This document shows positions 1 through 64,000 of a stretch of 64,000 nucleotides of DNA, in pieces. A program made the translations under genes and the position numbers. Position 1 is the first letter of the stretch; each line of letters begins with the position of its first letter. The stretch comes from an uncultured Roseburia sp. (GTDB lineage: Bacteria > Bacillota > Clostridia > Lachnospirales > Lachnospiraceae). The DNA is taken from assembly GCA_947644305.1 (NCBI GenBank), contig CANRYS010000004.1, positions 62,001 through 126,000 of the forward strand, in the 5' to 3' direction. The notes beneath the pieces are model-generated. The model saw nothing but the letters and a program-made list of their open reading frames with translations. It was not told the DNA's origin and did no database searches.

Positions 1-100
1 CCTGATCATGCCAGGACATGGGGACTGGGATCTAAAAAAACAGTTTGAGATATCATAAACTTGGAGCTCACGCATGGCAAGTTTGCCCTGGCTCACGCAA

Positions 101-142
101 AAAACCTGATGACCTTTTCCTTACTTACGGTCACCAGGTTTT
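101..142 (-). terminator. Terminator downstream of the DUF6465 gene
   Basis: Two 14-nt arms (101-114 and 129-142) pair with one G-T wobble around a 14-nt loop. Read leftwards the hairpin is followed by a run of six T, as expected for a rho-independent terminator of the leftward gene ending at 208. The first 100 bases hold no gene; they contain two copies of GCTCACGCA (66-74 and 91-99) around a short GGCAA/TTGCC hairpin of unknown meaning. Confidence 0.8.
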
Positions 143-207
143 AAAATATAAGTCATAACCCCAGTTGTTTTTTTTTTTATGAAACGCAAAGCATCAAATG
201 CAAAATA

Positions 208-648
208 TTAAAAATCAATCTCGCCAGTAATTTCCTCATTGATCACATAATATGCCTTGAATTCATCAGGCTTCACATAAATATTCAAGCTCTTCAAAGA
301 AGTCTCTCGTTTTCCCTGCTCTTTCCACATTTCCTTGATACGGTTTACCAAATCCGTATAAGCGACTTCTCTTCCTCCGTACTGAACATGAAGTTCCACG
401 GTTCTCTCTGCCGCTGGTTTTGGTCCCCTCTTAGCGCCTTTTTTTGCTGAAGCTTTTTTTCTTGTTGTCGTTTTCTTCGCTGCTGTTTTTTTCTCCGGCT
501 CTGCTTTCACTTCTGCTGTCTTCTTCTCTTCTGTCTTCTCTGGTGAAGCCACTACCTCAGTTGTCTTTGTCACTGTTGTCTCAACAGGATCTTTGATGGT
601 ATCGGCTGGTTCGGATTTTTTGGGTGCATTTGTTTTTGCTACTGCCAT
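208..648 (-). CDS. DUF6465 family protein with Lys/Ala-rich N-terminal tail
   Basis: This gene encodes a 146-residue protein. The ATG at 648 is chosen because GGAGG lies 8 bases upstream; an earlier in-frame ATG at 687 has no such site. Residues 1 to about 75 are low-complexity and rich in Lys, Ala, Thr and Glu, resembling histone-H1-like tails. The last 65 residues form a compact domain starting near RTVELHVQYGG and ending VINEEITGEIDF, which I recognise as the DUF6465 family common in Lachnospiraceae. The function is unknown. The basic tail is compatible with nucleic-acid or polyanion binding, but that is inference. It stands alone, with its own terminator and a probable leftward promoter in the AT-rich 690-760 stretch. 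Confidence 0.8.
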   Translation of the reverse strand: MAVAKTNAPKKSEPADTIKDPVETTVTKTTEVVASPEKTEEKKTAEVKAEPEKKTAAKKTTTRKKASAKKGAKRGPKPAAERTVELHVQYGGREVAYTDLVNRIKEMWKEQGKRETSLKSLNIYVKPDEFKAYYVINEEITGEIDF

Positions 649-861
649 GTTTGATATCCTCCATAAAGATAAATAAAATAGTAACACAATAATGAAATTG
701 TTATCCTATTAGATAATATTACTACATCTAAAAGAATTTTACAATTATAATTTTTCACAAAATTAATATATTTTTAATTTATTTCATTATTCGATTTGTA
801 TAAAACCCTTTACATTTTCTATTTTTTCCCGTAAAATATGTATATAAATTTCCATTTGTGC

Positions 862-867
862 TATAAT
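862..867 (+). promoter_or_regulatory. Extended -10 promoter of the small acidic membrane protein
   Basis: TATAAT preceded by TGC gives an extended -10 element 29 bases before the ATG at 896. The -35 region (839-844, TGTATA) is poor, which is common for extended -10 promoters. The surrounding 690-895 region is AT-rich and otherwise empty. Confidence 0.6.
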
Positions 868-895
868 AAGCATGCGGACAGAAAGGACGATGAAT

Positions 896-1168
896 ATGAA
901 AAAATTTTTTAAATTTCTTCTGGGAGCAGGTGCTTTAATCGCTACGATAGGAGGCATCATGTATTTCCTGAAAAATGTTCTAATGAAAGATTATCTAGAG
1001 GACTATGACGATGATGATTTTGATAATGATCTTTACGATGAGGATGATGCCTCAGAGCAAAGAGATTATGTAACGATACATGTTCCAGAAACGGACTCCG
1101 ACTCAGCAGAAGAGACTCAGGAAGATGATCTATCTGCATTTGATTCTACAGATGAAGAATGCAACTGA
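896..1168 (+). CDS. Small single-pass membrane protein with acidic tail
   Basis: This 90-residue protein starts at the ATG at 896, preceded by AAAGGA at 8 bases. In-frame ATGs at 872 and 890 are less well placed. Residues 1-28 are a basic start followed by one hydrophobic segment (FLLGAGALIATIGGIMYFL). The remaining 60 residues are extremely acidic, with Asp/Glu clusters such as DYDDDDFDNDLYDEDD, and low in complexity. The orientation would be N-in with a basic MKKFFK anchor. I do not recognise a family. An acidic extracytoplasmic or cytoplasmic tail could bind cations or basic proteins, but nothing in the sequence proves this. It is a monocistronic gene between two terminators. Confidence 0.65.
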   Translation: MKKFFKFLLGAGALIATIGGIMYFLKNVLMKDYLEDYDDDDFDNDLYDEDDASEQRDYVTIHVPETDSDSAEETQEDDLSAFDSTDEECN

Positions 1169-1201
1169 TGACAGAATAGCAATAAGATAATTAATTACAA
1201 A

Positions 1202-1241
1202 AAAACTCTCGACCGTTTTATAAAAAACTGCCGGGAGTTTT
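1202..1241. terminator. Bidirectional terminator
   Basis: AAAACTCTCG (1202-1211) pairs with CGGGAGTTTT (1232-1241) with one G-T wobble. A run of seven T follows in the leftward direction and a T-rich tract follows in the rightward direction. It can serve both the small membrane protein gene and leftward pfkA. Confidence 0.75.
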
Positions 1242-1320
1242 ATGTTTTTATTTCCCTCAACGGTGTGAATTTGAACCCCGTTTCGTTTTGCACTAACAGC
1301 AGAATAGCGAGGAGTTTCTG

Positions 1321-2298
1321 CTATCTGGAAAGACGCATTGTCATGCTGAACAAATGTTCATCAATGTCCTTCGTCATAGCAAGAGCCTCATCAATATCAT
1401 AGTGACAAAAATGTCCATCTCGATAAGCTACTACCCGGTTGGTCTGGCCTTCCAGAAGAAGATCTACCGCCAGCGCCCCCATAGCGGAAGCATAGACACG
1501 ATCACGACAAGTCGGATTACCGCCACGCTGAATATGGCCGATCACCGTGGCACGGGTCTCGATTCCTGTAGCTTTTTCAATCCTCTCTGCCATTCCATAG
1601 GAATCTCCGATTCCCTCTGCATTTACAATTATATGATGTTTTTTTCCGATTCTTCTCTTGGCACGGATCTTCTCAATAATCTTTTTCTCATCGTTGTCAT
1701 AGCGCTCTGGAATAAGAACATACTCGGAACCATTGCTGATTCCACACCAGAGTGCAATGTGTCCTGCCGTCCGTCCCATAACCTCTATGATACTGCAGCG
1801 CTCATGGGATGCCGATGTATCCCGTACTTTATCGATGGCTTCCATCGCCGTGTTGCAGGCAGTATCAAACCCGATGGTATATTCCGTACAAGAAATATCA
1901 AGGTCGATGGTTCCTGGAACACCAATGGTATTGATTCCATTTTCTGAAAGCTTCTGGGCACCGCGGAAGGAACCGTCTCCTCCGATCACGACGATACCGT
2001 CAATACCATGTTTGCGGCAGATATCTGCTGCCCTTTTTTGTCCTTCCGGCGTAGTCATTTCCTTGCAGCGGGATGTATAGAGAATCGTTCCTCCCTTTTG
2101 AACAATGTCCGATACACTCATCGTAGCCATATCTATGATATCTTCCTCCAGGAGCCCCGCATAACCGCGCTTAATCCCCTTTACTTCTACCCCGCTGGCC
2201 AGACCAGACCGAACTACCGCACGTATTGCTGCGTTCATACCCGGTGCGTCTCCGCCGCTTGTTAATACTCCAATTGTTTTCACAGCCTTTTCTGACAT
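1321..2298 (-). CDS. pfkA: ATP-dependent 6-phosphofructokinase
   Basis: PfkA phosphorylates fructose 6-phosphate to fructose 1,6-bisphosphate with ATP, the committed step of glycolysis, in the cytoplasm. The 325-residue length fits the family (E. coli 320). The start at 2298 has GGAGG 5 bases upstream; an ATG 12 bases earlier overlaps that site. Visible motifs are the nucleotide loop TSGGDAPGMNAAIRAVVR, GGDGS (Gly rather than Asp at the fourth position, the ATP-type signature rather than PPi-type), the catalytic TIDLD segment and the substrate loop VMGRTAGHIA. The usual TIDND is TIDLD here, with both aspartates kept. It follows dnaE on the same strand after about 100 bases, with a possible -10 (TATAAT) at 2342-2347. 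Confidence 0.95.
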   Translation of the reverse strand: MSEKAVKTIGVLTSGGDAPGMNAAIRAVVRSGLASGVEVKGIKRGYAGLLEEDIIDMATMSVSDIVQKGGTILYTSRCKEMTTPEGQKRAADICRKHGIDGIVVIGGDGSFRGAQKLSENGINTIGVPGTIDLDISCTEYTIGFDTACNTAMEAIDKVRDTSASHERCSIIEVMGRTAGHIALWCGISNGSEYVLIPERYDNDEKKIIEKIRAKRRIGKKHHIIVNAEGIGDSYGMAERIEKATGIETRATVIGHIQRGGNPTCRDRVYASAMGALAVDLLLEGQTNRVVAYRDGHFCHYDIDEALAMTKDIDEHLFSMTMRLSR

Positions 2299-2396
2299 AT
2301 TATCCTCCATTCTTGCACTGCCCCAAATACAACAGCTCTATATTATAATAAATTTTTATTTTTAAAAAACGATATACATTTTTTATTGTACGACAT

Positions 2397-5300
2397 TTAC
2401 AGACTTTTTTCAATACTCATTTGTACTACTTTTACATTCTCATGACCCATATCCTCATAAAGTTTTTCCAGAAGTTCTGGGCACACTTTCGTCATGCGGC
2501 TGTTTGGCAATTGCTTCTTTGCCCTCTCCTGGGAAAGATATATGATCACGGTATCCTGTCCGTCGTACTGCCCCAGTAGTGCAAACAAAGACTCCTCTAT
2601 GTTGCGGTATGACTCCCGGTTTGTAAACTGGAGCCAAAGTTGTTTGGGAATATCATCAAAGGGAACGATCTTCTGACAGATCATCTTCGCCGGCTTGTCC
2701 TCTTCCACGGTGATGCGGCCTTTGACAAATACCTTTCGATCCGTCTCAAGCAGACTCCGGTATTTCTCATAATCCTTGGGAAATACGATGATCTCTACCG
2801 TTCCCATCAGGTCCTCTAGCGTGATAAATGCCATCAGACTGTTGGTCCGTGTGGTCTTTACCACTTTATCCACGATCATCCCGCCGACCACGGCCGTCTC
2901 ATTGTCCTTCACTTTCGGGGCCACCTCTCCCTCTGACACGATGAAATCTGCCGTGGTCCGGGTAATATTTTTTTCCATCACCGGAATATAATCCTCCAGT
3001 GGATGGCCGCTGATATAGACCCCAAGAACCTCTTTTTCAAAACCCAGGATCATCTCTTTATCGTATTCTCCCACCTCCGGCAGTTTCGTTTCCAGCTCTT
3101 CTTTTTCTTCTTCTCCTGCAAAATCAAAGAGAGACATCTGTCCGGTCATGGTCACTTTCTTTTCCTGGCTTATGCCGTCCAATATACCGGCATAAGCGCA
3201 CATTTTCTGTTTTCTGGTGCCCTCTAAGCAGTCCAGGGCTCCCGCCTTGATAAAGCTTTCCAAAGCCCTCTTATTCACCGCTTTTCCGTTCATACGGCTA
3301 CAGAAATCCTTAAGAGATAGAAAAGCACCCCCAGCCCTTCTCTCCTCTACGATGGCATCGATGATCGGTTTCCCCACGCTCTTGATCGCCGCCAGCCCAT
3401 AGCGGATGCCCGTCTCTGAAGGCGTGAACCTCGCTTCCCCCTCATTGATATCCGGGGGCAGGATCTCGATGCCCATCTGGCGGCAGGTCAGAGTGTACTC
3501 GGTGATCTTCCCTGTAAAATCCATAACAGAAGTGAGCAGTGCCGCCATAAATTCTCTGGGATAATAATATTTCAGATAGGCCGTCTGGTAAGATACCACC
3601 GCATATGCCGCCGCATGGGATTTATTAAAGGCGTACTTGGCAAAATCTGTCATATCATCATAGATCTTCCTCGCCACTTCCTCTGAAATCCCGCGGTGAA
3701 TACAGCCCTCTACACCTTCCTCTTCATTGCCATAGATGAAGTTATTTTTTTCCTTCTCCATCACCGATGCCTTCTTTTTGGACATGGCTCGGCGCACCAG
3801 GTCACTCCGCCCATAGCTGTAGCCCGCCAGCTCCCTGACGATCTGCATGACCTGCTCCTGATAGACGATACAGCCGTAAGTAGGAGATAATATAGGCTCC
3901 AGTTCCGGGCAATCATATACGATATTGTTCTTATCGTTTTTTCCTGCTACATACTTCGGAATAAAATCCATCGGTCCCGGACGGTACAAAGAGATGCCCG
4001 CGATAATGTCTTCCAGGGACTCCGGTTTCAACTCCTTCATAAAGCTCTTCATACCGGCGCTCTCCAACTGGAACACTCCTTCTGTTTTTCCCGCCGATAT
4101 CATCTCAAAAACATTGTGGTCGTCATAACGGATATCATCCAGGGAAAGCTTTCCGTCGATGGCATTTTTGATCACTGTCAGGTTCCTCAGCCCCAGAAAG
4201 TCCATCTTCAAAAGTCCCAGTTCTTCCAGGGTGACCATCGTATACTGGGTCGTTATCGTTCCGTCTGCTGCGCGGGAAACCGGCACAAAATCATCCACCT
4301 CGTTGGGACTGATCACCACACCGGCGGCATGGATCGAAGTATGTCTCGGAAGCCCCTCCAGACGCAGGGACATATCGATCAATTTCTTTACTCCCTCATC
4401 TGAATCATACATCTGCTTCAGTTCCGGATTCATCTTCAATGCCTTGCTGATGGTGATCCCCAACTCCATGGGCACCGCCTTCGCCACGCTGTCCACAAAA
4501 GCATAGGGCATGTCCAGCACACGTCCCACATCCCGGATCACCATCCGGGCCGCCATCGTACCGAAGGTAACGATTTGAACCACCCGGTCCTCACCATATT
4601 TTTCTGTCACATAATCAATCACTTCCTGACGTCTCTCCACACAAAAATCAATGTCGATATCAGGCATCGTGACACGTTCAGGATTTAAAAACCGCTCGAA
4701 CAGAAGATTGTATTTAATAGGATCAATGATATCCGTAATTTCCAGACAGTAGGCGACGATACTTCCCGCCGCCGACCCCCTTCCCGGTCCCACCGGGATT
4801 CCATGATCCTTGGCATATTTGATAAAATCCCACACGATGAGAAAATAATCTACAAACCCCATATTGACAATGGTATCCAGTTCATATTCCAGTCGCGCTC
4901 TCAATTCATCCATGTCATACCCGCTGCTGCCATACCGCTTTTCCAGTCCCTCTGCGCACAGCTTTCTCAGATATCCTTCCGCCTCATATCCCTCCGGCAC
5001 ATCAAACTTCGGCAGTTTATAATTGCCAAACTCAATCTCCACATGGCAGCGCTGTGCGATCTTATATGTATTTTCCAAGGCCTCTTTTGCATAAGGAAAC
5101 AGCTCCGCCATCTGTTCCGGGGATTTCAGGAAGTACTGCCCCCCGTCATAGCGCATGCGGTTCTCATCGCTAACCTTTTTGCCGGTCTGGATACAGAGCA
5201 GAATATCGTGGGCTTCTACGTCTGTCTCATAGATATAATGAAGGTCATTGGTCGCCACCAGATCGATGCCTGTCTCCTCATGCATCCGAAGAAGTCCCTG

Positions 5301-5861
5301 ATTTACTGTCTGCTGTGGGGAAAGACCATGATCCTGCAGTTCCAGGAAAAAGTTTCCCTCTCCAAATATCCCCTGCAATGTTAGCGCCTCTGCCTTTGCC
5401 TCCTCATAGAGCCCCTTTACCAGCTTGGAAGCCACTGCCCCGGCCAGGCAGGCGCTAAGGGCGATAATTCCCTCATGATATCGGCGCAGCACCTCATAAT
5501 CCACCCTCGGTTTATAATAAAAGCCCTCAGTAAATCCCTTGGATACGATCTTCATCAGATTTTTATAACCAGTATCATTTTCCGCCAGAAGTACAAGATG
5601 ATTGTAGCGATCCTCTCCCTGATTATTCTCCCGGTCAAATCTGGAACCCGGCGCCACATATACCTCACAGCCGATAATAGGTCGAATCCCTGCCTCTTTG
5701 GCCGCCCGGTAAAAATCAATCACCCCATACATCACTCCGTGATCCGTGATGGCGATGCTGTCCATTCCCAGTTCCTTCGTTCTTGCCACCAACTCCTTGA
5801 TCTTACTGGCGCCATCCAGCAGACTATATTCTGTATGAACATGAAGATGCGTAAAATTCAT
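2397..5861 (-). CDS. dnaE: DNA polymerase III alpha subunit (DnaE)
   Basis: DnaE is the replicative polymerase catalytic subunit of the DnaE type; Firmicutes usually also have PolC elsewhere. The 1154 residues begin with a PHP domain (HLHVHTEYSLLDG, ITDHGVMYG), followed by the C-family polymerase palm with GRGSAAGS and the catalytic aspartates in PDIDIDF near residue 400. A fingers region and helix-hairpin-helix follow, then a C-terminal OB fold (about 985-1070, TAVVGGMIVDKVVKTTRTN) and a short C-terminal domain. The start at 5861 has AAAGGA 7 bases upstream. It lies directly after the crh terminator hairpin and before pfkA, the usual order in Clostridia. No separate strong promoter was found. 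Confidence 0.95.
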   Translation of the reverse strand: MNFTHLHVHTEYSLLDGASKIKELVARTKELGMDSIAITDHGVMYGVIDFYRAAKEAGIRPIIGCEVYVAPGSRFDRENNQGEDRYNHLVLLAENDTGYKNLMKIVSKGFTEGFYYKPRVDYEVLRRYHEGIIALSACLAGAVASKLVKGLYEEAKAEALTLQGIFGEGNFFLELQDHGLSPQQTVNQGLLRMHEETGIDLVATNDLHYIYETDVEAHDILLCIQTGKKVSDENRMRYDGGQYFLKSPEQMAELFPYAKEALENTYKIAQRCHVEIEFGNYKLPKFDVPEGYEAEGYLRKLCAEGLEKRYGSSGYDMDELRARLEYELDTIVNMGFVDYFLIVWDFIKYAKDHGIPVGPGRGSAAGSIVAYCLEITDIIDPIKYNLLFERFLNPERVTMPDIDIDFCVERRQEVIDYVTEKYGEDRVVQIVTFGTMAARMVIRDVGRVLDMPYAFVDSVAKAVPMELGITISKALKMNPELKQMYDSDEGVKKLIDMSLRLEGLPRHTSIHAAGVVISPNEVDDFVPVSRAADGTITTQYTMVTLEELGLLKMDFLGLRNLTVIKNAIDGKLSLDDIRYDDHNVFEMISAGKTEGVFQLESAGMKSFMKELKPESLEDIIAGISLYRPGPMDFIPKYVAGKNDKNNIVYDCPELEPILSPTYGCIVYQEQVMQIVRELAGYSYGRSDLVRRAMSKKKASVMEKEKNNFIYGNEEEGVEGCIHRGISEEVARKIYDDMTDFAKYAFNKSHAAAYAVVSYQTAYLKYYYPREFMAALLTSVMDFTGKITEYTLTCRQMGIEILPPDINEGEARFTPSETGIRYGLAAIKSVGKPIIDAIVEERRAGGAFLSLKDFCSRMNGKAVNKRALESFIKAGALDCLEGTRKQKMCAYAGILDGISQEKKVTMTGQMSLFDFAGEEEKEELETKLPEVGEYDKEMILGFEKEVLGVYISGHPLEDYIPVMEKNITRTTADFIVSEGEVAPKVKDNETAVVGGMIVDKVVKTTRTNSLMAFITLEDLMGTVEIIVFPKDYEKYRSLLETDRKVFVKGRITVEEDKPAKMICQKIVPFDDIPKQLWLQFTNRESYRNIEESLFALLGQYDGQDTVIIYLSQERAKKQLPNSRMTKVCPELLEKLYEDMGHENVKVVQMSIEKSL

Positions 5862-5883
5862 TGTTCCATCCTTTCCTAGTAAA

Positions 5884-5918
5884 ATACACCTTTCCGTACT
5901 TCCTGCGGAAAGGTGTAT
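5884..5918 (-). terminator. Hairpin between crh and dnaE
   Basis: Two perfect 13-nt arms (5884-5896 and 5906-5918) enclose a 9-nt loop. In the leftward direction only TTTTAC follows, so termination may be partial and allow read-through into dnaE. In the rightward direction CTTTTTC follows. Confidence 0.7.
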
Positions 5919-5929
5919 CTTTTTCTTAG

Positions 5930-6181
5930 TTATTTGCCAAGCAGATACTGCTCAATACTGTACATGGCATCCTTTTCGTCTTCTCCCTCGATCTCTACAT
6001 CAAGGCTCTGTCCCATGGAAAGTCCCAGGGTCATCATCCCCATAATGCTTTTTGCATTTACAGTCTTGCTGTTCTGTCTGATGCTGACCCGGCTCTGATA
6101 CTGGCTTGCGATCTGTACCAGCTTCGCAATTGGTCTGGCTCCAGCCTCAGCAAGATTTACTTCTACATTTTTTTCTATCAT
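5930..6181 (-). CDS. crh: Crh-like HPr paralogue lacking His15
   Basis: This 83-residue protein has the HPr fold: the ARPIAKLVQIA helix start, and KSIMGMMTLG around the regulatory serine. The active-site histidine of phosphocarrier HPr (GIHARP) is replaced by glycine in the aligned position (EAGARP, Gly14). The HPr-kinase target serine is kept (Ser45 in NAKSIMG, equivalent to Ser46). This is the Crh pattern: it cannot carry phosphate for the PTS but can be phosphorylated by HprK to act as a CcpA co-repressor. B. subtilis crh likewise follows whiA and rapZ. The ATG at 6181 has GGAGG at 6 bases; an ATG 30 bases upstream lacks one. hprK is the first gene of the same cluster. Confidence 0.85.
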   Translation of the reverse strand: MIEKNVEVNLAEAGARPIAKLVQIASQYQSRVSIRQNSKTVNAKSIMGMMTLGLSMGQSLDVEIEGEDEKDAMYSIEQYLLGK

Positions 6182-6220
6182 TTTTATCCTCCAAGCTGCC
6201 ACATGATCCATATGGCTATT

Positions 6221-7147
6221 TTAATTGAGATTACGGTTTCTGAGATTTTCCGCGATCTCACTCAGTTTGCGCAGACGATGGTTCACACCCGATTTGCCGA
6301 TCGGGGGAACAAGCATCTCACCAAGTTCTTTCAGCGATACTTCTGCATGTTCCAGTCGAAGGTTTGCGATTTGTGCCAATCCCTTAGGTAGTGTTCCAAA
6401 CCCGGAAGTATCCTTAATGTATTGTATGTCTTCGATCTGTCTGGTCGCTGCTGAAACGGTTTTTTTGATGTTGGCAGTCTCACAGTTTACTTTGCGGTTA
6501 ATGGAATTGCGCATCTCTTTTAATATGCGCACATTTTCAAATTCCATAAGTGCCACATGTGCCTCCATGACATTTAGAAGGTCTACAATACGTGCCCCCT
6601 CTTTTAAATATACAATATAGTTTTTCTTTCTCTCTACAATTTTGGCCTCGATGGAGAAACTCAAAAGAAGCCTTACCACCTCTTGTGCCTTGCCCAGGTT
6701 GTCTAATGCAATCTCAAGATGATATCCCCTGCCCGGATCTGTAATGGACCCGCAGACTAAAAATAATCCTCGTAGAAAAGCTCTTCTGCAGCAATTCCTC
6801 TGAACGATCAGCTCGTGAACCAGCAGCTTTCCTTCCAGCAGTTTCAGGGCTTTAAAAAAAGTCAACGCATCCTCTGAATCCAAAAGATAGATCAGATACT
6901 GATGACCTCTAACTGACATTTCTATATGAAAATGAAATGCTTTCTTAATTAAGATAGAATATTTTTTCGCAACTGTCAAGTTCTCTGTGACAAATTTCGC
7001 AGAAAAGTTTTGTTTTCCGTCAAAATCTGTCCCGGAAATCACCTGACCACAGCAGGAAAACAGCGCCGCCAGCTCAGCGATCTGACAATGTCTCGCCCGG
7101 CTGACATGGACACCAAGCTCTTCTTTTACTTTTCCGGAAAACGACAT
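6221..7147 (-). CDS. whiA: WhiA DNA-binding protein
   Basis: WhiA is a conserved Gram-positive protein with an N-terminal homing-endonuclease-like (LAGLIDADG-derived) fold and a C-terminal helix-turn-helix. In Bacillus it affects cell division and chromosome segregation; in Streptomyces it drives sporulation. The 308 residues begin SFSGKVKEELGVH, typical of the family. The C-terminal half contains NCETANIKKTVSAATRQIEDI and the HTH segment ASLKELGEML-type (here AEVSLKELGEMLVPPIGKSGVNHRLRK, split over residues 270-300). The start has GAGG 5-6 bases upstream and overlaps the end of rapZ by 22 bases, implying translational coupling. It is followed by crh after 39 bases. Confidence 0.93.
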   Translation of the reverse strand: MSFSGKVKEELGVHVSRARHCQIAELAALFSCCGQVISGTDFDGKQNFSAKFVTENLTVAKKYSILIKKAFHFHIEMSVRGHQYLIYLLDSEDALTFFKALKLLEGKLLVHELIVQRNCCRRAFLRGLFLVCGSITDPGRGYHLEIALDNLGKAQEVVRLLLSFSIEAKIVERKKNYIVYLKEGARIVDLLNVMEAHVALMEFENVRILKEMRNSINRKVNCETANIKKTVSAATRQIEDIQYIKDTSGFGTLPKGLAQIANLRLEHAEVSLKELGEMLVPPIGKSGVNHRLRKLSEIAENLRNRNLN

Positions 7148-8019
7148 AAATTCCTCAACCTGTCCTTCTCTATATCTCTATGCTCTTTCTTACATCCATA
7201 TTCGGATTTTTCAAACTCTTTATAAATGGCATTGGTCAGCGTGACCGATCGGTGTTTTCCACCGGTACAGCCGATGGCGATCACCAACTGATTCTTTCCT
7301 TCTATAATATAATTGGGAATGAGAAAATTCAGCATGTCTTTTAATTTCTGCAAAAATTCCACGGCATTGGGAGATTTCATGACATAATCGTATACCTCCG
7401 CATCATTTCCGGTCAGAGGCTTTAGTTCATCGATGTAAAATGGATTCGGCAGAAATCTCACGTCAAAGACCAGATCGGCATCCGTCGGTATCCCGTACTT
7501 AAATCCAAAGGAGACAAAGGTAAGATAAAAGTTACAGTACTCTCCATCTTTTACGAAAATGCGCTCCAGCTCCTGCTTTAAATCCCGAATCAATAGAGTA
7601 CTAGTATCTATGATGTAATCCGCACTGCTCTTTAATTCGATCAGAAGCTCCCGTTCTGCCTCAATACCTGAGTCAATTCGTCCTCCCTTTGCCAAGGGAT
7701 GAAGACGTCTCGTCTCTTTATAACGTTTTACCAGCACCGCAGTACTTGCCTCAAAGAACAGAATCTCAAACTGATTGCCCCCGCGTCTCAATTCCCGGAG
7801 CACGCTGGCGGTCTCTCTCAGAGCCTCTTCTCCCACGCGGATATCCAGACCAAGCGCTACCTTTTGAATCTGCTCGCTGGAATCCTCTGTCAACTGCATA
7901 AAGGTAGGAAGCAGGGACACAGGAAGATTGTCCACACAAAAATAACCGCCATCCTCCAGAATCCGCATCGCTGAAGACCTTCCGGCACCACTCATCCCTG
8001 TTACAATGACAAAACGCAT
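7126..8019 (-). CDS. rapZ: RapZ / YvcJ family nucleotide-binding protein
   Basis: This 297-residue protein belongs to the RapZ (YvcJ) family. In E. coli RapZ is an RNase adaptor controlling glmS mRNA; in Firmicutes YvcJ binds and hydrolyses nucleotides. The N-terminal P-loop reads GMSGAGRSS, so the usual Walker A lysine is arginine here. The DNLP motif (residues about 31-34) and the C-terminal signature IGCTGGKHRS (about 250-259) are intact. The start has AAAGGAGG immediately upstream. It sits 18 bases after murB and overlaps whiA. The gluconeogenesis factor gene that normally separates rapZ and whiA in Bacillus is absent here. Confidence 0.93.
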   Translation of the reverse strand: MRFVIVTGMSGAGRSSAMRILEDGGYFCVDNLPVSLLPTFMQLTEDSSEQIQKVALGLDIRVGEEALRETASVLRELRRGGNQFEILFFEASTAVLVKRYKETRRLHPLAKGGRIDSGIEAERELLIELKSSADYIIDTSTLLIRDLKQELERIFVKDGEYCNFYLTFVSFGFKYGIPTDADLVFDVRFLPNPFYIDELKPLTGNDAEVYDYVMKSPNAVEFLQKLKDMLNFLIPNYIIEGKNQLVIAIGCTGGKHRSVTLTNAIYKEFEKSEYGCKKEHRDIEKDRLRNLCRFPEK

Positions 8020-8037
8020 GACTTCCTCCTTTCTGGC

Positions 8038-8901
8038 TCACTGGATAATTTTTACTTCCGGTTCCAGTTTTACACCGGAACTTTCCATTACTTTTTTCTG
8101 TACATCACAGATCACAGTAAGAACCTCTTTGGCTGTGGCATGTCCCCGGTTGATCACAAACCCACAGTGTTTCTCCGATACCTGGGCATCCCCGACGCGA
8201 TACCCTCTCAATCCGGCATCCTCGATCAATTTACCCGCGAAATACCCCTCCGGCCGCTTAAATGTACTCCCGGCGCTGGCAAACTCTAGAGGTTGTTTCT
8301 CCCTCCGTTTTGCGTTCAGTTCCTTCATTCTCTCTCGAATCTCTCCGGGATCCCCCGTCTCAAACTGAAACTCCGCCTCTAAGACCAGATCGCCCCGCTT
8401 CTGGATCACACTGGTGCGATAGCCCAGTTCTAGATGTTCCCGGTCCAGTATGGATTCATTTCCCGCGGAATCCATCACTCTGGCATTTACGATACAGTCC
8501 TTGATCTCTCCACCATATGCACCTGCATTCATCACCACAGCACCGCCCAAAGTGCCCGGAATTCCCCCGGCAAATTCAAACCCTGTCAGAGAGTGTCTCG
8601 CCGCCTCACTGGCGATGGCGCTTAATAAAGCCCCCGCCTGTGCGCGGATCTTCCCGGATTCCAAATATTCGATCTGATTCATGCCGCTGCCGATCTCGAT
8701 GACAACACCGTCATACCCTTCATCTGGAAATAACATATTACTTCCCCTGCCAATGGTAATAAAAGGAAGACCCCGCTCTTTGGCAAAACGGATTCCTTCC
8801 CTTATCTCCTCTGCATTTTCCGGAATCATATAATAGGAAGCTGACCCTCCGATCCGAAAGGTGGTGTGGGCACTCAGCGGTTCCTGTTCAAGTATACGCA
8901 T
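8038..8901 (-). CDS. murB: UDP-N-acetylmuramate dehydrogenase
   Basis: MurB reduces UDP-GlcNAc-enolpyruvate to UDP-MurNAc using NADPH and FAD, an early cytoplasmic step of peptidoglycan synthesis. The 287 residues show the FAD-binding segments TTFRIGG and GRGSNMLFPDEG, the GFEFAGGIPGTLGGAVVMNAG loop split across residues about 103-125, the catalytic serine region SAGSTFKRP (type II enzyme, as in Gram-positives) and the C-terminal glutamate in EPEVKII. A GGAAGG-rich Shine-Dalgarno precedes the ATG. It is 23 bases downstream of the ROK kinase gene and 18 bases before rapZ, so it is cotranscribed with the hprK cluster. Confidence 0.95.
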   Translation of the reverse strand: MRILEQEPLSAHTTFRIGGSASYYMIPENAEEIREGIRFAKERGLPFITIGRGSNMLFPDEGYDGVVIEIGSGMNQIEYLESGKIRAQAGALLSAIASEAARHSLTGFEFAGGIPGTLGGAVVMNAGAYGGEIKDCIVNARVMDSAGNESILDREHLELGYRTSVIQKRGDLVLEAEFQFETGDPGEIRERMKELNAKRREKQPLEFASAGSTFKRPEGYFAGKLIEDAGLRGYRVGDAQVSEKHCGFVINRGHATAKEVLTVICDVQKKVMESSGVKLEPEVKIIQ

Positions 8902-8924
8902 ACTGATCTTCCTTCCTGTCTCTA

Positions 8925-9845
8925 TTACAATACCATGCGCACTGCACCATAGATTCCTGCGTCATTTCCCAGCTCCGCAAGATGAAATTCCTTATCCCTC
9001 AACGCATAGAGCACATTATCATTATAATACTTTTCCACGTGATTTATGATAATATCTCCAGCCCTTGATACACCGCCGCCGATGACAAATGCCTCTGGGT
9101 CCACCACATGGGACACATTGGCCAGCGCGATTCCCAAATATTTCGCAAATTTATCTACGATATAAAGAGCATAGGAATCTCCCGCCTTTGCCTGGTCAAA
9201 GATATCCTTTGCCGTAACCTCCTCCATGGCTGCCAGCACCGAATCTTCTTTCATCTCTTTTTTTGCCATCCTTACAATTCCTGTAGCTGAGGAGTACTGC
9301 TCCAGGCAGCCTCTGCCGCCGCAGCCACACTGTTCCGTCTCATGTAGCTCTACCTTCATATGCCCAATCTCTCCGCTGGCTCCCCTGGCTCCAGTAAGAA
9401 TTCGTCCACCGAGGATCACACCGCCGCCCACTCCGGTTCCGAGAGTCACCATCACGATGCTGTCATAGCCTCTTCCACCACCTTTCCACATCTCTCCCAG
9501 GGCAGCCACATTGGCATCGTTTGCAACCCGTATATTTCCCACTCCAGTCAAATCAAACAACTTGTCTTTTACATTGAACACCGGCCAGGGAATATTGGGA
9601 CATTTCAGTACGGTGCCATCCTCTGACACCGGTCCGGGGATTCCCACACCGATCCCCATAATATTGCCGTCGTTCCACGCCCGCTTTTCCTCAATGCTGG
9701 CTGCCACATCCGGGAGAATGTTTTCCCCCTCATTTTCCACCCTGGTTTTGATCTCCCATTTTTCCAGCAACTCGCCGATATGAGAAAACATTCCGAATTT
9801 TACCGTTGTCCCACCAATATCCGCCCCGATATAAAATTTATTCAT
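8925..9845 (-). CDS. glk: ROK family glucokinase
   Basis: This is a ROK-family sugar kinase, most probably glucokinase (glucose to glucose 6-phosphate with ATP). The 306 residues start with MNKFYIGADIGGTTVKFG, containing the phosphate-1 loop. The ROK/zinc motif appears as CGCGGRGCLEQY near residue 185, and the catalytic Asp lies in RVANDANVAALGE. The start at 9845 is assigned from the family; its ribosome site is weak (CGGGA), with AAAGG 15 bases away. The upstream 45 in-frame bases are a duplicated piece of the hprK stop and leader. Neighbours hprK and murB are in the same operon. N-acetylmannosamine or another hexose as substrate cannot be excluded. Confidence 0.85.
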   Translation of the reverse strand: MNKFYIGADIGGTTVKFGMFSHIGELLEKWEIKTRVENEGENILPDVAASIEEKRAWNDGNIMGIGVGIPGPVSEDGTVLKCPNIPWPVFNVKDKLFDLTGVGNIRVANDANVAALGEMWKGGGRGYDSIVMVTLGTGVGGGVILGGRILTGARGASGEIGHMKVELHETEQCGCGGRGCLEQYSSATGIVRMAKKEMKEDSVLAAMEEVTAKDIFDQAKAGDSYALYIVDKFAKYLGIALANVSHVVDPEAFVIGGGVSRAGDIIINHVEKYYNDNVLYALRDKEFHLAELGNDAGIYGAVRMVL

Positions 9846-9855
9846 TGATCCCGCA

Positions 9856-9908
9856 CAACCTTTCTTAATTTTGTCCCAATATAAAATCAACCTTTCTTAA
9901 TTTTGTCC
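9856..9908. repeat. 21-bp direct repeat at the hprK stop/ROK leader
   Basis: An identical 21-nt word lies at 9856-9876 and 9888-9908. The right copy contains the last codons and stop of hprK plus the GAAAGG that follows. The left copy repeats this segment in the leader of the ROK kinase gene. It looks like a short duplication that gave the ROK gene a second copy of the stop/ribosome-site region. Confidence 0.85.
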
Positions 9909-10820
9909 AAGATTGCTGGTAACACGATTATACATTTCCATCGCCGCATTGTAGCCCATTTTTTTCTGACGGAAATTAACCGCAGCCGATTCACAGATGA
10001 TCGCCACATTTCGGCCCGGGCGAATAGGGATGGAATGGCACACCACCTTATTTCCCAGATATTCGATATATTTTTCTTCCAGTCCCATGCGGTCGTATTC
10101 CTGATTTTTATCCCATTCTTCCAATTTGATCACCAGATCAATGGACTGGGTATTCTTTACACTCTCCACACCAAACAATGCCTTGGCATCGATGATTCCG
10201 ATTCCCCGAAGTTCGATAAAATGCCTTGTGATATCTGGCGCAGTCCCGATCAGCGTCTCATCACTGACCTTCTTGATCTCCACCACGTCATCGGACACAA
10301 GACGATGTCCTCGATGGATCAGCTCCAGCGCCACCTCACTTTTTCCGATGCCGCTCTCACCGGTGATCAGCACACCCTCACCGTAAATATCTACCAACAC
10401 GCCGTGGATACTGATTCGGGGCGCCAGCTCTACTTTCAGCCAGCGGTTCAGTTCCGATGAAAAAGATGAGGTTGTCTTTTTTGTCCTAAGAATCGGTACG
10501 CCGTGCTCCTTCGCCAGCTCCAAAAATTCCTCTGGCACCTCCATGTTGCGGCAGAACACGATACACGGTACCTTGTAAGACATGATCCTTCCCATCATCT
10601 CTGTGCTATAATTCATGCCCTGGTTTTCCATATACGTGTTTTCCACATGCCCGATGATCTGAACCCGGTGATGATCAAAATAATCAAAAAAACCTGCCAA
10701 CTGCAGCGCCGGACGGTTGATATCCGACTGGGTAATCTTGATGTCCTCCAACTCCACCTCCGGCGTGAGGCATTCCAGATTCATCTTGTCAATACATTCC
10801 TGCAATGCTACGGTATACAT
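9897..10820 (-). CDS. hprK: HPr kinase/phosphorylase
   Basis: HprK phosphorylates and dephosphorylates the regulatory serine of HPr and Crh in response to glycolytic metabolites, controlling carbon catabolite repression in Firmicutes. The 307 residues carry an N-terminal DRTGG-like half (1-130) and a C-terminal kinase domain with the Walker A loop GESGIGKSE, followed by LIHRGHRLVSDDVVEI, and the family signature PIRPGRNVAIICESAAVNFR. The start has GAGG 8 bases upstream. It is the first gene after a strong promoter, and its partner crh lies in the same run of genes. Confidence 0.95.
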   Translation of the reverse strand: MYTVALQECIDKMNLECLTPEVELEDIKITQSDINRPALQLAGFFDYFDHHRVQIIGHVENTYMENQGMNYSTEMMGRIMSYKVPCIVFCRNMEVPEEFLELAKEHGVPILRTKKTTSSFSSELNRWLKVELAPRISIHGVLVDIYGEGVLITGESGIGKSEVALELIHRGHRLVSDDVVEIKKVSDETLIGTAPDITRHFIELRGIGIIDAKALFGVESVKNTQSIDLVIKLEEWDKNQEYDRMGLEEKYIEYLGNKVVCHSIPIRPGRNVAIICESAAVNFRQKKMGYNAAMEMYNRVTSNLGQN

Positions 10821-10851
10821 AATTTACACCTCTTTCCCCAATGATACTTTT

Positions 10852-10880
10852 ATTATACCTGCAATTGGCACCTGCGTCAA
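10852..10880 (-). promoter_or_regulatory. Promoter of the hprK-glk-murB-rapZ-whiA-crh run
   Basis: Read leftwards, TTGACG (10875-10880) and TATAAT (10852-10857) are separated by exactly 17 bases. Transcription would start about 25 bases before the hprK ATG. It is the only strong promoter seen before dnaE. Confidence 0.85.
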
Positions 10881-10933
10881 CGGAACAAGCAAATCCCAAT
10901 CTGTCTAAAAAGTTTTAATTCGCCTGGCGAACC

Positions 10934-12001
10934 CTAGTTCGCCATCACTTCCTTCCACTTCTGGTTGTATATATCGTCCACATCCGGGCCAAGGTAGCGA
11001 AGGGTTTCACAATTTGTGAGCGAGGAAAATTCTGGAAAAGCAATGGTACTGTTGCGGTATTCCTCTTCCTCGATCAGCTTCCGTCCCTCACTGTTGGGGA
11101 TGGAATAGGTAATATAATCAAAATTCTTTTTTGCGATCTCCGGTCGGCAGAGAAAATCTAAAAACTTCTCTGCGTTCTCTTTATTTTTTGCTCCTTTGGG
11201 AATCACCCAGGCATCGATCCAAAGATTGCTGCCTTCCTTGGGAATGACATACTCCAGATCTGGATTTTCCGACTGGCAGGTAAGCGCTTCCCCCGAATAG
11301 ATGACGCCGATGGCCGCCTCATTTCCAATCATTTTATCCCGCACTTCATCCACCACATAGGCTTGGACCACACCGGACTGTTTCTGCTGGATCAGCTTCT
11401 GCTTTGCCTCTTCCAGCTCCTTTTCATCGGTGCTGTTCAGGGAATATCCCAAGTATTTCAGCGTGATTCCGAAAGCATCCCTCACACTTTTTTGCATCAG
11501 GATATTATCTTTATATTTTGTATCCCACAAAATGCCCCAACTGTCCACTGGTTCTTTTACCATCGTTTTATTGTATAAGATCCCCACGGTTCCCCACAGA
11601 TAGGGAACACTGTACTCGTTGGTGCTGTCAAAGCCCTTTGCCGCTTCCCGGTATACCTGATCCACATATTTGATATTTGGAACATTGTCAAAGTTGATCT
11701 TCTCCAGCATTCCCTCCGAGATCATCCGCTGGACCATATAATCCGATGGGCAGACGAGATCATACTGCGCTGCCCCATTCGCAATGATCGGATACATCAC
11801 CTCATTGGTCTCATACTCATCGTAGGTCACTTTGATACCTGTCTCCTCTTCAAACTGAGCCAGGGCTTCTGGATCAAAATATTCTCCATAGTTATAGATA
11901 TAAAGCTCTCCGGCGGATGTTTCCCCTCCGCTTCCTCCGCAGGCAGTGAGGGTTCCAAGAACCAGTGTCATAATACAAAATAATGTTAAAATTCGTTTCA
12001 T
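10934..12001 (-). CDS. potD: Spermidine/putrescine-binding lipoprotein
   Basis: PotD is the extracytoplasmic substrate-binding lipoprotein of the polyamine ABC importer. The 355 residues begin with a lipoprotein signal peptide with lipobox LTAC (Cys21), then LYIYNYGEYFDPEALAQFE, typical of PotD/PotF proteins. Further family segments are DLVCPSDYMVQRM and WGTVGILYNK. The gene overlaps potC by four bases (ATGA) and has AGAGGA upstream. It is the last gene of potABCD and is followed by the hprK promoter region with no clear terminator. Confidence 0.93.
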   Translation of the reverse strand: MKRILTLFCIMTLVLGTLTACGGSGGETSAGELYIYNYGEYFDPEALAQFEEETGIKVTYDEYETNEVMYPIIANGAAQYDLVCPSDYMVQRMISEGMLEKINFDNVPNIKYVDQVYREAAKGFDSTNEYSVPYLWGTVGILYNKTMVKEPVDSWGILWDTKYKDNILMQKSVRDAFGITLKYLGYSLNSTDEKELEEAKQKLIQQKQSGVVQAYVVDEVRDKMIGNEAAIGVIYSGEALTCQSENPDLEYVIPKEGSNLWIDAWVIPKGAKNKENAEKFLDFLCRPEIAKKNFDYITYSIPNSEGRKLIEEEEYRNSTIAFPEFSSLTNCETLRYLGPDVDDIYNQKWKEVMAN

Positions 12002-12831
12002 ATGGATGTCCTCTCTTTATTCTCGTTTTTCCCGTTTTTTCGATTTATGATAACCAGCATGATAAATACAGCCACAAACATGATCGTTGAAAGCGCATAG
12101 ATCTCCGGCTTAATCCCTTTTCTGACCTCCGCGTAGATCTTTGTGGAGAGCGTGTCGACGCCCATGCCCTTGGTAAAATGGGTGATCACAAAATCATCCA
12201 GAGACATGGTAAAGGATAATAGAAAACCGGTCAGTATCCCCGGTAAAATATCTGGAAAGATCACCTTAATAAAGGCATATCCACGGGAAGCCCCCAGATC
12301 CAGCGCCGCCTCGTAAACACTTTTATTGATCTGCTTTAATTTGGGCAGCACGCTGAGCACCACATAGGGCAGATTAAATGTAATATGAGCAAGTAAAACA
12401 CTGCTAAATCCCATACGATACCGCAGTGCGATGAACAGAAGCATCAGAGATATTCCTGTCACGATATCCGCATTCAACATCGGGATATTGGTCACCGTCA
12501 TAAGGATCATCTTCGGGAGGCGTTTCATCCGGTTCATGGCAAAGGAGGCTGCCGTCCCAAGGATCGTCGCGATCAATGCCGATAAAAATGCTAAAAGCAG
12601 CGTAGTCCACAGAGCTTCCATGATCTCTCTGGAAGAAAAAAGACTCTCATACCACTTTAAACTAAAACCGCCCCATCTTCCCCTGAATTTTGATTCATTA
12701 AAGGATAACACGATTAATGTGGCTATCGGCCCATATAAAAATACAAAAATAAGAAATAAATAAATCTTGCCGCCAGCACCCACAAGTCTCTGCACCGGGC
12801 TCCGGTAAGTCTTTCTCTTTTTTTCTACCAT
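11998..12831 (-). CDS. potC: Spermidine/putrescine ABC transporter permease PotC
   Basis: PotC is one of two permease subunits of the polyamine importer, with about six membrane segments. The 277 residues include the EAA coupling loop (YEAALDLGASRGYAFIKVIFP, residues about 180-200; the consensus EAA---G is visible) and the conserved FTMSLDDFVITHF segment in the C-terminal part. The start has GAGGGGG 8 bases upstream and overlaps potB by 7 bases. Its partners are PotB in the membrane and PotA as ATPase. Confidence 0.93.
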   Translation of the reverse strand: MVEKKRKTYRSPVQRLVGAGGKIYLFLIFVFLYGPIATLIVLSFNESKFRGRWGGFSLKWYESLFSSREIMEALWTTLLLAFLSALIATILGTAASFAMNRMKRLPKMILMTVTNIPMLNADIVTGISLMLLFIALRYRMGFSSVLLAHITFNLPYVVLSVLPKLKQINKSVYEAALDLGASRGYAFIKVIFPDILPGILTGFLLSFTMSLDDFVITHFTKGMGVDTLSTKIYAEVRKGIKPEIYALSTIMFVAVFIMLVIINRKNGKNENKERTSI

Positions 12832-13652
12832 ATCGCAGCCCCCTCTCCGTCTTTATCATACCGAGACATGACTGCCATACTGCCCAGCACAAGGACCATC
12901 AGTACGATGGAGAGACCCGCGCCCTGATACCAGTTATTTGCTGTCGTAAACTCCTGTTCGATGATGTTTCCGATCAGATTGATCTTGGCGCCGCCGAGAA
13001 GATTGGAAATGACAAAGGTGGTCATGGCCGGCACAAATACCATCGTGATACCGCTCACGATACCCGGAAATATCTGGGGTAATGTGATATGCCACAAAAT
13101 CTGAAACCAGTTTGCTCCCAGATCCTTCGCCGCATCAAAGGTGTCCTGACTAACTTTTATCAGGGAATTATAAATCGGCAGTACCATAAAGGGCAAGTAA
13201 TTGTATACCATGCCCAAAATGATAGCGCCCTCTGTATTGATCAAACTCTGCCCCGGAAGCCCCACAGCATGTAAAATCGTATTGAGTATTCCAGTCTTTT
13301 CCAGAAGAGACTGCCAGGCAATGGTACGAAGCAGAAAATTCATCCACATCGGGAGAATAAAGATAAAAATAATAAATCCACTGCTGTTGAGCCGCAGGCT
13401 GCGAATCACCATAGCCAATGGCAACGACAGCAAAAAACAAATCAATGTACTGATCAAAGACAACTTCACCGAAAGCAAAAGCGCCTTCCAATGCACTGGG
13501 GAAGCGATGCTTTTTACATACTCTAGCGTAAAGTTTCCTTCTCTGTCAGAAAAACCATAGTAGCACACGATCAAAAGTGGTACGATTACAAATATCGCCA
13601 TCCATACAATATAGGGATAGGACAGGCGCTTAACTCCTCTCGATTCTGTCAC
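12825..13652 (-). CDS. potB: Spermidine/putrescine ABC transporter permease PotB
   Basis: PotB is the second permease subunit of the polyamine importer. The coding region gives 275 residues from a GTG at 13652, chosen because GGAGG lies 9 bases upstream. An ATG at 13676 would add eight basic residues (MRQRRRLL) but has a poor ribosome site. About six membrane segments are visible. The EAA loop reads [20 protein letters not shown], and [16 protein letters not shown] matches the family. Either start overlaps the end of potA, indicating coupled translation. Confidence 0.9.
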
Positions 13653-14715
13653 CAGCAAACGCCTCCTCTGTCTCATTTTCCGGCTTTTTCATGATCTGGA
13701 TATTGAAAGGATCCACCCACAGACCAGCCTCTTTTCCCACCTCAGCCAGACGGGTACTCTGCACCAGCCAGGTATATCCCATGGATTCGATCTCCATCTC
13801 ATAATGCACTCCCTTAAAAACTAACGAGGTAACGATTCCCCGTATCATTGCCTTTTCTGGTGGCACTAAAATAAGATCCTCTGGACGTATTACCACATCC
13901 ACAGGCTTATTCTCTCCAAACCCCACATCGACGCACTCAAACTCCTTACCCAGTATATTTACCCGTTTATCTCTTACCATAGTCGCCGGAATAATGTTGC
14001 TCTCTCCGATAAAATCTGCCACGAAGGCATTCTGTGGCTCATTGTAAATATCCTCTGGAGAACCGATCTGCTGGATATATCCCTGGTTCATAACCACAAT
14101 GGTATCTGACATCGTCAAGGCCTCTTCCTGATCATGGGTCACGTATACAAAAGTGATGCCCAGCTCCTCTTTCAGCCGGATCAATTCATACTGCATATCC
14201 TGGCGCAGTTTTAGATCCAGCGCCCCCAGCGGCTCGTCCAATAATAGTATCTTCGGTTCATTCACGATCGCCCGGGCAATGGCGATTCGCTGCTGCTGTC
14301 CACCGCTCAGAGAGTCTGGCATTCGCTTCTCATAGCCCTCTAGATTTACCAGACGCAGAGCATACTTTATCTTATCTTTGATATAGTCCTTAGACTTCTT
14401 TTTTATTTTCAAACCAAATGCGATATTTTCCTCGATATTCATATGAGAAAATAAAGCGTATTTTTGAAATACGGTATTGATAGGACGCTTATTGGCAGGC
14501 ACCCCTGCGATATCATCACCGTAGAGCAATACCTCTCCCGCATCCGCATTTTCAAAACCTCCCATGATCCGCAGCGTCGTTGTCTTGCCGCAGCCACTGG
14601 GGCCAAGCAGAGTAACAAATTCATTCTCATGAATATCAAGATTCATATTATCTAGAACGATTTGTCCGTCAAATGCTTTGGTGATGCCTTTTAGCTCAAT
14701 ACATTTTTCAGCCAT
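13630..14715 (-). CDS. potA: Spermidine/putrescine ABC transporter ATPase
   Basis: PotA is the ATP-hydrolysing subunit that powers the polyamine importer. The 361 residues include Walker [10 protein letters not shown] (about 37-45), the Q-loop in VFQKYALF, signature LSGGQQQR, Walker [13 protein letters not shown] and the switch histidine in THDQEE. A C-terminal TOBE-type regulatory domain runs from about residue 270. The ATG at 14715 has GGGAGG 7 bases upstream; the longer in-frame version starting at 14772 is unlikely. It is the first gene of the operon. Only a weak promoter candidate was seen in 14716-14849. Confidence 0.94.
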
Positions 14716-14849
14716 AACAAATCCTCCCGGTATTTTTTTGCAAACACTCGTGAATATCTTAACATAAAGCAAAGGAATATGCTACTTTTTTTTTCGCTTT
14801 TAACAGCCAAATCCACCGCACTAAGCCACTGGCAGCAGATCCATAAGAA

Positions 14850-14884
14850 ATAGACCGGTCAGAATATCCTTCTCACCGGTCTAT
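14850..14884 (-). terminator. Terminator of the GH10 xylanase gene
   Basis: ATAGACCGGT and ACCGGTCTAT form a perfect 10-bp stem with a 15-nt loop, 25 bases after the xylanase stop. In the rightward direction it is followed by a run of six T (CGTTTTTT). Leftwards the tract is weaker (TTCTTA). Confidence 0.65.
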
Positions 14885-14909
14885 CGTTTTTTATTTTATC
14901 TTATGATTC

Positions 14910-17834
14910 CTATACCTCACGAACGTAAATGCCATAAATGGTGACTTCCAGCATATTGACATTGTAGGAAGGCCCCTTTAAGAGCAGATTATTCGCAGTT
15001 GTCACTCTTGCTTCTCCTTCGGTGTGTCCAAGGGTCAAAACCTTCTGGAGCTCAAAGGCCCCTGTCTTAAAGAACACATCAGGATCACCGGCACCGCCAA
15101 ATCCAACACTGGTTTTCGTATAATAATACTGGTCAGATGCCGTCCCTGTACCATTTGCCAGCCACATACGCATTCCCTGGGAGCCGGTACCAAGAGTACC
15201 TTTTACCACTACCTCCAGTTTCTTTCCGTCACCTTCGATGGTCTTTGGCAATGGTATCGTCACCTGCCCTATATTATTCAGCACTACCCTGCCGTCTTCT
15301 TTGACGCCATCTGACATCTGATCCAGAGGAAGAGACTGCCATCCTTCCCCCTCCGGTGGGGCATCCAGATCCGGCTCTGGCTCCGGTGCCGGGGTTTGAA
15401 CCTCATCCGGGTTCAACTCCCATGGATAATATGCTGTCTTCTCATAAAAAATCAGAGATTTTATCGTAATCGTGATCGGCTTTTCTACAGAGGCTTCACC
15501 GCCATTAAATATCTGGAATCCCTGAAGGACATCATCCACAGTATACTCATTTGCTGTATTCAATCCACATGTTTTCACATCCGCCGATGCTTTGATCTCA
15601 CTGCCCCAGTTGGTTTTCTTACCTGCCTCAGTATAGAAGGAATGACCAAGATTTCCACCTGAACTCGTATAAGTGAGCACCACAGATTTGTATGGACTAT
15701 CCTTTTTCAAGGACGCCGGCAGATCAAATCGAACTGCTGCGTACTGGGCTGTAAATGTAATAGTCAGCGAACCATCCTCATTAAGCTGGCATTTCGCAGC
15801 AGCTGATTCACTTTCATAGGAGCCCTGGGTCTTAAAGTCAAGTTTTACTGCCGAGGATACCGACGGCTTCTCCGGCTCTTCTGGAACTTCTTTCGCCGCC
15901 TGCATAAAGGCGTAATATGACGGTTTCGCATCATACATATCCTTATCAAACATCAGCACGTGTTCATATTTCCGCCAGGAGATAGCATCATACAATCCCC
16001 ACCAGGTCAGACCTGTGATCTTATTGCCAGACCATTTCTGCAGCGTGATCAACTGTTTGGTCAGCTCTTTGACATATTCTGCCTGCTTCTGATAAGCTGC
16101 TGCCAGCTCTTCTTCCGTAGGATCTGGATCATCTTTATCTTTATTTGGAGTACATCCTACATCCAGCTCCGTGATCTGCACCTGGAATCCCGCCTGAACA
16201 AATGCCGCTACTGTGTTGATATAGGTATCCACAGTAGGATTCGCCAACGCCAGGTGGCTCTGCATGCCGACTCCGCTACAAACCTTCCGGTCCTCGTTGA
16301 TAAAGTTTATCATCTCAATGATTTTTTCCTTCGTAAAGTAGGTGTTGAAATCATTGTAAAACAGTGGCACCTTATCCTGAAGTCCAAATTCTGCCAGGGC
16401 ATCGTATGCCATCTCAAATGCTCTCTTTATATAAGTAGGTTTGGTTCCCAGTGCCGGTCTGTCGGTACTGGTGGTGCCTTCAATATTCTCTCTGTTTCCG
16501 AATACTGCCGCCCAGTTCTTATCCGGTGTATTACTGAAATATTCATTTGCCACATCCCATGTATAGACAACGTCTTTATATGCCCCATTATCCAGTGTAT
16601 ACACGTGATGAATCATACTGCTGATGTACATCCGCATACGCTCATACATCACTTCTTCTGAGACGTATTCGGCAGCTTCATCCTGGCTGTAGTTCACCTT
16701 AAAGAACCATTCTGGTGACTGGGAATGCCAAACAAGTACATGATAACGTATTTTTAAACCATTTTCCTTTGCAATCTTAAGCACCTTGTCTACGGTATCG
16801 TAATTGAACTGGGGAACCGTGGTCTCCTTATAACTTTCCGGAATCACATAGTCACCCGTCTTTTTCTTAGCCTCTTCTGTGCTGATCGGTTTCAGCCAGC
16901 CAGGCATAAGATAATCCGGTTTCATCTCGTTCTCCAGAGTAAAACTCGAAAAATGTTTTTTCACGTATTCCAAAGTCTCGGGATCCTGTAACTGCACCAG
17001 ATTGATGCATGTACCTGTTTTTCCAAAGATATCATCATAGGTATCCTTCATGCTGACAATCTCGGTTGGATACTCGCCCGGATCAGAAGTTGCCGACGCA
17101 CTCGGCGACGGTTTTACTCCCGGTGAAGTAGCTGGGCTCGTTGAAGGTTTTGCTCCTGGATCCGCCGTCGCTGCTGCACTTGGCGACGGCTTTGTTCCCG
17201 GATCTGGTGTCGCTGCCGCACTTGGGGATGGTTTTGTCCCCGGGTCCTCCGTTTTCCCCGGGCTTGGAGACGGCTCCGTTCCTGGATCTGCCGTTTTCCC
17301 AGGGCTTTGGGACGGCTCCACACCCGGATCAGCCGTTGCCGTTGCACTCGGAGATGGTTTCTCTCCTGGATCGGAGGTTGGCTTCGCACTTGGGGATGGC
17401 TTCGCTCCAGAATCCGAAGAGGCCGGCGGCTGCGCAGATGGCACTGCTCCCGGCGTTTCCGATCGCTGCGGCTGTGCTGGGGTTGTATTCACAGAACCCG
17501 TACGTGTAGGCGCGGGTTTTTTCTTATTCTTAACAGTCACGCGGCAAACCAGTTTCTTCTTGCCGACTTTTGCTGTGATGCGGGCAGTTCCCTTTTTCTT
17601 TGCTGAAACTTTCCCCTTAGAAGAAACAACTGCTACTTTCTTGTTGCTGCTCTTCCACTTCGCCTTTTTCTTTGTTCCCTTAACCTTGAGACGGACACTC
17701 TTTCCAACATACAAGGTCACTTTCTTTTTGTTGAGTCTAGGCTTACTCGTTTTTGCTTCTGACAGCTCTGGCTTAATCAACATAGAAAGCGTCAATGCAA
17801 AACAAAGGATCAGCGCTATACTTCTCTTGTTCAT
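14910..17834 (-). CDS. Secreted multi-domain GH10 endo-1,4-beta-xylanase
   Basis: This 974-residue secreted enzyme should cleave internal beta-1,4 bonds of xylan. Residues 1-27 are a signal peptide. Residues about 30-102 are a bacterial Ig-like (BIG2) domain rich in Lys. Residues 142-256 are a Pro/Ser/Thr linker of about eight 14-residue repeats. The GH10 domain spans about 258-650, with the acid/base Glu431 in WDVANEY and the nucleophile Glu556 in ITELDV. Two further beta-sandwich modules, probably carbohydrate-binding, occupy about 655-805 and 825-974. The ATG at 17834 has AAAGGA 9 bases upstream; earlier in-frame ATGs would bury the signal peptide. There is no LPXTG. It is the last gene of the glucuronoxylan locus. 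Confidence 0.93.
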   Translation of the reverse strand: MNKRSIALILCFALTLSMLIKPELSEAKTSKPRLNKKKVTLYVGKSVRLKVKGTKKKAKWKSSNKKVAVVSSKGKVSAKKKGTARITAKVGKKKLVCRVTVKNKKKPAPTRTGSVNTTPAQPQRSETPGAVPSAQPPASSDSGAKPSPSAKPTSDPGEKPSPSATATADPGVEPSQSPGKTADPGTEPSPSPGKTEDPGTKPSPSAAATPDPGTKPSPSAAATADPGAKPSTSPATSPGVKPSPSASATSDPGEYPTEIVSMKDTYDDIFGKTGTCINLVQLQDPETLEYVKKHFSSFTLENEMKPDYLMPGWLKPISTEEAKKKTGDYVIPESYKETTVPQFNYDTVDKVLKIAKENGLKIRYHVLVWHSQSPEWFFKVNYSQDEAAEYVSEEVMYERMRMYISSMIHHVYTLDNGAYKDVVYTWDVANEYFSNTPDKNWAAVFGNRENIEGTTSTDRPALGTKPTYIKRAFEMAYDALAEFGLQDKVPLFYNDFNTYFTKEKIIEMINFINEDRKVCSGVGMQSHLALANPTVDTYINTVAAFVQAGFQVQITELDVGCTPNKDKDDPDPTEEELAAAYQKQAEYVKELTKQLITLQKWSGNKITGLTWWGLYDAISWRKYEHVLMFDKDMYDAKPSYYAFMQAAKEVPEEPEKPSVSSAVKLDFKTQGSYESESAAAKCQLNEDGSLTITFTAQYAAVRFDLPASLKKDSPYKSVVLTYTSSGGNLGHSFYTEAGKKTNWGSEIKASADVKTCGLNTANEYTVDDVLQGFQIFNGGEASVEKPITITIKSLIFYEKTAYYPWELNPDEVQTPAPEPEPDLDAPPEGEGWQSLPLDQMSDGVKEDGRVVLNNIGQVTIPLPKTIEGDGKKLEVVVKGTLGTGSQGMRMWLANGTGTASDQYYYTKTSVGFGGAGDPDVFFKTGAFELQKVLTLGHTEGEARVTTANNLLLKGPSYNVNMLEVTIYGIYVREV
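17067..17411 (-). repeat. 42-bp coding tandem repeat in the xylanase linker
   Basis: About eight degenerate 42-bp units encode a 14-residue repeat of the form DPGxKPSPSxxxTx. The units vary in codons and in a few residues (for example PSQSPGKTA, PSPSAAATP), and one unit is a residue or two shorter. Such linkers separate modules of extracellular enzymes and expand or contract by slippage. Confidence 0.85.
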
Positions 17835-17935
17835 TAGATCAAATCCTTTCTGATACATTATTTTATCTTTCATAATGTTATCGGAGCGATCTTCTGAATA
17901 CAAGATATATTTCATCAATTTTTTATAAATTCTTG

Positions 17936-20779
17936 TTATACCCTTGGGCTTTCCTCCGGTCCCAGATAGGATTCTGGAAGCTCTCCCTTATATAGAATAA
18001 GCTTCTGCAGAGCAAGACCAGCCTCCACACCATAATACCGGATCTCATTCACTCCAGCCTTGAGGAGATGAGTGGTGATGCCATAATGGCAGTTGTTGAG
18101 GACTCCCTCCGCCCAGCCATGGGCGCGGTCCCACGGTCCCCCGCCGATCTCATAATTTTCTGAGAGGATCGTATCTCCCACCACCGGCGCTTCATCACCG
18201 ATACTAACGGCATATCGTACCGTCCTTCCGTGTTCCAGATTGTTTTCCGGTGTAGTGATCACTTTCAAAGAATACTCTCCAGCTTCCTTCACATAGACTG
18301 AATAAGTCAGACTCGGCGCTTTTCCGATCTCATCAAAATTTCCGATGGTAGGATAAATCTTCATGGCAGAACAAGTCTTTCCATAACCCTCTAAACTCTC
18401 AAAATGATGTTCTCCATAGGTTTCAGAGTCTACAAAGTTTTTCGCCTCCATCGAAACGATGCCATCCCTCTCGATAAAGGTGCCAGAAGGAAGATTTTCT
18501 ACTGTTGTAGTGTATCGTACTGCTACCTCGATCGTCTCTTCCGCTCCCTTTACTTTTACTGTCTTCTCAAAATCATCCGAAACCGAGGGATCTACGCTGA
18601 CATCGATACTGACCATTTCACCGGACACTCTTCCGCTGGAAGGGCTTACAACGATGCCATCCCCTGCTTCCAATGTAAAATCGAAAGACTCTCCGCCACC
18701 GCTGGCGATCTCGATGCTGTAGTGTTCCCCGCCTGCCTGGGTAAATTCTGGAAGACTTGTCTTTCCAGATGCCACAAAGCGATTCGCATTCTCTGCATGT
18801 ACAAGCATTTTGACAGTCTGAGCCACTGGAATTTCCTCCACCTCTGGGAAATGCCAGCCCTCTTCATTCCAGGAGACGAAGCAGGCATGGTTCGACATCA
18901 TCATGCCCTGCCATTTTCCCTCTGCCATCTCTTCATTATAATACCTGGTCAGTTCCGCATCATATTGGATAGCGGTCTTGACTTTTTCTGCGTAATCATT
19001 TGCCGTCACGATTCCCTGCTCCGCATACCAATGATTCAATGCCGCATAGAGACTCATGAGCTGCAAATTCATTCCCGCTACCGCCGGATAATAAACCAAA
19101 CCATAAAAAGTATCTGCGGATTCTGCTGGAATCTTATCTTTGATCGAATCCGCCCTCTGGATCAGTGCCTCACAGCGACGGATCATTTTCTTCGTCTCAT
19201 TGAAATGGGAGACATGATACACCTTCGGATTCATCGACTCTGGTCTTCTCAATCCGTGAATCCTCGTATATTCTCTCAGTACATCGGCGATCTCCGCCTT
19301 ACAAGCATCGTCTTTTACATAAGCCCCAAACTGTTCTTCTACCCAGCCAGCGAGGAATTGATCTGTCTCATTTTTATGATCCGTCCCCCTGCCCTCAAAA
19401 TCATAGGCCAGCTCCATGAAAAAGGATAATGGAAGCTCATCCGGGCGAATATCCCCCACATTAGCGATCCAAAGATCTCGTATTCCATAATCATAGGCCA
19501 TGGACACCTGCTCCCATACTTTGGGAAGTGGCGTGGAATTGACCCACTCATAGGAGATGGGGCCTCCATGATAATCAAAGTGATAATATAGTCCCCAGCC
19601 AGCCTTTCTATCTCTCAATTCTTCCGTAGGAAGCGTCCGTACATTTCCAAAATTATCATCCGACAGCAGTAGAATAGTGTCATCCAGCCCGTCCCAGGAC
19701 TGCAGACCCTTTACGCCATTGCCGCCGTAATAAAATCCTTCCACCTCTTTGTAGAGCGCAAGCATCTTCGGCATGTCATCACAGCCTTTATCACGAATGA
19801 TCTTCTTCTGGTCTGTGATGATGCGGCGCAGCAGTTCCACATTTTCCTGTATCGTGGAATCCGGTCCCAGCATCATCGTATCCCGTTCTCCCCGCATACC
19901 GATGGTAATCATATGTTTGAAATCTTTGTCCCTCTCCACACCGTCTTCCCAGTAACGGTAAAGCCCCTCGCTGTTTGTATAGTAATTCCAGTCTTTTCCG
20001 TATCCTACATTGTTCTCCTCGGTCTTCACCTTATCCCACTCTTCACTGGCGCGCATCAATGGCTCATGATGGGACTGTCCGATGGTAATCCCCAGTTCCG
20101 TACCCAATTTTATGATGGCAAGAGGATCTTCGGAACCATCCAGCGGGAGGGAGGCTGACCACATCGCCGGCCAGAAATAATTTCCTTTCAGACGCAGCAA
20201 AAGATCAAATACCTTCTCATAGAAAAATTCATTGAAATCCCCAAAGGTATTTTCTACAAAATTACCTAGGGACGGCCACTCGTCGTTCATAAAGAAACCA
20301 CGGAATTTCACCGATGGCTCTTTTGAAACAAAGTTTATGTTCTCATCAAAAATAAGCTCTTCCCTGTGTGCCGGTTTTACGTCCGCCCAGTACACCCAGG
20401 GAGAGACACCGATCTTCTTCGACAGATGATAGATCCCGTGAAGGGTGGAGACCGTCTCCGTCCCCGCGATCACCAGTTTTTCTGTGTTGTTATATGTAAT
20501 GAGCTGAACAAGGAAAGATTCTCTCTTTCCTTTCAGCTCTGAGGTCTCAAGTGCGCCATCCTTTTCTAACTGTAATAACAGAGGGCTCTTGCCAATGGTT
20601 CCCACGATCACTTGTGGCTGGTCTGTCAGCTCCTCCTCGATCTGTGGTCTCACGCTAGTCACCAGCTCCACATCACCGGCAAAGATCCCCGCCACATGAA
20701 TAAGTCCTTTTCTATCTTCGGAATCCGGTGACAAACAGATCCCTGCCGCAATTCCTTCTTTCAATAAATTAAATTTCAT
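17936..20779 (-). CDS. GH115 xylan alpha-1,2-glucuronidase
   Basis: This 947-residue protein is recognised as glycoside hydrolase family 115, which removes glucuronic or 4-O-methylglucuronic acid side chains from xylan and its fragments. Typical segments are VIAGTETVSTLHGIYHLS, GVSPWVYWADV, VKFRGFFMNDEWPSLGNF and GNYFWPAMWSAS in the N-terminal half, and a C-terminal beta-sandwich from about residue 770. There is no signal peptide, so it probably acts on imported oligosaccharides. The ATG at 20779 has AGGAG 6 bases upstream; the longer version would add 24 residues without a ribosome site. It lies between uxaC, which consumes the released glucuronate, and the secreted xylanase. Confidence 0.9.
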   Translation of the reverse strand: MKFNLLKEGIAAGICLSPDSEDRKGLIHVAGIFAGDVELVTSVRPQIEEELTDQPQVIVGTIGKSPLLLQLEKDGALETSELKGKRESFLVQLITYNNTEKLVIAGTETVSTLHGIYHLSKKIGVSPWVYWADVKPAHREELIFDENINFVSKEPSVKFRGFFMNDEWPSLGNFVENTFGDFNEFFYEKVFDLLLRLKGNYFWPAMWSASLPLDGSEDPLAIIKLGTELGITIGQSHHEPLMRASEEWDKVKTEENNVGYGKDWNYYTNSEGLYRYWEDGVERDKDFKHMITIGMRGERDTMMLGPDSTIQENVELLRRIITDQKKIIRDKGCDDMPKMLALYKEVEGFYYGGNGVKGLQSWDGLDDTILLLSDDNFGNVRTLPTEELRDRKAGWGLYYHFDYHGGPISYEWVNSTPLPKVWEQVSMAYDYGIRDLWIANVGDIRPDELPLSFFMELAYDFEGRGTDHKNETDQFLAGWVEEQFGAYVKDDACKAEIADVLREYTRIHGLRRPESMNPKVYHVSHFNETKKMIRRCEALIQRADSIKDKIPAESADTFYGLVYYPAVAGMNLQLMSLYAALNHWYAEQGIVTANDYAEKVKTAIQYDAELTRYYNEEMAEGKWQGMMMSNHACFVSWNEEGWHFPEVEEIPVAQTVKMLVHAENANRFVASGKTSLPEFTQAGGEHYSIEIASGGGESFDFTLEAGDGIVVSPSSGRVSGEMVSIDVSVDPSVSDDFEKTVKVKGAEETIEVAVRYTTTVENLPSGTFIERDGIVSMEAKNFVDSETYGEHHFESLEGYGKTCSAMKIYPTIGNFDEIGKAPSLTYSVYVKEAGEYSLKVITTPENNLEHGRTVRYAVSIGDEAPVVGDTILSENYEIGGGPWDRAHGWAEGVLNNCHYGITTHLLKAGVNEIRYYGVEAGLALQKLILYKGELPESYLGPEESPRV

Positions 20780-20828
20780 TCCGCTCTCCTTTGTTTTCTT
20801 AATTTTTGTGCACGATTTCTGCACATAC

Positions 20829-20868
20829 CGAGTTTTGCAAAAACTCGCCATTAAGTTCGTCAGAACTT
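20829..20868 (-). other. Stem-loops between uxaC and GH115 genes
   Basis: In the 96-base gap two perfect short hairpins follow each other on the transcript: AAGTTC/GAACTT (20853-20868) and CGAGTTTT/AAAACTCG (20829-20847), with a third weaker one just to the left. None has a proper T tract. They may stabilise or process the operon mRNA. Confidence 0.5.
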
Positions 20869-20875
20869 ATTTTTT

Positions 20876-22282
20876 TCATAGATTAAATCCAAAATATCTC
20901 ACGGCGTTATAATAAGAGATATCCTTCACCAGCTCTCCCAATAGTTCATAGTCCTCTGGGTACTCTCCCTCCTCTACCAGTCTACCAATGTAGTCACAGA
21001 GGATTCGTCGGAAATACTCATGTCTCGGATAGGAGACAAAACTTCGGGAATCTGTCAGCATACCGATAAAGTTTCCAAGAAGGCCAAGACTTGCCAGAGA
21101 GGTGATCTGCTCCGTCATCCCTGGCTTGTGGTCATTAAACCACCAGGCAGATCCCTGCTGGATCTTTCCCCGGATTCCATCTCCCTGAAAGCATCCGATC
21201 ATCGTACCGATCACCGCATTATCCACCGGATTCAGGGAATACAGAATCGTCTTAGGTAGCTCGTCCGTGCGACAGAGGGCATTGAGAAAGTCTGCCACCT
21301 CTGCGGAAAATCCCTTTTCATTGATACAGTCGATCCCCGCATTGGCACCGGCACTCTGATAGATCCGTTCATTGTTCTCCCGCTTTGCCCCGTAATGAAG
21401 CTGCATGGCAAGATTCCTTCCGGCATACTCCCTGCCCAAAAACAGCATCATCATCGTCTTAAATTGAAGAATCTCCTCCAGCTCCAGCTTTTCCCCGGCG
21501 AGACTACGCTTTACCAGTTCATCCATCTCATTCTCTGAGACCGGGCGATACTGGGCATAATCCAGCCCGTGGTCCGTGATGAGGCAGCCATTTTCCACAA
21601 AATAGTCCAGACGCTTTACCAGCGCCTGCCGCAAAGTAGAAAAATCGGTAATCTCCACGCCGCTCACATCCGAAAGCTGTTTCATATATGCTGTAAATTC
21701 ATCCTTTTCCGGAGACATAGCCAGATCCGGGCGCCATGCCGGAAGCACCTGAACCTCAAAATCTGGATCTTCCTTGATCTGCTTGTGATATCTCAGATCA
21801 TCCACCGGATCATCGGTGGTGCACACCAGTGTCACGCCGGACATACGGATAAGATTCTTGGCGGACATCTCCGGTCTTTGAAGTTTTTCATTGCAGATGT
21901 CATAGACCTTCCTCCAGTTCTTTCCGCTTAAAGGCTCCGTGATCCCGAAATACCGCTGCAGTTCCAGATGGCACCAGTGGTACATGGGGTTGCCGATGGC
22001 TCTCGGCAGAGCCTCCGCAAAAGCCTGGAATTTCTCTTCATCCGGCGCATCCCCAGTGATATATTTCTCATCCACGCCATTAGAGCGCATGATGCGCCAT
22101 TTATAATGGTCACCTCCCAGCCAGAGCTCTGTTATATTTTTAAACTGTCTGTCCTCTGCGATCTCCTTTGGATCAAGATGACAATGATAATCGAGGATCG
22201 GAGTTTTCTCCGCATAATCGTAATATAATTTTTTCGCTGTCTCCGTACTCAGTATAAAATTCTGGTCCATAAATGCTTTCAT
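20876..22282 (-). CDS. uxaC: Glucuronate isomerase
   Basis: UxaC converts D-glucuronate to D-fructuronate (and galacturonate to tagaturonate), the entry step of hexuronate catabolism in the cytoplasm. The 468 residues match the family's usual length of about 470. The metal-binding DYHCHLDP motif lies near residue 31, and IGNPMYHWCHLELQRYFGI is characteristic. The start has AGGAGG 6 bases upstream. It is 23 bases downstream of the CE4 deacetylase and upstream of GH115, so the glucuronate released by GH115 would be used directly. Confidence 0.95.
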   Translation of the reverse strand: MKAFMDQNFILSTETAKKLYYDYAEKTPILDYHCHLDPKEIAEDRQFKNITELWLGGDHYKWRIMRSNGVDEKYITGDAPDEEKFQAFAEALPRAIGNPMYHWCHLELQRYFGITEPLSGKNWRKVYDICNEKLQRPEMSAKNLIRMSGVTLVCTTDDPVDDLRYHKQIKEDPDFEVQVLPAWRPDLAMSPEKDEFTAYMKQLSDVSGVEITDFSTLRQALVKRLDYFVENGCLITDHGLDYAQYRPVSENEMDELVKRSLAGEKLELEEILQFKTMMMLFLGREYAGRNLAMQLHYGAKRENNERIYQSAGANAGIDCINEKGFSAEVADFLNALCRTDELPKTILYSLNPVDNAVIGTMIGCFQGDGIRGKIQQGSAWWFNDHKPGMTEQITSLASLGLLGNFIGMLTDSRSFVSYPRHEYFRRILCDYIGRLVEEGEYPEDYELLGELVKDISYYNAVRYFGFNL

Positions 22283-22305
22283 ATCAGCCTCCTGTTTGCT
22301 CTAAT

Positions 22306-23172
22306 TTATCTGCCATTCAGATATGCTCTTCCACCTTCTATGTTCTTTCCTTTTCTTTCCATCAGCTCGCTGACGGTAAGTACATCGTACCCTTTGTTCT
22401 GCAGCCAGGGCACAACCTTCTCCACTGCATCGGCAGTCGTACTATAAATATCATGCATCAATATGATATCTCCATCCTTTACCTCTTTTTTCACTTCCCT
22501 AAATATTTTCTTCGTATTTCTCGTCTTCCAGTCCAGTGTATCCAGGTTCCAAAGAATCATCGGCATATCAAGTTTTTTACGCATCGTTTTGCTGATAGAT
22601 CCATAAGGGGGCCGTAAAAGCCGGATCTGATATCCCCCTGTCAGTTTACTGACCGTTTTATTCGTCTTACTCAGCTGCCGTTCCACCCTGTCCCACTTCA
22701 TCTTACTCAACTGGGGATGATTCCAGGAATGGCTCCCTATCTCACAGCCTGCTGCCAGATACATTTGAAGAATGTCTCCATCCACTCTAGCCCTGTCTCC
22801 AAGTACAAAAAATGTGGCATGTGCACCATATTTTTGTAATGTTTCCAGGATTTTCCCATCGTTTGCGCGGGAAGGACCATCATCAAAGGTCAAAGCAACC
22901 GCTTTGTCCCTGACCACAGGTGCAGGTGTCGGCTGCACCACTGTTTCCACCGACTCAGGTGCCGGAGAAGCTGTGGTCTGCACCTGCTGAGTGTTCGGTT
23001 CGTCTCCTGATCTGTTATTTCTTACCGTTGAGTATATCTTCACAATGGATAACATTAATATCATGACGACTGCTGCCGAGACCGATACTGCCACAATCAC
23101 ATTCTGCTTTTTCCCTTTGTTTTGTTTGAAACTTTTACTGATTTTCCTTCGCACATCCATACGCCTATTCAT
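22306..23172 (-). CDS. Membrane-anchored CE4 polysaccharide deacetylase
   Basis: This 288-residue protein has a cytoplasmic basic N-terminus, one membrane segment (about 25-47), a Ser/Pro/Thr-rich spacer and a NodB-type CE4 domain outside the cell. All five CE4 motifs are visible: TFDDGP, HSWNHP, RPPYG, DTLDWK and LMHD, so the metal-binding and catalytic residues are intact. Most relatives de-N-acetylate peptidoglycan, but some CE4 enzymes are acetylxylan esterases. The operon position 23 bases before uxaC makes the second role worth considering. The ribosome site is modest (GAGAG). The start could alternatively be the ATG 12 bases downstream. Confidence 0.88.
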   Translation of the reverse strand: MNRRMDVRRKISKSFKQNKGKKQNVIVAVSVSAAVVMILMLSIVKIYSTVRNNRSGDEPNTQQVQTTASPAPESVETVVQPTPAPVVRDKAVALTFDDGPSRANDGKILETLQKYGAHATFFVLGDRARVDGDILQMYLAAGCEIGSHSWNHPQLSKMKWDRVERQLSKTNKTVSKLTGGYQIRLLRPPYGSISKTMRKKLDMPMILWNLDTLDWKTRNTKKIFREVKKEVKDGDIILMHDIYSTTADAVEKVVPWLQNKGYDVLTVSELMERKGKNIEGGRAYLNGR

Positions 23173-23219
23173 TTTACTCTCACAACCTTCTATTATAATT
23201 TAATAGTCAAAGTGTAACA

Positions 23220-24209
23220 CTAATTTTCCGGTTTTTCAATGACAATTTTTCCATCCACCAGCTCCAGTTTTACTTTGTTTCCTTTCATTCCCATTTCCTG
23301 GAGAAGTTCGGATGGTATCTGGATTCTTCCCGCGCGGTCGAGAACGGCAAATTCCTCCTGAACCTCTTCTTCGTTCCAATTAATAGTAATATCCTCCAAC
23401 CGCTGTTTATATTCACTTTTCATGATCCGTTCACTGCTGGTCTTTCCATCTCGAATGGAAATAACCCGGTTCACCTTAGAAGCCAGCTCTTTATCGTGGG
23501 TCACGATCACGATCGTAACTCCCAGCGTCTCATTCAGCCGCCGGAACATATCCAGGATATCATCCGCGGTCCGGCGGTCCACAGCTCCTGTAGGCTCATC
23601 CGCCAGCAAAAGTTTTGGATTATTCGCAAGAGCGATGGCGATGGCCACACGCTGCTGCTCTCCTCCAGACAACTGGCTCAGTTTATTGTCCTTGCGCTCC
23701 GAGAGGCCCACCAGTTCCAACAGCTCTTCTGCCCGTTGTTTCTTTTGTGCCTCCGTCATGGAGTCCTGTCGAAACAGCATCGGCGTCATAACGTTTTCCC
23801 AGGCAGTCAGATAGGGAAGAAGATTCCTGGCGTTATTCTGCCACACAAAACCGACCGTACTACGTTTGTAGTCTACCAATTCATCCTCTGTCAACTGAAA
23901 CAGATTTTTTCCATCTACATACAGCTTTCCTGCCGATGGCCGATCCAGTCCACCGATCATATTTAAAAATGTGGATTTTCCACTACCGCTGTTTCCGATG
24001 ATCGCCATTAGCTCTCCCCGGCGGACCGTGAGATCCAATCCCTGCAGCGCCAGAACCTCGATATCCTTTGTTTTATAGATCTTTACCAGACCGTCGCACT
24101 CGATCATCACGTCTTCTGGCACATGGAGCTCTTCCATCTCCTGAGTTCCTGAAGCCTGCCGGTTGATGTGGCGAAAATCCTTGATCCTTTCCAACACTTT
24201 ATTTTTCAT
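23220..24209 (-). CDS. ABC transporter ATPase with C-terminal AbrB-like domain
   Basis: This 329-residue ATPase belongs to the MacB/LolD class. It has a short N-terminal extension (about 35 residues), Walker A GNSGSGKST, signature LSGGEQQR, Walker B LLLADEPTGAVD and the switch histidine in VTHDKE. Beyond the usual domain end, the last 45 residues (AVLDRAGRIQIPSELLQEMG onward to KIVIEKPEN) have the pattern of an AbrB/SpoVT swapped-hairpin domain, as in transcription factors and antitoxins. The start could be ATG 24209 or, with GGAGG directly abutting, 24224. It overlaps the preceding ATPase gene. It is the last gene of the export operon. Confidence 0.85.
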   Translation of the reverse strand: MKNKVLERIKDFRHINRQASGTQEMEELHVPEDVMIECDGLVKIYKTKDIEVLALQGLDLTVRRGELMAIIGNSGSGKSTFLNMIGGLDRPSAGKLYVDGKNLFQLTEDELVDYKRSTVGFVWQNNARNLLPYLTAWENVMTPMLFRQDSMTEAQKKQRAEELLELVGLSERKDNKLSQLSGGEQQRVAIAIALANNPKLLLADEPTGAVDRRTADDILDMFRRLNETLGVTIVIVTHDKELASKVNRVISIRDGKTSSERIMKSEYKQRLEDITINWNEEEVQEEFAVLDRAGRIQIPSELLQEMGMKGNKVKLELVDGKIVIEKPEN

Positions 24210-24879
24210 TGATAATCTCACCATCCTCCAAGTGATAGATACAGTCTGCGATCTCCAACAGCCCCATATCGTGAGTTGTCATTACGATGGTTACCCCTTC
24301 CTTCTGGATCAGCTCCCGGAAGATCTTCATAACCTGTAGCCCGGTGGCAGTGTCCAGCTCTGCTGTCGGCTCATCGGCAAAGATGATCCGGGGCTTATGG
24401 GCAATCGCCCTGGCGATGGCCACACGCTGCTGTTCTCCTCCAGACAACTCCTGGGGCATATGGTGCATACGCTGTCCAAGCCCTACCAGTTTCAGACATT
24501 CCTCCGCACGTTTGCGCTTATTCCCCGGATATTTCGCCAGCCGAAGAAGAAATTCCACATTTTCATAGGCTGTCATCATCGGGATCAGCGCCACGGACTG
24601 AAAGACAAATCCCACATTGGTCTTTCGGAATTCTTCTCTCTGGGCATCGCTCATTTTTTCCAGATTGTTTCCATCAAAAATGACTTCACCCGCCTTGGGA
24701 TAATCCAGAGCGCTCAGTATGTTCATCAAAGTCGTTTTTCCAGAGCCAGAACGCCCTCTTAATATCGTAAGTTTTCCCTCTGGAATCTGGATACTGATAT
24801 CCTGCAGTGCCACAAACTCTCCCCCGGAAGCCACCGGAAAACTCTGTTTGACACCCTCTGTAACAATAATATTTTCCAT
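24199..24879 (-). CDS. ABC transporter ATPase (MacB/LolD type)
   Basis: This 226-residue protein is a stand-alone ATPase with Walker A GRSGSGKTT, signature LSGGEQQR, Walker B IIFADEPTAELD and THDMG. The length and motifs fit ATPases that partner FtsX-type permeases. GAGG lies 8 bases before the ATG. It follows the large permease gene by 18 bases and overlaps the next ATPase gene, so one permease is encoded with two different ATPases. Confidence 0.9.
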   Translation of the reverse strand: MENIIVTEGVKQSFPVASGGEFVALQDISIQIPEGKLTILRGRSGSGKTTLMNILSALDYPKAGEVIFDGNNLEKMSDAQREEFRKTNVGFVFQSVALIPMMTAYENVEFLLRLAKYPGNKRKRAEECLKLVGLGQRMHHMPQELSGGEQQRVAIARAIAHKPRIIFADEPTAELDTATGLQVMKIFRELIQKEGVTIVMTTHDMGLLEIADCIYHLEDGEIINEK

Positions 24880-24897
24880 GTTCTTACCTCGCTTCCA

Positions 24898-27720
24898 TTA
24901 GTCCTCACCAAGTTTCAGTGCCTGAGATATATTGATCCTGGATATCAGCCTGCCAAGAACAATCATACAAATGATGATCACGATTCCAATGATACTGAAA
25001 AGCCTCACCATATCTAGCGCCTTATTTACTACCTCCAACGGTATCGCCTGATCGGTAGAAGCATAGAAGATCTGAACCAGCGGCACAAACATCCGGGATG
25101 CCAGAAGGCCGATCACGGTTCCGATTAGAATGGAGACACCAGAACTGAATATCTGCTCATTGATCAGCATCTGGATGACTTCTTTCTTTGTCATACCCAT
25201 CGCCCGGAACACACCGAACAAAAGCTCTCTCTGCCGGATGGACAGAATCCAGTAAATCAAAAAACCGGTACAGCACAAAATCAGGATCACGATAAAACTC
25301 ATGGTCAGAATTCCATTGGTTCCCTGAAACAGCGCATCATTTTTTACCGCTATCATCTTGGAAGAGACATCTTCAAAGGTAGTATATGATATATTATTTT
25401 CCTTGGCATAGTCGTAAATAAACCGAGAGGTACCGGCAGTCTTTAGCCACACCTGATATGGCCGGAGCCCATAGGTATGCTGAATCTGTGCCAGATTGGC
25501 CACGATTAGATAATTCTCCGTGGTTACCAGTGTTTCTTCCTCATTCAGAGAGTGAGTCTGGGCGATATAACCGGGAAAATAATCAAAAAAGCCATAGACA
25601 ACTCCCTCTGCCTCTACCCCCTCGTCATTGGTAAAGGTAATCCGATCCCCAATCTCGATTCCATGCGTTTTATGATAATTCATGCTCAGCAAAACCGCAT
25701 CCGTGCGTTTTGCCATGGCATTCAAATATCGATTGATATGTACTGGAAGCAGATCCTGCTGGAAATCAGAAACCGTTTCCCCAAAGCTTTTTGTATCGAT
25801 GGCCATCAATGTCGTGCGGACTTCACTGTCCCCGCTCTTCTTATTATAAGAAGTTTCGATCTCATCGTTGCGGTACACCTTTGCCGCCGACTTCACCCCT
25901 TCCATACTCTCATATACGCCAAAATCCGGCTCCGTATAAGTCAGTTCCAGATCTGGATAATAGGACAGTGCCAGTGAGTTATCCTCCCATGGCTGCTGAA
26001 GCACCAGATCTGCCCCGGTGCTGTACCGGATTCCCTTCTCGGAATTGGAGAGGATGGTCCTGGCCACGGTGGCATTGAAAATACCGAGAGAAACTGTAAA
26101 CATCAAAAATACCATCATAAAGCCCTGCTTTTTCCTTGTCCGTATAATCTGTAGAAAGGAGGCAAAAAATGCAGGCTTCCAGTATGTTCTACCTATGTAG
26201 TATACAAGTTTGATCAAGAGGGGCTGAAGTCTCAGGCCCACCAAACTTGCACTTATGATAAAAAGGGAAGAGCAAATAAACAGGAAAGGATCAATGGAAT
26301 CCCCCTCCAGCATGCTTGTCATCAGTTCATTGCGCCTGGCAGTAAAGGAGTACAGTCCATACAGGGACACCGCCAAGAGGATCACATCCAGATAGACCCG
26401 GCTGAATATGTTATGTTCATTGCTGTTCTTTTTATGCTTGACATTGACAATGGTCACATTGGCATCCTTAATCACTGGAAGCACCATAAAGGCGACGGAT
26501 ACCAGTATCGCACCCAGTGTATACAAGAACACTTCGGGACTCAATCGCACATGTAGCGCCTTGCGCTGGATAAACTCCAGGAATCCATTGGTGGACCCCA
26601 GCGCCTTTGTCAAAAAATATCCCAGCGGCACACCTACAATGCTGCTCATCACCGACAGAATCAGTGACTGAAGAAAATAGATGAACAAAATCTGCTTTTT
26701 GCTGCTGCCACGGCTCTTTAACAGAGCGATCTCATTTTGCTCCAGATCCAGCATCTGCCTAGAGATCATAAAGATAAAGGCAAGAAGCAGCGCCAGCACC
26801 GGAATCTGCAGGATGAGCAGCGTAGTATACACTTTTTTTGCCGCTGTCTGGTACTCCCTGAGAACTTCAAGATAATCCGGCTCCTTGATATTAGTAAATC
26901 GGCTCTTAGAAGAACTGCACAGTTCCTCTGTGCGATCCACAAGAGTATTGATCTCCGAAGGACGTACGTTTTCATAATCAAAAACCTGATGCCAGAGAGC
27001 GGTTATACTGTGCTGCTGATCTTTCAGATTGACAAACATCTCCTGAAATAGCTTTTCATTCATAAATACTTCCAGATAATAATCACTCGGTCCCTTTACC
27101 CAGTAACTGTCCTCATAATCACTGGCGTCAAACACTCCCACGATCTTTATTTTCATATTGGTTCCATCTGCTTTTTTTAATTTGGCAAACTCGATCACAT
27201 CACCCAGAATTACATCTAACTTGGTCATAGCGCGCTGGCTCAGGATCACCGGAATGGATCCATCCTCCAGCAGTTGATCTGCGCAATTTTCTCCGGCAAG
27301 GATTTTAATATGATCGGAGATCCCGGACAATGCCGCGATACGCATAGATTTTGTCGAGGACTTATTGCCTCTGGACTGAACAAAATCTCCCCTCAGTTTG
27401 GAAGTCTCATACAAGGATATGAGATATTTCTGATCTACCCCAAGCGTCTCGGCAGATTCCTCTGCTGTTTTCTTCATATCGATAAAATCTTCCTCATGTC
27501 CCCGTCCTGCATCCATCGACGCCTGAAATGTGATGACGCCTGGATAGGCATTTTTTTTCTCGATGTATGCGGAATACTTCGACTTCAACGTTTTTTCCAG
27601 TGCGGCATCCCGATACATCGGATTGCTGCTGGCAATGGCGGCAAGTAGAATATTTCCAATTAGAAGGCACACAACCATCCATTTTTTATGTATCAGCTTC
27701 TGCTTAATAAAACGAATCAC
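24898..27720 (-). CDS. Large FtsX-family ABC permease
   Basis: The 940-residue membrane protein has an N-terminal membrane segment (about 15-33), a large extracytoplasmic domain (about 40-300), a first group of membrane segments (about 300-450), further segments around 470-560, a second extracytoplasmic domain (about 570-800) and three C-terminal segments. This is the duplicated FtsX/MacB-like arrangement of Gram-positive exporters. The start is GTG with GGAGG 7 bases upstream. It lies between the adaptor lipoproteins and the two ATPases. The substrate is unknown; lipoprotein release, peptide export or antimicrobial resistance are all compatible. Confidence 0.88.
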   Translation of the reverse strand: MIRFIKQKLIHKKWMVVCLLIGNILLAAIASSNPMYRDAALEKTLKSKYSAYIEKKNAYPGVITFQASMDAGRGHEEDFIDMKKTAEESAETLGVDQKYLISLYETSKLRGDFVQSRGNKSSTKSMRIAALSGISDHIKILAGENCADQLLEDGSIPVILSQRAMTKLDVILGDVIEFAKLKKADGTNMKIKIVGVFDASDYEDSYWVKGPSDYYLEVFMNEKLFQEMFVNLKDQQHSITALWHQVFDYENVRPSEINTLVDRTEELCSSSKSRFTNIKEPDYLEVLREYQTAAKKVYTTLLILQIPVLALLLAFIFMISRQMLDLEQNEIALLKSRGSSKKQILFIYFLQSLILSVMSSIVGVPLGYFLTKALGSTNGFLEFIQRKALHVRLSPEVFLYTLGAILVSVAFMVLPVIKDANVTIVNVKHKKNSNEHNIFSRVYLDVILLAVSLYGLYSFTARRNELMTSMLEGDSIDPFLFICSSLFIISASLVGLRLQPLLIKLVYYIGRTYWKPAFFASFLQIIRTRKKQGFMMVFLMFTVSLGIFNATVARTILSNSEKGIRYSTGADLVLQQPWEDNSLALSYYPDLELTYTEPDFGVYESMEGVKSAAKVYRNDEIETSYNKKSGDSEVRTTLMAIDTKSFGETVSDFQQDLLPVHINRYLNAMAKRTDAVLLSMNYHKTHGIEIGDRITFTNDEGVEAEGVVYGFFDYFPGYIAQTHSLNEEETLVTTENYLIVANLAQIQHTYGLRPYQVWLKTAGTSRFIYDYAKENNISYTTFEDVSSKMIAVKNDALFQGTNGILTMSFIVILILCCTGFLIYWILSIRQRELLFGVFRAMGMTKKEVIQMLINEQIFSSGVSILIGTVIGLLASRMFVPLVQIFYASTDQAIPLEVVNKALDMVRLFSIIGIVIIICMIVLGRLISRINISQALKLGED

Positions 27721-27736
27721 CTAAATCCCTCCTCTC

Positions 27737-28882
27737 TTATTCCACTATGGCAAGTGTCTGACCCTCGGACAGCCCCTGAGCCACCAAATAGTCCTTTTCA
27801 TTTTTATAATTGCTCACGATAAACCGTTTATGAAGATTTCCGTTTTCTAACACCCATACAAAGGATTTATTCGTAAAGCCCACCGATTCCGTATCCACAG
27901 CTCTGGCATCGATCATCAGTGCATCTTTAACTTCAAAGGATACCGCATGAATATAAATATTGTTTGTATCAAAATCATACTTCCTCTTGTCCGCATCGCT
28001 GACATCGATATAAACAACCTTGTCCCCCCCCGAATCCGTCTCATCGGTACCCGTCAGGTCACTGGCGGTCACCACTTTGCCCGCTACCTCATGCTCGTAA
28101 TTCTTCATGTTTTTGCCAAGGCGAACTGACACACTCATATTATATCTCAGCATAGACTCTGGATCCTTTACCTTGATCAGCCATTTGTCATTATTGCGAA
28201 ATTCCACGATCTTTTGGGAGGAATCAATCTCCTCTCCCACCTTATCCCTGCTGACAGAAGTAACCACGCCGCCCTTTTTAGCCACCAAATTCGTCTTGGA
28301 TTGCATTCTCACCAGTGTGGCATACGCTTTTTCCTGATCAAGCAGTTCCTTCTCTCCCTTCTTATATGCCTCGATCTCCTTACGTATTTTTTTGATCTCC
28401 AGACTCTTCATCTTCTTCTCTGACTTCTGGGATAGACGCTTATACTCCTGCTCGGCCTGGGACAAACTATTATTCAGGCTGCCCAGCCCGGACTCATACT
28501 CTGCTCTCGCCTGTTCGTTCACGAGCCTCTGCTTCTCCAGCTTGGTCTTGGAAGTTTCCAGATGAAATACAGCCAACACATCCCCTTTTCGGACCCTCTG
28601 ATTCCTCTTCACCTTGATCGAATCCAATACAGCGTCCTCTTCATCGATATAAACCGTCTCAATATCCGTATATTCCAGCTCCCCGGTATCGGAATAAATC
28701 TCCTGGTAGTCCTCTCTGCGGACGGTTACGGTCTCATATGACTCAGCAGCTTCCACCGCTCCACCGGATACCTCTTCCTCATACAAAAGAACTTCCCCTT
28801 CGCCGCTGCCAGTACCTCCTCCACAGGCAGTCAGGACAAGGGCTGCCAGGACAGACAGCGAAATTAACTTAGCTTTCCACAT
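27737..28882 (-). CDS. HlyD/MacA-type adaptor lipoprotein 1
   Basis: This 381-residue protein has a lipoprotein signal with lipobox LTAC near residue 20, a lipoyl/barrel-sandwich half motif (VDSIKVKRNQRVRKGDVLAVF type), a coiled-coil hairpin of about 100 residues and a second half-motif (NLVAKKGGVVTSV). The C-terminal part ends in VAQGLSEGQTLAIVE. This is the membrane-fusion adaptor arrangement. The start at 28882 has GGGG 9 bases upstream; an ATG at 28891 abuts the ribosome site. It overlaps adaptor 2 by 14 bases and precedes the permease by 16 bases. Confidence 0.85.
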   Translation of the reverse strand: MWKAKLISLSVLAALVLTACGGGTGSGEGEVLLYEEEVSGGAVEAAESYETVTVRREDYQEIYSDTGELEYTDIETVYIDEEDAVLDSIKVKRNQRVRKGDVLAVFHLETSKTKLEKQRLVNEQARAEYESGLGSLNNSLSQAEQEYKRLSQKSEKKMKSLEIKKIRKEIEAYKKGEKELLDQEKAYATLVRMQSKTNLVAKKGGVVTSVSRDKVGEEIDSSQKIVEFRNNDKWLIKVKDPESMLRYNMSVSVRLGKNMKNYEHEVAGKVVTASDLTGTDETDSGGDKVVYIDVSDADKRKYDFDTNNIYIHAVSFEVKDALMIDARAVDTESVGFTNKSFVWVLENGNLHKRFIVSNYKNEKDYLVAQGLSEGQTLAIVE

Positions 28883-29972
28883 ATACAACATCCCCTTCCT
28901 TCACTCCCGTAACAAGCTGAACATATGCGTCTGTCTGCGTCCCCACGGTTACCGCTGTTTTAATCTTGGCGTCTCCCTCTACGAGATAAACGTATTTTTC
29001 CTCCCCGCTGCCAAGCAACGCATTCACTGGTACCACCAGGGCGTCTTTCACAGAGTCCGTATGCAGTTCCACGGCAGCAGAGTTCCCCACTTCTGCCGAA
29101 ACATGGTCCTCTTTAAAATCAAACCAGGAATTCTCTGGAACTACTCCCCGCTCAATTTCTTCTCTCGATAGTTCTTGTTCCTCAATCTCGATCTCATACT
29201 CTTTCCCGCCGATCACCGCAATGCAGCGGTTCGCCTTGGCGATCAGAGAGGAAGATACAAAAGCTGTCTTAAGCCTGGGTTTCTCCATGTTCGCCACCTG
29301 AATGGCCGTATTTCCTCCCTGCACCATATAACCGCTTCCTCCCACTGTTCCGATCACTTCTCCGTTTATCGGCGAATACAGTTTAGCTCCTTTTGTGCTT
29401 TTCTTTAGTTCCGCAAGCTGTCTTTCCTTCTGGCGGATCTCCAACTGCTGCAGTTCCTTTTGCTGCAAAAGCTTTTCCTCCGCAATTTTCACATCCATTT
29501 TTACACTTTCTATCTGCTTCTTTACCTTTTTTCTCCGGGAGGAGTCTTTCTCTTTCTCAAGCTGCTTTCGCAGCTCCTTTATATTTTCCTCCAGCATCTC
29601 TATATCATACTGCCCCTGTTTATTTCTGTCTTCGTTTTGCGCTTTCAAGGTTTCGATCTCACTTCTCAGATCTTTTGCCTTTCCAGAAGTCACAGAAAGG
29701 GAGGCCAGTAGTTGCCCCTCTTTTACTTTATCACCAATGGATACATTCAGACTCTCAATGCTTCCCGAAGACAAAAAGGAAAGTTCTTCCACACTGGGCA
29801 CGATCTGGGCAGAAAATGCCACCACTCCGCTCAGGTCCATCTTCACCACCTCCGCGGTATCCATGTCCACCCCCACAGGTTTAATCAACTCCGGCACTTC
29901 CAACGCCTTCGTCTCACCACAGCCGCTCAGAAGAAGAACGGCTGCCATACACACACCCACGATCTTTTTCAT
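28869..29972 (-). CDS. HlyD/MacA-type adaptor lipoprotein 2
   Basis: This 367-residue lipoprotein has lipobox LLSGC near residue 18, and a barrel-sandwich half around SIESLNVSIGDKVKEGQLLA. A long charged coiled coil follows (about 95-190, Lys/Glu/Gln-rich), then the second half (GAKLYSPINGEVIGTVG) and a C-terminal beta domain ending VKEGDVVYVES. The ATG at 29972 with GGAG at 6 bases gives a proper signal peptide; the upstream in-frame ATG does not. It is one of three different adaptors in the operon, with low overall identity to the other two. Confidence 0.85.
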   Translation of the reverse strand: MKKIVGVCMAAVLLLSGCGETKALEVPELIKPVGVDMDTAEVVKMDLSGVVAFSAQIVPSVEELSFLSSGSIESLNVSIGDKVKEGQLLASLSVTSGKAKDLRSEIETLKAQNEDRNKQGQYDIEMLEENIKELRKQLEKEKDSSRRKKVKKQIESVKMDVKIAEEKLLQQKELQQLEIRQKERQLAELKKSTKGAKLYSPINGEVIGTVGGSGYMVQGGNTAIQVANMEKPRLKTAFVSSSLIAKANRCIAVIGGKEYEIEIEEQELSREEIERGVVPENSWFDFKEDHVSAEVGNSAAVELHTDSVKDALVVPVNALLGSGEEKYVYLVEGDAKIKTAVTVGTQTDAYVQLVTGVKEGDVVYVES

Positions 29973-30009
29973 ATCATTCTCCGTTTCTGTGCAGGTCATA
30001 TTTCTGCAC

Positions 30010-31047
30010 CTAATTTGCTATCACCTGTTCATTTTCCTCCAGCCCGCCAAGGATCTCCACCGAATTATTGATGGTCTCCCCGATCGTAACCTCCTTCATG
30101 GTTTTCAGGCCATTTTCATCTTCGTAATAAACCACATGTTTATCTCCCATGGTATATACGATGGAGACCGGAAGATACAGAACGTCTTTTTTCTCTTTTA
30201 GTACAACCTTATAGATGCAGGTGGTTCCCTCCTCCAGATTCACTTTATTATTGGGGTAAAAATAGATGCTGTCTGTGGAATCTTTATCCTTTCGGATCGT
30301 TGCCTTATACTCCATTCCCTTCACTTCCACCGTAACGACATCTCCCTCCTTACAGTAGGAAGCGTACTTGCTATTCGCCTCAAAACGATTTTTCGTTGCC
30401 CCTTCTATGATCACAGTTGGTTCGGAACTGTCCCCAAAGGTTCCCTCGGCTTTCTGATCCACAAAAGTAACGACGCCATTCACCGATGCTGTGATCTCCT
30501 CTGCCTCGATCTCTTCTCTGGCAATTCTGGCATCCATACGTGTAAGTTTCAGGCTGGATTCGTAAGAGCGAATCTCCTGTTCATACTGCTGCCTTATGCC
30601 ATCGATCTCCTTCTTGCTTCCGCCAATCTTCTGCTGCTTCTCAATCTCAAGGTTCATCATACGCTTCGCCTGGCGGATCTGCAGTTCCATTTTTTCAATC
30701 CTATTCTCCGCCTCTCGCAGCGTATTTTCGCTGCCCTGAAGCACATAACTCAAAATCTTATCCCCAGCTTTCACCCTCTGTCCCTTCTGGACATATATTT
30801 TTTTCACAACACCCACTCCGTCCGTCTGGATCTCTTCTCTTACCGTTCCTTTATATTTACCGGAGATCTCTTCTGTCTTTACCAGGTTCCCTCTCTCCAC
30901 TGAGACTTTATTAAAATCTGCCCCCTCATATTCTTTCACAACGGGCGCCGCATCAAATTCTTCCTCCGTTGGCAAAAGCCCACAAGAGGTCAGGCACAGA
31001 CATATGCTGGCTCCGGCCAGAACTGGGATGATCTTTTTTCCTTTCAA
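30010..31047 (-). CDS. HlyD/MacA-type adaptor lipoprotein 3
   Basis: This 345-residue lipoprotein starts at a TTG at 31047 preceded by GGAGG at 9 bases. The 57-base longer ATG version disrupts the signal peptide. The lipobox is LTSC. A barrel-sandwich half (GVVKKIYVQKGQRVKAGDKIL), a coiled coil (about 105-185), a second half (ITASVNGVVTFV) and a C-terminal domain follow. It is the first gene after the promoter at 31.13 kb. Together with the other two adaptors it suggests a hetero-oligomeric adaptor ring or alternative partners for one permease. Confidence 0.85.
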   Translation of the reverse strand: MKGKKIIPVLAGASICLCLTSCGLLPTEEEFDAAPVVKEYEGADFNKVSVERGNLVKTEEISGKYKGTVREEIQTDGVGVVKKIYVQKGQRVKAGDKILSYVLQGSENTLREAENRIEKMELQIRQAKRMMNLEIEKQQKIGGSKKEIDGIRQQYEQEIRSYESSLKLTRMDARIAREEIEAEEITASVNGVVTFVDQKAEGTFGDSSEPTVIIEGATKNRFEANSKYASYCKEGDVVTVEVKGMEYKATIRKDKDSTDSIYFYPNNKVNLEEGTTCIYKVVLKEKKDVLYLPVSIVYTMGDKHVVYYEDENGLKTMKEVTIGETINNSVEILGGLEENEQVIAN

Positions 31048-31132
31048 CTTATATTCCCTCCATTCGTAAACCCACACTTTAACTTCGCATACGGACTCCG
31101 ACATACGCCGAAACCCCTATTGATTATAACAT

Positions 31133-31138
31133 ATTTTT
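31133..31138 (-). promoter_or_regulatory. Extended -10 promoter of the adaptor/ABC operon
   Basis: Read leftwards, TGT precedes TATAAT, giving an extended -10 about 86 bases before the TTG start of the first adaptor gene. The -35 is weak. It is divergent from the amylase promoter 55 bases away. Confidence 0.6.
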
Positions 31139-31191
31139 CCGCCTCGCGAAACCAAAAAAACTTTTTTCTTCTAAAACACTTTTAAATATGA

Positions 31192-31197
31192 TATACT
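31192..31197 (+). promoter_or_regulatory. Extended -10 promoter of the GH13 gene
   Basis: TATACT preceded by TGA lies 48 bases before the ATG at 31246; no good -35 is seen. The gene's ribosome site is AAGGAGG about 8 bases before the ATG. Confidence 0.55.
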
Positions 31198-31245
31198 AGG
31201 GTGTGTCCCTTAGATTAGTAAACGATACAATGAAGGAGGATTATT

Positions 31246-32901
31246 ATGGCTTGGTACGACGAAGCGATTTTTTATCATATTTATCCCTTGGGACTATGTG
31301 GTGCACCAAAGGAAAACAACTACGGCGAGCCAGTTCACCGCTTACGTGAGCTGCTTCCCTGGATCCACCACATCAAAGAGATCGGGTGCAATGCGATCTA
31401 TATCGGTCCGCTGTTTGAATCCGTAGGACATGGCTACGAGACTACCGATTATAAGAAATTAGACAGTCGCCTCGGTGACAACCAGGATCTGACAGATTTT
31501 GTGCTGGCATGCCACAACGAGGGAATCCGCGTCATTCTGGATGGAGTCTTCAATCACACCGGAAGAGACTTTTTTGCCTTCCAGGATATCCGCAAAAACC
31601 GGGAAAATTCCCCTTACCGCGACTGGTACTGCAATGTCAATTTTGGCGGAAACAATGAATACAACGATGGTTTTTCATATGAAAACTGGGGCGGCTACAA
31701 CCTTCTCGTAAAACTGAACCAGCACAACCCTGCGGTCCGGGATTATATCTGTGATGTGATCCGTTTCTGGGTCAGTGAATTTGATATCGACGGAATCCGA
31801 CTGGACGCCGCCGATGTGCTGGACTTTGAATATATGAAAGCACTGCGCCACGTGGCAAATGAAGTCAAACCAGATTTTTGGCTGATGGGCGAGGTGATCC
31901 ATGGCGACTATACCCGCTGGGTCAACGAGGGAACTCTCCATTCCGTCACCAATTATCATCTCCACAAGGCATTGTACTCCGGTCACAACGATCACAACTT
32001 CTTTGAGATCGCTCATACGGTAAAACGCCTCTATGAGATGGGGGGCAATCGGCCAGAGGGTCTAAAACTCTACAACTTTGTCGACAACCATGATGTGGAG
32101 CGGATCTATACGAAACTTACGAATAAAGCACACTTTGCTCCCGTTCATATACTCCTTTACACGCTCCCTGGCGTTCCCTCTATATATTATGGTTCTGAAT
32201 TTGCCATAGAAGGCAAAAAAGAACAAGGTTCCGATGCCTCCCTGCGTCCGGCTCTAAACTTGGACGATTTCAGCGATGCCATAGCCCAGAATCCATGCAC
32301 TAAGCTTATCGCCAGACTGGGAACCCTCCGACAAGAAACTCCCGCACTCTCTTACGGCGACTACAAGGAATTGATCCTCACCAACCGACAATATGCCTTT
32401 TCCAGAAATACAGATGGTGTGTCCGTGATCGTGACGGTAAACAATGATGACAGCGATTTTGTCATGACGGTTCCTGCCGACGGTGCAGATGCCTACATCG
32501 GCAAACTGTCCGGCGAGACCATATCCGTCGTGAATGGAAATATCGTAGTGAACGTTCGGGCCAATTCTGGTGATATCTGGGTTCCACTGCAGGGAGAGGA
32601 TGGCGAGAAGTCTACAGAAGTAGAAGACGTACTAAAACCCTTGAACGAACCCACAACACCGACAGAACCTGAAAAAAGGATCGTGGAGGAAAAACCAGAA
32701 GCACCAGTTGACTCTACTAGCACCGATGGCACTGCGTCACCAGACTCTCCAAAGACCTTTGAGGAGGGAAAAGTCGCGGGACTTCAGGAAGCGATCATTG
32801 CAATCATGGAATCAAAAGGTCCCGTCACAGAGCAGATGCGAAAGGATGTGTACAACCAGACACACTATCCTTCCTTGATCAATTGGATCAAAAGCTTTTA
32901 G
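31246..32901 (+). CDS. Intracellular GH13 alpha-amylase-family enzyme with extra C-terminal domain
   Basis: This 551-residue enzyme is a GH13 protein of the maltogenic amylase/cyclomaltodextrinase kind, or a relative acting on alpha-glucans. The catalytic triad is visible: nucleophile in GIRLDAADV, acid/base in LMGEVIHG and the third carboxylate in FVDNHDVE. The conserved GVFNHTG is also present. There is no signal peptide, so it is cytoplasmic. After the usual beta domain (ending near residue 445) comes a Pro/Glu/Thr linker of about 50 residues and then a 45-residue helical end (EEGKVAGLQEAIIAIMESKG...). That tail is not part of a normal GH13 enzyme; its role is unknown. Confidence 0.88.
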   Translation: MAWYDEAIFYHIYPLGLCGAPKENNYGEPVHRLRELLPWIHHIKEIGCNAIYIGPLFESVGHGYETTDYKKLDSRLGDNQDLTDFVLACHNEGIRVILDGVFNHTGRDFFAFQDIRKNRENSPYRDWYCNVNFGGNNEYNDGFSYENWGGYNLLVKLNQHNPAVRDYICDVIRFWVSEFDIDGIRLDAADVLDFEYMKALRHVANEVKPDFWLMGEVIHGDYTRWVNEGTLHSVTNYHLHKALYSGHNDHNFFEIAHTVKRLYEMGGNRPEGLKLYNFVDNHDVERIYTKLTNKAHFAPVHILLYTLPGVPSIYYGSEFAIEGKKEQGSDASLRPALNLDDFSDAIAQNPCTKLIARLGTLRQETPALSYGDYKELILTNRQYAFSRNTDGVSVIVTVNNDDSDFVMTVPADGADAYIGKLSGETISVVNGNIVVNVRANSGDIWVPLQGEDGEKSTEVEDVLKPLNEPTTPTEPEKRIVEEKPEAPVDSTSTDGTASPDSPKTFEEGKVAGLQEAIIAIMESKGPVTEQMRKDVYNQTHYPSLINWIKSF

Positions 32902-32918
32902 TACCGAAGAATACAATA

Positions 32919-32955
32919 GGCTGCTAGCAGAAACTTATTCTGTGGCAGCCCTTTT
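32919..32955. terminator. Terminator between GH13 and AI-2E-family genes
   Basis: GGCTGC (32919-32924) pairs with GCAGCC (32945-32950), and inner bases extend the stem with a bulge. CTTTTAT follows rightwards. It separates two converging genes. Confidence 0.6.
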
Positions 32956-32966
32956 ATATTTCTTAT

Positions 32967-34202
32967 CTATTCCTCTTCTTTTTGATTGACTCTCCCCATC
33001 CGCTGATAACTCTGGGTATCCTGCGGCAGTCCCTTTTTCTCCAATCGTCTTGCACTCCAGTTCTTTATGGTTTTATATACTACTGCGAACACCGGAACAG
33101 CACAGATCATTCCAATAATTCCAAACAGGGAACCGAACACCAGAATCGCAAACAAAATCCAGAAACTTCCCAACCCAATGGATTCACCTATGATCTTCGG
33201 ACCGATGATATTGCCATCCACCTGAAGTATAATGATGATCAGAATGACAAAAATAATTCCCTTGACTGGATCTACCAGAAATACTAAAAAAGCACTTGGA
33301 ACCGCTCCGATATACTGTCCAAAAAACGGAATGATATTGGTAACGCCGATCAGTACGCTGATCAATGCCGTATAAGGCGTATCCGCAATACTCAGAACGA
33401 TAAAAGTAATAATTGCAACAATAATGGAATCAATGATTTTTCCACTAAAAAATTTGGCAAAAGAACGGTTGATATCCTTTCCGATCTCCAATGTCAATCT
33501 CGCATATTTTAGCGGAAGAATAGAGAACAACATTCTTTTGGCCTGGGCACAGAATGTTTCCTTGCTCGCCATAAGATAGATCGAAATGATAATTCCAATC
33601 ACCAGATTCAATAACACTCCCAGCGCATCCATCAACCCATCCGAAACGGTTCCCAAAACCTCTGTACTGGTAGGGATCAGTTCATTTTGCATCCATCCGA
33701 TCAACTGCACATAAATGGTTTCTGATGTTTCTTTTAAGTAATTCGCGATCTCCGGGTGCTTGCCGCTAAGTTCCTGCGCTACATTCACAATATTGCGGTA
33801 ATACTCGGGAAGACTATTGGCAAGATTCGTAATACTCTCCACCACCTCCGGCAGAACTAGCATCGTCAACCAAAACAGAACTGCCAGCGCCATGACGAGC
33901 ACCACTGCCACGGAAACTGCCCGACTTATCCCCCGGACAGCCTTGCGCTTCTTGATAACCTTTCGGAACAGGGGAATAAAAATATTACGCTCCACCACAT
34001 TCACCAGCGGGCTCAGCAGATATGCCACTGCCAGTCCAATGTAAACTGGCATCAGTGCCGAATTTATCTTTCCTAAAATGCCCATGACTCCATCCATATT
34101 AAAAAATAAAAAAGCACAGATCAAAACTGCGATCAATACACAAAAGGCAGTCAGTCCAGCATACACATACTTATTGTCAAATCTCTTATTCAAAAGTCTC
34201 AT
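32967..34202 (-). CDS. AI-2E/PerM family membrane transporter
   Basis: This 411-residue integral membrane protein has the AI-2E transporter (PerM/YdiK) family layout. It has paired N-terminal segments with a PVYIGLAVAYLLSPLV motif, a central soluble stretch (about 130-200) and a C-terminal block with the family-typical segments TNIIPFFGQYIGAVPS and IIGPKIIGESIGL. Members include Na+/H+ antiporters and a proposed AI-2 exporter, so the substrate is open. The ATG at 34202 lies only 2 bases from a perfect AGGAGG. GTG 34205 and a TTG nine bases downstream are alternatives. Confidence 0.85.
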   Translation of the reverse strand: MRLLNKRFDNKYVYAGLTAFCVLIAVLICAFLFFNMDGVMGILGKINSALMPVYIGLAVAYLLSPLVNVVERNIFIPLFRKVIKKRKAVRGISRAVSVAVVLVMALAVLFWLTMLVLPEVVESITNLANSLPEYYRNIVNVAQELSGKHPEIANYLKETSETIYVQLIGWMQNELIPTSTEVLGTVSDGLMDALGVLLNLVIGIIISIYLMASKETFCAQAKRMLFSILPLKYARLTLEIGKDINRSFAKFFSGKIIDSIIVAIITFIVLSIADTPYTALISVLIGVTNIIPFFGQYIGAVPSAFLVFLVDPVKGIIFVILIIIILQVDGNIIGPKIIGESIGLGSFWILFAILVFGSLFGIIGMICAVPVFAVVYKTIKNWSARRLEKKGLPQDTQSYQRMGRVNQKEEE

Positions 34203-34217
34203 CACCTCCTGCCATTC

Positions 34218-34241
34218 TAGCTCGGCGGCGCCGTCGAGCTA
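34218..34241. promoter_or_regulatory. 24-bp palindrome in the AI-2E leader
   Basis: A 24-bp inverted repeat with a single mismatched pair, GC-rich in an AT-rich surrounding, starts about 7 bases left of the -10 of the leftward promoter. It would form the first part of the transcript. It can be a repressor operator or a leader hairpin that could mask the AGGAGG 9 bases downstream. Confidence 0.6.
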
Positions 34242-34247
34242 AACATT

Positions 34248-34276
34248 ATTATATAATGGATTGGAAATATTTTCAA
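34248..34276 (-). promoter_or_regulatory. Promoter of the AI-2E-family gene
   Basis: Read leftwards, TTGAAA (34271-34276) and TATAAT (34248-34253) are 17 bases apart. The remaining 34277-34478 gap should also hold the agrB promoter. A TATATA box near 34434 and an AGTTGTAC word near 34358 were seen, but no convincing -35/-10 pair. Confidence 0.8.
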
Positions 34277-34478
34277 CCCAACTTTGCTGCAAATCCATTA
34301 CACTTCGTATGTTTATTTCCATGGATATATATGTAGTGTCCAAAACAATTCATAAAGTTGTACTTTTTCCCTTATATATTCCAATGTCCCTACTATATAC
34401 ACAAAATGCAGACCTCTAGCGATATATCCAAAAACCAAAATCCATTTATGCTATTCTCTCCCTCGGAGGATAACATAA

Positions 34479-35075
34479 ATGTCAGCATTCAAAGATATTT
34501 CCCCGTATTTGTCGCGGGAATTCCATTTTACTGAGCTGGAAATCGCCAGAATTCGTTATGTAATCATCAGTTTTATATCGGAGACCAGCAAATTAGCTAT
34601 ATTGTTTACTACATTTTCCCTGATGAACCGTCAGAAGGAATTACTAGCAACCATCCTGGTACTTTTATCCATACGTAATTTCACCGGTGGGATACATCTT
34701 TCACATTATCTGTCCTGTCTGCTCTTTACCTTTTCATTTTTATTGAGTGCGGTAGGATTGGCAGAACTGTGTTTCCCTCCCCTTTGGCTCCAAATCCTAT
34801 GCCTGACAGCCGGTATCTTTATCATCGGCATCATCGGTCCGGTTTCCTCGGACAGACGTCCCGCCCCCTCAAGGAAAAAAGGCAATGTATTCCGCATGAT
34901 CGCCTGTGTTGTGGTATTTATCTATATTCTCCTGCTTTTGAATGTCAAGTATTTACCCTTTCGGAATCTTATTTTCTGGGTAAGTATTTTACAGATACTG
35001 CAGCTAGTCGCTGCCAAACTAATAAAAGAAAGGAAACAACATCATGAAAAGATTTACAAAAACATCCCTGTATAG
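34479..35075 (+). CDS. agrB: AgrB-type peptide-processing membrane endopeptidase
   Basis: AgrB is a membrane cysteine protease that cuts the C-terminal tail from AgrD and joins the ring of the signal peptide. The 198 residues contain the family core RNFTGGIH with catalytic His73 and, exactly seven residues on, Cys80 (HLSHYLSC). Four or more hydrophobic segments follow. The ribosome site is CGGAGGA about 9 bases before the ATG. The gene overlaps agrD by 32 bases. Partners are AgrD (substrate) and, by context, the AgrC/AgrA pair encoded on the opposite strand just downstream. Confidence 0.9.
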   Translation: MSAFKDISPYLSREFHFTELEIARIRYVIISFISETSKLAILFTTFSLMNRQKELLATILVLLSIRNFTGGIHLSHYLSCLLFTFSFLLSAVGLAELCFPPLWLQILCLTAGIFIIGIIGPVSSDRRPAPSRKKGNVFRMIACVVVFIYILLLLNVKYLPFRNLIFWVSILQILQLVAAKLIKERKQHHEKIYKNIPV

Positions 35076-35175
35076 TCTATGCAGCCTGTGCCTTGCCCTC
35101 GGCGCATTTATGCGGTTTCACGGCACTAGCTTTGTATTCTTTGGAGAACCGGAATATCCAGAAGACAAAAACTGA
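35044..35175 (+). CDS. agrD: AgrD-type cyclic autoinducer precursor
   Basis: This 43-residue peptide gene starts within the end of agrB, with AAAGGA 9 bases upstream. The layout is an amphipathic N-terminal helix (MKRFTKTSLYSLCSLCLAL), a core around HGTSFVFF, and an acidic proline-containing tail GEPEYPEDKN, the pattern of AgrD. The position of the ring cysteine of staphylococcal peptides is serine here (Ser29). The predicted product is therefore a lactone ring Ser29-Phe33, as known for S. intermedius, not a thiolactone. The two cysteines (13 and 16) lie in the leader helix. Cleavage after Phe33 is inferred. Confidence 0.82.
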   Translation: MKRFTKTSLYSLCSLCLALGAFMRFHGTSFVFFGEPEYPEDKN

Positions 35176-35181
35176 GTGAGA

Positions 35182-35226
35182 AAAAAGAGATGTCCCAAGC
35201 TTTACCATGGTGGGACATCTCTTTTT
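35182..35226 (+). terminator. Terminator of agrBD
   Basis: A perfect 16-bp stem (AAAAAGAGATGTCCCA with its complement) and 13-nt loop are followed by a T-rich tail, 6 bases after the agrD stop. It is flanked by A and T runs on both sides, so it can also stop leftward agrC transcription. Confidence 0.9.
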
Positions 35227-35276
35227 ATTTGCGCGAAAGGCACAAGCCATGGCGCCTCCCGCGAAATCGTTTTGTC

Positions 35277-36539
35277 TTACTTTATCTTTACCGCAATCGA
35301 AAAATATGGCTTTTCATCTATCATCTTATTTCGAATCACGATATCACCATTGTATTTGGCCATCAGTTTCTTCAAATGATACAGCCCAAGTCCTCGATCC
35401 TTTCCCTTCGTGGAATAGCCTCTCTGTAGAAACTTTCTCCATTCCGACTGGTGAATAAACGGATGTTCATTGCAGACCTCGATCATCACATAGTCTTCTT
35501 TTCTTGTTATCTCTAGATACATTTCTGCCTCAGGGCGCTCTTCGAGGATATTTTCCATGGCATTGTCAAAAAGCGTGCCGATGATCTCTACCAGATAGAT
35601 GTCCGGTACGGACACGCTCTCTAGCTCACAGGTGAATTTGGTATGCAGACGGATGCCATAATCCGCCGCCTCGCAGATCTTTTGATACACATGGGCGATC
35701 ACAATAGGATTTTTGAGGATAATGACGGTGTTCGGCATTATGTATTTACCCAGTTCCTTCGTCTGCTCTTTCTGTTTTTCTACCAGTTCCTCATAGGTAT
35801 GATAGAGCTGGTGAAGAGCATAAATGGCGTTCAACTGATTGGAAAACTTATGCTGTCGCTCTCTGATCTGCTCCAGCACTTCGCCATATTTTTCTGAGTA
35901 CTCCGTCCGAAGCTTGACCTCATAGCGGTACTTATTTAATTTGTAGGTGGAAAGTGCGATAATCGCCACACAGCAGATCACATAAAAATACTCTGAAAAT
36001 GTAAGTCCCTTGCTCCCACTGAAAGAAATAATGGCATAGATCACGGCTGCACTGCATATACTGCTCACAATAAAGGAATACTTTTCCTGCTGAAATAAAA
36101 GCTTATGAACCTTATTCACCGGTATTCTTTTATGTATAAGAAAGACAGTTATGGTCATCATTAACACCACAATAAAAGAAATTAAACTGTCTGAAACATA
36201 TAAGATACTTAATAGACTAACCGGTGCATAATAAATCATCTCTAATATTCCTACCGTTACAACTGCACCAATTACAACAATCACACCTGGCAATACAGAC
36301 ATCTGATACTGCCATTTGGCGAATAAAAATAAAATGATATACCCCAGAGCAAATAATTCTTTACTTTCCATATAGAGGTTGACCCAAACAAGGTATGTAA
36401 TGAGGCAAATATAAAATAGTACAAAATTCAAGAGTCTACCCCTGTATTTACCCACGTTCAGCACATGGATTAACATGATCACACTGGTAATTTCCAAAAG
36501 ACTATTTACGAGAATCACTAATTGATCAAACGAAAACAT
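35277..36539 (-). CDS. agrC: AgrC-type sensor histidine kinase
   Basis: This 420-residue receptor kinase has about six membrane segments in residues 1-200, a coiled linker, and a dimerisation helix with the phosphorylated His230 in RERQHKFSNQLNAIY. A GHKL ATPase domain follows with an N box (GTLFDNAMENI) and a G box (GKDRGLGLYHL). This is the HPK10/AgrC class that senses cyclic peptides. Its start has GAGG 10 bases upstream and overlaps agrA by 22 bases. It should detect the AgrD product and phosphorylate AgrA. The gene is convergent with agrBD, not in the usual agrBDCA order. Confidence 0.9.
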   Translation of the reverse strand: MFSFDQLVILVNSLLEITSVIMLIHVLNVGKYRGRLLNFVLFYICLITYLVWVNLYMESKELFALGYIILFLFAKWQYQMSVLPGVIVVIGAVVTVGILEMIYYAPVSLLSILYVSDSLISFIVVLMMTITVFLIHKRIPVNKVHKLLFQQEKYSFIVSSICSAAVIYAIISFSGSKGLTFSEYFYVICCVAIIALSTYKLNKYRYEVKLRTEYSEKYGEVLEQIRERQHKFSNQLNAIYALHQLYHTYEELVEKQKEQTKELGKYIMPNTVIILKNPIVIAHVYQKICEAADYGIRLHTKFTCELESVSVPDIYLVEIIGTLFDNAMENILEERPEAEMYLEITRKEDYVMIEVCNEHPFIHQSEWRKFLQRGYSTKGKDRGLGLYHLKKLMAKYNGDIVIRNKMIDEKPYFSIAVKIK

Positions 36540-37264
36540 TCTTCAAATTCCTCTCTAAACCTTTTTTTCATCCTTCCCCCGATGTCCACCACATCCTTCG
36601 TCTTTTTTAAATAAACTTTATTCTGCGAGAAATCAACAGACCTGATATATTTCACATTAACTGCTGTTCCTTTGATGGGTATCAGGAAATGATTATCCCG
36701 AATTCGGCTTAAAAAGGTACTCATGGGAAGATTGGGAATTTCAATCCGATCCTCTACCCCATAGATGTACAATACTCCCCGCCTGCTGACCATATAGATA
36801 ACTTCATCAATGATCACAGGAAAATTTACCCCATCATAACGTAAAGAAAGCTGTTCTGGCTTTTTTAGCTTACGCTCTGCCACAATGGCATCGAGAGCTT
36901 CAAGAATCCTCCGCCTGACCCGTGGCGCGTCAATCGGTTTTTCTATATAATCATAACAATGTACCTGTCTGAGAAGCGCTCCCTCTAATCCTGACAGGGT
37001 AGTTATAAATATAATAGGCTTTGCCTTATACCGGATATTGTCCCTTAGATCACTGGCAAACCGTATTCCTGAAGTATCATTTCTCTCTTTTGGATTCAGT
37101 ATGATATCAACAAGAAACAGATCAATGTTTTTGTCCATAGCACACATATAAGCTTCCCCCCGATTATCAAAAGCAAAAACCTGAATCTGGTTCATACAGG
37201 ATTTTACAATCTTAGCCAGGGCATTTCTTGCCACTTCATTATCTTCCAAAATCAGTACATTCAT
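36518..37264 (-). CDS. agrA: AgrA-type LytTR response regulator
   Basis: The 248 residues consist of a receiver domain with the acidic pocket Glu7/Asp8 and phosphoacceptor Asp53 (LFLVDI), the conserved Thr and Lys (FITTLSG, YIEKPID), and a C-terminal LytTR DNA-binding domain (about 145-248: IIDEVIYMVSRRGVLYIY, FLIPIKGTAVNVKYI). AgrA proteins bind direct repeats upstream of their targets. GGAGG lies 6 bases before the ATG. The upstream XRE gene is 51 bases away on the same strand, so the three genes XRE-agrA-agrC are probably one operon. Confidence 0.92.
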   Translation of the reverse strand: MNVLILEDNEVARNALAKIVKSCMNQIQVFAFDNRGEAYMCAMDKNIDLFLVDIILNPKERNDTSGIRFASDLRDNIRYKAKPIIFITTLSGLEGALLRQVHCYDYIEKPIDAPRVRRRILEALDAIVAERKLKKPEQLSLRYDGVNFPVIIDEVIYMVSRRGVLYIYGVEDRIEIPNLPMSTFLSRIRDNHFLIPIKGTAVNVKYIRSVDFSQNKVYLKKTKDVVDIGGRMKKRFREEFEECFRLIN

Positions 37265-37315
37265 GCATTTCCTCCATAAAGAAAAAGAATAAATAATCAG
37301 AACATAGCAAATTAT

Positions 37316-37663
37316 CTATTCTTTATCCGTCAGACGACAAAGCAGCTTTTCAATTGCAACCAGAACTTCCTGTTCCCTCGGATTCATACGCGTAAAATAG
37401 TAAATAAGTTCCCGAAAACCTGCTCCGTCCTGTCCCAGCGGCTTCGCTTCATCTACTTCCATTTCAAGGCGAATGTCGCTTATTCCCAGAAAATAATCTG
37501 CTGTCACTCCAAAATATCTGGCGCAGCGAATGATAAGCTCATCACTCAGCGGCGCTTTATTTCTCTCAATCTTACTGATCCGCTGTTGTGAAATATCCAG
37601 AACAAAAGCCAGTTCTTCCTGCGTTATGTCTTTTTCTTCCCTTAATTGTCTCATTCTGCTCAT
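37316..37663 (-). CDS. XRE-family regulator upstream of agrAC
   Basis: This 115-residue protein has an N-terminal Cro/CI helix-turn-helix (residues 1-60: LREEKDITQEELAFVLDISQQRISKIE) followed by a short C-terminal region (RMNPREQEVLVAIEKLL). The ATG at 37663 with GAGG 8 bases upstream is preferred to a longer version from 37708. The gene is first in line before agrA and agrC. Its promoter carries three copies of a 9-bp word, one overlapping the start codon, so it probably represses itself and thereby the agr sensor genes. The inducing signal is unknown. Confidence 0.85.
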   Translation of the reverse strand: MSRMRQLREEKDITQEELAFVLDISQQRISKIERNKAPLSDELIIRCARYFGVTADYFLGISDIRLEMEVDEAKPLGQDGAGFRELIYYFTRMNPREQEVLVAIEKLLCRLTDKE

Positions 37664-37737
37664 AAATACAACCTCGCCTTTTTGTACTATTATAAGGAGT
37701 AAATACAATTTAATTCCATACTGTTTTGTTGTATTTA
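37663..37737 (-). promoter_or_regulatory. Promoter with three TAAATACAA operator-like words
   Basis: TAAATACAA occurs at 37663-37671 and 37700-37708, and as its inverse TTGTATTTA at 37729-37737. The leftward -10 (TATAAT, 37689-37694) sits between the first two. The outer pair forms an inverted repeat with a 20-bp centre. Spacing around the -10 and start codon fits autorepression by the XRE protein. Confidence 0.65.
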
Positions 37738-37768
37738 TGACTTTCTAGAGTATTTTAAGAAAAATATT

Positions 37769-38101
37769 TTATTTTTTGTGAACGATCTCATAGGCAAATT
37801 CTAATAAATCTTCTACTTGCTCTAAAAAATCCGGCTCAAACCGTTCCAGTGCAGCTGCAAGCCTTCCTTCATATCGCTCGTTACCGTACCCCGTCATGAT
37901 GTAATCTGTGCTGACATTCAATGCCCTTGACAGACGAACCAGCGTCGTCGCTGAAAAACCTTTCTTGCTCCTTTCGATCTCAAATAAAAACTTGGCAGAG
38001 ATTCCCGCCATCTCCGCCAGCTTTTCTCTGGAATATCCGTGGTCAAGACGCAAATTCATAATACGCAATCCCACTTCCTTGTCTCTTATCTTTTTTCTCA
38101 T
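37769..38101 (-). CDS. XRE-family regulator (paralogue A)
   Basis: This 110-residue protein has a Cro/CI helix-turn-helix (about 12-70: GYSREKLAEMAGISAKFLFEIE, TLVRLSRALNVSTDYIMTG) and a C-terminal helical part (ALERFEPDFLEQVEDLLEFAYEI). The ATG at 38101 has AAGGAG 10 bases upstream. A close paralogue with the same length and architecture is encoded at 46942-47271. It has its own promoter (38126-38154), so it is not simply part of the XRE-agrAC operon. Targets are unknown; neighbours suggest the bacteriocin-like operon or agr. Confidence 0.85.
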   Translation of the reverse strand: MRKKIRDKEVGLRIMNLRLDHGYSREKLAEMAGISAKFLFEIERSKKGFSATTLVRLSRALNVSTDYIMTGYGNERYEGRLAAALERFEPDFLEQVEDLLEFAYEIVHKK

Positions 38102-38125
38102 ATTGGTAACACTCCTTACGCGAAA

Positions 38126-38154
38126 AGTATAGCAAAGATCGATTCTCACAACAA
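38126..38154 (-). promoter_or_regulatory. Promoter of XRE paralogue A
   Basis: Read leftwards, TTGTTG (38149-38154), a 17-base spacer ending TGC, and TATACT (38126-38131) form a promoter with extended -10. The rest of 38155-38357 shows no gene; it holds a small CATTCA/TGAATG hairpin near 38320. Confidence 0.65.
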
Positions 38155-38357
38155 TGTACTATAATTCCTAACTTTTTTCACCTTTTGTTCTGGAAATAGT
38201 ATAACTCTTTTAGCGTCCAGAAATGTCTTTAATTACTAAAAACAGCCTTTTTACATCTAAGCATAGTAAAAATAGCTGATGCTAATAAAAAATATTACCT
38301 TAGTGACTTTTTCCCTGCATTCAGTGAATGTTACAATACTTTTAGAGAAGCTTTCTT

Positions 38358-39395
38358 CTATTCCCTGGCTTTTCTTCGATCCAGAAAATAGCAAAAAAAT
38401 AAGATCAGCGTACCTAGACCAACCGTTATGGCCAAAGCTCCGAAAATATCACGAAACACCAGATGAATTTCCGACACAGCCCGGACAATGACAGACATCA
38501 AAACCAGCCCCGTGCCAAAACCCGCTCCGGCGATCAGATAAAACCGTCGGGATATTTCTATCCGTTCTGACCGTCTCTCATAACCACACAATTTCCACGC
38601 AAAAAACAACTGCCTTCGAAATCGGAGCCAGATCAGTGTGACCAGGACCGTACTCAATGAAAAACTAATCAGAATCATAGCATACATGGTATCGAGAATA
38701 ACATCTGGCGCCAAAAATCGCTCCACAAAAGGATCAGGATCTGACTCCTCCAAAGTGATTATCACATTCGAGGGGAAGGGCATGTTATCATATATCTGCT
38801 GGCCAATATCCAATAAATCACTTTTTTCACCATCCAGTACATAATTTGTCTCCACTCCGGTGATACGAACTGCTGACTTAAAATCAACCAGAAGCATTTG
38901 ATTGATCCGGCTCTGATCTTGGGCACCCATAATTCCAAGTACTTCAAAGTCAGTCTCATTAAATCTGAAATACTTTTTCCCATCCCGTTCCACAATATCC
39001 TTTTCGTACTCACTGCCAAGAACCGCCCTGGGCGTATCCGTCCATGATGTGGAGAAATCAAAATACTCCCCCCAGATCATCGGTACCTCCCTGTCATCCC
39101 CCCGGGTACAGATCCCCTTTACAATCATTCCCGGATCCTCTATGGGCACATAAAGAGTAAAATGCTCATTCTGGGATGCCAGCTCCGAAATCACAGGTTC
39201 CCATTGCTCCACACCATCCCCGCCGCTGACACTGAATCCTCTCTGATGGCCCGAATACATCGTGTACTTGTTCAGACGATTCACCTTCTCAGCACGAACC
39301 GCAGATACGATCAGTAAAAGACAAAGGGAGATAGCAGTAAAACTAAAAAATAAAAGAACATTCCCTCTGGGGATCTTTTTTCCTGCAATTTTCAT
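38358..39395 (-). CDS. MacB/FtsX-type ABC permease (half 2)
   Basis: This 345-residue membrane protein has one N-terminal segment (about 14-33), an extracytoplasmic domain of about 200 residues and three C-terminal segments (about 232-255, 285-310, 315-337). This is the four-segment MacB/FtsX topology. The ATG at 39395 has GAGGGG 7 bases upstream and overlaps the ATPase stop (TGATG). It likely pairs with the 447-residue permease two genes upstream as a heterodimer. In lactococcin-972-type clusters such transporters give immunity or export; that role here is inference. Confidence 0.8.
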   Translation of the reverse strand: MKIAGKKIPRGNVLLFFSFTAISLCLLLIVSAVRAEKVNRLNKYTMYSGHQRGFSVSGGDGVEQWEPVISELASQNEHFTLYVPIEDPGMIVKGICTRGDDREVPMIWGEYFDFSTSWTDTPRAVLGSEYEKDIVERDGKKYFRFNETDFEVLGIMGAQDQSRINQMLLVDFKSAVRITGVETNYVLDGEKSDLLDIGQQIYDNMPFPSNVIITLEESDPDPFVERFLAPDVILDTMYAMILISFSLSTVLVTLIWLRFRRQLFFAWKLCGYERRSERIEISRRFYLIAGAGFGTGLVLMSVIVRAVSEIHLVFRDIFGALAITVGLGTLILFFCYFLDRRKARE

Positions 39396-40114
39396 CACAC
39401 ATCCCCTCCCTCTTCATGTCCCGCGCTCTCTTCCTCTGTTGTTCCTGACACTCTGCCGTCTTTCACATAGATCACTCTATCGCATTTTTTCGCCACCTTC
39501 GCATCATGTGTGACGATAACAATGGTATTTCCTTTTTCATTCAGCTTCCGGAAGATATTCTGTACCTCCTCCCCCGTGGCCTCATCCAGCGCCCCAGTGG
39601 GCTCATCTGCCAGGATCACTTGTGGCCGCTTCACGATGGCTCGCGCGATCGCCACCCTCTGCTGCTGCCCACCCGACAATTCTGAAGGATATGCTTTTGC
39701 CTTATCCTCGATGCCCAGCTCTCTCAGGGCTTCCATCACCATTTCCCTGATCTTCCTCCCTGAATATCCTTGATACTTCAGGGGAAGTGCCACATTTTTA
39801 AAAACATTGATATCCTCTACGAGAGCGAAGTACTGCACCACAAATCCAACCTCATTGCGCCGGAATTTCGTTAAGTCTCGCTGGCTCTTAAAATTGACTG
39901 CATTCCCATCATACAAATACTCCCCGCTGTCCATCGACATCATTCCACCAAGGATATTTAAAAGGGTGGATTTACCAGAACCACTTTTTCCCATGATGGC
40001 TGCCATCTCACCCTCCTGGATCGAGAGCGTGATCCCCCGCAGCGCCTCAACGCGACCTTCTTTTTTACCAAAGGTCTTCCATACATCTCTGATCTGTATC
40101 TTTTCCATCTCCAT
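39395..40114 (-). CDS. ABC transporter ATPase of the bacteriocin-like operon
   Basis: This 239-residue ATPase of the MacB/LolD class has Walker A GKSGSGKST, signature LSGGQQQR, Walker B VILADEPTGALD and THDAK. A charged Glu/Gly-rich C-terminal tail of about 15 residues follows the domain. GGAGG lies 4 bases before the ATG (a second ATG six bases later is also possible). It is placed between the two permease genes and is the obvious motor of both. Confidence 0.9.
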   Translation of the reverse strand: MEMEKIQIRDVWKTFGKKEGRVEALRGITLSIQEGEMAAIMGKSGSGKSTLLNILGGMMSMDSGEYLYDGNAVNFKSQRDLTKFRRNEVGFVVQYFALVEDINVFKNVALPLKYQGYSGRKIREMVMEALRELGIEDKAKAYPSELSGGQQQRVAIARAIVKRPQVILADEPTGALDEATGEEVQNIFRKLNEKGNTIVIVTHDAKVAKKCDRVIYVKDGRVSGTTEEESAGHEEGGDV

Positions 40115-40124
40115 GTTCCCTCCA

Positions 40125-41468
40125 TTAGTCCTTCTGGCGGATCAGATGCTCCGTATCGACACCCCGCATAAAAAGTGCAACAACTCCTATACCAATCAAA
40201 AACACAAAACCTGCCATCACACAAGCCGCTCTCATGATGGCCCCCGATATATAATCCACACCTTCCCTAACAAACACAAGTCTACTTACCAAAACTCCGG
40301 GTATAAGGATCACGGCTATCTCCAGCAGAAGCGGAATCAGGATCATCCCCAGAGAACATCCATTCATCAGGTAAATGCCATATACCCTACTGTTGGACTG
40401 TATCTTGTCATAAAAGGTGATAAAAATACCATACAGCGTAAAACAGGACAGGGTAACAGACAGAATCAGCAGGATTCTAATGCTGGCAGCAGATTCCTTA
40501 TGCAGAAGATCCACTCCCATGGTGGTACCTATTACCTGAACCGGCGGAAGTTCAAACTCTTTTCCCACATCGCGGAATACTGCAACTTGTTCTTTCACTT
40601 TTCCTTCTGGGATTTGTGCAATTCCAGCTTCCAAACTTAAGTAAGAAAGATATGCATATTTTTTGATCTCATCTACTGTCTCAGCAGGTTCTGACGCCTG
40701 AATGCCAAAGGGTAAAAGTATCCGGGAATCCAACTGGCTCAAATCAGTATTAGGAGAAGCGGGGTACTGCTGGATCACAGCCCCCTTCTCCAATATGCCT
40801 ACCACCCAGCAGGGATAGATATATCCCCAACACTGGAGACTAAACTCATCCCCCGGCTTCATAATCCCCTTATAGTCGCTTCCCAGGAGGACGGGGATGG
40901 GATCTGACCAGTGCTCCAATCTCAGATTCTTCTCCGTAAAGCCCTCTCCCTCTTGGGTTCTCAGACCAAAATATCGATAGGCCCCCAGGTCAACCCGTGC
41001 CCCTTTCATCTCCAGCAGACTGCATACTCCCTCATCCCCAAAATTTGCCATAAACGCCTCCTGCCGCGACTCCAGCAGGAAATTCAAATAGCTTCTGTCT
41101 TCAAAAAGGTGCTTCACATCCCCCTCTTTCATGCTTATTCCGGGTATTTCCACCGAAATAATAGGACAATTTTTAGAGGTTCTTAAGGTTTCATAATAAT
41201 CCATCATGTTCTGGCAGCCCATGACCGTCATCAGACTTTCTTCAATCTCACTGTCATTTTCCGCCATAAGTTCCAAAGGACACCAGGTTCTGTCCCCCAC
41301 CTGCTGTGTTGTATCAGGATAGCGGTCTCCCAGATCAAAATAGTAAGATCCCATGATCACCGCCATCACAAGGCTGATAGAAAACATAACCATCAACAGC
41401 AGATTCTTCAGCAGACTTCTATGGAAACTCCGGAAAAATTCCTCGGTCATAAATCTTATTTTTCTCAT
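40125..41468 (-). CDS. MacB/FtsX-type ABC permease (half 1)
   Basis: The 447 residues show an N-terminal segment (about 20-42), an extracytoplasmic domain of about 270 residues containing four cysteines (WCPLEL, MGCQNM, NCPII, VCSLLE), and three C-terminal segments (from about 330, 375 and 410). The C-terminal block resembles FtsX domains. The start has AGGAG 10 bases upstream. It is 54 bases downstream of the small secreted peptide gene and 10 bases before the ATPase. The cysteine-bearing outer domain differs from the other half-permease, so the complex is probably asymmetric. Confidence 0.8.
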   Translation of the reverse strand: MRKIRFMTEEFFRSFHRSLLKNLLLMVMFSISLVMAVIMGSYYFDLGDRYPDTTQQVGDRTWCPLELMAENDSEIEESLMTVMGCQNMMDYYETLRTSKNCPIISVEIPGISMKEGDVKHLFEDRSYLNFLLESRQEAFMANFGDEGVCSLLEMKGARVDLGAYRYFGLRTQEGEGFTEKNLRLEHWSDPIPVLLGSDYKGIMKPGDEFSLQCWGYIYPCWVVGILEKGAVIQQYPASPNTDLSQLDSRILLPFGIQASEPAETVDEIKKYAYLSYLSLEAGIAQIPEGKVKEQVAVFRDVGKEFELPPVQVIGTTMGVDLLHKESAASIRILLILSVTLSCFTLYGIFITFYDKIQSNSRVYGIYLMNGCSLGMILIPLLLEIAVILIPGVLVSRLVFVREGVDYISGAIMRAACVMAGFVFLIGIGVVALFMRGVDTEHLIRQKD

Positions 41469-41522
41469 GAACAGACAACTCCTAACCTAAATCAAAGAAG
41501 CCAACGGGCGCCAAAAGCAAAA

Positions 41523-41867
41523 TCAATTCTGTGTCCATTCTACTTTGCTGCCATTGCCAATTTGATAACTGTGTTTGGCATCAGCAAAATAACTTTCCGA
41601 TACCGAACGGATAGACACAATTCCACTACCTTCCCTATAACTCCACTCACCGCCGACCAATTTAGCTCCCACCTTCAATTTATACCCATATCCCCTGTCA
41701 TCATAGCCTGACACCTTCGTATAACTATAATACCCCTTTGAATCCTTCTTCCTTGATCCATGCCGATCTACAGCTCCCTGTGCCATAGATGACACCATAC
41801 ATACTGCCATCATAGTCAGGACCAGGCCTGCTGCCGCTTTTTTCCCATTCTTGAATATTTTCTTCAT
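41523..41867 (-). CDS. Secreted lactococcin 972-like peptide
   Basis: This 114-residue protein has a clear signal peptide (about 1-32, basic start, hydrophobic core, SSMAQGA). The mature part of about 82 residues is rich in Tyr, Gly, Ser and Lys and has no cysteine. Its second half, GGEWSYREG followed by SVSESYFADAKHSYQIGNGSKVEW, resembles the lactococcin 972 pattern (GGxW, SxYY, KxH, NG, W). Lactococcin 972 blocks lipid II use at the septum. The directly downstream ABC permease/ATPase/permease genes match the usual cluster. AGAGGA precedes the ATG. The family call is by eye and only moderately certain; a secreted signal or envelope protein is the alternative. Confidence 0.6.
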   Translation of the reverse strand: MKKIFKNGKKAAAGLVLTMMAVCMVSSMAQGAVDRHGSRKKDSKGYYSYTKVSGYDDRGYGYKLKVGAKLVGGEWSYREGSGIVSIRSVSESYFADAKHSYQIGNGSKVEWTQN

Positions 41868-41909
41868 AATTTATCATTCCTCTATTATTTTTCGATAGAT
41901 AATTTTCTC

Positions 41910-42004
41910 TTGACACTTCTTTTTATTTCATAGATAATGTAAGTGTTATGTATCTCAGCGTTCTTTTCGGTATTGCACTACCATATGAAAAGAACGCTTT
42001 TTTA
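41910..42004 (+). ncRNA. Candidate short RNA: strong promoter followed by terminator
   Basis: TTGACA (41910-41915) and GATAAT (41933-41938) are 17 bases apart on the + strand, divergent from the secreted-peptide gene. Transcription from about 41945 would meet a perfect 12-bp hairpin (41957-41968 with 41987-41998) followed by six T, giving an RNA of about 60 nt. An ATG at 41948 opens a 44-codon frame running through the terminator, but it lacks a ribosome site. The element is either a small RNA or an attenuator. Confidence 0.5.
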
Positions 42005-42249
42005 ATTTCTATTCTGTCTTTGGATTCTAAAACAGAAAAATTCATTCACCCCCTTTTTAAAACCAGTGTACTGAATCACTGATAATTGAACTAACTCACT
42101 TGTCTATTTTCTAAATATCAGCAATTCTGTACACCTGCAACAAGAACATTCTCTCTTCTTACCCCTTCTCATTGCTTGATATAAATATACTACAATAATA
42201 TATATTTGTCAAATACTATTAAATAAAAAGTATATTTTCTATAAAACAT

Positions 42250-42278
42250 TTGACTTTTTCTTTATTTACGTATAAAAT
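42250..42278 (+). promoter_or_regulatory. Promoter of the padR operon
   Basis: TTGACT (42250-42255), a 17-base spacer and TAAAAT (42273-42278). The AT-rich stretch 42180-42240 just upstream contains an imperfect inverted repeat (AAATACT ... AGTATATTT, 42211-42237), which may be an autoregulatory PadR site. Bases 42005-42180 show nothing else. Confidence 0.65.
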
Positions 42279-42336
42279 AAAGGTATTCTCTCTTACCAGT
42301 AACATAAAATAATTGACAAACCAGAGGCTGGTATAT

Positions 42337-42681
42337 ATGACAAAACAAACTCGAAAGCAAAATAATATGAAGCGGGGTACGATTGAACTCGTTCTTCTTC
42401 TTTTATTACAAAAGGGACAAAAGTACGGATATCAGTTAGCTCAGGAATTGGAAGAATACAGTGACGGTGAGTATGAACTGAAAGAGGCCACGATGTATCC
42501 CACATTATATCGCCTGACGCAAAATGGATATTTGATCTGCAACCAGGTAAAAGTAGGTGTCCGCCGCACACGTGTGTATTATGAAATCACACCCGCAGGC
42601 CAGGAACACCTGCAGAATCTTAAGCGAGAATATGCTTCCATAACTGGTGCTGTAGATAAAATTATAAAAAATACCAGGTAA
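42337..42681 (+). CDS. PadR-family transcriptional regulator
   Basis: This 114-residue winged-helix protein has the PadR core: KRGTIELVLLLLLQKGQKYGYQLAQEL, then EATMYPTLYRLTQNGYL and RRTRVYYEITPAGQEHL. The start at 42337 has AGAGG 9 bases upstream. PadR proteins usually repress their own operon and a stress or export function. Here it is the first of four rightward genes that include two HAAS-type membrane proteins, the usual partner type, and a secreted protein. Confidence 0.92.
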   Translation: MTKQTRKQNNMKRGTIELVLLLLLQKGQKYGYQLAQELEEYSDGEYELKEATMYPTLYRLTQNGYLICNQVKVGVRRTRVYYEITPAGQEHLQNLKREYASITGAVDKIIKNTR

Positions 42682-42703
42682 TATTGTGATGGAGGACCAG
42701 ATC

Positions 42704-43123
42704 TTGGACAATAAAGTATTAAAAAAATATCTTCGCCAAGTAAAACACATTTACCACGGAGACAAAAAAATAAAAAAACAGTTCCTTCTGGATGTAGAAG
42801 ACGCTCTTTTGTGTTATACGGAATCTCATCCCGGCTGTTCCTATGATGATATCGTTCATAAATTTGGAACACCAGATGAACTTCGCGAATCTTTTGCTTT
42901 CTCTGATATGTTAAAAAAACGAAGTATCCTATTATACCGGTTTGTTATCCTGTTCTCCCTCCTCATAACGATATCGATCATACTATTTACCATCGATTAT
43001 GCCACAAATTCATTTGATCGCTCAAAGGGATACTATATAGAACGTATGGAACAAAGGGATACGACAGATACCAGCCCGCCACCGCCGGACCTTACTCCCT
43101 ATCAGGAGTACACATTTGATTAA
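42704..43123 (+). CDS. HAAS/DUF1700-like membrane protein 1
   Basis: This protein of about 139 residues starts at a TTG with GGAGG 8 bases upstream; GTG 42686 and ATG 42689 are alternatives. A cytoplasmic helical domain (about 1-75: YLRQVKHIYHGDKKIKKQFLLD, FGTPDELRESF) resembles the HAAS domains encoded next to PadR regulators. One membrane segment (about 80-102) and a short outer tail with PPPP follow. It probably senses or signals together with PadR; no enzyme motif is seen. Confidence 0.75.
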   Translation: MDNKVLKKYLRQVKHIYHGDKKIKKQFLLDVEDALLCYTESHPGCSYDDIVHKFGTPDELRESFAFSDMLKKRSILLYRFVILFSLLITISIILFTIDYATNSFDRSKGYYIERMEQRDTTDTSPPPPDLTPYQEYTFD

Positions 43124-43136
43124 GGAGATGATACCA

Positions 43137-43628
43137 ATGACAATGAAAAGAATATTAGCCTGCTTATTTATGCTGACACTGACCGCCTGCCTAGCAGTTC
43201 CATCGACTGCTTCGGCAGCCACCCCAGCGCCCACAGTCAAGACCACCATCACCAGAGACGCTGATGGAGGATATTATGTAGAGACGATAACGGAAACACC
43301 CTCTGCGTCCCCCTTTTCTGTCAGCCCCTATAGCTGCACTGCAGCTACAGTGGACAGAACAAAAACGACCACATATTATAATTCCAGCGATTCCCCCTGC
43401 TGGCGGTATGCCCTGACGGGAACCTTCCGCTACATTACCGGGTTCAGCGCCGTGTGCGCAGATGCCACGACAAAGCTGTCGATCTACAACTCCGCTTATT
43501 CCCTATACGATGAAAAGCATTCCCACTCCGGGAACACCGCCACGGGAACGATTAAAATAAAGAAAAAAACTTTAATAACGACCAAAACCCTTTCGATTAC
43601 ATGCAGCAAAAACGGAACCTTTAGTTGA
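43137..43628 (+). CDS. Secreted cysteine-containing protein of unknown function
   Basis: This 163-residue protein starts at the ATG at 43137 (AAGGAG 9 bases upstream). Residues 1 to about 30 are a signal peptide ending VPSTASA. The mature part has four cysteines (SPYSCTA, DSPCWRY, AVCADAT, ITCSKNG), consistent with two disulfides, and is rich in Thr/Ser with beta-strand character. I do not recognise the family. Its position between two small membrane proteins and behind PadR suggests a PadR-controlled export or surface function. A bacteriocin-like role is possible but unsupported. Confidence 0.75.
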   Translation: MTMKRILACLFMLTLTACLAVPSTASAATPAPTVKTTITRDADGGYYVETITETPSASPFSVSPYSCTAATVDRTKTTTYYNSSDSPCWRYALTGTFRYITGFSAVCADATTKLSIYNSAYSLYDEKHSHSGNTATGTIKIKKKTLITTKTLSITCSKNGTFS

Positions 43629-43642
43629 TGATGGAGACTTCT

Positions 43643-43960
43643 ATGAACCAGAAAAAAGAATTAAAAAAGATCGCCAAACAAGCATATTCCCTTTCCCAGT
43701 ATCCCTTTTTCGAGGGCAGATACTACAGAAAAAATCTGTTCAATGAAATGTCTGCCTATTGGGGCAAACATCCAGAAAGCTCCTCAGAGGAAATAAAGGA
43801 TTTATTCTGCGGGGAATGCCTTGATGTGGAATCCACAAGTATTGACATTTCAAAGAAAGCAAAGATTTATTTCATTCTTTTGGGAATATTGATACTTATC
43901 TGCGTTGCACTTTACATATTTTCTAGTTCATGGGAGCCCCCTATCATTACAACGAATTGA
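43643..43960 (+). CDS. HAAS-like membrane protein 2
   Basis: This 105-residue protein starts at the ATG at 43643 with GGAG 6 bases upstream; TTG or ATG up to 18 bases earlier are possible. A cytoplasmic helical domain of about 72 residues (KKELKKIAKQAYSLSQYPFF...) is followed by one membrane segment (KIYFILLGILILICVALYIFSS) and a short tail with PP. The architecture copies the membrane protein two genes upstream, with low sequence identity. It closes the padR operon. Confidence 0.7.
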   Translation: MNQKKELKKIAKQAYSLSQYPFFEGRYYRKNLFNEMSAYWGKHPESSSEEIKDLFCGECLDVESTSIDISKKAKIYFILLGILILICVALYIFSSSWEPPIITTN

Positions 43961-43982
43961 TATAAATGTTATATGTAATTTT

Positions 43983-44033
43983 AAAAAGCCATGTGCGCCA
44001 GCGATCGCGATCGCTTTTGCACATGGCTTTTTT
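43983..44033. terminator. Bidirectional terminator with a palindromic core
   Basis: A 14-bp stem (AAAAAGCCATGTGC with its complement) is followed by T runs on both sides. The loop itself is the perfect palindrome GCGATCGCGATCGC plus a few bases. It serves the rightward padR operon and the leftward GH43 gene. Confidence 0.85.
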
Positions 44034-44063
44034 CTTTTTAATTCTCAACCCGCAGTAACAATG

Positions 44064-46601
44064 CTATTTGCTGCATGCCTCGAAACTCCAGGTCTGGTTC
44101 GATGTCGCATTATACTGCCACTGGCATACATTGGTTCCATCGGATTTACCAAAGTTGTACACATCAAGTCCTTTTGTGTCTTTTGTCACTTTGGTCGTTA
44201 TGCCAAAGATATTTGCTGTAGATGTTTTCTGGATCTTGAACATCTGGGCATCTGCCCCATTTGCTGAATATGTCTGAATATTGGCTCCATCACTGTTGGC
44301 GCCGTATTCTACATCCAGCATATATCCCAGGCCGTTTTTCAACGTCACATATCCGTTTCCGAGATTCGTAATATACCACTTCTGGCTTGCGGATGCGGCG
44401 CCTGTTCCGATCACTACATTCACACTGTTTCCACCTTTATTATCTGCCACCTGCAGATATTTGCCGGAATTCGTATTCTTAATATAATACCAGCCATCGG
44501 ATGGTACTCCACTGCCGCTCTGAGCCTGATCCGCCGTTTTCTTTATGGATACGTCATCCACAAAGAAGGATACCAGATCCTGAGCAGCAGGATCTGCCTT
44601 GTAAGCAGTCTCGATAAATACCCTGACATTGCTTAGATCAGCTCCCGACGGAACGGTATATTTACCGTCGATCACTGCCCACTTGTCACCTGCGGTTGTC
44701 ACAGATGCCATATTTTCGATCTTTCCGTCTCCGTAAATGATGCTCATGAAAAACTTCGTCTGGCCGGTTGCCTTCGGATTCTCTGATACATTATATCGTA
44801 CCGCTGCACTGACCTGATAGGTCTTCCCTTTCTCAAGACGACCTGTCATATCCTGTACTGCCCCGGCAGACGTCATTTTCCTGTCCGCTGCTTTGAGGGA
44901 AAGTTTACCCGAATGCACCGTCACATAACCAAGGCTCAGATTGCATCCATATAAACTGCTCCAGTTCGTCAGGCCATCCTCGATGGTTCCATTTTTCACA
45001 AGCTCATCCCCGGATGGTGCGGGCACATCTACTGTGGTATTTGTTCTCGACATCTTCCAATAGTCCAGATAGAACAGTTCGCCTGAAGATGAACCTGTGA
45101 AAACAAAATAGATATCGTGCACTCCTGTCGCTGTTGAAAGGGAAGCGGTATATTCCTTCCATGCTGTTGAACTTCCGGAGATCTGTACTTCTCCCAGCTT
45201 AGTGCCGTATCGGCTGTCCAGCCTTACCTCTACTTTTCCGCCGCCATTTACCGGCTGGGCACCTATTGCGATCGATTTCAGTCCTGTCTTTAGGTCGACG
45301 TCAGATACAGCCAGCCAGTCCCCGTTATGAATATGGGAAACTTTCATATTGGAGGATTGGATAAAGGAACCTGGCTGCCAGGTCATACTAGTTCTCAGAC
45401 CCTTGCTCCAGCCAATGGTCTCCGCCTCATTCCGTACATAAGGATCGAGATTTCTCGTCTGTGACACGCCCTGATAGGTTCCCCTAACCATTTTGATATG
45501 TCCATTGGAATCATAGGAAACCTTATCCATATGCGTCGAGCGGTATCCCTGACAATGATCCGGGAATGCCAACGCTTTGGTCAATGTCTGTGCATGGTAT
45601 GTCAGATAGGTGCTTCCATTAAACTCAAAAAAGGCATGATGATTATTTCCACCAATTCTAAAATATGTATAAGGGTTTTCATGCACGATTCCAACATAGG
45701 TAAATGGTCCCATCGGGCTATTACTTTCCATAGCACATATGTTTCCATTGCCCGTCATCGAAAGGTTATTTGAGAAATTGGAACAATACGTATAATAGTA
45801 TTTGCCGTTCTTCTTATGTATTCCAGAGTCCTCAAAGAGCCCTGGTGCATTGATCGTCACCGCATTTCCTGCAAGCTGAACCATATTATCTGCCAGACGT
45901 ACCACTCTTGCAGTTCCAGGATAGTTTTTCTGATATTGGGAAGCATTATCACCTCCTGGTATGCCTCCGCCGTAATACAGATATCCCGTTCCGTCATCGT
46001 CAACCAGCACAGCCGGATCAAACAGCCACTCCACTCCCTGAGCAGCCTGGGATCCTCTACGGATCAGATGGCTTCCTGTCGGTGGTTCAGTAAATGGCCC
46101 AATCGGGGAATCTGCCTGCAGAACACCGATACCGTTGCCATTATCAGCAAAGTATAAGAAAAACTTGTCCCTACCATTGATGCGCTTGTAGCACACAGCA
46201 GGCGCCCAGGAATTTCTAGCCCAGGATGCAAGATTGGCCACATTGATCTCCCCATGATCAACCCAGTTCACCAGATCGCTGGAAGATGAAACAGTAAGCG
46301 TCGAAATGGTACTATACTTATTGGCAGTTGTAGGATTGCCACTTCCATCTTTGTTCGTGCGGTCATAGCATTCGCTGTCATTGGTCATATAAACATACAC
46401 TCTTCCGTTGTAAGTCATGGCAAAGGGATCCGCTGCAAACTTATGATCCATAATCGGATTGTTGTTTGAAGAACTTCTCACAGAACCACTTACCAGCTTA
46501 TCGGCAGCAAAGGTTTCGTCAAACCTCGCCAGTGAAGCGATCACCCCCAGGATGACCAACATACCCACTACATATAATTTTGATTTGATTTGTTTCGTCA
46601 T
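44064..46601 (-). CDS. Secreted GH43 enzyme with CBM6, CBM22-like and ricin-type modules
   Basis: This 845-residue secreted enzyme is a five-bladed propeller GH43 hydrolase, probably an alpha-L-arabinofuranosidase or arabinoxylan arabinofuranohydrolase. Residues 1-33 are a signal peptide. The GH43 domain (about 45-365) shows the base Asp in HKFAADPFA, the modulating Asp in LFDPAVLVDDDG and the acid Glu in LFEDSGIHKK. A CBM6 module (about 370-510), a CBM4/9/22-type module (about 525-675) and a C-terminal ricin-B/CBM13 module (about 690-845, with repeated QxW-like motifs) follow. The ATG at 46601 has AAAGGAAGG upstream. It complements the GH10/GH115 enzymes. Confidence 0.92.
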   Translation of the reverse strand: MTKQIKSKLYVVGMLVILGVIASLARFDETFAADKLVSGSVRSSSNNNPIMDHKFAADPFAMTYNGRVYVYMTNDSECYDRTNKDGSGNPTTANKYSTISTLTVSSSSDLVNWVDHGEINVANLASWARNSWAPAVCYKRINGRDKFFLYFADNGNGIGVLQADSPIGPFTEPPTGSHLIRRGSQAAQGVEWLFDPAVLVDDDGTGYLYYGGGIPGGDNASQYQKNYPGTARVVRLADNMVQLAGNAVTINAPGLFEDSGIHKKNGKYYYTYCSNFSNNLSMTGNGNICAMESNSPMGPFTYVGIVHENPYTYFRIGGNNHHAFFEFNGSTYLTYHAQTLTKALAFPDHCQGYRSTHMDKVSYDSNGHIKMVRGTYQGVSQTRNLDPYVRNEAETIGWSKGLRTSMTWQPGSFIQSSNMKVSHIHNGDWLAVSDVDLKTGLKSIAIGAQPVNGGGKVEVRLDSRYGTKLGEVQISGSSTAWKEYTASLSTATGVHDIYFVFTGSSSGELFYLDYWKMSRTNTTVDVPAPSGDELVKNGTIEDGLTNWSSLYGCNLSLGYVTVHSGKLSLKAADRKMTSAGAVQDMTGRLEKGKTYQVSAAVRYNVSENPKATGQTKFFMSIIYGDGKIENMASVTTAGDKWAVIDGKYTVPSGADLSNVRVFIETAYKADPAAQDLVSFFVDDVSIKKTADQAQSGSGVPSDGWYYIKNTNSGKYLQVADNKGGNSVNVVIGTGAASASQKWYITNLGNGYVTLKNGLGYMLDVEYGANSDGANIQTYSANGADAQMFKIQKTSTANIFGITTKVTKDTKGLDVYNFGKSDGTNVCQWQYNATSNQTWSFEACSK

Positions 46602-46851
46602 GATACCTTCCTTTCCTAAATTTGTAAACCTCCATTTTGGTTCGTGCAAAATTTATTGCTTCTTACTCAAATGTAAATTCGAATTTGCTACGTGATTCAT
46701 TTATGTTCCCCCTTTCTCTTGATTTTTTGACAAATTCTGCATTACATTTAGCAGCATAACCGTTAGATTTATTGTACCAAATTTTGGGTGAAATGGCTAG
46801 TCTGATTTTTAAATTTATATATTTCCATGGGTTTTATATAACATAAAATAA
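46602..46851. other. GH43 upstream region with palindrome
   Basis: No gene is seen. AAATTCGAATTT (46675-46686) is a perfect 12-bp palindrome 74 bases upstream of the GH43 start and could be an operator. A leftward extended -10 candidate (TGG-TACAAT) lies near 46775, without a good -35. Confidence 0.4.
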
Positions 46852-46893
46852 AGCACCTTAAAGCTTCAAATCCATACCAAGCCTTAAGGTGCT
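46852..46893 (-). terminator. Terminator of XRE paralogue B
   Basis: Two 15-nt arms (46852-46866 and 46879-46893) pair with one mismatch, followed leftwards by TTTATTTTAT. It lies about 50 bases after the stop of the XRE gene. Confidence 0.8.
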
Positions 46894-46941
46894 AACCAAA
46901 CTCCTATTTGCGATATTCGAATAAGAATAGATTCTATCCCT

Positions 46942-47271
46942 TTAGTTACAGTGTGCAATCTCATATGCTAGTTTCAACAAATCTTCTACCTTTTCCAAGA
47001 CACTTGGCTCAAACTTTTCTAATGCCTCTGCTATCCCTTCGTCAAACTTTGTACTTCCATGTCCAGTCATAATATAGTCAGCACTTACATCCAATGCTTC
47101 TGCCAGATTTATCAAAGTATTTGCAGAAAACCCTTTTTCATTGCGCTCGATTTCAAACAAGAATTTGGAAGAAATTCCTGCTCTTTCTGCCAGACGTTCT
47201 CTGGAATATCCTCGATCAAGGCGAAGATCCATAATTCGACACCCTATTTCTTTGTTCTTAATTTCTTTCAT
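46942..47271 (-). CDS. XRE-family regulator (paralogue B)
   Basis: This 109-residue protein is nearly collinear with the regulator at 37769-38101. It shares GYSRE-LAE-AGIS-KFLFEIER, a following KGFSA-TL segment, the DYIMTG motif and an ALE(R/K)FEP C-terminal helix region. The start at 47271 is preceded by AAGGAG at 12 bases; longer in-frame starts up to 47370 are less likely. It is monocistronic with its own terminator. The two paralogues bracket the ABC, padR and GH43 genes. Confidence 0.82.
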   Translation of the reverse strand: MKEIKNKEIGCRIMDLRLDRGYSRERLAERAGISSKFLFEIERNEKGFSANTLINLAEALDVSADYIMTGHGSTKFDEGIAEALEKFEPSVLEKVEDLLKLAYEIAHCN

Positions 47272-47504
47272 CTTCTTGTAACTCTCCTTATAAAAAAATT
47301 CTAGTCTTTTTAAATCATTTTTGCAATGAATAATAATACACGTTTCCTTAACATATTGTTCCAGAAACATTATATACCATTTAAATCAAAGACTTGATTT
47401 TTTTACCGGAAAGGGGGTTTTTACAGACTAACATTCGAAAAAAGACATTTTTAATCACAAATCTATCCGTTTGTTCCGAATTTCCCTTATTTGAGCAAAA
47501 AATC

Positions 47505-47536
47505 ATAGCACAATGGCGCATGCACCATTGTGCTAT
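47505..47536 (-). terminator. Terminator of the lipoprotein gene
   Basis: A perfect 12-bp stem (ATAGCACAATGG with its complement) and 8-nt loop are followed leftwards by GATTTTTTG, 19 bases after the stop at 47556. The rest of 47272-47504 has no gene I can support. Confidence 0.85.
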
Positions 47537-47555
47537 GAGAAAGGATTCAGATATT

Positions 47556-48599
47556 TCACTGCTTACCCAGCACATATTCATAAGCATACAATTGTATGCC
47601 TTCATCAACAGCTTCCTGGCTCATTAATACTATATTCCCATCTTTCTCTAAAAGTCCCATCGTATTGTTTCCAGCATTACTAAAAGCTTTGCTCTCTGAT
47701 GCTGAAATCAACTTCACTTTTCTTTTTGTTGCTTCATCCACTCCAAAAATACCAGACGGTGTCATAATAAATATATCATCATCCTCATTTTCAAACACTT
47801 CAATCTGCAATTCTGTCCCCACACGATCTGAACGCAACAAAGCCTCATCTTCTAAAGAAAATATTTCTACTTCCTTTCCACTGTCTTCTGAAACTTTCAC
47901 TATTTGAGAATTCATATTATCTACAGCATAAAAGTTATCACGTCCCATAAATAACTTATGCGGCATGCCACTATAAAAACCTTTCTGCTCACCTGTATTG
48001 GAATCATACCATTCAACTTCACCATTGGCTTTCTGAATCAGGACATTTCCACTTTGAAAAACACCAACATATACGGGCATTGATTCTAAGTTATCTTGTT
48101 TTCCCAAACAAGACAACTGCACTTTATCAACTTCATTTGTTTCTTCATCAATCTTATATAAATTGTAAGTCATACCGTCCCCATTGTCTTGAAATAATGC
48201 ATACAACTTCATATCAAAACCATAACTAATAAAAGATAATGACTCCCCCTTCTTTAGTTTTCCCTTTATCACATTTCCCCAAGAAACCTCTTCTTTTTGC
48301 CAGACTTCTGACTCTTCATAAGAATACTGATATATTGTCTCCTTTAAGGCTTCTTCTTCAATCGTCTTACAATAAAAAATATATTTTTCATTCCCGTTCA
48401 ATAAGCAGTTACTAACAACTATATCCATATCTGAAAGTTCATTTCTGATACTTTGAGCAATATCCTTCTCCATAAAATCATTCTTTTTATCCATTGATAT
48501 TGGTTCTTTACTTTTTAGCGGTTTAACTTCTTTTTCCTCAGAACATCCAGAAACAAGAAACAAAATAAAAAACATTAATAAAAAAATATACCTGTTCAA
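47556..48599 (-). CDS. Lipoprotein of unknown function, propeller-like repeats
   Basis: This 347-residue protein starts at a TTG with AAGGAG 8 bases upstream. It has a lipoprotein signal with lipobox LVSGCS (Cys19). The mature part consists of repeated strand-rich segments with turns such as YDSNTGEQKGFYS, KVSEDSGKEVEIFSL and IFGVDEATKRKVKL, suggesting a beta-propeller or similar fold. I do not recognise a catalytic motif. It ends abruptly after LYAYEYVLGKQ. Some Lachnospiraceae lipoproteins continue from a propeller into a solute-binding domain, so a shortened version is conceivable. It follows a membrane-protein gene by 31 bases, probably in one operon. Confidence 0.7.
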   Translation of the reverse strand: MNRYIFLLMFFILFLVSGCSEEKEVKPLKSKEPISMDKKNDFMEKDIAQSIRNELSDMDIVVSNCLLNGNEKYIFYCKTIEEEALKETIYQYSYEESEVWQKEEVSWGNVIKGKLKKGESLSFISYGFDMKLYALFQDNGDGMTYNLYKIDEETNEVDKVQLSCLGKQDNLESMPVYVGVFQSGNVLIQKANGEVEWYDSNTGEQKGFYSGMPHKLFMGRDNFYAVDNMNSQIVKVSEDSGKEVEIFSLEDEALLRSDRVGTELQIEVFENEDDDIFIMTPSGIFGVDEATKRKVKLISASESKAFSNAGNNTMGLLEKDGNIVLMSQEAVDEGIQLYAYEYVLGKQ

Positions 48600-48630
48600 T
48601 TCTTACACTCCTTTTATTGTTTTAATAAAT

Positions 48631-49614
48631 TTACAACGAATCCTTAAAATGCAATTCCATGCGTTTTATATCACTCTCTGTATAATGATAGATGGGATAA
48701 AACTTGCAGACCGCAATAATAACAATATCCAGGATAAGCAATATTGCAACATATTCATAACTAAATTTCTTTGCATTTGTCGTAATCAATACATCTGACA
48801 ATCCACATAGGAACACTTGGGTTTTGCTCGCAAATACCACAACAGCTCCCACTGCCGCAGGCAGCATATGTAAACAAAACAACACTAATTCAATCACATA
48901 ATGCCGTTTCCATAAAAGCCGGTTTAAAAACACAATGAGATATTCCAAGGTAAAGATTCCAAAAAATCTTACCAGATACATAATCCTCACCACTCCATAA
49001 ATTGGAAACTCGCCGATTTCTCCAACGCTTATTCCTGGAAAATCTGCTCCAGAAAAACCATAGCAAACAAAAATCCAGATTAATTCAGGAAGATACACAA
49101 TTCCCCCAACAATTACAGTATACAGAATACGTCTTAATAATGTAATCTTTTCTTTTCTATAATTTAAAAACATCATGAGAAGGATAACAATAATTGCTTG
49201 AAAAAAATGAAGGTATTCTCCTTCTACCCCAAACAATTTCCTATATCCTTCCTGGTAAACGAATAAGGGTATGGCTTTTTCCTCCAACGTTCCCTCCATT
49301 CCTGCCTTCTCTAGAGGAACTTCAACATAAACATATCCTTTTTCCTCTTTTGCTTCAGGAAGATAGGCAGTAACACGATGGTGTTCCATATCCTCCATCC
49401 AGTCAATCTGTTTCATTAATCTATCGAAATCCGTCTTAGAAATATGAGATCTATCGGCATTTATCTGGTCCCTGGCTTCCTTATACCGTAATCCCTCGTA
49501 TTTCTTACACTGCTGCCGGTAATTTTTCTCCGTTGAATATGGAAGACCCGTCCCGATGAAAAAGCAAACCTGCAAAATGACAACAAATACGGTAATGATA
49601 TAAAACTTTTTCAT
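48631..49614 (-). CDS. Multi-pass membrane protein of unknown function
   Basis: The 327 residues comprise one N-terminal segment (about 5-24), an outer domain of about 100 residues (helical then strand-rich, GYVYVEVPLEKAGMEG), and about five to six further membrane segments (from 132 to 310), ending in a short charged tail. GGAGG lies 6 bases before the ATG. No family is recognised. Together with the downstream lipoprotein it may form a two-component surface module. Codon and base use are AT-rich compared with the housekeeping genes, consistent with acquisition. Confidence 0.7.
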   Translation of the reverse strand: MKKFYIITVFVVILQVCFFIGTGLPYSTEKNYRQQCKKYEGLRYKEARDQINADRSHISKTDFDRLMKQIDWMEDMEHHRVTAYLPEAKEEKGYVYVEVPLEKAGMEGTLEEKAIPLFVYQEGYRKLFGVEGEYLHFFQAIIVILLMMFLNYRKEKITLLRRILYTVIVGGIVYLPELIWIFVCYGFSGADFPGISVGEIGEFPIYGVVRIMYLVRFFGIFTLEYLIVFLNRLLWKRHYVIELVLFCLHMLPAAVGAVVVFASKTQVFLCGLSDVLITTNAKKFSYEYVAILLILDIVIIAVCKFYPIYHYTESDIKRMELHFKDSL

Positions 49615-49691
49615 TCATTCCCTCCAATTTCTATGTTTTCAACAGAAAGATCCCTCTTGAAATATGTAAACTGACGACATATTTGATAAAT

Positions 49692-49886
49692 TTATCGCCC
49701 TATTAGTCTTTGGTCGCACTTCAAAATTTCCTTCATTACGATATTTTCTCTTACCACCCATGGAATATTTTCAAAATCCTCCACTTCCTCGTTTCCCTTA
49801 ATAATATCCTCTAATGTCATCCATTCTACTTGATAATCATACTCTTTTTCATAATCATCTAAGTTTCTATAATAATTTCTTTCATC
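49692..49886 (-). pseudogene. C-terminal remnant, possibly of a Nudix hydrolase
   Basis: A 64-codon open stretch with no usable start reads DERNYYRNLDDYEKEYDYQ, then a VEWMTLEDIIKGNE-like segment and a PWVVRENIVMKEIL-like segment. This resembles the C-terminal end of Nudix-type proteins. It begins inside the last codons of the HAD gene in another frame, just after a TAG. It looks like the tail of a lost gene joined here by a deletion. The family assignment is tentative. Confidence 0.45.
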
Positions 49887-50631
49887 CTATTTTCCCTTCA
49901 TTTATAATTGCATTTTCTTTTTCCAAAACAAGCTTCCGAAGTTCGTCCCATGCAGAGATTATCACACCGTTATAATCAGTTTTTACTCCTTTCTCTTTAC
50001 TAATCCAAATTGGTGTTAAGCCAACCTTTTTTGCCCCGACAATATCGCATTCATACTGATCCCCACAGTACCATACCTCATTTGGCTCCAAACAAGCTTT
50101 TTCTAAAGCCAACTCAAAAATTCGCTTATTCGGTTTTCTAAATACATAATCACTTGACGCAATAAAAAATTCAAATTCCTCATTAGGAATCAACTCATGT
50201 ATATGCTTCTTTAATGTTTCACCACGATATGAGATATTACTTACTACACCTGTTCTAATTTTCTTAGTTTTTAAAAATTCAAGTAACTCACGAATCCCCT
50301 TCATAGCTACTCCATTTGCAGATGCATTCCAAAAGATAGTTTCTACCTCTTCATAAGGTATGGACAAGGAAATCCCTTGGGATTCGTACAAATAGGAATA
50401 AAACGATACACTGGTAACTTCGAACTGAAATAAGTGTTTTCTTTTTGGATCAAATCGTCCTAAGTCCTCATTTATTGTTTCAGCTACCTGATAAATTTCC
50501 CTCGCTGTTTTGTTATATTTGTTTTTTACAGCGTATTTTAAAACCTCTTCTATTCCTTTTATCCCATCAAAAGTACCCTCATGCACTAGTGTCTCTCCGT
50601 AGTCAAACAATATCATTTTAGGAAACTGCAT
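49882..50631 (-). CDS. HAD-superfamily hydrolase-like protein
   Basis: This 249-residue protein has the HAD fold: motif I FDYGETL with nucleophile Asp, motif II VVSNIS, motif III lysine in FRKPNKRIFELAL and motif IV GDQYECDIVGAKKVG. A helical cap lies between residues about 20 and 115. The second Asp of the usual DxDGT is glycine (DYGET), so ordinary phosphatase activity is uncertain. The ATG at 50631 with GGAGAGG upstream is preferred over a longer start at 50664. It is flanked by a gene remnant and AT-rich DNA. Confidence 0.82.
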   Translation of the reverse strand: MQFPKMILFDYGETLVHEGTFDGIKGIEEVLKYAVKNKYNKTAREIYQVAETINEDLGRFDPKRKHLFQFEVTSVSFYSYLYESQGISLSIPYEEVETIFWNASANGVAMKGIRELLEFLKTKKIRTGVVSNISYRGETLKKHIHELIPNEEFEFFIASSDYVFRKPNKRIFELALEKACLEPNEVWYCGDQYECDIVGAKKVGLTPIWISKEKGVKTDYNGVIISAWDELRKLVLEKENAIINEGKIG

Positions 50632-51011
50632 AACAACCTCTCCATTTCTTTTCGCATATTCCATCCAAAATAGCCATACTTTGTTATTTTTATAAATTAT
50701 ATGTCTATTAAGAATTTATACTTAGTATTTTATCAAACTTTTCACCAAAATAAAATACATTTTTCCCTTTGGTATTTTGTAATCCTCTAAGTGTTTTCCA
50801 CTATAAAAAATACTTTATTTTTTATTCCCTTTCTCTTATCAGTATGAGACACTTAGATAGCGGATAAAAGAAACTATTTGTTATGTTATCATAACTATTA
50901 GTGGTATTAAGACAAAATTTAGAGTTGTATTCTAATAACTCTTTTTGCTTCTCAAGTGGGAGCTCATTTACGAAACTAATAATTATGATTTAACTTACAT
51001 CTTTACAATAA
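50632..51011. other. AT-rich gap with a possible gene remnant
   Basis: No intact gene is seen. On the minus strand 50822-50989 is open for 55 codons and includes a coding-like helix (FVNELPLEKQKELLEY), but it has no good start or ribosome site. It may be the decayed end of a gene or chance. The base composition is markedly AT-rich compared with the flanking spoVA region. Confidence 0.35.
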
Positions 51012-51050
51012 AAAGCCATGAAACGTGATACTTTCACATTCCATGGCTTT
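51012..51050 (-). terminator. Terminator of the spoVAD-spoVAE operon
   Basis: AAAGCCATG (51012-51020) pairs with CATGGCTTT (51042-51050), with further pairing inside. TTTTTATT follows in the leftward direction, 36 bases after spoVAE. Confidence 0.8.
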
Positions 51051-51085
51051 ATATTTTCTTCTATATTTTCTTCTCCTTACCCCCA

Positions 51086-51439
51086 CTAAGACATCTTCGG
51101 CTTAAACACCAGTGCCGCCAGAAAACTCAAAATCAACGCTCCAGCGATTCCGACCGCGGCCTGTTCCAGCCCACCGTAAAAGATTCCCACAAAGCCCTGG
51201 CTGTCCACAGCTTCCTTGACTCCCTTAAATAACAGATGCCCAAAACCGATCAGAGGAACCGTGGCACCGGCCTTTGCCCAGTTGGCAAAAGGCTCGTAGA
51301 TACGGACGGCGCTCAGCACCGCTCCCAGACATACCAGGAGGACCATGATCCGCCCAGGAAGAAGTTTTGTGTTGTCCATGACGATCTGTACCACCGCACA
51401 GATGGCGCCGCCTACCAAAAAAGTAATTAAATAATCCAT
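51086..51439 (-). CDS. spoVAE: Stage V sporulation protein AE
   Basis: This 117-residue membrane protein with three to four hydrophobic segments matches SpoVAE (SpoVAEb) in length and motifs (FLVGGAICAVVQIVMD, GATVPLIGFGHLLFKGV). It is part of the SpoVA channel of the inner forespore membrane that moves dipicolinic acid into the spore and out at germination. AAAGGAG lies about 7 bases before the ATG. It follows spoVAD by 15 bases. Confidence 0.93.
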   Translation of the reverse strand: MDYLITFLVGGAICAVVQIVMDNTKLLPGRIMVLLVCLGAVLSAVRIYEPFANWAKAGATVPLIGFGHLLFKGVKEAVDSQGFVGIFYGGLEQAAVGIAGALILSFLAALVFKPKMS

Positions 51440-51454
51440 ATTCTTGCTCCTTTC

Positions 51455-52492
51455 TTACTGTGCGATCTCCAGCATTACCCCATGGGCGATGCCTGGTACA
51501 CTATTTCCCTCGTTAAAACTGACTGTAGAAAGCAACGCTCCCGTCGGCACAAAGAGAACCCGTTTCCATTCGTGCTTTCGCATTTTGTTGAGAATGTAAC
51601 CTGTGAGGGTGATCGCACTACAGCCGCAGCCGCTTCCACCGGCATTGGTATCCTGCTCTTCATTGTAGTAGATCTCCGTACCGCAGTCCATGTGCTGCTT
51701 ACTGATATCATAACCATAGCCCAGCAGCATATCTTTCAGAATACGCTGGCCGATGGTTCCTAGATCCCCAGTGATGATCTTATCATAATAATCCGGCTGG
51801 ATGCCAAAGTCTTTTAGATTATTCAAAATACAGTCACAGGCTGCCGGAGCCATACACGCCCCCATGTTCATACTGTCCTTGATTCCATAGTCTGTGATCA
51901 CCCCTGTTGTCAGTCCGGCGATCTGTACGTAACCCGTCTCTTTACGTTTCCAGTTGCCATCTCCTTTACCCAGCACTACGGCACCGCTTCCAGTCACCGT
52001 CCACGTGGAGGAGTAGGGTCGCTGATTGCCGTAAGCCAGGGGAAAACGGAACTGTTTTTCTGCGCTGGCAAAATGACTGGAAGTAAGCGCCACCACGTAG
52101 TCTGCAAAACCGCCCTCTACCAGCATGGAGCCGATACCCATGGATTCTCCCATGGTGGAGCAGGCGCCATACACTCCAAACATAGGAATATTGAAATTCA
52201 TGATTCCAAATGAGGTAGCGATCAGCTGCCCCAGCAGATCTCCGGCGACGATATAACGGATATCACCGGGTTCCAGACCAGCATTGCGTATCGCGATGTC
52301 CGCCGCGATATGCTGCATCTTGCTCTCGGCTTCCTCCCAGGTGTTGCCGCCAAAAAGCGGATCGGTCTCCACAAAGTCAAAGTATTTTCCAAAGGCTCCA
52401 TTTCCTTCTTTTTCTCCGGCCACTGATGCTGCACCGATGATACAGGGCGGAACCGCAAACTGGACACTTCGTTTACCAACAGTTTTTTCCAT
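51455..52492 (-). CDS. spoVAD: Stage V sporulation protein AD
   Basis: SpoVAD is a thiolase-fold protein that binds dipicolinic acid as part of the SpoVA complex. The 345 residues from the ATG at 52492 (GGAG 9 bases upstream) fit the family's about 338. Segments such as GNTWEEAESKMQ, AGDLLGQLIATSFG, GVYGACSTMGESMG and GGSGCGCSA are characteristic. An ATG 15 bases upstream is an alternative, and much longer versions are unlikely. No spoVAC precedes it; the upstream gene is secDF, with its terminator in between. Expression is expected from a sporulation sigma factor, but no clear site was found. Confidence 0.92.
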   Translation of the reverse strand: MEKTVGKRSVQFAVPPCIIGAASVAGEKEGNGAFGKYFDFVETDPLFGGNTWEEAESKMQHIAADIAIRNAGLEPGDIRYIVAGDLLGQLIATSFGIMNFNIPMFGVYGACSTMGESMGIGSMLVEGGFADYVVALTSSHFASAEKQFRFPLAYGNQRPYSSTWTVTGSGAVVLGKGDGNWKRKETGYVQIAGLTTGVITDYGIKDSMNMGACMAPAACDCILNNLKDFGIQPDYYDKIITGDLGTIGQRILKDMLLGYGYDISKQHMDCGTEIYYNEEQDTNAGGSGCGCSAITLTGYILNKMRKHEWKRVLFVPTGALLSTVSFNEGNSVPGIAHGVMLEIAQ

Positions 52493-52574
52493 ATCTTCAT
52501 TCTCCATTCCGTGCACACTGAATATCATACCGTATACCAGAAGTACGCAGGTATTCTCCTTTACCTTCACATAA

Positions 52575-52616
52575 AAAAGATGCACATACCATTTTCCCAT
52601 AGTATGTGCATCTTTT
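52575..52616 (-). terminator. Terminator of secDF
   Basis: A perfect 15-bp stem (52575-52589 with 52602-52616) is flanked by A and T runs on both sides, 36 bases after the secDF stop. It insulates secDF from spoVAD. Confidence 0.9.
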
Positions 52617-52651
52617 CTATTTTCATCCATCGAAAAAATCAGGATTGTTAT

Positions 52652-54883
52652 TTATTTACTTTTCGCTTTCTTTTTGCTTATTTTGTTCAGGAAGAACCAT
52701 ACGGTACCTGCCAGACATACGGAAGAATAACATCCAGATATGATACCTGCGATCAGTGGAATCGCAAACTGACGAACCGCATCCACACCCATGATCGCCA
52801 GAACCACTACCATGATCAGCGTCGTAATAGAAGTATTGATACTTCTGCTCAATGTCTGAGTGATACTTTCATTTACAATATCTGCAACCTCTGTGCGGCT
52901 TCCCGCTTTCTTCCGGTTCTCACGAACACGGTCGAAGATAACGATGGTCGCATTGATGGAATAACCGACGATGGTAAGCATACATGCGATAAACGTACTT
53001 CCCACAGAGATGAAGGCACTTCCCACTGCGTACACCATCAGCACAACGATCACGTCATGGATCAGAGCCAGTACGGAGCTGGCGCCGAAAGCAAGGTTCT
53101 TGAAACGAATCCAGATATAGATCAACATACAGATCGCCGCAATGATCACCGCGATCACAGCATCCGTCTTCATCTCATTACTTACCGAAGCAGAAATTGT
53201 CTCGATCTCGATATTTTCTTTTGTCACACCATACTTCTCACCGATGGCAGTCACAACGGTCTTCTGCTGATCCTCTGTCAGATCCACCGTACGGATGATC
53301 AGTGTTCTCTCTCCAGCGACATCAGATATCTCCGCATCCGGCACACCGGCTGCTGTCTTGACCGCATCGGTAACTTCGGTCTTGAAATCTGCACTGGCGT
53401 TTCCGCTGCCATCAAAACCTTGAGCATTTTCATCGAAGGTGATGGAAGTAGAAGAACCGCCCATAAAGTCAAGGCTGTAATTCAGAATCTGTCCGGTCTG
53501 CACTTTATTAAAGATCAGGCCTCCGATGCAGAGCAGGAACAAAACTCCTGAAATAACGATATATTTTTTGAAATTTCCAACAAAATTGATTGCTTTTCTC
53601 TCTCTCTGAACACCAAAGAACTTCGGATTATCCAGTCCCAGACTAACCAAACCGTACAGGATCCATCTGGTGACAAAGATTGCGGTGAACATGGAAAGAA
53701 TAATACCAATAGCAAGGGTCTGAGCAAATCCCATTACCGTTCCCGATCCCTTAATGTAAAGTACAACTGCGGCGATCAAGGTCGTTACGTTACCGTCGAT
53801 AATCGCGGAGAGCGCTTTCTCAAAACCGATCTTGATGGCTGACCGAACAGTCTTGCCAGTGGCAAGCTCCTCACGGATACGGGTAAATATAATACAGTTG
53901 GCATCCACCGCCATACCGATAGCAAGGATTACACCGGCGATACCCGGAAGGGTAAGGGTGACATCCAGGGCATTCAGGGCCAGCAGTGTAGCTGCCACAT
54001 AAAGAACCAACGCAAGGGATGCAGCGGCACCTGGCAGACGATACATCACAATCATAAAGACAATGACAAGGATAAATCCGATGAGACCTGCATAGAGACT
54101 GGTCTCCAGTGATGTAAAGCCAAGTTTCGCTCCCACGATGTTGGAACGAATATTTTTCAGTTCCAGTGGAAGGGCACCGATACGAAGAGTGGCTGCCATA
54201 TCCTCTGCGTCTGAAAATTTATCAAAGCTTCCAGAAACAATAGCGACACCGTCTGTGATCGCTGTCTGGATCACTGGTGAAGAAACCTCTTTGCCGTCAT
54301 AGATAATGGAAAGAGCTTCCCCTACATGGTCGCTGGTGACGTTACCAAACTTCTTGGCACCTTTTCCATTAAATGTGATCTTAACCACATTCTCTGCCAC
54401 TCCGGTCTGGCTGTCCTGTTGGGTTGTCGCCTCTGCGGTGGAGATCATAGATCCATCCAGCAGTACTTTTTCTTTGTCATATGTGGCGGTTTTATCCTCA
54501 GCGATCTGACAGTCCGTCTGCAGCACAAATTCCAACGCGCCGGCTTTTCCCAGCTTGTCCAGCACTGCCTGGGGGTCCTCTACGTCCGGTACATCTACCG
54601 TGACGCGGTTGCTTCCCTCCTGGTACACAGATGCCTCTGTACTTTCATTTTCCACACGTTTCTGCATCTTATAAACCGTATCGCTCATCTCCTGAGCCGT
54701 CGGATTCTCTTTGGTCGCCTCATAGGTGACACTGACACCTCCGGCAAGGTCGAGACCTAAACGGATATTTTGGGCACTTCCTCTTTTGCCTGCCCCAATA
54801 CCTGTATACGCTACCACACCCATAGCGGCAGTCACAAGCAATATGAGCAAAATCTGAAAGATCCCTTTCGTCTTACTATTCAT
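52652..54883 (-). CDS. secDF: Fused protein-export protein SecDF
   Basis: SecDF uses proton flow to pull secreted proteins through SecYEG. The 743 residues are a natural SecD-SecF fusion, as in Bacillus. The SecD half (1 to about 440) has GLDLAGGVSVTYE and six membrane segments. The SecF half (about 440-743) has LDFMGGSSTSITF and six more, including YSINATIVIFDRVREN. A large outer domain follows the first segment of each half. AAAAGGAG precedes the ATG. It has its own promoter inside the end of tadA. Confidence 0.95.
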   Translation of the reverse strand: MNSKTKGIFQILLILLVTAAMGVVAYTGIGAGKRGSAQNIRLGLDLAGGVSVTYEATKENPTAQEMSDTVYKMQKRVENESTEASVYQEGSNRVTVDVPDVEDPQAVLDKLGKAGALEFVLQTDCQIAEDKTATYDKEKVLLDGSMISTAEATTQQDSQTGVAENVVKITFNGKGAKKFGNVTSDHVGEALSIIYDGKEVSSPVIQTAITDGVAIVSGSFDKFSDAEDMAATLRIGALPLELKNIRSNIVGAKLGFTSLETSLYAGLIGFILVIVFMIVMYRLPGAAASLALVLYVAATLLALNALDVTLTLPGIAGVILAIGMAVDANCIIFTRIREELATGKTVRSAIKIGFEKALSAIIDGNVTTLIAAVVLYIKGSGTVMGFAQTLAIGIILSMFTAIFVTRWILYGLVSLGLDNPKFFGVQRERKAINFVGNFKKYIVISGVLFLLCIGGLIFNKVQTGQILNYSLDFMGGSSTSITFDENAQGFDGSGNASADFKTEVTDAVKTAAGVPDAEISDVAGERTLIIRTVDLTEDQQKTVVTAIGEKYGVTKENIEIETISASVSNEMKTDAVIAVIIAAICMLIYIWIRFKNLAFGASSVLALIHDVIVVLMVYAVGSAFISVGSTFIACMLTIVGYSINATIVIFDRVRENRKKAGSRTEVADIVNESITQTLSRSINTSITTLIMVVVLAIMGVDAVRQFAIPLIAGIISGCYSSVCLAGTVWFFLNKISKKKAKSK

Positions 54884-54918
54884 TGTGAAAATCTCCTTTT
54901 CTAAAAATGTACCTAAAA

Positions 54919-54947
54919 ATTATAGCACAAACAAGCATTTACTTCAA
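54919..54947 (-). promoter_or_regulatory. Promoter of secDF
   Basis: Read leftwards, TTGAAG (54942-54947), a 17-base spacer ending TGC, and TATAAT (54919-54924). The -35 overlaps the end of tadA. Confidence 0.8.
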
Positions 54948-55418
54948 GTAATCTTTTTCCTTTTTTCGCATTCGAAGTTCTCGAAAAAAGCCGCTCATCA
55001 TCTGGCTGCACTCCTCTTCCAGAATTCCCTGTTCCACCTCCACTCTGTGATTAAATCCCTCCATCTGCAGAAGATTCACCACGGAACCAGCACAACCTGC
55101 TTTTGGATTCATGCTGCCGATGACAACCTTAGGGATACGCGCCTGCACGATCGCCCCGGCGCACATCGGGCACGGCTCCAGCGTCACATACATGGTACAC
55201 CCCTCTAGCCGCCAGTCCCCCAGAACTTTGCTCGCCTTATGTATGGCGCTGAGCTCTGCGTGGGCAAGAGTATTTTTTTTCTCATTGCGCTTATTATAAC
55301 CGCGAGCAATGATCTTCCCCTCCCAGACGATCACGCACCCAATGGGCGTTTCCATTTTTCCATATGCCTTCTTCGCCTGACGGAGCGCCTCCCGCATAAA
55401 GGTTTCATCCGTACTCAT
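54939..55418 (-). CDS. tadA: tRNA-specific adenosine deaminase
   Basis: TadA converts adenosine-34 of tRNA-Arg(ACG) to inosine. The 159 residues contain the zinc and catalytic motifs HAELSAI and PCPMCAGAI, and the family segment GCVIVWEGKIIARGYN. The length is normal. GGAGG lies 6 bases before the ATG at 55418; an earlier in-frame start would add 13 residues. It is transcribed from its own strong promoter, divergent from the Mrp/Mbh-type operon. Confidence 0.94.
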   Translation of the reverse strand: MSTDETFMREALRQAKKAYGKMETPIGCVIVWEGKIIARGYNKRNEKKNTLAHAELSAIHKASKVLGDWRLEGCTMYVTLEPCPMCAGAIVQARIPKVVIGSMNPKAGCAGSVVNLLQMEGFNHRVEVEQGILEEECSQMMSGFFRELRMRKKEKDYLK

Positions 55419-55447
55419 CGCTGTCCTCCATAATAAAATGTAAAAAT

Positions 55448-55476
55448 ATTGTAGCATAAGTATCTGGCAGCGTCAA
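55448..55476 (-). promoter_or_regulatory. Promoter of tadA
   Basis: Read leftwards, TTGACG (55471-55476), a 17-base spacer ending TGC, and TACAAT (55448-55453) make a strong promoter 30 bases before the ATG. Confidence 0.85.
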
Positions 55477-55494
55477 TTTTTCCTTATGTACCGG

Positions 55495-55523
55495 TTGCAA
55501 ACCTCACATGAATCTATTATAAT
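55495..55523 (+). promoter_or_regulatory. Promoter of the Mrp/Mbh-type operon
   Basis: TTGCAA (55495-55500) and TATAAT (55518-55523) are separated by 17 bases. The start of transcription would be about 31 bases before the first ATG at 55561. It is divergent from the tadA promoter, with about 20 bases between the two -35 elements. Confidence 0.85.
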
Positions 55524-55560
55524 AAGCAGAAGAATGAAAGAATGTGAGAGGAACTTAGCA

Positions 55561-56034
55561 ATGTATTTACTTTTCCTATTGTTTTGGATACTTTTGAACG
55601 GAAAACTGAATCTGGAGATTTTTCTTTTCGGCATATGTATCGCGCTGGCAGTCTATCTATTTTGCTGCAGATTTCTCGGCTATTCTCCAAAAAAAGATCT
55701 GATCTTTGCCCGCATATCACTGTATGTCCTGGGATATGCTTTTCTTCTTGTGGCAGAGATCGTCAAGGCGAATATCGGGGTATTAAAAGAGATCTACACC
55801 GAAAAAACTGAGGTGGAACCCTGTGTGGTGGAATTTACATCTCCTTTTGAGTCAGAGGTTTTGAATGTCATACTGGCAGATTCTATTACCTTGACCCCGG
55901 GAACCATCACCGTGGAGCTTTCTGGCAGAAAATTTACCGTACACTGTCTGGACAAGTCTATGTCGGAGGAGCTGGACTGCTCTTCCTTTGTCACATTGTT
56001 ACAGAAAATAGATCACTGCATAAACGCAAGCTGA
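55561..56034 (+). CDS. mrpE: MrpE/MbhA-type antiporter subunit
   Basis: This 157-residue membrane protein has the MnhE domain: two to three N-terminal hydrophobic segments (MYLLFLLFWILLNGKL...), then a soluble C-terminal part with the family motif LADSITLTPGTITVEL. The length matches MrpE (about 158). The ATG at 55561 has GAGAGG 9 bases upstream; longer in-frame starts are less likely. It is the first gene of an operon of at least ten, in the order E-F-G typical of Mbh/Mbx-type and archaeal-like Mrp modules. Confidence 0.9.
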   Translation: MYLLFLLFWILLNGKLNLEIFLFGICIALAVYLFCCRFLGYSPKKDLIFARISLYVLGYAFLLVAEIVKANIGVLKEIYTEKTEVEPCVVEFTSPFESEVLNVILADSITLTPGTITVELSGRKFTVHCLDKSMSEELDCSSFVTLLQKIDHCINAS

Positions 56035-56074
56035 TCATTCATCATAGAACGGAAGACTGACAGAAGGAGAAATC

Positions 56075-56383
56075 ATGTTACAGACTATACAATTGACTTT
56101 TTTTACCGGGGTGCTCATTCTGCTCTCCCTGTGCATCATCGCCTGTCTCATAGCGGCCATCAAGGGACCGTCGCTGGGAGACCGCATGGTGGCGGCAAAT
56201 ATGACCGGAACACTGACTATCATTGCCATTTGCGTCCTCGCCTGGCATCTGAATGAGGGATGGCTGGTGGACGTAGCTCTGATCTATGCCATGCTGAGTT
56301 TTATCGCAGTGGTCGTCCTGACAAAAATCTTTATCGGAAGCTACAAATCCGGTTCAGAAGAGGATGAAGACGATCCCCAATGA
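56075..56383 (+). CDS. mrpF: MrpF/MbhB-type antiporter subunit
   Basis: This 102-residue protein has three membrane segments and the MrpF core GPSLGDRMVAANMTGTL, followed by an acidic C-terminal tail (GSEEDEDDPQ). AAGGAG precedes the ATG by 6-7 bases. It is a small structural subunit of the antiporter module and follows mrpE by 40 bases. Confidence 0.9.
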   Translation: MLQTIQLTFFTGVLILLSLCIIACLIAAIKGPSLGDRMVAANMTGTLTIIAICVLAWHLNEGWLVDVALIYAMLSFIAVVVLTKIFIGSYKSGSEEDEDDPQ

Positions 56384-56462
56384 TGTATCTATAATATTGA
56401 ATAATGAGAAAAAAAGCCGGGAACGCTCTTATGCTGACGGCTTCAGAATATGGAGGAATACT

Positions 56463-56768
56463 ATGGAATGGTTACGATTCGCCATCGCGGCACTGCTTAT
56501 CCTTGGCGGTATTTTTACCGCTATATCGGCGGCGATCGGTGTATTCAAATTTAAGGAATGCCTCACAAGAATGCATGCGGCAGCCATGGGGGACACCCTC
56601 GCCCTGGCACTGGTCCTGATGGGACTTGTCCTTCTCTTTGGCATATCCTTCACCTCTTTGAAACTGGTGCTTGTGATCGTCTTTTTATGGCTGGCAAGCC
56701 CCGTATCCAGTCATCTGATCGCTCAGATGATGTATGAAAGGAAGAAAAGGGAACATGACAATATTTAG
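56463..56768 (+). CDS. mrpG: MrpG/MbhC-type antiporter subunit
   Basis: This 101-residue protein has three hydrophobic segments and the MnhG motif FKFKECLTRMHAAAMGDTL followed by SPVSSHLIAQM. The ATG at 56463 has GGAGG 6 bases upstream. In-frame codons upstream to 56364 overlap mrpF and are not needed. Its end overlaps the next gene by 14 bases. Confidence 0.9.
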   Translation: MEWLRFAIAALLILGGIFTAISAAIGVFKFKECLTRMHAAAMGDTLALALVLMGLVLLFGISFTSLKLVLVIVFLWLASPVSSHLIAQMMYERKKREHDNI

Positions 56769-57057
56769 CCTAATACTCGTTGTATTTCTCATCCTTTGTG
56801 CTGTCGCTGTATGCCTGAATAAAAATCTTCTGACGTCCATCGTGATCTTTATGTCATACAGTGTGATCATGTGCATCCTCTGGATCATTCTGGAATCCCC
56901 GGATCTCGCCGTCACAGAAGCCGCGGTGGGCGCCGGCGTTACCAGTGTGCTCTTTTTTGTAACCCTGAAACGGATCCATGCCATCAACACAGATGAGCGC
57001 GGCGAAAAAGAATCCATAGAGAATACAGATGAACAGAAAGAGGCAGAACGATCATGA
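56755..57057 (+). CDS. DUF4040 subunit (MbhD-like / MrpA C-terminal)
   Basis: This 100-residue protein has three membrane segments and the DUF4040 core SPDLAVTEAAVGAGVTSVLF, followed by a charged tail. This module corresponds to part of the C-terminal half of MrpA, or to stand-alone MbhD in membrane-bound hydrogenases. The start at 56755 has AAAAGGG upstream; ATG 56734 is possible. Its separation from an MrpA N-terminal part fits the Mbh-type organisation. It overlaps the next gene by four bases. Confidence 0.88.
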   Translation: MTIFSLILVVFLILCAVAVCLNKNLLTSIVIFMSYSVIMCILWIILESPDLAVTEAAVGAGVTSVLFFVTLKRIHAINTDERGEKESIENTDEQKEAERS

Positions 57058-58052
57058 GTAAACCGAGAAAAGATTATGAGAAAACATGGTGGCGCAGACT
57101 GGAGCGCTTTGTAGACGGAGAACGCATTGAAGTTCATGAGTATCATGATATTTTTGATGAAAATCCATCTTTTCTAAAAGAAGATATGCAGAAGCTAGAT
57201 CCTGTGACGCCACACAAAAAAAAGAAATCCGAATGGCCGGAACGTCTGGATACGCTGAAAGAGCTGTATAATCGGTATGAAAAATGGCCGGAAACCAAAG
57301 GAATCACCATTTTCAAGCGGATCTACGGCTGCATGGCTGTACTTTTTTGTCTTGCGCTGATCACCGTACTCCTGTTTACGGTATCCAATCTCCCCACCTT
57401 TGGTAGTGCAGATAATCCAGCTTCCAATGAGGTGGTGCAGCGATACATCGAAGAAGGTCTCGCAGAGACCGGCGCCGTCAACATCGTGGCGGGGATGATC
57501 CTGGATTATCGCGCTTTTGACACACTGGGAGAATCCCATGTGCTCTTTATCGCCGCCACCTGCGTGATGATCCTTCTGCGCGCAGACAAGCAGGGTAAGA
57601 AACATACCACGAAAAAGTCAATAGCACCGCAAACTAAACCAGATCCGATTCTGAAAGCGGCGGCGACCCTGCTCACCCCTTTTATCCTGATTTTCGGAAT
57701 TTATATTGTTCTGAACGGACATCTTTCTCCCGGAGGAGGCTTTTCCGGGGGAGCTATCATCGGTGCGGGACTGATCCTGGCGGCAAACGCCTTTGGCTTT
57801 GAGCAGACCGGTAGATTTTTCACGAGGAAAACCTATTCTGTCGTATCCCTGTTTGCCCTGTTGTTTTATTCCGCCGCGAAAAGTTATTCTTTTTACACCG
57901 GCGCCAATCATATCGAAAGCATCATCCCCAAGGGCACTCCCGGCGCCATTTTGAGCAGCGGGCTGATCCTGCCCCTGAACATCTGTGTCGGTATGGTAGT
58001 AGCCTGTACGATGTACGGATTTTACTCTCTGTTTAAAAAGGGGGAATTATAG
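57054..58052 (+). CDS. Fused MbhE-MnhB subunit with hydrophilic N-terminal extension
   Basis: The 332 residues have three parts. Residues 1 to about 88 are a charged, probably cytoplasmic extension (WWRRLERFVDGERIEVHEY...) not found in standard subunits. Residues about 90-180 are MbhE-like, with two membrane segments and ETGAVNIVAGMILDYRAFDTLGE. Residues about 200-332 are a full MnhB/MrpB domain with LTPFILIFGIYIVLNGHLS and GGGFSGGAIIGAG. In Pyrococcus Mbh these last two are separate subunits E and F. The N-terminal extension could be a docking site; that is inference. It starts in an ATGA overlap. Confidence 0.88.
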   Translation: MSKPRKDYEKTWWRRLERFVDGERIEVHEYHDIFDENPSFLKEDMQKLDPVTPHKKKKSEWPERLDTLKELYNRYEKWPETKGITIFKRIYGCMAVLFCLALITVLLFTVSNLPTFGSADNPASNEVVQRYIEEGLAETGAVNIVAGMILDYRAFDTLGESHVLFIAATCVMILLRADKQGKKHTTKKSIAPQTKPDPILKAAATLLTPFILIFGIYIVLNGHLSPGGGFSGGAIIGAGLILAANAFGFEQTGRFFTRKTYSVVSLFALLFYSAAKSYSFYTGANHIESIIPKGTPGAILSSGLILPLNICVGMVVACTMYGFYSLFKKGEL

Positions 58053-58445
58053 ATGAATAACACAATATTTACGAATTATTATGAAGTGGCGGCCGTCATC
58101 CTTTTTGGAATCGGTCTGACTACCCTTCTTCTTCATAAAAATCTAATTAAAAAAATTATGGGATTCAATATTATGGATACAGCGATTTATCTGTTTCTGA
58201 CTTCGAAAGGCTACATCATGAGTCACCTGGCACCGATCCTGGTGGGATCAGATATTCCAAATCCTTCCGGGAATGCCGTTAAAACATATACAAACCCGAT
58301 CCCAAGCGGACTCGTACTGACAGGAATCGTTGTCTCCGTCAGCGTGACAGCGCTGATGCTCGCCATCACCGTCCGCCTTTACAAACGATATGGCACGCTG
58401 GATATCGACCAGATCGCCCTAAGTGCCAAGAGAGAGGAGATTTAG
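58053..58445 (+). CDS. mrpC: MrpC/NuoK-type antiporter subunit
   Basis: This 130-residue protein has three membrane segments and the NuoK/MnhC-like core (FGIGLTTLLLHKNLIKKIMGFNIMDT, then DPIPSGLVLTG-type sequence here NPIPSGLVLTGIVVSVSVTA, residues about 86-105). GGGGGA precedes the ATG. A normal MrpC has about 113 residues; the extra length is a loop around residues 68-85 and a short charged tail. It sits directly before the first D-type subunit. Confidence 0.9.
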   Translation: MNNTIFTNYYEVAAVILFGIGLTTLLLHKNLIKKIMGFNIMDTAIYLFLTSKGYIMSHLAPILVGSDIPNPSGNAVKTYTNPIPSGLVLTGIVVSVSVTALMLAITVRLYKRYGTLDIDQIALSAKREEI

Positions 58446-58446
58446 C

Positions 58447-59937
58447 ATGAGCCTGGTTCAGAACTTTCCTTTTTTTAATATTATCATGTGCCTGGCTGGC
58501 GGTGTCACCTGCTCTGTCCTCAGAGGAAAATACGCAAGGCGTCTTACCATGGGACTTTTGACCGTGATCTTGTGTATGTCTGCCTCCGTTCTCGCCTTTG
58601 TATTCCGGTCCGGTGAAAGCTATACCTTTATGATGGGGCACTTTCCGGCGCCCTGGGGCAACGAGATCCGAGTGGGGATCTTAGAGGCGCTGATGGCTGT
58701 CTTTTTCAGCCTGATTATGATCCTCTCGATCCTCGGAGGGGGCAAGTACATCCTCTCTGATATCATAGAGACCAAACAAAATCTTTTCTATGTGCTGATC
58801 AACCTTATGATGAGCTCCCTGCTGGCGCTCATCTATACCAACGATCTCTTTACCGCCTATGTATTCATAGAGATCAATACCATCGCCGCCGGTGGACTGA
58901 TCCTGATCCGGGATACCGGACATACCCTGGTGGCTGCTACCAAGTACATGATCATGAGCCTGATCGGTTCCGGTCTGATCCTTATCGGACTTTCCATGCT
59001 CTATGGCATCACCGGACATCTTCTCATGTCAAACATACATGAAAGCGTGATTCAGATCAACGCCAACGGACAGTATACCATTCCCCTCACGGTAATCATC
59101 GTATTTATCTGTGTGGGTCTGGCGATCAAGTCCGCGCTGTTTCCCTTTCATTCCTGGCTTCCGGATGCCTACAGTTACGGAACGGCGGCTTCTAGTGCCA
59201 TTCTCTCCAGCCTGGTATCCAAGAGCTACATTTTTTTGCTGATCAAGATATTCTACCGTGTCATCGGTCTGGATATCATCATGCACTACCACGTAGAAAA
59301 TATCCTGTTCATCTTCGCGATCCTCGGCATGATCCTGGGGTCAATCAGCGCCATCCACCAGATGGACATAAGGAGGATGATCGCATTTTCCTCGGTGGCG
59401 CAGATCGGCTATATCTACATGGGCATCGGACTGGACACAGAGGCAGGTATTCTCGCCGCCCTCTTCCACGTCATCTCCCATGCGGCCTCCAAGTCCCTGC
59501 TGTTTATCTCTGCCAGAGGGCTGTCGGAAGTATCAGGAAACAGCAAGCTGTTTCCCGACTTAAAGGGCGCCGGCTATCGGAACATCATCGCCGGTATCGG
59601 TTTCAGTACGGGGGCTCTGTCGATGATCGGCATCCCTCTCTTTGCCGGGTTTACCTCCAAGGTTTATTTTGCCCTGGCCACTCTGGAGTCCTCGCCTTTT
59701 AAGCTCTGGACTGCCATGATCGCCCTGGCCATCAGTACGGTGCTGAATGCCGTGTATTTTTTACACACAGTATTAACCATATATACACCGATTAACAAGA
59801 CAGACCGCATCGGGTTCCGGGCAAAACGGCAGTTTACCCTTGCCATCCTGCTGTTTGTCCTTCTGAACCTGTTTCTGGGAATTGGTTCCAACCTCGTATG
59901 GCAGACGATCCAGTTGGGAACCGACATGTTTATCTAA
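58447..59937 (+). CDS. mrpD: D-type ion-pumping subunit 1 (MrpD/MbhH-like)
   Basis: This 496-residue protein with about 14 membrane segments belongs to the NuoL/M/N-MrpA/D family. The key transmembrane glutamate is in FIEINTIAAGG, and the key lysine in GLAIKSALFPFHSWLPDA, with the second lysine in LVSKSYIF. These residues form the proton path in relatives. The ATG at 58447 has GAGGAG 9 bases upstream. It is the first of four consecutive members of this family and the best match to the ordinary MrpD. Confidence 0.9.
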   Translation: MSLVQNFPFFNIIMCLAGGVTCSVLRGKYARRLTMGLLTVILCMSASVLAFVFRSGESYTFMMGHFPAPWGNEIRVGILEALMAVFFSLIMILSILGGGKYILSDIIETKQNLFYVLINLMMSSLLALIYTNDLFTAYVFIEINTIAAGGLILIRDTGHTLVAATKYMIMSLIGSGLILIGLSMLYGITGHLLMSNIHESVIQINANGQYTIPLTVIIVFICVGLAIKSALFPFHSWLPDAYSYGTAASSAILSSLVSKSYIFLLIKIFYRVIGLDIIMHYHVENILFIFAILGMILGSISAIHQMDIRRMIAFSSVAQIGYIYMGIGLDTEAGILAALFHVISHAASKSLLFISARGLSEVSGNSKLFPDLKGAGYRNIIAGIGFSTGALSMIGIPLFAGFTSKVYFALATLESSPFKLWTAMIALAISTVLNAVYFLHTVLTIYTPINKTDRIGFRAKRQFTLAILLFVLLNLFLGIGSNLVWQTIQLGTDMFI

Positions 59938-59984
59938 TAAAAGCTCCGCGAAAAACGAACTTTACTATAAAAAAGGAGGCTGTT

Positions 59985-61472
59985 ATGCTGGCGATACCAG
60001 TTTTACTGCCGCTGCTTTGCGGCATGATCTTATTTTTTGCTTCTTCCCGTCTGGAGAAATATCTTCCAGAGCGAAGAAACTGGCTGACTGGCTTTACTGG
60101 CCTGGTCACCATCCTTGTTTTCCTGTGCACTCTTGTCAATCTTGCGGCACCAGAAAACACTTTGATCCTCTGGCACATCAAAGAGGACGTACCGATCATG
60201 TTTCACCTCGACCGCCTGGGAAAACTATTTGCCGCCCTCGTTACTGCTATGTGGCTCCCGGTCACCATGCACTCCTTTGAATATATGAAACATGAATGGA
60301 AAAATGTACGATTTTATGGCTGTCATCTTATGACGCTCGGGGTTGTTCTCGGCATCTGCAGCGCGGGAAACCTGGTCACGATGTATCTTTTCTATGAGGG
60401 TATGACCCTTGCCACCATCGGCTATGTCATCCACTCCCAGACAAAAGAAGCCATATCCGCCGGTTTTAAATATATCTTTTACTCCATCGCCGGGGCATTT
60501 CTCGGCCTGATGGGATTTTTCTATATCTATCGGTTCGGCACTACCCTTGCCTTCACGCCGGGAGGAGTGCTGGATCCGGCGAAGGTGTCTGGACATGAGG
60601 GACTGCTCCTTGTGATTTTCTTTGGCATGATCGTAGGCTTTGGCTCCAAGGCAGGTATGTTTCCACTGCATGGCTGGCTTTCCACAGCCCATCCGGTGGC
60701 ACCGGCCCCCGCAAGCGCTATTCTCTCCGGTATCAATACCAAGATGGGAGTACTTGCGATTCTCCGGGTGATCTACTATATCGCCGGGGTCTCATTCCTG
60801 AAAAACACCTGGGTACAGACCGCATTTATTACCCTTACGTTGATCACCGTATTCATGGGATCAATGCTCGCCTACAAAGAAAAAATCTTGAAACGGCGAC
60901 TCGCCTATTCATCGGTCAGCCAGGTATCCTATATCCTGTTTGGGGCGTCGCTTATGCATCCCCTGGCGCTGACTGGCGCGCTGGCACATGTTATTTTTCA
61001 CTCCGTTATGAAAAATGGATTGTTCCTCTGTGCCGGCTCTATCATTTATAAGACAGGAAAAACAAAAATAGATGAATTAAAAGGAATCGGCAAACAGATG
61101 CCCGTCACCCTGATCTGCTTTACCCTGCTGGGGATCTCCATGGTGGGAATCCCACCATTTTGTGGATTTTTCAGCAAGAAAGACCTCTGTCTGGGAGCGC
61201 TGGCGACTGAGCTTCCCATTGTGCGCTATGCCGGTCCGGTGATCCTTCTGGTCAGCGCCCTGCTGACCGCCGGGTATCTTCTGGTCCCCGCCTTTCAAGC
61301 ATTTTACCGCACACCGGACGGGGTGGAAGAAGGGGAAAAACCCAAAAGCTGTGAGGCAAATCTCTGGGTCCTGATTCCTCTTGTTCTTTTGGCAGCCGCC
61401 GCTGTCATACTGGGAATCTGCTTTTCTGGATTTGAGAAACTCTGCACCGATATCGCATACCTAGTACAATGA
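59985..61472 (+). CDS. D-type ion-pumping subunit 2
   Basis: This 495-residue protein of the same NuoL/M/N-MrpA/D family has about 14 membrane segments. The essential glutamate is in LFYEGMTLATIG and the lysine in GFGSKAGMFPLHGWLSTAHP; the next helix has NTKMGV. It is clearly different from subunit 1, so it is not a recent tandem copy. AAAGGAGG lies 7 bases before the ATG. A duplicated pump subunit of this kind is expected in complexes that span more ions per electron pair. Confidence 0.9.
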   Translation: MLAIPVLLPLLCGMILFFASSRLEKYLPERRNWLTGFTGLVTILVFLCTLVNLAAPENTLILWHIKEDVPIMFHLDRLGKLFAALVTAMWLPVTMHSFEYMKHEWKNVRFYGCHLMTLGVVLGICSAGNLVTMYLFYEGMTLATIGYVIHSQTKEAISAGFKYIFYSIAGAFLGLMGFFYIYRFGTTLAFTPGGVLDPAKVSGHEGLLLVIFFGMIVGFGSKAGMFPLHGWLSTAHPVAPAPASAILSGINTKMGVLAILRVIYYIAGVSFLKNTWVQTAFITLTLITVFMGSMLAYKEKILKRRLAYSSVSQVSYILFGASLMHPLALTGALAHVIFHSVMKNGLFLCAGSIIYKTGKTKIDELKGIGKQMPVTLICFTLLGISMVGIPPFCGFFSKKDLCLGALATELPIVRYAGPVILLVSALLTAGYLLVPAFQAFYRTPDGVEEGEKPKSCEANLWVLIPLVLLAAAAVILGICFSGFEKLCTDIAYLVQ

Positions 61473-61564
61473 AAATCCGTTGTACTAAATGGTATTTTTA
61501 ATAAGCCTGGCGGAACTGCCTGTTGACAGTTTCCCGCGGAATGCATGAAAGAAATGGTGATAAA

Positions 61565-63085
61565 ATGAATGGAATCTTACTTATTATACCTGTTCTTCTT
61601 CCCATACTGGGCGGAATGCTGCTTCCCCTGTTCCCATTTACCAGCAGAAAGCAGCGCAATATTTATGTGGAAACCATCGTGTTGATCAATTCAATACTGA
61701 TGTGGTATCTGCTGATCACACATCCTATGTCCTACACGCGACTGATCAACCTGGCTGGTACTCTGGAAGTATCCGTGCATCTGGATGGTGCCGCTATGGT
61801 ATTTGCGGCACTGGTAGCCACTCTGTGGCCTTTTGCCACACTGTATGCCTTTGAATACATGAAGCACGAGGGAAGTGAAAAGCGCTTTTTTTCCTTTTAC
61901 ACCATCACCTACGGCATCACCCTTGGCATCGCACTATCCGCCAATCTCATGACTATGTACATGTTCTATGAGATGCTGACACTGGTTACCATTCCTCTGG
62001 TCATGCACTCATTTAAAAGAGAAGCAAGATTTGCCGGCCGGAAATATGCCTATTATTCCATCGGAGGCGCTGCCTTTGCCTTTATCGGTTTTATCTTTAT
62101 CCTGAATTACGGCAGTTCTATGAATTTCACCTTTGGCGGTGTACTGGACACAGCTAAGGTCGGAACAGATACCAATGTACTTCTCGCCGTTTTTGTATTT
62201 ATGGTACTGGGGTTTGGCGTAAAAGCTGCGATTTTCCCGCTGCATGGTTGGCTGCCCACTGCCTCCATCGCACCGACGCCGGTCACAGCCCTGCTCCACG
62301 CAGTCGCCGTCGTCAAATCTGGTGCTTTTGCCATTATCCGTATCACCTACTACATCTTTGGTACGGAATTTTTACGGGGCACCTGGGCCCAGTATACCGT
62401 ACTTTTGTTTGTGGCGGCTACGATCCTGTACTGTTCTTCCAGCGCAGTTAAGGAACAGCATTTAAAACGTCGTTTCGCTTACTCTACCTCCAGCAACCTT
62501 TCCTATATCCTGCTCGGTGTACTCCTTATGACACCGGAGGGACTGGTGGGAGGATTTACCCATATGATCTTTCATGGCATAATGAAGATCACACTGTTTT
62601 TTGCCGTGGGCGCTATCATGCACCAGACCGGCAGCACCTATATATATGAGATATCTGGATATGGGAAAAAGATGCCGGTGGTCTTCGCCTGCCTCTCCAT
62701 CGCGGGAATCGCTCTGATCGGCATTCCGCCTCTCACCGGCTTTATCAGTAAATGGAATATCGCCACGGCTGCCGTCGACGCCTGGCAGCGGGGAAACAGG
62801 CTGGCGCCGGTGATGATCTGTGTCCTGATCCTGTCCGCCTTCCTGACATCGATCTATATCTTTACGATCATAATAAAAGCCTATCTGCCAGCTAAGTTTA
62901 CGCCGGCACCAGATGGACAGGCACTGGCAGACAAGCAGGCAGAGGGCGGCACCAGAGAGATCTGTGATCCAAACTGGCTTATGAAACTACCTATGGTCCT
63001 GTTTGCTATACTGATCTTTTTATTCGGCATATATTCCGCGCCCCTGATGAACTTTTTCAGCCAGGTGGCGTCAGGAAGGATCTAG
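61565..63085 (+). CDS. D-type ion-pumping subunit 3
   Basis: This 506-residue NuoL/M/N-MrpA/D family member has the glutamate in MFYEMLTLVTIP and the lysine in GFGVKAAIFPLHGWLPTAS, with AVVKSGAFAII in the next helix. Its nearest look-alike in the operon is subunit 2 (shared AFEYMKHE-type segment and PAKVS/TAKV loop). The start at 61565 uses a GGTGAT site. An ATG 24 bases upstream is possible. A 92-base gap precedes it, without a clear promoter or terminator. Confidence 0.9.
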   Translation: MNGILLIIPVLLPILGGMLLPLFPFTSRKQRNIYVETIVLINSILMWYLLITHPMSYTRLINLAGTLEVSVHLDGAAMVFAALVATLWPFATLYAFEYMKHEGSEKRFFSFYTITYGITLGIALSANLMTMYMFYEMLTLVTIPLVMHSFKREARFAGRKYAYYSIGGAAFAFIGFIFILNYGSSMNFTFGGVLDTAKVGTDTNVLLAVFVFMVLGFGVKAAIFPLHGWLPTASIAPTPVTALLHAVAVVKSGAFAIIRITYYIFGTEFLRGTWAQYTVLLFVAATILYCSSSAVKEQHLKRRFAYSTSSNLSYILLGVLLMTPEGLVGGFTHMIFHGIMKITLFFAVGAIMHQTGSTYIYEISGYGKKMPVVFACLSIAGIALIGIPPLTGFISKWNIATAAVDAWQRGNRLAPVMICVLILSAFLTSIYIFTIIIKAYLPAKFTPAPDGQALADKQAEGGTREICDPNWLMKLPMVLFAILIFLFGIYSAPLMNFFSQVASGRI

Positions 63086-63098
63086 GAGGTGATGACAT

Positions 63099-64000
63099 AT
63101 GGATTGTTCAATGATGAGTTTTACACTGGAAAACCCGCTTAGCCCTTATTTTATCGGAATCACACTGGCGGTATATCTGGTCACGGCCAGTACTCTTCCC
63201 CAGCTTTTAAAGGGTTCCCGCAATGGAAGACGTTTTTTGCTGTTCTATATACTAACTGGCGCAGCTTCTCTTGGGATCTTCGCTGCCGCAGACTTTTTTA
63301 CCCTGTTCTGCTTTTTTGAGATCATGACGTTATGTTCTTTCGCCTACGTGGGCTGCGATGAGAGTCAGGCATCCCGGAAAGCCGCCATGTCCTATCTGAT
63401 GTATGGTATCCTGGGCGGGCTTGTCATGCTTTTTGGTCTGATGCTGATCTACTCACGTTTTGGAACACTGGGCTTTCAGGAGCTGGCAGATACATCATTT
63501 GCGCCGACTGACACGCCTCTGCTCTACACCGCTGGGAGCTGTCTCCTCTTTGGATTTGGCGCCAAGGCAGGCATGTTTCCCCTGCACACCTGGCTACCAA
63601 AGACCTATACCGCAGCGCCATGTGCTGGTACGACGGTACTGTCAGCAGTACTTTCCAAAACAGGCATCTACGGAATCTTTATGGTCAGCTTATGTCTGTT
63701 TCAAAATAATCCCGCGGGGGAAACCTGGGGGCTTGTCCTGTCGATATTGGGCTGTCTGACGATGTTCACCGGTGGACTGTTAGGACTGTTTTCCACCAAC
63801 ATAAAACGAACTCTCGCCTGCTCTTCCATGTCCCAGATCGGATTTATCCTGGTAGCCATCGGATGCAGCGATTCCCTGGGTGCCCTGTTACACACGGTGA
63901 ACCACTCCTTGTTTAAGCTAATCCTCTTTACCATCGTGTCCTTCCTCTTCGGCATGACTGGAGAACTGGATTATAACCGTCTTGCCGTCTTTGCCAACCG
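63099..64000 (+). CDS. D-type ion-pumping subunit 4 (partial, runs off the window)
   Basis: The reading frame opens at the ATG at 63099, behind a perfect AGGAGGTGAT 9 bases upstream, and stays open to the window end (300 codons). It is a fourth NuoL/M/N-MrpA/D family member, with the glutamate in CFFEIMTLCSFAYVG, the lysine in GFGAKAGMFPLHTWLPKTY, and SAVLSKTGIYG in the next helix. The N-terminal region is more like HyfB/NuoM-type subunits of hydrogenase or redox complexes than MrpD. Its C-terminus is missing. Confidence 0.88.
   Translation, partial: MDCSMMSFTLENPLSPYFIGITLAVYLVTASTLPQLLKGSRNGRRFLLFYILTGAASLGIFAAADFFTLFCFFEIMTLCSFAYVGCDESQASRKAAMSYLMYGILGGLVMLFGLMLIYSRFGTLGFQELADTSFAPTDTPLLYTAGSCLLFGFGAKAGMFPLHTWLPKTYTAAPCAGTTVLSAVLSKTGIYGIFMVSLCLFQNNPAGETWGLVLSILGCLTMFTGGLLGLFSTNIKRTLACSSMSQIGFILVAIGCSDSLGALLHTVNHSLFKLILFTIVSFLFGMTGELDYNRLAVFAN

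Follow-up and report, generated by a model that had tools for sequence, protein, structure and literature searches.

The ten-gene operon at the end of the DNA analysed here (the window, 64,000 nucleotides from an uncultured Roseburia sp.) most likely encodes a stand-alone group 3 Mrp monovalent cation/H+ antiporter with four proton-conducting subunits, as judged from its sequence. This reading is supported by the presence of all Mrp subunit families, by a single MNHE match and by exactly four PF00361 genes.

Gene content and conservation of the operon

Open reading frames and Pfam matches gave the gene order E-F-G-MbhD-(MbhE+MnhB)-C-D1-D2-D3-D4 between 55486 and 64904 in window numbering. This agrees with the order E-F-G-DUF4040-(MbhE+MnhB)-C-D-D-D-D that an earlier note on this DNA had reported. 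The Pfam matches were, in gene order, MNHE, MrpF, PhaG/MnhG, MbhD, MbhE plus MnhB, Oxidored_q2 (MrpC) and four times Proton_antipo_M; those of the Mrp small subunits E, F, G, B and C and of the C-terminal part of MrpA (MbhD, MbhE) were above cut-off. The NCBIfam matches point to the same Mrp subunits, but all of those among the matches listed fell below the curated cut-offs. Several of the open reading frames probably begin at an internal start codon; for E this codon is at 55561 and follows an AGAGGA site. The features, all on the forward strand, are:

55495..55523, forward: promoter-like site upstream of the likely mrpE start, weak (10 of 12 consensus matches)
55486..56034, forward: mrpE, likely start 55561 (PF01899, E 1.4e-28)
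56075..56383, forward: mrpF (PF04066)
56364..56768, forward: mrpG, likely start 56460 (PF03334)
56734..57057, forward: MbhD/DUF4040, first part of MrpA-C (PF13244)
57054..58052, forward: MbhE+MnhB fusion, rest of MrpA-C plus MrpB (PF20501 and PF04039)
58053..58445, forward: mrpC, NuoK-like (PF00420)
58423..59937, forward: D1, proximal-type antiporter subunit, likely start 58447 (PF00361; trees)
59898..61472, forward: D2, middle antiporter subunit, sister of D3, likely start 59985 (PF00361)
61523..63085, forward: D3, middle antiporter subunit, sister of D2, likely start 61565 (PF00361)
63099..64000, on to 64904, forward: D4, NuoL/MrpA-N-like subunit, 601 aa (AGGAGG site at its start)

The promoter-like site is graded as weak because the consensus scan returned 20 sites in the region, compared with an average of 14.6 after shuffling. 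In the alignment, the MbhE+MnhB fusion protein carries a soluble N-terminal extension. The D4 gene runs 904 bases beyond the window. An artefact of the contig edge or of the assembly was rejected, since the operon is continuous on a 164-kb contig and recurs in other genomes. The source genome is 99.99% complete. It holds one small-subunit cluster and a single match to the MNHE family, and the four Proton_antipo_M genes of the operon are the only ones in the genome at E <= 0.001.

The ten-gene order was intact at 20 of the 23 family loci examined, and D1-D2-D3-D4 were contiguous at all 23. A wider genome scan found the order intact at 66 of 80 loci; 13 others were cut by contig ends, and one had D4 read as two pieces. 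The neighbouring genes vary, the commonest neighbour cluster occurring at 5 of 28 loci. Other Clostridia, including Peptoclostridium acidaminophilum, have sets with three D genes, again with no redox genes alongside, and in both three-D and four-D sets a D1-type gene comes first and a D4-type gene last. The four-D operon is a non-redox form that is conserved across many genera and present in many Lachnospiraceae.

The D-type subunits and the cation site

All four D copies retain the transmembrane Glu and Lys residues that the earlier note had pointed out. GluTMH5, LysTMH7, LysTMH8 and LysTMH12 correspond to E150, K236, K267 and K413 in D1, to E167, K251, K282 and K427 in D2, to E150, K234, K265 and K410 in D3, and to E74, K156, K187 and K328 in D4. 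The residues at TMH5, TMH7 and TMH12 were invariant among the aligned homologues of D1 (92/92), D2 (97/97), D3 (99/99) and D4 (103/103), and hence unchanged across all 391 aligned D proteins. LysTMH8 was likewise invariant in the homologues of D1, D2 and D4; it was kept in 85 of the 99 D3 homologues and replaced by Asn in the other 14.

The impression that the copies are old and clearly distinct was confirmed as well. Pairwise identity among D1–D4 is only 22–29%, except for D2 and D3, which share 39%, and in our trees each D type forms a supported clade that spans several genera. On these grounds a recent tandem duplication, which the earlier note had proposed to check by such a tree, was rejected. 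The four D genes are probably old, functional pump subunits, and D2 and D3 seem to have arisen by an ancient duplication of the middle subunit of the three-D sets of Clostridia. The closest solved chain is MbsH for D1 and MbhH for both D2 and D3. The placement of MrpD in the tree was weakly supported (74/41 for the side on which it falls).

A fused MrpA, consisting of a NuoL-like half joined to MbhD-MbhE, was absent according to the open reading frames and Pfam; separate genes are found instead. The earlier statement that no N-terminal half of MrpA is present therefore holds for a fused MrpA, but not for D4, whose predicted fold is NuoL/MrpA-like. Because of this fold, an MrpA-N-like subunit would in effect be present as a gene of its own. 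The best fold matches of D4 were NuoL/ND5-type and MrpA chains and reached into the lateral-helix region; they were taken from entry titles with one best chain per entry, the NuoL/ND5/NdhF or MrpA identity following from chain letters and lengths, and the comparison barely tests the residues after 516. D4 lacks TMH1-2, has a long helix at residues 472–510 and sits on a long branch, and the place of its clade among NuoL, MrpA, HyfB and MbsH' was weakly supported (85/92 and 80/60). No more than 84 residues precede GluTMH5 in 10 of the 103 D4 open reading frames, this one included, against a median of 141. We rejected the idea of D4 as a dying gene, given its good ribosome site and the fact that other D4 proteins share the short N-terminus.

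Acidic residues occupy the cation coupling and exit points in the form of their MBH counterparts. Glu62 of MbhD, invariant in 94 of 94 sequences, aligns with E69 of MbhD (6cfw_D), which is described as the homologue of MrpA E706; E706, D792 and E796 are the acids at the coupling and exit points of MrpA in the available part of that source (PMC7419157). D156 (96/97) and E160 (97/97) of the MbhE+MnhB protein fit D792 and E796, on which they were placed through the equal-length range 230-282 / 759-811 of 6z16_A. In the comparison of these proteins with solved chains, a match at E 0.043 to an unrelated PDB chain was disregarded as chance. In MrpF, Asp36 and Asp66 align with D29 and D59, while Asn42 takes the position of D35 in 92 of 92 four-D and 14 of 14 three-D rows; D35 is reported to lie on the cation entry path in Mrp (PMC7419157). 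His71 of MrpG aligns with H42. In MrpC, Asp42 aligns with MbhG D37 and is invariant (97/97), Thr43 and Tyr46 stand at the positions of the canonical His37 and His40 (6z16), and a Tyr is found where MBH has His41. The His pair is also absent from the two group 2 MrpC proteins that were aligned. Judged by these residues, the predicted cation site takes the MBH/MBS form.

Alternative readings and proposed mechanism

The earlier note took the operon for the membrane arm of a redox-driven pump. An Mrp/Mbh-type membrane arm it is indeed, but not one that belongs to a redox-driven pump of any known kind, and the electron-transfer genes expected beyond 64 kb did not appear: on the extended contig the mrp genes end with D4, prmA lies 20 bp further on, and genes for a sigma factor and for a beta-propeller protein come next. 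This is the outcome that the earlier note had named as refuting its redox-complex idea. The genome has no match to the NuoB-like family PF01058, for which the same search was positive in 11 of 14 control genomes, nor to the NuoH-like, 49-kDa and [NiFe] large-subunit families (PF00146, PF00346, PF00374). Redox hits were likewise absent from the examined stretch of 43 D4-bearing loci and of the 80 scan loci, and the NuoB family from 22 of 23 D4-bearing genomes; in the remaining one (G010) it is encoded on a different contig. One might still suppose that the arm belongs to an Mbh/Mbs/complex I-like pump whose redox module is encoded elsewhere and docks in trans, as MBH/MBS subunits are the closest solved relatives of D1–D3, MbhD, MbhE and C, the cation site has the MBH form, and redox-linked clusters (L058, L061) occur in the same family. 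Yet an MBH-type site needs no redox module per se, as the stand-alone Mrp of Pyrococcus furiosus has MbhD/MbhE-like parts according to the accessible text of PMC8415708. This explanation is highly improbable, and for known redox modules it already fails.

The number of D subunits allows further readings of the same genes. It is possible, if doubtful, that only some of them conduct and the others act as spacers or regulators, with an H+/cation ratio near that of an ordinary Mrp; the loss of the TMH8 Lys in some D3 proteins and the short, long-branched D4 of this genome would fit, but the invariance of Glu5, Lys7 and Lys12 is unexpected for silent spacers. D number might also set the exchange ratio; the natural series of stand-alone Mrp complexes, which have from one to four channels per cation path, would then be gears, the four-D form moving ~4 protons per cation. 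We regard this as speculative and rather unlikely; if true, the four-D form would sustain a very steep gradient of Na+ (or K+) even though the proton-motive force of a fermenting anaerobe is weak. Less likely still, the D genes could be alternative subunits of different Mrp complexes (D1 alone, D1 with D4, etc.) that never form one long arm. One-D sets (P. furiosus, PMC8415708) and A+D sets (Bacillus) are described, which makes a four-D arm unnecessary for activity. However, a single MNHE match and small-subunit cluster, an order of D1 to D4 that is fixed wherever complete, and the constant first and last D types all speak for one complex.

In the stand-alone antiporter that we prefer, E, F, G, MbhD, MbhE-MnhB and C would form a single cation path. 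Homology and gene order suggest that D1 lies against C, followed outwards by D2, D3 and D4, and that D4 caps the arm and braces it through its lateral helix. The membrane potential would drive protons inward through the D subunits, coupled via a chain of charged residues to the outward movement of Na+ (or K+); reverse operation may occur if the Na+ gradient is larger. The organism probably has an Rnf-type (or Nqr-type) primary redox pump, and the RnfD/NqrB family has one match in the genome; by exchanging an ion gradient against protons, the Mrp complex would serve to control pH and Na+. Several observations count against the antiporter reading. The invariant Asn at the Asp35 position of MrpF lowered our confidence slightly. 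The others are the MBH/MBS-type acid of MrpC instead of the His pair of the A. flavithermus and B. pseudofirmus Mrp, the NCBIfam matches below cut-off, the Asn at TMH8 of D3, the missing TMH1-2 and long branch of D4, and the NuoB-family gene of G010.

Comparison with known systems

Group 3 Mrp systems with extra MrpD genes are already in print; a four-D Mrp operon was not found described in the literature searched, which included few subscription papers. The operon is predicted to be a widespread ion exchanger of Lachnospiraceae. For complex I, the amount moved by each antiporter-like subunit and the way in which charge is relayed through the arm are open questions. A stand-alone complex that exceeds complex I in such subunits, beside versions with one, two and three channels, would allow channel number to vary without touching redox chemistry.

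Group 3 is described as having only mrpD and no mrpA, sometimes with multiple mrpD copies (available text of PMC8415708), and the operon, with no fused MrpA and four PF00361 genes, has this composition. The P. furiosus mrpEFGBB'CD, as far as that source goes, resembles it in the E-F-G-B-B'-C-D order and in having neither mrpA nor a redox module. It differs in having one D instead of four, and in fusing MbhD with MbhE, whereas this operon keeps MbhD as a gene of its own and joins MbhE to MnhB; an MbhE+MbhF fusion is also reported for MbsE (PMC8415708). Plasmid NZ_CP007453 of P. acidaminophilum carries three D-type genes with the Mrp small subunits and no redox gene annotated beside them; in the three-D loci of Clostridia, MbhE and MnhB are separate genes. 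Nitrospira, with two additional mrpA/D-like genes behind mrpD (PMC7784846), and NPL-UPA2, with MrpEFGBBBCD plus MrpDD (PMC6305446), also have three D-type genes in the published portions consulted.

The canonical Mrp of groups 1 and 2 (Bacillus, Anoxybacillus, Dietzia; PMC7419157 and PMC5703873, in part) shares the small-subunit module and the D key residues. In contrast to the separate genes here, it has one MrpD and a single MrpA in which MbhD-MbhE is joined to the NuoL-like half; it also has D35 in MrpF instead of Asn, and the MrpC of 6z16 and 7qru carries the His pair that is lacking here. Compared to MBS and MBH of P. furiosus and to complex I, D1 is closest to MbsH, D2 and D3 to MbhH, and D4 by predicted fold to NuoL. 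These complexes possess NuoB/CD/H-type redox subunits, whereas none were found for this operon; and where MBH has one D-type subunit, MBS two and complex I three, this operon has four.

Gene content and search for redox partners

From position 55486 on the + strand, the open reading frames matched the Pfam families MNHE, MrpF, MnhG, MbhD, MbhE+MnhB, Oxidored_q2 and, four times in succession, Proton_antipo_M (D1 to D4), which bears out the order of four consecutive D-type subunits with Mrp small subunits proposed in the earlier note. The genome contains exactly four Proton_antipo_M matches and one MNHE match. The 5' neighbours of the operon indicate a spore-forming host.

Genes at the two ends of the operon
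Window 51086-55457, - strand: 5' neighbours, a SpoVAC/SpoVAEB-family gene, SpoVAD, a fused SecDF and a deaminase (probably tadA)
Window 63099 to 64904, + strand: D4, the fourth D gene, read on the contig to which the window belongs (G000:C4, locus L006)

Electron-transfer genes had been expected past 64 kb. The contig continues after D4 with prmA, 20 bp on, followed by a sigma factor gene and the gene of a beta-propeller protein. The proposed membrane arm of a redox-driven pump found no partner either, as the NuoB, NuoH, 49-kDa and [NiFe] large-subunit families had zero matches in this 99.99% complete genome. The same searches matched 11, 11, 11 and 5 of 14 control genomes, respectively. When 13 E. 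coli nuo and hyf redox proteins were run on 50 loci, none of the 43 D4-bearing loci (23 from the family, 20 from the class) matched. Matches were obtained in the positive controls, namely two family members with Mbh/Ech-like clusters (L058, L061) and a nuo operon (L120), as well as for nuoE in L060; a weak match in L119 falls on an annotated sulfite reductase gene. Similarly, redox genes were matched in 0/80 of the best loci of a genome-collection scan, within the stretch examined around each. NuoB matched 3 of 28 genomes searched and was missing from 22 of the 23 that bear D4; the exception, G010, carries it on another contig. In L058 (G137:C31) and L061 (G050:C30), both Lachnospiraceae, Mrp-type or D-type genes lie beside NuoB/NuoH/hydrogenase-like genes.

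Distribution and origin of the four D subunits

A D4-type match (E 1e-60 or better, a cut chosen by inspection of the match list) was found in 26 of 150 genomes of the family, including our own. Loci were taken from 22 of the 25 others, excluding G006, G107 and G128 for their short contigs. D1-D2-D3-D4 were consecutive in all 23 family loci, and the ten-gene order was complete in 20; in L063 it is interrupted by a contig end. Two four-D clusters lack adjoining E-F-G (L053) or E-F-G-MbhD (L052); their genomes carry MNHE on a different contig. No neighbouring family was common to >5 of 28 loci compared, and both D4 and MNHE are missing from the congener G108. Among the best 80 scan loci (by record title, 59 Lachnospiraceae and 15 without a named family), 66 showed the full order, 13 were cut by contig ends, and in L184 D4 was read as two ORFs.

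In the class Clostridia, D4 matched 31 of 391 genomes (E 1e-80), and we examined 20 of the 28 not already covered above. In five the four-D set was complete and MbhE was fused to MnhB (L099, L100, L102, L103, L104), and a further one was cut (L101). Eight held three-D sets in which MbhE and MnhB are two genes (L107-L114); L106 is another, with a broken D1 ORF. Three were D1-D4-D4 sets (L115, L117, L118) and L116 has an extra D. L105 (G485:C140) has only D2-type and D4-type genes, the other Mrp genes being absent from its 20-kb stretch. A three-D set is also annotated in Peptoclostridium acidaminophilum.

A careful tree was built from 76 proteins, including seven four-D and eight three-D loci. 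In it, D1 grouped with the first D of three-D sets (support 100/100), and D4 with their last D and both later D of D1-D4-D4 sets (100/100). D2 and D3 paired (99/98), and the pair was nested with the middle D of three-D sets in a clade supported at 100/100. A quick tree of 104 proteins agreed. These groupings indicate that the D1, middle and D4 lineages are ancient and that D2/D3 represent a duplication predating the split of these four-D genera, in agreement with the earlier view that the copies are old. The three-D form would be ancestral to the four-D form. At weak deep forks, D1-D3 were closer to MbhH, MbsH and NuoN (91/75) and D4 to NuoL, MrpA and MbsH' (85/92).

D4 occurs in two lengths, TMH1-2 being missing in 10/103 ORFs, our own included (L006:8099-8170, window 63099); short ORFs begin closely after, or overlap, the D3 stop. 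In D3, the central Lys of TMH8 is replaced by Asn in 14/99 proteins, and the preceding HAVAVV motif was kept in 5/5 sequences inspected.

Loci whose D3 carries Asn in TMH8
L048, L140, L144, L149, L151, L153, L155
L156, L164, L168, L181, L183, L186, L194

The MbhE-MnhB protein starts with a soluble, charged, variable stretch of ~80 residues (window 57054-57300), which cannot fit most three-D MbhE ORFs (91-103 aa); the fused L053 protein is also too short for it.

Cation site and proposed function

MbhD Glu62 aligns with E69 of MBH MbhD; in MrpC, Asp42 aligns with MBH D37 and Asn39 with MBH N34. These MBH residues are judged fit for binding two cations in PMC7419157. MrpC Tyr46 occupies the position of MBH H41 / Mrp H40. 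Furthermore, D156 and E160 of MbhE-MnhB correspond to MrpA D792 and E796, MrpG His71 to H42, and MrpF Asp36 and Asp66 to D29 and D59, of which D29 is essential by mutagenesis (PMC7419157). The aligned residues argue that the cation site is of the MBH/MBS form rather than the Bacillus-type Mrp form. The cation-path Asp35 of MrpF (window 56075-56383) is here Asn42, invariant in every set compared (92/92 four-D and 14/14 three-D rows).

Most likely, the complex would be an electrogenic cation/proton exchanger, in which one cation path is linked to four proton channels without redox input. The single RnfD/NqrB-family match in the genome suggests that an Rnf-type primary pump is present, whose gradient could be exchanged by the Mrp complex. 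That the subunits assemble into a single arm is inferred, as are the direction, the ion and the ratio; for Mrp itself, a ratio of about 2 is likely, though not firmly established (PMC7419157).

Comparison with published Mrp systems

According to PMC5703873, Mrp systems are sorted into three groups, cyanobacterial and Microbacterium clusters contain two mrpD, and clusters of anaerobes are markedly different. Sets with three D-type genes are mentioned in PMC7784846 and PMC6305446. Our literature searches found no published description of a four-D Mrp operon, nor do the accessible parts of PMC12361115 or PMC6349859 describe one. In view of these known groups and multi-D sets, we assign the operon to group 3 Mrp as a variant form rather than to the redox complexes. 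Group 3 is defined by the absence of mrpA, with mrpD at times in multiple copies (PMC8415708). The Mrp of P. furiosus, as presented in that source, is stand-alone, as the complex described here probably is, but has one D where this operon has four.
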